The position numbers and the translations under genes were made by a program. A stretch of DNA of 17,004 nucleotides from Bordetella parapertussis. Its GTDB lineage: Bacteria > Pseudomonadota > Gammaproteobacteria > Burkholderiales > SG8-39. Every line of letters begins with the position of its first letter. Position 1 is the stretch's first letter. Under the pieces are notes generated by a model that had not been told where the DNA came from, searched no databases, and was given only the letters and a program-made list of their open reading frames with translations. The DNA lies in contig CAMDRY010000026.1 of assembly GCA_945906975.1 (NCBI GenBank), positions 1 to 17,004 of the forward strand, read 5' to 3'. Shown one piece after another: positions 1 to 17,004 of the stretch.

Positions 1-18
1 TTCATCATTTTAGACGCA

Positions 19-2361
19 CTACACTAGCAGGTCCGGCGTCAACTCGCGCATGGTGTCCATGAAGCGAAAATACCGGCTCTCGGCCGACAATTCGCGCACG
101 AACTCCATTTCCATCTGTGCGTCTTCCGGACGAATGGGACGCATGCTCACCATGGTGCCGTCCGCGAGCGCCCACTCATGCGCGAGGCGCGTCGGATAAG
201 GATGAATCGCCAGCCGCGCATAGCGGTCCGTGCCAGGCGCCACCGCCGCCACCACGACACGCGCATCGACAGCGACAACGCCAGCTGCGTCGGCCAGCAG
301 CGGGTTGATGTCCAGTTCGCGTATCCACGGCAACTCGCAGACCATTTCCGACAGGCGCAGCAACGCCGACTCGAGCGCAGCGCCATTCACCGCCGGCGCA
401 CCGCGGAACTCGCCAAGCATTTTTGAAACCCGCGTCGAGGCAATCATGTTGGCAATCAGCATGGCGTTGAGCGGCGGCAGCGCAACCGCGCGGTCGCGCA
501 GCACCTCCACGGCGATGCCGCCAGCACCGAAGGTCATCACCGGGCCGAACACCTTGTCCTGCGACACGCCAAGCAACAACTCGCGCGCGCTATCGCGCCG
601 GATCATCTTCTCTATCGTCACCCCGGTGATGCGCGCCCTGGGCTGGGCGGCGGCGACATCACGCATCATCGAAACCCAGGCGCCGCGAACCGCATGCGCG
701 GACTTGAGGTTCAGGCGCACGCCGCCGACATCGCTCTTGTGCGTGATATCGGGTGAGTCTATTTTCATCGCCACCGCAGTGCCCGCCGCTGCCGCGAGCC
801 GCTCAGCCTCTTCGACCGTTGCGGCCCTTTCGCTGCGATTGACCGGGATGCCACAGGCGTGCAGCAGTTCCTTGGACTCGCCGCTGCTGAGTATGTTGCG
901 GCCCTCGGCCAGCGCATGCTCTATGATGCGCCGCGCCGTTTGGGCATCGATGGGCCGGGCCTGCGCCAGCGGTCCGGGCGCCTGCATCAGCAAATCGCGA
1001 TTGCGTGTGTAGGCGGCCAGATGGGAAAACAACTCCACCGCCGGCTCGGGTGTGCGAAAAGTCGGGATGCGTTTTTCGGCAAACAGGCGGCGGCCGGCCG
1101 ATGCCAGTTGCTCGCCCATCCAGCAGGTTATCAGCGGCTTGTCACTGCCCTGCGCCGCCTCGATCACCGCGCGCGCGGCATCCGCGGTTTCGGTCACCGC
1201 CGTGGGCACCATCATGGCCAGCACGCCGTCAACGTTTTCATCGGCGAGGGCCGCCGCGACCGCGGTTTTGTAGCGCAATGCGTCGGCATCTCCAATCAGG
1301 TCCAGCGGGTTGCCATGCGACCAATTGGACGGCAATGCGGCATCCAGCGCGGTGAGTGTGTGCGGCGACAAATCGGCAAGGCGCACGCCGAGGTCAGCCG
1401 CACGGTCGGCGGCCATCGCGCCGGGGCCGCCGCCATTGGTGATGATGGCGAGGCGGTTGCCGCGCGGGCGGATACGCGCGGTGAGCCCCTGGGCCACGGC
1501 AAATAATTGACCGATGGTGGTGACGCGCACCGCACCGGCGCGCGCCAGCGCCGAATCAAACACATCATCCGCGCCCACCAGAGCCCCCGTGTGCGAGACC
1601 GCGGCCCGCGTTCCGGCCAAATGCCGGCCGACTTTCAACACAATGACCGGCTTGACGCGCGATGCTGCGCGCAGCGCGCTCATGAACCGTCGTGCATCGC
1701 GCACGCCCTCGATGTACAGCAGGATGTGCTGTGTGCGACCGTCGGCAACGAGGTAATCGAGAATTTCACCGAAATCAATATCAACCGAACCGCCCAGCGA
1801 TATCACGCTGGAAAACCCGACGCCGTTAGGATTGGCCCAGTCGATGATGGCCGTGGCAAGCGCCCCTGACTGCGACACCAGCGCGAGCGCCCCGTCCTGC
1901 GCACCGCCGCGGGCGAAGGTCGCATTGAGCCCGATTTGCGGCCGCATGATACCCAGACAATTGGGGCCGATAATGCGCACGCCGTAACGGCGCGCAACGG
2001 CCAGAAAATGCTCCTGCAACGCCTTTCCGGCCGGACCGATTTCGGCGAAACCGGCAGTGATCACCACTGCCGCGCGAATGCCGGCCTTGCCGCAGGCCTC
2101 GATAACCGCGGCGATGGTCGGCGCCGGCGTGGCCACCACGGCCAGGTCTGTCTTTTCGGGCAGGTCGGCGACGCTGCTATAGCAGCGCACACCCGACACG
2201 TTCGCATGCTTGGGATTGACGGCGTAAAGCTTACCGCGGTAACCGGCCTCGACGATATTGCGCAGCACGATGCCGCCGATCGCGCCTGCGCGCTCGCTGG
2301 CACCGATCACGACGACCGACTGCGGTTCGAACAGCGGAGTCAGATAATGCTTGTCGTACAT
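19..2361 (-). CDS. ADP-forming acyl-CoA synthetase, Pat-like architecture, truncated acetyltransferase domain
   Basis: 780 residues. The family makes acyl-CoA from an acid, CoA and ATP with release of ADP, or, when a GNAT domain is attached (Pat/YfiQ), acetylates lysines such as that of acetyl-CoA synthetase. Domains in order: CoA-binding Rossmann domain (about 10-135, VVVIGASE near 17), CoA-ligase domains (about 150-460, SQSGALA at 163-169), ATP-grasp (about 490-715), then the start of a GNAT domain from about 733 (MVSMRPIRPEDA). Full-length Pat proteins have roughly 880-900 residues; this one stops after ELTPDLLV, where homologs run on into the acetyl-CoA site. His257, in SHTGALVG, matches the phosphorylated His257 of archaeal ADP-forming acetyl-CoA synthetase; as I recall, enteric Pat lacks it. 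A GGAG lies 8 bases before the start. It is the last gene of the minus-strand group, 194 bases after ssb. Ligase activity is therefore plausible and acetyltransferase activity is not. It could also be a decaying pseudogene. Confidence 0.5.
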   Translation of the reverse strand: MYDKHYLTPLFEPQSVVVIGASERAGAIGGIVLRNIVEAGYRGKLYAVNPKHANVSGVRCYSSVADLPEKTDLAVVATPAPTIAAVIEACGKAGIRAAVVITAGFAEIGPAGKALQEHFLAVARRYGVRIIGPNCLGIMRPQIGLNATFARGGAQDGALALVSQSGALATAIIDWANPNGVGFSSVISLGGSVDIDFGEILDYLVADGRTQHILLYIEGVRDARRFMSALRAASRVKPVIVLKVGRHLAGTRAAVSHTGALVGADDVFDSALARAGAVRVTTIGQLFAVAQGLTARIRPRGNRLAIITNGGGPGAMAADRAADLGVRLADLSPHTLTALDAALPSNWSHGNPLDLIGDADALRYKTAVAAALADENVDGVLAMMVPTAVTETADAARAVIEAAQGSDKPLITCWMGEQLASAGRRLFAEKRIPTFRTPEPAVELFSHLAAYTRNRDLLMQAPGPLAQARPIDAQTARRIIEHALAEGRNILSSGESKELLHACGIPVNRSERAATVEEAERLAAAAGTAVAMKIDSPDITHKSDVGGVRLNLKSAHAVRGAWVSMMRDVAAAQPRARITGVTIEKMIRRDSARELLLGVSQDKVFGPVMTFGAGGIAVEVLRDRAVALPPLNAMLIANMIASTRVSKMLGEFRGAPAVNGAALESALLRLSEMVCELPWIRELDINPLLADAAGVVAVDARVVVAAVAPGTDRYARLAIHPYPTRLAHEWALADGTMVSMRPIRPEDAQMEMEFVRELSAESRYFRFMDTMRELTPDLLV

Positions 2362-2386
2362 GCAATCAGCTCCGGCTCGTTTCGCT

Positions 2387-2404
2387 GTTTGTACCGTTTG
2401 TACC
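2387..2404. repeat. Two perfect tandem copies of a 9-mer upstream of the acyl-CoA synthetase
   Basis: GTTTGTACC occurs twice back to back (2387-2395 and 2396-2404), 26 bases before the synthetase start codon. On the minus strand it reads GGTACAAAC twice, and each copy contains the palindrome GTAC. The position suits an operator or activator site for the synthetase. No regulator can be named. The rest of the 194-base gap after ssb holds no convincing gene; a 70-codon reading frame there shows no family features. Confidence 0.4.
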
Positions 2405-2555
2405 TATGGTATGCCGGGTCCGCCGGGTACGCCTGGCCGGTCACATCTGTGGCTTTCCGCTGCCAACCGTTGCCGTCTGCTTTTATCTGCCGCTTGCAGC
2501 GCTTGCCGCAGCCGCCGTTCAGGCGACCGCGCCGCCGCGAAGCGCGACCCACACC

Positions 2556-3023
2556 CTAGAACGGAATGTCGTCATCCATGTCGTTAATCTGCCCGGCCGG
2601 CTTTTTGGCCGCAGGCTTGCTGGGCGCCTCGGAACGACTGGACTCGGAGGGCGGCTCGCGCATGCCACCGCTGTCACCACCGCTGTCACGCTTACTACCC
2701 AGCAGTTGCATCGAGTCGGCGACGATCTCGGTCGTATAGCGATCGTTGCCTTCCTTGTCCGTCCATTTGCGCGTGCGCAAACGGCCTTCAACATAGCAGG
2801 GCGAACCCTTTTTCAGGTATTCGCCGGCGATCTCGGCGAGGCGGCCGAAAAACGACACACGGTGCCACTCTGTCTCCTCTTTTTTATCGCCGCTGGACTT
2901 GTCCTTCCATGTGTGCGTGGTGGCAAGGGTGATGTTGGTTATCGCGCCGCCCTCGGGCATGTAACGCGTTTCAGGGTCCTTGCCCAGATTGCCGACCAGA
3001 ATCACTTTATTGACTGAAGCCAT
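2556..3023 (-). CDS. ssb: Single-stranded DNA-binding protein
   Basis: 155 residues. It coats single-stranded DNA as a tetramer and recruits replication and repair proteins through its C-terminal tip. The OB fold covers about 1-112 and is very close to E. coli [17 protein letters not shown] near the start, the DNA-stacking tryptophans in HTWKD, TEWHRV and RKWTD, and DRYTTE. A Gly/Ser/Pro/Lys-rich linker follows, and the protein ends in the acidic tip DDDIPF. An in-frame ATG five codons upstream (3038) is less likely, because GGAGGA lies 7 bases before the ATG at 3023 and homologs begin MAS. That GGAGGA is made of the last glycine codons of yajR, whose TGA ends one base before this ATG, so translation of ssb is probably coupled to yajR. 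Length and all key residues are normal. Confidence 0.97.
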
Positions 3024-3024
3024 T

Positions 3025-4404
3025 TCAGATTCCTCCATTGATCAAATTGTTAACCGCCTGCTCATCCCAGGCATCCGGATTTACTGTCAAGTAAGCCACG
3101 CCCCGCTCGGGCACCAGTATCGCCTCACGCACCCCCCGAATCGCCAGCAATCGCGCCCGCAACGCGGCCGGATCAACTACCGAAGACAGCGTAACCGTGC
3201 GGCTGGCGACGGTCGGCGGCGCCTTCATCGACAAGGCCCCCATACCCCATAACGCGGTAAGGACAAATCCGAAGACAAAGACCGCACCCTCGCCGTAATT
3301 TTGTGCCAGCCAGCCGCCGGCGACACCGCCAACGAACAAGCCCAGTGCCTGCGTGGTGTTGTAAACGCCAATCGCGGTGCCTTTGGCCGCCGGCGGCGCG
3401 ATGCGCGACACCAGCGAGGGTAGCGTGGCCTCGAGAACGTTGAATACGGCAAAGAAGCCGAACAGCAACGCCACCAGTAGCGCGAAATGGCCAATGCCCA
3501 GCCACAAGCCAAGCTGGATCGCCGCCATGGTCCAGATACAGGCAAGGTAAACGGGCTTCAGCCGGCCCTTTTTCCCCATGAACATGATCATCGGCATCAT
3601 TACCACGAAAGAGGCGAGCACCACGGGAAGATAGACCTTCCAATGGGCCTGCACATCCAGACCGCCGACACGCACCAGTGCCAGAGGAATCACCACGAAT
3701 ATCGCCATCAACACCATATGCAGCGCGAAAATACCCAGATTGAGACGCGCCAACTCCGGATCGCACAACACCTTCCACAGATCCCCGGCGCCGCCCTCCT
3801 TGGAAGGGGACACCGCAGCCGACTCAGGCGGCACCACCATGGTGACGACCCATATCGCAAGCAGCGCCAGCACGCCGGTAAGGCTGAAAATGCCGGCCAT
3901 GCCCACCGATTGGTATAACAGCGGCGCGGCAACCAGGGACAGGGCGAACATCAGCCCGATCGAAGCGCCGATTAGCGCCATCGCTTTGGTACGATGCTCT
4001 TCGCGCGTCAGATCGGCGGTAAAAGCGACGACCGCCGAGGAAATCGCCCCCGCACCCTGGATGGAGCGGCCCAGGATGGTGATCCAGATGTCATCCGTTG
4101 CCGCCGCGACAAAACTGCCGATGGCGAACAAGATCAGGCCGAACACGATCACCGGCTTACGCCCCCAGCGGTCCGAGGCCATGCCAAAGGGCAATTGCAG
4201 GATCGCCTGGGTGAGCCCGTAGGTTCCCAGCGCGACACCCACCAGCGTCTGGCTGTCGCCGCCCTTCAGATGCGTCGCATGGATTGCAAAAACCGGCAGG
4301 ATTAAGAACAGGCCGAGCATGCGCAACGCGAAAATCGAGGCAAGCGAAAGGCTCGCCCGGAGTTCCAGAGGAGACATCCGGCTGGATTGGGGGGAAAACT
4401 GCAT
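3025..4404 (-). CDS. yajR: YajR-type major facilitator transporter with C-terminal soluble domain
   Basis: 459 residues, or 450 from the second ATG at 4377 ([16 protein letters not shown]), which lines up better with E. coli YajR. An inner-membrane MFS protein with about 12 membrane segments over roughly 20-400. Motif A is intact (G74 to P84, [11 protein letters not shown]), and [13 protein letters not shown] and [16 protein letters not shown] match YajR regions. After the last helix comes a soluble domain of about 60 residues ([16 protein letters not shown] to the end) corresponding to the ferredoxin-like YAM domain of YajR. The substrate is unknown even for the E. coli protein; a proton-driven exporter is the usual assumption. 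It is first in the minus-strand group, diverges from uvrA across 73 bases, and its last codons supply the ribosome-binding site of ssb. Neither candidate start has a strong ribosome-binding site. Confidence 0.85.
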
Positions 4405-4477
4405 GAAACTGGGGACTGGGCTTTCGAATTAAGTATAGTAGCAGGTTTGGCTTTCCACCCACCCTGGTTACCCACGC
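4405..4477. promoter_or_regulatory. Divergent promoter region between yajR-ssb and uvrA-oxyR
   Basis: 73 bases between two outward-facing start codons. An AT-rich core at 4423-4440 holds a candidate -10 for each direction: TATAGT (4434-4439) on the plus strand and TATACT (4437-4432) on the minus strand. The two overlap, which would make the promoters mutually exclusive. No good -35 box pairs with either. I looked for a LexA box (CTGT, 8 bases, ACAG) because enteric uvrA-ssb share one, and found none. Confidence 0.4.
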
Positions 4478-7318
4478 ATGGATCAAATCCGCATTCGCGG
4501 CGCACGCACGCATAACCTGAAAAACGTCAGTCTCGACCTGCCGCGCAACCAATTGGTGGTGGTGACCGGCCTTTCGGGCTCGGGCAAGAGCTCGCTCGCG
4601 TTCGACACGCTCTACGCGGAGGGCCAGCGGCGCTACGTCGAATCGCTATCGGCCTATGCACGCCAGTTCCTGCAACTGATGGAAAAGCCCGATGTCGACC
4701 TGATCGAGGGCCTGTCGCCGGCCATCGCCATCGAGCAAAAAGCCACCAGCCACAATCCGCGCTCGACGGTAGGGACCGTCACCGAAATCCACGATTACCT
4801 GCGCCTGCTGTTCGCGCGCGCGGGCACACCCTACTGCCCCGACCACAAACTGCCCCTGCAGGCGCAGTCGGTGTCACAAATGGTCGACCACGTGCTGGCA
4901 CTGCCCGAAGACACACGCATCATGATCCTGTCGCCGGTTGTGGCCGAGCGCAAGGGCGAGCAGGCCGACCTGTTCTCGGAACTGCGCTCCCAGGGTTTCG
5001 TGCGCCTGCGTATCGACGGCACGGTTCATGACATTGACACCCTGCCCAAGCTGGCAAAAAACAGCAAGCACACGGTCGAGGTCGTGGTCGACCGTCTGAA
5101 GGTGCGCGCCGATGCCAAGCAGCGCATCGCCGAATCTTTCGAGACCGCGCTGCGCCACGCCGAAGGTCGCGCCATCGCGGTCGAAATGGACGGCGGCAAG
5201 GAACACCTTTTCTCGGCCAAGTTTTCCTGTCCGGTATGCGAGTACTCGCTGGCCGAGCTCGAACCGCGCCTGTTCTCATTCAACAACCCCATGGGTGCCT
5301 GCCCCGATTGCGACGGCCTGGGCATCATCGAATTTTTCGACCCGAAACGGGTGGTGGCCTTCCCCAACCTGTCCCTCGCCAGCGGCGCGGTCAAGGGCTG
5401 GGACAGGCGCAACCAGTTTTACTTCCAGATGCTCACCAGCCTCGCCGCACACTTCAAGTTCGACGTCGACAAGCCCTTCGATCGGCTCACCGAACAAGCG
5501 CAGCAGATCGTGCTCTACGGCACCAAGGAAAAGGTCTCCTTCTCCTATTTGTCCGAGCGCGGCAAGACCGTGATCAAGGAACATCCCTTCGAGGGTGTGG
5601 TGCACAACCTGCAGCGGCGTTATCGCGAAACCGATTCAGTGGTGGTGCGCGAGGAACTGGCCAAATACCTGAACCACAAGGCCTGCCCCGCCTGCGAAGG
5701 CACGCGGCTTCGCCGCGAAGCGCGCCATGTGCTGGTCGGCCCGCCTGATGATGAGCGCGCGATTTTCCAGATCAGCGGCATCCCGCTAAAGAGCAGCCTC
5801 GCATTTTTCCAGAAGCTCACGTTGCCGGGTGCGAAGCAGGCGATTGCCGAGCGCATCATCAACGAGATCGCCTCGCGCCTGAAATTTCTCGTCAACGTCG
5901 GCCTCGATTATTTGTCGCTAGACCGTTCCGCCGACACGCTATCTGGCGGCGAGGCACAGCGCATCCGCCTCGCCTCGCAGATCGGCTCGGGACTCACCGG
6001 CGTGATGTACGTTCTCGACGAACCGTCCATCGGCCTGCACCAGCGCGACAACGGCCGGCTGCTCGACACGCTCAAGCACCTGCGCGACCTGGGCAACACC
6101 GTGATTGTCGTCGAGCACGACGAAGAGGCGATTTTCTGCGCCGATCACGTCATCGACATGGGCCCGGGGGCGGGGGTGCACGGCGGCCGTGTGGTGGCCG
6201 AGGGCACGCCCGCGGAAATACTCAAAAACGAAGCCTCGCTCACCGGCCAGTATCTGTCGGGAAAACTGGCGATAGCCCTGCCCGAACGCCGCCGCCGTCC
6301 GGAAAAAAACCGCATGCTGCGACTCAGGGGCGCGACAGGCAACAACCTGAAGAACGTCGACCTCGATCTGCCGGTGGGCCTGCTGGTGTGCGTCACCGGC
6401 GTTTCCGGCTCCGGCAAGTCAACGCTCATCAACGACACGCTCTACGCCGAGGTGGCGCGCGAGTTGTATGGCAGTTCCACCGAACCGGCGCCGTTTGAAT
6501 CCCTGCACGGCCTCGAGCATTTCGACAAGGTCATCAACGTCGACCAGAGCCCCATCGGCCGCACGCCCCGCTCCAACCCGGCCACCTACACCGGCCTGTT
6601 CACCCCCATACGCGACCTGTTCGCCGGCGTGCCCGCGTCGCGCGAACGCGGTTACGGGCCCGGACGGTTCTCCTTCAACGTCAAGGGCGGCCGCTGCGAA
6701 GCCTGCCAGGGCGACGGTGTGATCAAGGTGGAGATGCACTTTCTGCCCGACATCTACGTGCCCTGCGATGTCTGCCACGGCCGCCGCTACAATCGCGAAA
6801 CCTTGGAGATCCGCTACAAGGGCAGCACCATCCAGGATGTGCTGGAAATGACGGTTGAGCAGGCGCATGAATTTTTCCGCGCCGTGCCCATGGTCGAGCG
6901 CAAGCTGTTCACGCTGCTTGAGGTCGGCCTCGGCTACATCAAGCTCGGCCAGTCGGCGACAACGCTTTCGGGCGGCGAAGCACAACGCGTAAAGCTCGCC
7001 CTCGAACTGTCCAAGCGCGACACCGGGCGCACGCTTTACTTCCTCGACGAGCCGACCACCGGCCTGCATTTTCATGACGTAAAACTGCTGCTGTCAGTGC
7101 TGCACGCACTGCGCGATCACGGCAACACGGTGGTTGTGATCGAACACAACCTCGATGTCATCAAGACCGCCGACTGGGTCATAGACCTCGGCCCCGAGGG
7201 CGGCGACGGCGGGGGGCGCATCCTGTGTGAGGGAACACCCGAGGATATCGCCGAAAACACCGAGAGTTTCACCGGCCGCTATCTCAAGCCTGTGCTGGAG
7301 CGCAAGAAAGCGGCTTAA
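4478..7318 (+). CDS. uvrA: UvrABC excinuclease subunit A
   Basis: 946 residues, the usual length. UvrA dimers find bulky DNA damage, load UvrB and start nucleotide excision repair in the cytoplasm. Two ABC ATPase modules are visible. Walker A motifs are GLSGSGKS (31-38) and GVSGSGKS (641-648). Signature motifs are LSGGEAQRI (about 488) and LSGGEAQRV (about 830). Walker B regions are [11 protein letters not shown] and [11 protein letters not shown]. Zinc ligands are Cys251/254/275/278 and Cys740/743/763/766; the second module also carries the DNA-contacting region [10 protein letters not shown]. The start matches homologs ([16 protein letters not shown]) although its ribosome-binding site is weak. 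It is followed after 14 bases by oxyR, so the two are probably co-transcribed. Nothing is missing. Confidence 0.98.
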
Positions 7319-7332
7319 ACCGGAGCACCACG

Positions 7333-8268
7333 ATGACTTTGACAGAACTGCGCTACATCGTCGCCGTTGCGCGCGAGCGCCATTTCGGTCGTGCCGCCAA
7401 AGCCTGCTTCGTCAGCCAGCCGACCCTTTCGGTGGCAATCAAAAAGCTCGAGGAAGAACTGGGCGTGACGCTGTTCGAGCGCGCCAGCAACGAGGTGACG
7501 CCGACCGCGGTGGGCGCGCAGGTCGTGGAACAGGCCCAACGCGTGATCGAGCAGGCCGGCGCAATCAAGGACATCGCCAAAGCGGGCAAGGATCCGCTGT
7601 CGGGGCCCCTGCGCATCGGCATGATTTACACCATCGCCCCCTACCTGTTGCCCGGCGTGGTGCGCCTGCTGCACAAGCGCGCGCCCAATATGCCGCTGCA
7701 TTTGCAGGAAAACTACACCCACCGCCTGCGTGAGCTACTGAAGCAAGGCGACATCGACGCGGCGGTGCTGGCACTGCCTTTCGAAGAAGCGGGCTTTGCC
7801 ATCCAGACCGTCTACGACGAGCCCTTCGTTGCAGCGGTGCCGCGGGCGCATGAATGGGCGGGGCGAAAATCGGTGAAGAGCGCCGAACTCAAGACACAAA
7901 GCATGGTGCTGCTCGGAGCCGGCCATTGTTTTCGCGACCAGGTGCTGCTCGCCTCACCGGAACTCAACCGTTTTGACTCGAACACCGGCATGCAAAAGAC
8001 CTTCGAGAGCTCGTCGCTTGAAACCATCTGCCAGATGGTCGCCTCCGGCGTCGGCCTGACCGTGCTGCCATCCTCATCGGTTCCGCAACACGTTTCGCGC
8101 GAAAGCCTGTTGCGCTTCGTGCCATTTTCCAAACCGGTGCCCGACCGGCGCGTGGTACTGGTCTATCGCAAATCGTTTCCGCGCCCCGCGGCAATCGAGG
8201 CCCTGCGCCAGGCCATTCTCGACTGCCCCCTTCAAGGCGTGCGCAAGCTGGATCTTCCGGCCGTCTGA
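7333..8268 (+). CDS. oxyR: OxyR-type LysR regulator with Cys199 but Ser208
   Basis: 311 residues. OxyR senses hydrogen peroxide in the cytoplasm and activates peroxide-defence genes. A winged helix-turn-helix fills about 1-60 (FGRAAKACFVSQPTLS, KKLEEELG), followed by a LysR effector domain closely like Neisseria and Burkholderia OxyR (GPLRIGMIYTIAPYLLP, SSLETICQMVASG, RKSFPRPAAIEALRQAI). The peroxide-reactive Cys199 is present in GHCFRDQ with the surrounding residues intact. Codon 208 (TCA, 7954-7956) encodes Ser, where E. coli OxyR has the disulfide partner Cys208, so the classical 199-208 disulfide cannot form. Other cysteines are at 25, 233 and near the C terminus (LDCPLQG); Cys233 in SLETIC is one possible substitute. 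GGAG lies 7 bases before the start. It follows uvrA and stands in front of a rubrerythrin operon carrying an OxyR-like operator. The family assignment is firm; the response to peroxide is uncertain. Confidence 0.9.
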   Translation: MTLTELRYIVAVARERHFGRAAKACFVSQPTLSVAIKKLEEELGVTLFERASNEVTPTAVGAQVVEQAQRVIEQAGAIKDIAKAGKDPLSGPLRIGMIYTIAPYLLPGVVRLLHKRAPNMPLHLQENYTHRLRELLKQGDIDAAVLALPFEEAGFAIQTVYDEPFVAAVPRAHEWAGRKSVKSAELKTQSMVLLGAGHCFRDQVLLASPELNRFDSNTGMQKTFESSSLETICQMVASGVGLTVLPSSSVPQHVSRESLLRFVPFSKPVPDRRVVLVYRKSFPRPAAIEALRQAILDCPLQGVRKLDLPAV

Positions 8269-8301
8269 ATCATTCCATTGCTGCGATCGACCCCGGTCTG
8301 C

Positions 8302-8337
8302 GGCCGGGCTTTCGGCCACAAGGGGGGGGCTTCCCCT
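8302..8337 (+). terminator. Possible terminator after oxyR, with a run of eight G
   Basis: Two short GC stems: GGCCG (8302-8306) with CGGCC (8313-8317), and AGGGG (8321-8325) with CCCCT (8333-8337). The sequence then switches abruptly to AT-rich DNA (TACATTTATAATTT). There is no clean U-tract, so this is a weak intrinsic terminator at best. The eight consecutive G at 8322-8329 are a potential slippage site. Confidence 0.35.
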
Positions 8338-8348
8338 ACATTTATAAT

Positions 8349-8385
8349 TTAGCTTTTAACTATCGTTAAAATATTATTAATCAAT
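8349..8385 (+). promoter_or_regulatory. Predicted OxyR operator upstream of rubrerythrin
   Basis: The OxyR consensus has four tetramers, ATAG, CTAT, ATAG, CTAT, each separated by 7 bases, plus a conserved T and A inside each half. Here the tetramers are TTAG (8349-8352), CTAT (8360-8363), ATAT (8371-8374) and CAAT (8382-8385), all with exact 7-base spacing. The first half also keeps the internal T and A, and the second keeps the A. I count 16 matches at 20 defined positions. The site ends one base before a candidate -35 box, the usual position for OxyR activation. The surrounding DNA is AT-rich, which raises the chance of a random match. Confidence 0.55.
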
Positions 8386-8414
8386 TGGATTAATTAACTA
8401 CCCACTCCTACTAT
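8386..8414 (+). promoter_or_regulatory. Candidate rubrerythrin operon promoter
   Basis: TTGGAT (8386-8391) and TACTAT (8409-8414) are separated by exactly 17 bases, about 50 bases before the rubrerythrin start. The -35 box is poor (3 of 6 matches), as expected for a promoter needing an activator, and it abuts the predicted OxyR operator. A perfect TATAAT at 8343-8348 is a rival -10, but no -35 box lies at the proper distance before it. Confidence 0.4.
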
Positions 8415-8463
8415 TCGCTCCATGCAGCGTGTGCTGCTGACGAAAACAACACTGGAGATGACA

Positions 8464-8946
8464 ATGAGCAAACCCGAATCGATCACCATCAAGAACCTCG
8501 AAGCCGCCTTCGCCGGCGAATCAATGGCCCATATCAAATACCGCTACTTCGCCAAACTTGCCCGCGCCGCCGGCGATGAGGAAACGGCGCGCACTTTTGA
8601 GGAAACCGCCGACCAGGAAGTCCAGCACGCCTTTAGCCACCTCGACCTGCTTTACCCGAAAGACCAGCTCACCCCGGCCAAATCGCTGGAAATCGCCATC
8701 GCCGGTGAAACCTACGAGTACACCGAGATGTACCCGCAGTTCCGCCATCTCGCCGAACAAGAAGGCAACAGCGCGGCGGCAAAGGAAATGGGCGAGCAGA
8801 TCACCGAGTCGAAGCAACACGCGGCGCGCTTTGCCGCCACCCTCGCCAAGGCAGCCAAGCGCTTCGCCGCCCTCGCCACCGTGGAAGAGCGTCACGCCAA
8901 TCACTACCGCGCGCAGCTCGCGCGCACGCAAGCCAAGGCAAGCTGA
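8464..8946 (+). CDS. rbr: Rubrerythrin, diiron domain only (no rubredoxin domain)
   Basis: 160 residues. Rubrerythrins reduce hydrogen peroxide to water at a diiron site in the cytoplasm, taking electrons from rubredoxin. The ferritin-like four-helix fold shows the expected ligands: Glu19 (FAGES), Glu52 and His55 (ETADQEVQHA), Glu82 and Glu85 (AGETYEYTEMYP), Glu141 and His144 (VEERH). Classical rubrerythrin continues into a C-terminal rubredoxin domain with two CxxC pairs; this protein has no cysteine at all and ends after the diiron domain. The missing module is encoded as a separate gene 51 bases downstream. There is also extra sequence of about 20 residues between the third helix region and the last ExxH (ESKQHAARFAATLAKAAKRF). 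The start at 8464 is chosen because GGAG lies 6 bases before it; upstream in-frame ATGs at 8422 and 8458 do not fit. It is first in an operon with rubredoxin and its reductase. Confidence 0.9.
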   Translation: MSKPESITIKNLEAAFAGESMAHIKYRYFAKLARAAGDEETARTFEETADQEVQHAFSHLDLLYPKDQLTPAKSLEIAIAGETYEYTEMYPQFRHLAEQEGNSAAAKEMGEQITESKQHAARFAATLAKAAKRFAALATVEERHANHYRAQLARTQAKAS

Positions 8947-8957
8947 ACCCCAACCAA

Positions 8958-8985
8958 CACCATTCACCATTCACCATTCACCATT
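8958..8985 (+). repeat. Four perfect tandem copies of a heptamer in the rubredoxin leader
   Basis: CACCATT is repeated four times without error (8958-8964, 8965-8971, 8972-8978, 8979-8985), between the rubrerythrin stop and the GGAG (8988-8991) of rubredoxin. Copy-number change by slippage would alter the length of the untranslated spacer but no reading frame. Confidence 0.85.
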
Positions 8986-8997
8986 TTGGAGATCAGC

Positions 8998-9165
8998 ATG
9001 AAAACATGGCAATGCATCGTATGCGGTTTCATCTACGACGAAGAAGCGGGACTTCCCGAGGAGGGCATCAAGGCGGGCACGCGCTGGGAAGACATTCCGG
9101 CCGACTGGGCCTGCCCCGAATGCGGCGTGGGCAAGGCCGACTTCGAAATGGTCGAGCTGGCTTAG
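8998..9165 (+). CDS. rubA: Rubredoxin
   Basis: 55 residues. A small cytoplasmic one-electron carrier with a single iron held by four cysteines. It begins [18 protein letters not shown] and ends [17 protein letters not shown]. The ligands are Cys6 and Cys9 (CIVCG) and Cys39 and Cys42 (CPECG), with the usual aromatic and acidic residues between them ([15 protein letters not shown]). Length is typical of stand-alone rubredoxins. GGAG at 8988-8991 sits 6 bases before the ATG. It lies between a rubrerythrin that lacks its own rubredoxin domain and a rubredoxin reductase (9-base gap), so its job is most likely to carry electrons from the reductase to the rubrerythrin diiron site. Alkane hydroxylase supply, the other common rubredoxin role, has no support here. 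Confidence 0.95.
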
Positions 9166-9174
9166 GCCGGGGTC

Positions 9175-10323
9175 ATGACAGCCCCCATCGTCATCGCCGG
9201 CAGCGGGCTTGGGGGCTATACCCTCGCCCGCGAACTGCGCAAGCTCGACAAGACTATCCCGGTCGTCATGCTCAGCGCCGATGACGGTGGTTTTTACTCA
9301 AAGCCGATGTTGTCCAACGCCTTTGCAGCGGGCAAAAGCGCGGAGCAACTGCTCAACACCAGCGCCGCCGCAATGGCGGCGCAACTGGGCATCGAGGTGC
9401 AAGCCCACACCCGTATCAGCGCCATCGACGTGGCCGCCAAACTGGTAAAAAGCAACCGGGGACCGCTACACTACGCAAGCCTCATCCTTGCCCTTGGCGC
9501 CGATCCGATACGCCTGCCGCTAAGGGGGGATGCCGCCGGCGCGGTCTTGTCGGTCAACGACCTTGGCGACTACGCCCGTTTTCGCGCCGCCATCAAAGGC
9601 AAAAACCGCGTCGCCATTCTTGGCGCCGGCCTCATCGGCTGCGAGTTTGCCAATGACCTTGCGATCGGCGGGCATGCGGTTGACGTGATCGACCTGGCGC
9701 CGCTGCCACTCGGGCGCCTGCTGCCCGAGGCGCCCGCGCTGGCATTGCGCGAAGCGCTTTCCGCCGCCGGGGTGCGCTGGCACATGGGTCGGCGAACCGC
9801 CGCCATCGAACACGATGGCGGCGCCTTGCGCGTGGTGTTCGAAGATGGCAGCGCCATCGGCACCGACACGGTGCTGTCGGCCGTTGGACTGGTGCCGCGC
9901 ACCGCGCTGGCCCGCGCCGCCGGACTCGGCGTCAAGCGCGGCATCGTCGTCGACCATCACCTGCGCTCGAGCGCGCCGGACATCTACGCCCTTGGCGACT
10001 GCGCCGAGGTGGCGGGGCTGGTGCTGCCTTACGTCATGCCCATCATGCATGCCGCGCGCGCACTGGCCGCAACGCTGGCAGGCAAGGAACAGGCCGTGCG
10101 CTATCCGGCCATGCCGGTGATGGTCAAGACACCGGCGCTCGCCACGGTGGTCTGCCCGCCCCCGCTGGGCGCCAGCGGCAACTGGGCAAGCACAGCCTCG
10201 GACGGCGGCATGCAATCGCTTTTTCGGGACAAGGCCGGTCGCTTGCTGGGCTTTGCCCTGAGCGGAAACGCGCAATCGGACAAAGCGCGACTGGCAAAAG
10301 AACTCGAGCCGCTGCTGGGCTGA
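9175..10323 (+). CDS. rubB: FAD-dependent rubredoxin-NAD(P)+ reductase
   Basis: 382 residues, the normal size for this family (about 380-395). It oxidises NAD(P)H and passes electrons through FAD to rubredoxin. Features: an N-terminal FAD-binding GxGxxG (GSGLGG, 9-14), a central NAD(P)-binding GxGxxG (GAGLIG, 150-155), and the second FAD contact IYALGDCAE (270-278, Asp275). The segment GFYSKPMLSNAFAAGKS is typical of rubredoxin and ferredoxin reductases, and the C-terminal region carries LPYVMPIMHAARALA. There is no redox-active CxxC, which separates it from thioredoxin and glutathione reductases. It is the third gene of the rubrerythrin operon, 9 bases after rubredoxin. The ribosome-binding site is only GGGG close to the ATG, so translation may depend on the gene upstream. 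Confidence 0.88.
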   Translation: MTAPIVIAGSGLGGYTLARELRKLDKTIPVVMLSADDGGFYSKPMLSNAFAAGKSAEQLLNTSAAAMAAQLGIEVQAHTRISAIDVAAKLVKSNRGPLHYASLILALGADPIRLPLRGDAAGAVLSVNDLGDYARFRAAIKGKNRVAILGAGLIGCEFANDLAIGGHAVDVIDLAPLPLGRLLPEAPALALREALSAAGVRWHMGRRTAAIEHDGGALRVVFEDGSAIGTDTVLSAVGLVPRTALARAAGLGVKRGIVVDHHLRSSAPDIYALGDCAEVAGLVLPYVMPIMHAARALAATLAGKEQAVRYPAMPVMVKTPALATVVCPPPLGASGNWASTASDGGMQSLFRDKAGRLLGFALSGNAQSDKARLAKELEPLLG

Positions 10324-10370
10324 GCACGAATACCGCATTGCCCTGGCAGGGCGCCCGCGCAAAGGGCAGA

Positions 10371-10396
10371 TCAAACGGCGCCGGGCGACCGTTTGA
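10371..10396 (+). terminator. Perfect 8-bp stem-loop after rubredoxin reductase
   Basis: TCAAACGG (10371-10378) pairs perfectly with CCGTTTGA (10389-10396) around a 10-base loop, 47 bases after the reductase stop. A smaller stem (GCCCT at 10340-10344 with AGGGC at 10348-10352) precedes it. No U-tract follows, so it could be a weak terminator, an RNA-protecting 3' end, or an operator near the next promoter. Confidence 0.4.
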
Positions 10397-10411
10397 AATT
10401 GAAAACCAGCA

Positions 10412-10439
10412 TTGACAAGCCTGTTTGCGGTGCGATACT
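10412..10439 (+). promoter_or_regulatory. Sigma-70-like promoter for receptor 1 and UbiD
   Basis: A perfect -35 TTGACA (10412-10417) is followed after 16 bases by GATACT (10434-10439, 4 of 6). It lies 161 bases before the receptor start, giving a 5' leader of roughly 150 bases. The leader includes a GC stem-loop (GCGGGC at 10535-10540 with GCCCGC at 10548-10553) and a run of six T at 10448-10453. The 9-mer ATTGACAAG that includes this -35 recurs at 10583-10591, next to the ribosome-binding site. I see no small ORF in the leader. Confidence 0.5.
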
Positions 10440-10600
10440 CGACGTGCTTTTTTAGCTGCGGAAAAATAATCAGACAATAACGTCGACATTGCGGGCAATC
10501 GCTGTATCTCCGCAGGGCGCCATAAAAGAAGATCGCGGGCGGTGAAGGCCCGCCCTCGGCACATGGCTATTGTTCAACCCGTATTGACAAGGAATTTCGC

Positions 10601-11587
10601 ATGGCAAAAAAAATATTCGCTGCGGCCCTGGGATGCCTGACCATGTTGCTTTCTCTCGGCGCGGCAGCGCAGGCGCCTGGCGCCGGCGCTTGGCCAGCCA
10701 AGCCGGTGCGCATCATCGTCGGTTTTGCCCCCGGCGGAAACACCGACACCGTGGCGCGCGTGCTCGCCATACGCATGCAGGAGTTACTGGGTCAACCCGT
10801 TCTGGTTGAGAACCGCACCGGCGCGGGCGGGGTGGTCGCCACGGAGTTCGTGGCCAAGGCTGCGCCAGACGGGTACACCCTGTTGATGTCCTCCCTCGGT
10901 CCCCACACGGTATCGCCAAGCCTGCTCAAGTCGGTCGGGTTTGATCCGGTGAACGACCTCGCACCGGTCAGCAACGTGGCCTCCAATGCCCTGGTCCTGA
11001 TGGTGAGTCCCACGCTGCCAGTCAGATCGGTTAGTGAACTGATCGCTTACGCCAGGGCCAACCCGGGAAAATTGAATTTCGGCTCCTCCGGCGTCGGCTC
11101 GACCACCCACCTTTCGGGCGAAGTGTTCAGCGGCATGACCGGCAGCAAAATGGTTCATGTTGCATACCGCGGGGGAAACCTCGCCATGGTCGGACTGCTT
11201 GCCGGCGACATCCAGCTGATGTTCGCCAACCTGTCCGACGCACTGCCGCAGATCAAAGCGGAAAAAGTCCGCCCCCTCGGCGTGACCAGCCCCAGGCGGG
11301 TGCCGCAGTTACCGGAGCTGCCAACGATTGCGGAGTCAGGATTGCCCGGCTTTGACGTGAGTCCGTGGAACGGCTTGGTGGCGCCGGGGCAAACGCCACC
11401 CGAGGTGCTCGCCAAACTCTCGGAACTGACGCAACGCATCGTGCGCGAAGCTTCCTTTCGCGAAAGAATGTTTGAAATCGGCTCCGACCCGGTGGGCGAC
11501 ACGTCCGAGAAGTTCCGCACAACCATCCGCAATGACATTCAGCGCTGGGCCAGGATAATCAAGGAAGCCGGCATCAAAGCCGAATAG
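10601..11587 (+). CDS. Bug-type tripartite tricarboxylate transporter receptor (TctC family), receptor 1
   Basis: 328 residues. A periplasmic substrate-binding protein; family members capture carboxylates or related small anions for a TctAB membrane pair. The signal peptide is clear: MAKK, a hydrophobic stretch to about residue 22, and probable cleavage after AQA (residue 25). Family hallmarks follow: WPAKPVRIIVGFAPGGNTD, VENRTGAGGVVATEFVAK, PDGYTLLM, FGSSGVGSTTHLSGE, HVAYRGG, PTIAESGLPGFD and a C-terminal helix IQRWARIIKEAGIKAE. AAGGA lies 7 bases before the ATG. No tctA or tctB is in the window, so it is an orphan receptor, common in Burkholderiales. It sits 66 bases before a UbiD decarboxylase with no terminator visible between, suggesting that its ligand is a carboxylate decarboxylated by that enzyme or a precursor. 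The ligand cannot be read from the sequence. Confidence 0.93.
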   Translation: MAKKIFAAALGCLTMLLSLGAAAQAPGAGAWPAKPVRIIVGFAPGGNTDTVARVLAIRMQELLGQPVLVENRTGAGGVVATEFVAKAAPDGYTLLMSSLGPHTVSPSLLKSVGFDPVNDLAPVSNVASNALVLMVSPTLPVRSVSELIAYARANPGKLNFGSSGVGSTTHLSGEVFSGMTGSKMVHVAYRGGNLAMVGLLAGDIQLMFANLSDALPQIKAEKVRPLGVTSPRRVPQLPELPTIAESGLPGFDVSPWNGLVAPGQTPPEVLAKLSELTQRIVREASFRERMFEIGSDPVGDTSEKFRTTIRNDIQRWARIIKEAGIKAE

Positions 11588-11653
11588 CAAAGCGCGCGCA
11601 AAGGCACGCCGGTTCACCGAAAAAAACACAAATAACCTACAGGAGCGGGATTT

Positions 11654-13042
11654 ATGAACAATCCACAAAGCTTGCGCGGATTCATTGACATGGTCGAGCG
11701 CGATTACCCCGATGAATTGCTGCGCATCCGCGAGCCGGTGCGCACCCACCTTGACATCACCTCGTTGATATTCGAACTGGAGCGCGCCGGCAGGAGCCCG
11801 GTTGTCATCTACGAGAACGTCGAGGGACACACCATGCCGGTGGTAACCAACATCGCCGGCAATCGCAAGCTGCTTGCCGCCTGCCTGAACGTGCCGCAGG
11901 CCGAACTGCCCAGCGCCTTTCGTGAGCGCTGCCAGAAGTACATTCCCTGCGAGCTCGATGATTCGCCCCCCTGGCAGGAGCTGGTTTTCGAGGGCGATCA
12001 GGTCGACCTCACCAAGCTGCCGATCCCGACCCATTTTCATGTCGATGCCGCGCCCTACATCACCGCCGGCCAGCTGTCGGCGCGCGACCCACTGACAGGG
12101 GTGGACACCACCGGCTTTCACCGGCTCATGCTCGCCGGAAAAAACCGCCTCGGCGTGTCGCTGCACTCGCGCCGCCGCATGTTTGAATTTCACCGCCGCG
12201 CGGAGCAGCGCGGGGAATCGCTCCCGGTGGCGATCACACTGGGCATACACCCGCTGCATTACATGGGCTCGATGGTTTTCGCCTATCCGCCAAACGTGCG
12301 CAAGTATGAAATTATCGGCGGACTGTTCGGCGCACCGTACCGACTGGCCAAGACAGGCGTGCAGGGCGTGCAGGTCCCCTCGGGGGCGGAGATCGTAATC
12401 GAAGGTGAAATCCTCGCCGGCGTGCACGAGCCGGAGGGTCCATTTGGCGAATTCACCGGTTACGCATCGTTCCGCAGCACGCAGAACGTGTTCGTCGCCC
12501 ACCGCGTGCGCATGCGCCGCGACGCCATGTTCCATTCCATCGCATCGGGTATGGCGCAGGACCATATCCTGGTGTCGTGCATTACGCGCGAGGGTGAAAT
12601 ACTCAACACCCTGCGCCGCAACCTGCCCAATGTCATCGCCGTGCACGTTCCCCACCGCACGTGCGGCGCCTTTCTTGCCATCGTCAAGATGAAAAAATCA
12701 TCCCAGGGCGAGCCGCAGCAGGCGATCATGGCCGCGCTGGGCACCGAGTTCTACACCAAGTACGTGATCGTCGTCGACGAAGACGTGGATATCTTCGACA
12801 TGAACGACGTCATGTGGGCGGTCGCCACGCGGGTGCGTGCCGAGCGTGACATCGTCTTCATCCCGCATGCCAAGGGCGCCATCCTTGACCCCAGCTCGGA
12901 TCCTGAGGCGTTTACTGTGACCAAGATGGGCATTGACGCGACCAAACCGCTGGGCCGCGATTTCGCCGAGCGCCTGACCATTACGGAAGAGCAAAGCGCG
13001 CGCGTGCGCAAAATACTCCAGGCCTCGGGGATCACCATCTAG
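11654..13042 (+). CDS. UbiD-family prenylated-FMN decarboxylase
   Basis: 462 residues. UbiD enzymes reversibly decarboxylate aromatic, heteroaromatic or unsaturated acids in the cytoplasm using prenylated FMN made by a UbiX enzyme. The catalytic motif EPEGPFGEFTGY spans 259-270; with Arg157 (GFHR) this gives the Arg-Glu-Glu set expected of the family (Arg157, Glu261, Glu266). Other family blocks are GVSLHSRRRMFEFH (His171), LPVAITLGIHP, YEIIGGLFG (Glu219), VPSGAEIVIEG and a C-terminal TKMGIDATKP. At the position of the cofactor and metal-binding Asn (Asn in NVGIYR of E. coli UbiD) my alignment by eye puts Thr152. AGGAG lies 8 bases before the start. It is second in a unit with receptor 1 and is followed by a clear terminator. 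No ubiX is present here. It is not ubiquinone-pathway UbiD by context; the substrate is probably a ring carboxylate taken up by the neighbouring receptors. Confidence 0.88.
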   Translation: MNNPQSLRGFIDMVERDYPDELLRIREPVRTHLDITSLIFELERAGRSPVVIYENVEGHTMPVVTNIAGNRKLLAACLNVPQAELPSAFRERCQKYIPCELDDSPPWQELVFEGDQVDLTKLPIPTHFHVDAAPYITAGQLSARDPLTGVDTTGFHRLMLAGKNRLGVSLHSRRRMFEFHRRAEQRGESLPVAITLGIHPLHYMGSMVFAYPPNVRKYEIIGGLFGAPYRLAKTGVQGVQVPSGAEIVIEGEILAGVHEPEGPFGEFTGYASFRSTQNVFVAHRVRMRRDAMFHSIASGMAQDHILVSCITREGEILNTLRRNLPNVIAVHVPHRTCGAFLAIVKMKKSSQGEPQQAIMAALGTEFYTKYVIVVDEDVDIFDMNDVMWAVATRVRAERDIVFIPHAKGAILDPSSDPEAFTVTKMGIDATKPLGRDFAERLTITEEQSARVRKILQASGITI

Positions 13043-13078
13043 GTACTCCGGGCGCCTGCCGGGGGACAATCGCTTTAG

Positions 13079-13113
13079 CGGGTGTATTTCGCATGACGGA
13101 ATACACCCGTTTT
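13079..13113 (+). terminator. Intrinsic terminator after the UbiD decarboxylase
   Basis: CGGGTGTATT (13079-13088) pairs perfectly with AATACACCCG (13100-13109). Three more inner pairs are possible (one a G-U wobble), leaving a CATGA loop, and TTTT follows directly. It lies 36 bases after the stop codon and separates the receptor 1-UbiD unit from the receptor 2-Mo hydroxylase unit. Confidence 0.8.
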
Positions 13114-13176
13114 AACGACTGGAGTTGACCGGCTTCATTGAAGGCACAGCGCCAAGGTGGTACAACTGCGCGTTCT

Positions 13177-13216
13177 GGGCATGCCCGACGTTGCAGAAGT
13201 TGCAAAGTTTGCAAAA
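13177..13216 (+). promoter_or_regulatory. Palindrome and three 9-base-phased repeats upstream of receptor 2
   Basis: A perfect palindrome GGGCATGCCC (13177-13186) is followed by three imperfect tandem 9-mers: GTTGCAGAA (13190-13198), GTTGCAAAG (13199-13207) and TTTGCAAAA (13208-13216). All share TTGCA at 9-base steps. They lie 35-75 bases before the receptor 2 start and are probable protein-binding sites. No convincing -35/-10 pair was found in the 208-base gap. Confidence 0.4.
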
Positions 13217-13250
13217 ATCAGAATGCCCGTTTCCTCGAGGAATAAACACC

Positions 13251-14213
13251 ATGAAACGCTTCCTAGTTGCCGTCCTCGCCGCCGCCTTGTGCGCCGGCAT
13301 CAGCGCCCAAGCCCAGACCTACCCGGCCAAGGCGGTCCGCATCATCGTTCCGTTCGCCGCCGGCGGCCCGGCCGACATTTACGCGCGCTTTATCGGTCAG
13401 CGCCTGTCCGAGGCGCTCGCCCATCCCTTTGTCATTGAAAACCGTCCGGGCGCGGGCTCGGTCATCGGCACCGATGCGGTCGCCAAATCGCAGGCCGACG
13501 GCTACACCCTGCTGATGATGTCCAACACCCACACCGTCAACGAATCACTGATCCCGAACAAACCCTTCGACCTGATGCGTGACTTCGCGCCGGTGGCACC
13601 GATCAATTACTCCGACCTGGTACTGGTGGTCCACCCCTCGGTAAAGGCGAACAACCTGAAAGAGCTCATCGCCCTCGCCAAAGCCAACCCCAAAGGCATG
13701 AACTACGCGTCCTCGGGGCCGGGTACGCCCTATCACATGGCCGGCGAACTATTCAAGGCCATGGCTGAAATCGACGTCGTGCACGTACCCTACAAGGGCA
13801 GCTCGGGCGCGCGCACCGACATCCTGGGCGGCCAGGTGCAGATGATGTTCGACGCCATCACCACCATGGCGCCCAATGTGCGCGCCGGCAAGCTCAAGGC
13901 CTTCGGCACCACCGGCAAAGTGCGCTCGTCGGTGCTGCCCGATGTGCCGACCATCGCCGAAGCGGGCGTGGCCGGCTATGAAGCCACCATCTGGCTGGGC
14001 ATCATGGCCCCGACAGGCACGCCCAAAGCCGTGATCGACAAGCTCAATGCCGAAATCGCCAAAATCGTGAACCGTGCCGACGTCAAAAAATCCTGGCAGG
14101 AACAGGGCGCCGAACCGATGAGCATGACGCCCGAGCAATTCGGCCAGTACATGCGCGAGGACATCACCAAGTGGGCGCGTATTGTCAAGATCTCCGGTGC
14201 GAAAGTGGACTGA
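13251..14213 (+). CDS. Bug-type tripartite tricarboxylate transporter receptor (TctC family), receptor 2
   Basis: 320 residues. A periplasmic binding protein of the same family as receptor 1 but clearly diverged from it, so this is not a recent duplication. The signal peptide is MKRFLVAVLAAALCAGISAQA, with cleavage after residue 21. Family blocks: YPAKAVRIIVPFAAGGPAD, ENRPGAGSVIGTDAVAK, ADGYTLLMMS, NYASSGPGTPYHMAGE, HVPYKGSSGARTD, PTIAEAGVAGYEA and the terminal ITKWARIVKISGAKVD. The start at 13251 is preferred over the upstream ATG at 13125 because it places the signal peptide at the N terminus and has GAGGA at 13237-13241, 9 bases before it. Its TGA overlaps the ATG of the [2Fe-2S] subunit by one base, so receptor and hydroxylase are translated together. 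That link suggests the ligand is the hydroxylase substrate or its parent compound. Confidence 0.93.
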   Translation: MKRFLVAVLAAALCAGISAQAQTYPAKAVRIIVPFAAGGPADIYARFIGQRLSEALAHPFVIENRPGAGSVIGTDAVAKSQADGYTLLMMSNTHTVNESLIPNKPFDLMRDFAPVAPINYSDLVLVVHPSVKANNLKELIALAKANPKGMNYASSGPGTPYHMAGELFKAMAEIDVVHVPYKGSSGARTDILGGQVQMMFDAITTMAPNVRAGKLKAFGTTGKVRSSVLPDVPTIAEAGVAGYEATIWLGIMAPTGTPKAVIDKLNAEIAKIVNRADVKKSWQEQGAEPMSMTPEQFGQYMREDITKWARIVKISGAKVD

Positions 14214-14698
14214 TGACCAAGCGCGCCTTCAAGCTCTCCATCAACGGCGTGCCGCACGAGGTGCAGGCCGAGGAAGACACACCGCTCATTTACGTGCTGC
14301 GCAATGACCTCGAACTCAAGGGTACGCGCTTTGGCTGCGGCGTCAACCAGTGCGGCGCCTGCCATGTGCTGATCGACGGCCACTCGGTGCCCGCATGCGA
14401 CACCCCGGTCTGGGCGGCTGAGGGCAAAAAAATCGTGACGGTGGAGGGCCTGTCGGCCGAAGGCTGGCTGCACCCATTGCAGCAGGCCTTCATCGAGGAG
14501 CAGGCGGCGCAGTGCGGCTATTGCATCTCGGGCATCCTGGTCACCGCCGCCGCGTTCCTGGAAAACAATCCGCGCCCCAGCGACGCCCAGGTGCGCGAGG
14601 CGCTCGACAAGCACCTTTGCCGCTGCGGCAGCCACAACCGTATCGTGCGCGCCGTGCTGCGCGCGGCAGACATGATAAAAGACAAGGCCACGGCATGA
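14213..14698 (+). CDS. [2Fe-2S] subunit of a molybdenum hydroxylase (IorA/CoxS type)
   Basis: 161 residues. It carries electrons from the molybdenum site of the partner subunit to an external acceptor through two [2Fe-2S] clusters. The N-terminal plant-ferredoxin-type cluster uses Cys42, Cys47, Cys50 and Cys62 (GCGVNQCGAC). The C-terminal four-helix cluster uses Cys101, Cys104, Cys136 and Cys138 (CGYCISG and CRCG). All eight ligands are present and the length is normal (150-170). The start is taken at 14213, inside the TGATG overlap with receptor 2, where the protein begins MTKRAFKLSINGVPHEV as homologs do. Its stop overlaps the next start as ATGA. The closest known pattern is the two-subunit isoquinoline 1-oxidoreductase or nicotinate dehydrogenase, which has no FAD subunit; none is seen here either. 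Confidence 0.95.
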   Translation: MTKRAFKLSINGVPHEVQAEEDTPLIYVLRNDLELKGTRFGCGVNQCGACHVLIDGHSVPACDTPVWAAEGKKIVTVEGLSAEGWLHPLQQAFIEEQAAQCGYCISGILVTAAAFLENNPRPSDAQVREALDKHLCRCGSHNRIVRAVLRAADMIKDKATA

Positions 14699-16875
14699 AC
14701 CTCGCATTCAAACTGGCGCAAATAGACCCAAGCCTGCCCAGACTGCCGGGCAGCCTGCAGGTCAACCGCCAGCTCGGCCAGTGGCTCAAATTCCACGCCG
14801 ACGGCAATGTGTCGGTCTATTCGGGCAAGGTCGAAATCGGCCAGGGCATCATCACCGCGCTGGCGCAAATCGTCGCCGAGGAGCTCGACCTCACCCTTGC
14901 ACGGGTGCGCATGGTGCCCGCCTGCACCGCCACCAGCCCCGACGAGCAGGTGACCTCGGGCAGCATGTCGGTGCAGGAATCGGGCACCGCGCTGCGCCAC
15001 GCTTGCGCCGAGGCGCGCGCCATTTACCTCGAGGCCGCGGCAACACGGCTCGAAGTGCCGCTCGCCGACCTCGAAGTCACCGACGGCACCATACGCGTGC
15101 GCGGCACCGACCGGCTGACCAGCTACTGGGCCCTCGCCGATGACGATCTGCTCGATCGCGAGGCCACCGGCAAGGTTGAACCCAAATTGGCCGGCTCCCA
15201 CCATATCGTCGGCAGCGCCGTGCCGCGCTTCGACATTCCCGACAAGGTCACCGGCAAACCGCGCTTTGTGCACGATATGACACTGCCGGGCATGCTTTAC
15301 GGCCGCGTCGCCCGCCCACCCTCACCGGGTGCAGAACTCCTTGATGTCGACTTCGCCGCAGTGCGGGCGATAGCCGGAGTGGTCACCACCGTGCGCGACG
15401 GCCGCTTTCTGGGCGTCATCGCCGAGCGCGAGGAGGTCGCCGTCAAGGCGCTGAAAACGCTCATCGCCGCCGCCACCTGGCGCGAGACGGCGACACTACC
15501 CGACATGCACGACCTGCCGGCCTTCCTGAAGGCACAACCCGCAGACACCACCCTCGTCGGTGAAAAAAAGCCGGAAGGCGCGGCAACACCGGCGGCAAAA
15601 AGCTTTAGCGCCGCCTACGACCGCCCCTTTCTCGCCCATGCCTCCATCGGGCCCTCCTGCGCCATTGCCAAATGGAATGCCCAGACTATCGAAGTCTGGA
15701 CGCACAGCCAGGGCATTTATAACCTGCGCACCGACCTGGCCATGGCGCTGGCGCTACCTGCAGAGAGCATCATCGTGCAGCACGTCGAAGGCTCGGGTTG
15801 CTACGGACACAACCCCGCCGACGATGCCGCCTACGACGCGGTGCTGCTGGCGCGCGCCCTCCCTGCGCATTTGAGTGGACGGCCGGTGCAAATGCAGTGG
15901 ACACGCGAAGACGAACTCGCTTGGGCGCCCTTTGGCGCGGCCATGACGGTCGAACTCAAGGCCGATGTCGCTGCCGATGGCCGCATCAGCGCCTGGCAGC
16001 ACGAGATCTGGTCCAACGGCCACGGCACCCGCCCCGGTCGCGCCAACACGCCGGCGATGCTCGCCGCCTCGCATCTTGAAAAGCCCTTCGAGCGCCTGAT
16101 CGCCATCAACGCCGCGCTCGCCGCCGGCGGCGGCTCCGAGCGCAACGCCATCCCGCTTTACAACTTCGACAGCTGGCAGGCGGTCAACCACCGCGTGCTC
16201 AGCATGCCCATACGCACCTCGGCGCTGCGCTCGCTGGGCGGCCATTGCAATGTCTTTGCCATCGAATCCTTCCTCGACGAGATCGCCCTGGAACTGGGCG
16301 TTGATCCACTCGAATACCGCCTGCGCCACCTCGAAGACCCGCGCGGCCGCGCCGTGCTGGAGGCGGCGGCAAAAATGGCCGGCTGGGCCAAGCGTAACGA
16401 AAACAAAAAAGTCGAAGGCCGTGGCATGGGCATGGGCTTCAACAAATACAAGAACAGCAGCGCCTACTGCGCGGTGTTCGCCGAAATCGACGCCGGGCGC
16501 GAGGTGCGCGTCAACAAGCTGTGGATCGCCGTCGACGTGGGCCTGGTCATCAACCCCGACGGGGTGCGTAACCAGATCGAGGGCGGCGCCATCCAGACGG
16601 TGAGCTGGGTGCTCAAGGAAGCGGTGAAGTTCGACCGCACGCGCATCGAGAGCAACACCTGGGAGAGCTATCCCATCCTGCGTTTTTCCGAAATGCCCAA
16701 GATTGAAATCGAACTCATCAACCGCACCGGCGAAAAATCCGTCGGCGCGGGTGAAGCCACCCACGGCCCGGTCGCTGCGGCCATAGGCAACGCCGTGTTC
16801 GACGCGCTGGGTGTGCGCGTGCGCAGCATGCCGCTTACGGCCGAGGCGATTACGAAGGCGGCGCTGGCGGACTGA
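14695..16875 (+). CDS. Molybdopterin-binding catalytic subunit of an IorB-type hydroxylase
   Basis: 726 residues. Catalytic subunit of a xanthine oxidase-family enzyme; relatives hydroxylate N-heteroaromatic rings or oxidise aldehydes using water as oxygen donor. Visible motifs: GQG at 49-51 followed by AQIVAEELD; GSGCYGHN (366-373), the cofactor loop that reads GGGFG in many relatives; TSALRSLGGHCNVFAIESFLDEIA; WIAVDVGLVINPDGVRNQIEGG; and GAGEATHGPVAAAIGNAV with the catalytic Glu687. The true start is the ATG at 14695, overlapping the [2Fe-2S] stop by four bases (ATGA); a longer in-frame extension to 14512 only re-reads that gene. No twin-arginine signal is seen, so the enzyme is probably cytoplasmic. 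There is no C-terminal cytochrome domain such as NicB has. The substrate is unknown; context with Bug receptors and UbiD points to a heteroaromatic or aromatic carboxylate. Confidence 0.9.
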   Translation: MNLAFKLAQIDPSLPRLPGSLQVNRQLGQWLKFHADGNVSVYSGKVEIGQGIITALAQIVAEELDLTLARVRMVPACTATSPDEQVTSGSMSVQESGTALRHACAEARAIYLEAAATRLEVPLADLEVTDGTIRVRGTDRLTSYWALADDDLLDREATGKVEPKLAGSHHIVGSAVPRFDIPDKVTGKPRFVHDMTLPGMLYGRVARPPSPGAELLDVDFAAVRAIAGVVTTVRDGRFLGVIAEREEVAVKALKTLIAAATWRETATLPDMHDLPAFLKAQPADTTLVGEKKPEGAATPAAKSFSAAYDRPFLAHASIGPSCAIAKWNAQTIEVWTHSQGIYNLRTDLAMALALPAESIIVQHVEGSGCYGHNPADDAAYDAVLLARALPAHLSGRPVQMQWTREDELAWAPFGAAMTVELKADVAADGRISAWQHEIWSNGHGTRPGRANTPAMLAASHLEKPFERLIAINAALAAGGGSERNAIPLYNFDSWQAVNHRVLSMPIRTSALRSLGGHCNVFAIESFLDEIALELGVDPLEYRLRHLEDPRGRAVLEAAAKMAGWAKRNENKKVEGRGMGMGFNKYKNSSAYCAVFAEIDAGREVRVNKLWIAVDVGLVINPDGVRNQIEGGAIQTVSWVLKEAVKFDRTRIESNTWESYPILRFSEMPKIEIELINRTGEKSVGAGEATHGPVAAAIGNAVFDALGVRVRSMPLTAEAITKAALAD

Positions 16876-16896
16876 TTCGCCGGAGCGATAGGCTGA

Positions 16897-16919
16897 AAAT
16901 GCCCGTCTGGCGGGCATTT
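16897..16919 (+). terminator. Stem-loop after the Mo-hydroxylase subunit
   Basis: AAATGCCCG (16897-16905) pairs perfectly with CGGGCATTT (16911-16919) around a TCTGG loop, 21 bases after the stop codon. The A- and T-rich ends of the stem supply short U-runs in either direction, so it could act as a bidirectional terminator. Confidence 0.65.
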
Positions 16920-16934
16920 CCAGCTTATATTGCC

Positions 16935-16960
16935 GTCATTGCGAGCGCAGCGAAGCAATC
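16935..16960. repeat. Short dispersed palindromic repeat
   Basis: The 26-base sequence begins GTCATTGCGAGCG and ends CGAAGCAATC, with ATTGC and GCAAT as outer arms. Sequences of this CATTGCGAG...GAAGCAATC pattern are, from memory, scattered through intergenic DNA of many bacteria as REP-like or MITE-like elements. The remaining bases to 17004 contain nothing else I can name. Confidence 0.55.
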
Positions 16961-17004
16961 TTGTCGTTTCGTGAAAACACCAGACCTCGCCGGATTCAGA
17001 CGAG

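Follow-up and report, generated by a model that had tools for sequence, protein, structure and literature searches.

The window (the whole 17,004-nucleotide stretch that we analysed) carries on its forward strand an oxyR gene (positions 7333–8268) for a LysR-type peroxide-sensing regulator of 311 residues, part of whose translation reads GHCFRDQVLLAS. The assignment is based on the domains PF00126 and PF03466 and on homology to the solved OxyR 4x6g (E 7.8e-98), which extends over query residues 1–301 and is thus full-length. The best-scoring family model was NCBIfam OxyR NF008361 (E 1.4e-78; 264.3 bits, cut-off 329); all four Cys208-bearing betaproteobacterial OxyRs tried also scored below this cut-off (229.9–283.4; E. 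coli OxyR, 632.9), so that it does not discriminate here.

Downstream on the same strand lie genes for rubrerythrin (8464–8946; PF02915, E 9.9e-20; an in-frame ATG is also present at 8422), rubredoxin (8998–9165; PF00301, E 1.8e-22) and a rubredoxin reductase-like flavoprotein (9175–10323; PF07992; rubredoxin-binding domain PF18113, E 1.5e-24; NorW model NF003437, E 2.6e-91, below its cut-off). Between oxyR and the rubrerythrin gene, we identified a candidate OxyR-type operator (8349–8385, forward strand) that matches 16 of the 20 positions of the E. coli OxyR consensus, a score equalled by none of 500 shuffles. A probable promoter, recognized by eye, abuts the operator on this strand (−35 TTGGAT at 8385–8390 and −10 TACTAT at 8409–8414, 18 bases apart); no promoter was called at 8385–8414 by an automatic scan, whose limits were stricter. 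Positions 7333–10323 (oxyR, operator, rubrerythrin, rubredoxin and reductase in a row) thus comprise a peroxide-reducing module next to what is likely its regulator. A run of eight G (8322–8329), possibly a slippage site, lies upstream of the operator, and a short ACCATTC tandem repeat (8959–8985) separates the rubrerythrin and rubredoxin genes. Farther downstream (10601–16875) are a UbiD-family decarboxylase (TIGR00148, above cut-off), xanthine-dehydrogenase-like small and large subunits (the large one from open reading frame reading only) and two mutually similar proteins that are presumably receptor-like.

The cysteines of the window OxyR are residues 25, 199, 233 and 298. In an alignment with E. 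coli K-12 OxyR (NC_000913.3), Cys199 (codon TGT, 7927–7929)—the peroxide-reactive cysteine, present in 476 of 477 aligned rows—falls opposite Cys199, and Ser208 (codon TCA, 7954–7956) falls opposite the usual resolving cysteine, Cys208, with no gap in between. Translation and alignment thus agree with a first-pass annotation of this DNA, which had described a natural OxyR that retains Cys199 and has lost Cys208. That annotation also took the residue numbering to be identical to that of E. coli; this holds as far as residue 208, but the loop beyond it is five residues longer in the window protein, which places the lineage-specific Cys233 (codon TGC, 8029–8031) opposite E. coli Arg228. Cys25 (7405–7407) belongs to the DNA-binding domain and is shared with E. 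coli OxyR, and Cys298 (8224–8226) is close to the C terminus. Neisseria OxyR has a cysteine at 208, as the annotation had stated (our alignment and PMC2881104). The window OxyR resembles the two-cysteine OxyRs of E. coli and Neisseria in fold family, length, Cys199 pocket, operator type and peroxide-scavenging targets, and differs from them in having Ser in place of the resolving Cys208.

Distribution and history of OxyRs lacking Cys208

Of 8000 protein matches, the 120 that were listed were examined together with the query: residue 199 was Cys in all 121 proteins, and residue 208 was Cys in 66, Ser in 27, Ala in 17, Asn in 10 and Val in one; within the matches listed, all of P0002–P0005 (99% identity to the window OxyR) and P0006–P0017 (80–91%) have Ser208. 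Of 80 loci retained from species genomes, 79 encode Cys208 and one encodes Asn at this position. The family of this Asn208 genome, which includes the MAG Betaproteobacteria bacterium SG8_39 (judged from agreeing contig coordinates of L011 and G083), encodes OxyR in 42 of 98 genomes (one each, E 1e-90 or better), and 11 of the 42 proteins lack Cys208. A sample of the order yielded 107 OxyRs in 106 of 150 genomes (E 1e-80): 102 have both cysteines, four are without Cys208 and one is without Cys199. We then searched further from one of these four proteins (120 listed of 8000 matches) and combined the results into a 477-row alignment.

Of the 477 rows, 81 (77 distinct sequences) carry Ser, Ala, Asn, Val or Phe at position 208, and every one of these 81 retains Cys199; in the thinned set, Cys208 is missing from 39 of 122 rows. 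The 81 rows are not a random sample, because the protein-search queries (two group A proteins and one group B protein, as defined below) themselves lack Cys208. They fall into three groups: group A, to which the window OxyR belongs (66 rows; Ser in 34, Ala in 19, Asn in 11 and Val in two), group B (10 rows; Ser in nine and Asn in one) and group C (five rows, P0157, P0172, P0186, P0193 and P0197, one of them named Sulfuricella; Phe in all). The idea of Ser208 as a clade trait, raised in the first-pass annotation, is borne out by alignment with relatives, in that near relatives share Ser208 and whole groups of relatives lack Cys208. The accompanying statement that relatives carry Cys208 is correct farther out, where this is the norm (the 102 proteins of the order sample), but not for the nearest relatives. 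A sequencing error at 7954–7956, also considered in the annotation, is contradicted by the recurrence of the Cys208-less state in other contigs and genomes; codon 208 reads TCG, AGC, GCG, GCA, GTG or AAT in 11 other genomes.

A tree uniting all Cys208-less rows was rejected (p-AU 1.3e-8; 92 of the 122 thinned rows, simpler model), so that Cys208 was lost at least twice, with regain of Cys set aside. Two losses are firm and more are possible: four trees required 4, 3, 6 and 5 changes by parsimony (6 on the 122-row thinned set, in which group B forms a clade with a support of 100). Further losses inside group A are possible, given that one test argues for them (in a set of 79 rows, grouping the 43 Cys208-less ones as a single clade was rejected, p 0.003) and another does not (a single clade for 33 window-group rows was not rejected, p 0.24; the same 92 of 122 rows and simpler model). 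With those rows and that model, groups B and C as one clade were not rejected either (p 0.33).

Other arrangements of regulatory cysteines were also seen. One OxyR from the same order (L291, G185:C1) has Ser199 and Cys208, the mirror image of the window OxyR, and three other LysR regulators (L149, L150 and L151) from genomes with a Cys208-less OxyR have no Cys199 and carry a Cys at a 208-like place. The cysteine of Deinococcus OxyR may be of the same kind. In Deinococcus radiodurans, OxyR (DR0615) is reported to have one conserved cysteine that is needed for sensing and was observed as sulfenic acid (PMC2225504); this residue, C210, is described as the equivalent of Cys208 and not of Cys199 (PMC2881104), so that by published description it is again the mirror image of the window OxyR, which keeps Cys199. 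Mycobacterial OxyS is described as a LysR-type, peroxide-responsive katG regulator with a single regulatory cysteine (PMC3260234) and is similar to this extent; unlike in the window OxyR, the residue concerned is Cys25 of the DNA-binding domain.

Pocket conservation, operators and scavenger genes

The pocket around Cys199 is conserved in the rows that lack Cys208 (of 81, Thr100 in 81, Thr129 in 80, Cys199 in 81, Arg201 in 81 and Arg272, corresponding to E. coli Arg266, in 81). Cys199 and the pocket residues Thr100, Thr129, His198 and Arg266 (E. coli numbers) are present in the window OxyR and in all 66 group A rows. At residue 198, 66 of the 81 rows have His and 15 have Asn; Asn is also found here in 119 of 396 Cys208-bearing rows and in Neisseria. 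Comparison of the window oxyR with six Cys208-less relatives gave a dN/dS of 0.10–0.19 at a dS of 0.62–1.39 (Nei–Gojobori); on these substitution rates, oxyR is under purifying selection. With E. coli OxyR as the query, a single strong match stood out in each of the 11 Cys208-less genomes (E 8.3e-75 to 1.7e-69). The next-best match overall had an E of 3.6e-40, and the GHC motif was missing from the top three of these remaining matches. No second, canonical OxyR was seen in these 11 genomes, whose completeness is unstated. A glutathione synthetase domain was found in 10 of the 11.

Four relatives with an oxyR–rubrerythrin pair have the same operator (14 to 16 of 20 positions; 0 or 1 of 500 shuffles as good), which is absent at L135, where a reductase gene follows oxyR (9 of 20; 164 of 500 shuffles as good). 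An operator model trained on the five rubrerythrin (rbr) sites, those of the window and the four relatives, was compared with 200 shuffles and beat all of them upstream of katG in six of the seven Cys208-less genomes with katG (G034 being the exception) and upstream of ahpC in all three with ahpC; the ahpC site of G034 had previously been located with a pattern built from the same rbr sites. In G034, the model gave no site before katG, before the rubrerythrin-like gene or before the reductase gene that follows oxyR, and it likewise gave none before the genes that follow oxyR in G001 and G004. Before katG, the E. coli consensus gave nothing above chance in three of three cases, and sites emerged with the rbr-trained model. 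Two pattern searches of the 11 whole genomes returned four sites, all before rbr, and five sites, the fifth before ahpC. Raw model scores in two group B genomes in which rubrerythrin follows oxyR were 24.5 and 12.1. Cys208-bearing genomes also scored (all shuffles beaten before katG in four of nine and before rubrerythrin in six of ten scanned), indicating that this operator type is common to ordinary OxyRs. Judged by likeness, putative OxyR-type operators thus precede rubrerythrin, katG and ahpC genes of Cys208-less genomes.

In group A, the gene after oxyR encodes rubrerythrin in the window and four Cys208-less genomes, KatG in three and a reductase in one, and none of these in G001, G004 and G035; in the two group B genomes it encodes rubrerythrin. 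In 140 rows, the downstream sequence extends for 700 bases or more; rubrerythrin adjoins oxyR in 18 of them (7 of 14 Cys208-less versus 11 of 126 Cys208-bearing rows, which amount to only two independent pairs). Scavenger content did not clearly separate Cys208-less from Cys208-bearing genomes of the family, either for katG (PF00141; 7 of 11 versus 11 of 31) or for rubrerythrin (E 1e-20; 5 of 11, including a weak match at E 2.5e-21, versus 7 of 31). At the same threshold, ahpC was present in 3 of the 11 Cys208-less genomes.

Proposed peroxide sensing without a resolving cysteine

We found no conserved substitute for Cys208 in the alignment: Cys199 is the sole cysteine present in all 81 Cys208-less rows. 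Cys25 occurs in 78 of these rows, Cys298 in 69 and Cys233 in five (371, 306 and two of the 396 Cys208-bearing rows, respectively). The first-pass annotation had proposed Cys233 as an alternative partner; with five of 81 rows, it is ruled out as a general one, being confined to the window OxyR and four proteins approximately 99% identical to it (5 of 66 group A rows; 0 of 15 in groups B and C), although it may act as a partner in the window's own strain. Cysteine sets can be smaller still, with only Cys25 and Cys199 in 7 of the 66 group A rows and all five group C rows, and only Cys199 and Cys298 in three group A rows. The annotation had also considered a partner shifted to near 208, which we looked for in the alignments and did not find. 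Six loci that seemed to have a shifted partner (L115, L116, L117, L122, L123 and L126) reflected an alignment effect; all six have Cys208 in a fuller alignment, and the raw sequences of five have a Cys nine residues past Cys199.

We lean slightly towards the view that the window OxyR still works, with Cys199 as its only H2O2-sensing cysteine, in the form of a sulfenic acid or mixed disulfide. In favour of this view are the retained Cys199 pocket, the lack of any other cysteine common to all Cys208-less proteins, purifying selection, the putative operators before scavenger genes, the single strong OxyR match per genome and the widespread glutathione synthetase domain. Given the conserved pocket, Cys199 is probably still reactive with peroxide, and with neither Cys208 nor a universal substitute, it could stay a sulfenic acid for some time, pair with glutathione or a different thiol in a mixed disulfide, or bond across subunits. 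H2O2 would oxidize Cys199 to sulfenic acid, which would last long enough, or be capped by glutathione or another thiol, for the altered residue to shift tetramer packing; the shifted tetramer would switch on the rubrerythrin–rubredoxin–reductase genes and other scavengers, and a thiol reductant would reset Cys199. The Cys199–Cys208 disulfide of the textbook model would go unused. In Neisseria OxyR, Cys208 is reported to be buried, and both cysteines were modelled close to the dimer–dimer interface (PMC2881104); by analogy, such a position may fit the small residues at 208 in groups A and B.

Engineered and evolved Cys208 mutants (Ala, Ser, Tyr and Gly) share with the window OxyR the altered residue and the retained Cys199, but the window state is natural and occurs in many genomes. 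In the published descriptions, Ala and Ser mutants are non-activating, which counts against sensing through Cys199 alone: engineered Neisseria C208A represses and does not activate catalase (PMC2881104, which cites another study), and E. coli C208S is without polysulfide regulation (PMC6831875). These phenotypes would suit a protein locked in the reduced form, which would repress or regulate weakly and would have lost activation. We consider this quite unlikely: the operator of the window directly adjoins the by-eye −35-like TTGGAT on its upstream side, a site suited to activation, and an unused Cys199 would be free to drift; the suggestion in the annotation that the protein might be locked in one state can be upheld only as a poorer fit with the conserved Cys199 pocket. 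The operators would also suit a pure repressor or an always-on protein, and sites are missing at some genes of G034, G001 and G004, both of which also weigh against the Cys199-only sensor.

Tyr and Gly mutants, in contrast, are reported from evolved strains with constitutive OxyR activity (PMC7038661), and Phe208 of group C is chemically near Tyr208, a further point against Cys199-only sensing. The replacement of Cys208 could thus destabilize the reduced tetramer and leave the regulon always on, irrespective of peroxide. This seems unlikely, as groups A and B have Ser, Ala, Asn or Val and no Gly or aromatic residue (none of the group A residues is among the reported constitutive replacements), and Cys199 and its pocket are kept, although drift would be expected if they were unused. 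We assign a similarly low probability to the formation of another disulfide by oxidized Cys199—with Cys25 or Cys298, either in its own or in an adjacent subunit, with Cys233 in the window's strain, or between the Cys199 residues of two subunits. The prevalence of Cys25 and Cys298 in Cys208-less rows would allow for such a bond, and the regulatory cysteine of mycobacterial OxyS offers a parallel for Cys25, but neither residue is universal, both are common without loss of Cys208, Cys298 is absent from 7 of 66 rows in group A and from all five in group C, and Cys233 is rare. We found nothing in favour of an error in sequencing or assembly, or of gene decay; these can practically be dismissed, since other contigs and genomes share the Cys208-less state and dN/dS is low.

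Engineered mutants have long been the basis of the argument over whether OxyR depends on the Cys199–Cys208 disulfide or can respond to a range of Cys199 states, and a 2021 review presents the disulfide as the OxyR switch (PMC8115020). In the openly licensed literature, as far as its texts were available, we found no paper on natural OxyRs with Cys199 and without Cys208, and no expression or biochemical data on such a protein. As the first-pass annotation had recognized, a protein with Ser208 bears on this dispute: natural loss of Cys208 with Cys199 kept is a natural test of the disulfide requirement, and its occurrence in at least two lineages with Cys208-bearing kin provides matched natural pairs for direct comparison. 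We tentatively propose, with a little less than even confidence, that betaproteobacteria evolved, at least twice, OxyRs that would activate the peroxide regulon through sulfenic acid formation or S-thiolation of Cys199 alone, in which case the Cys199–Cys208 disulfide would be an evolvable addition to OxyR switching, not its essence.
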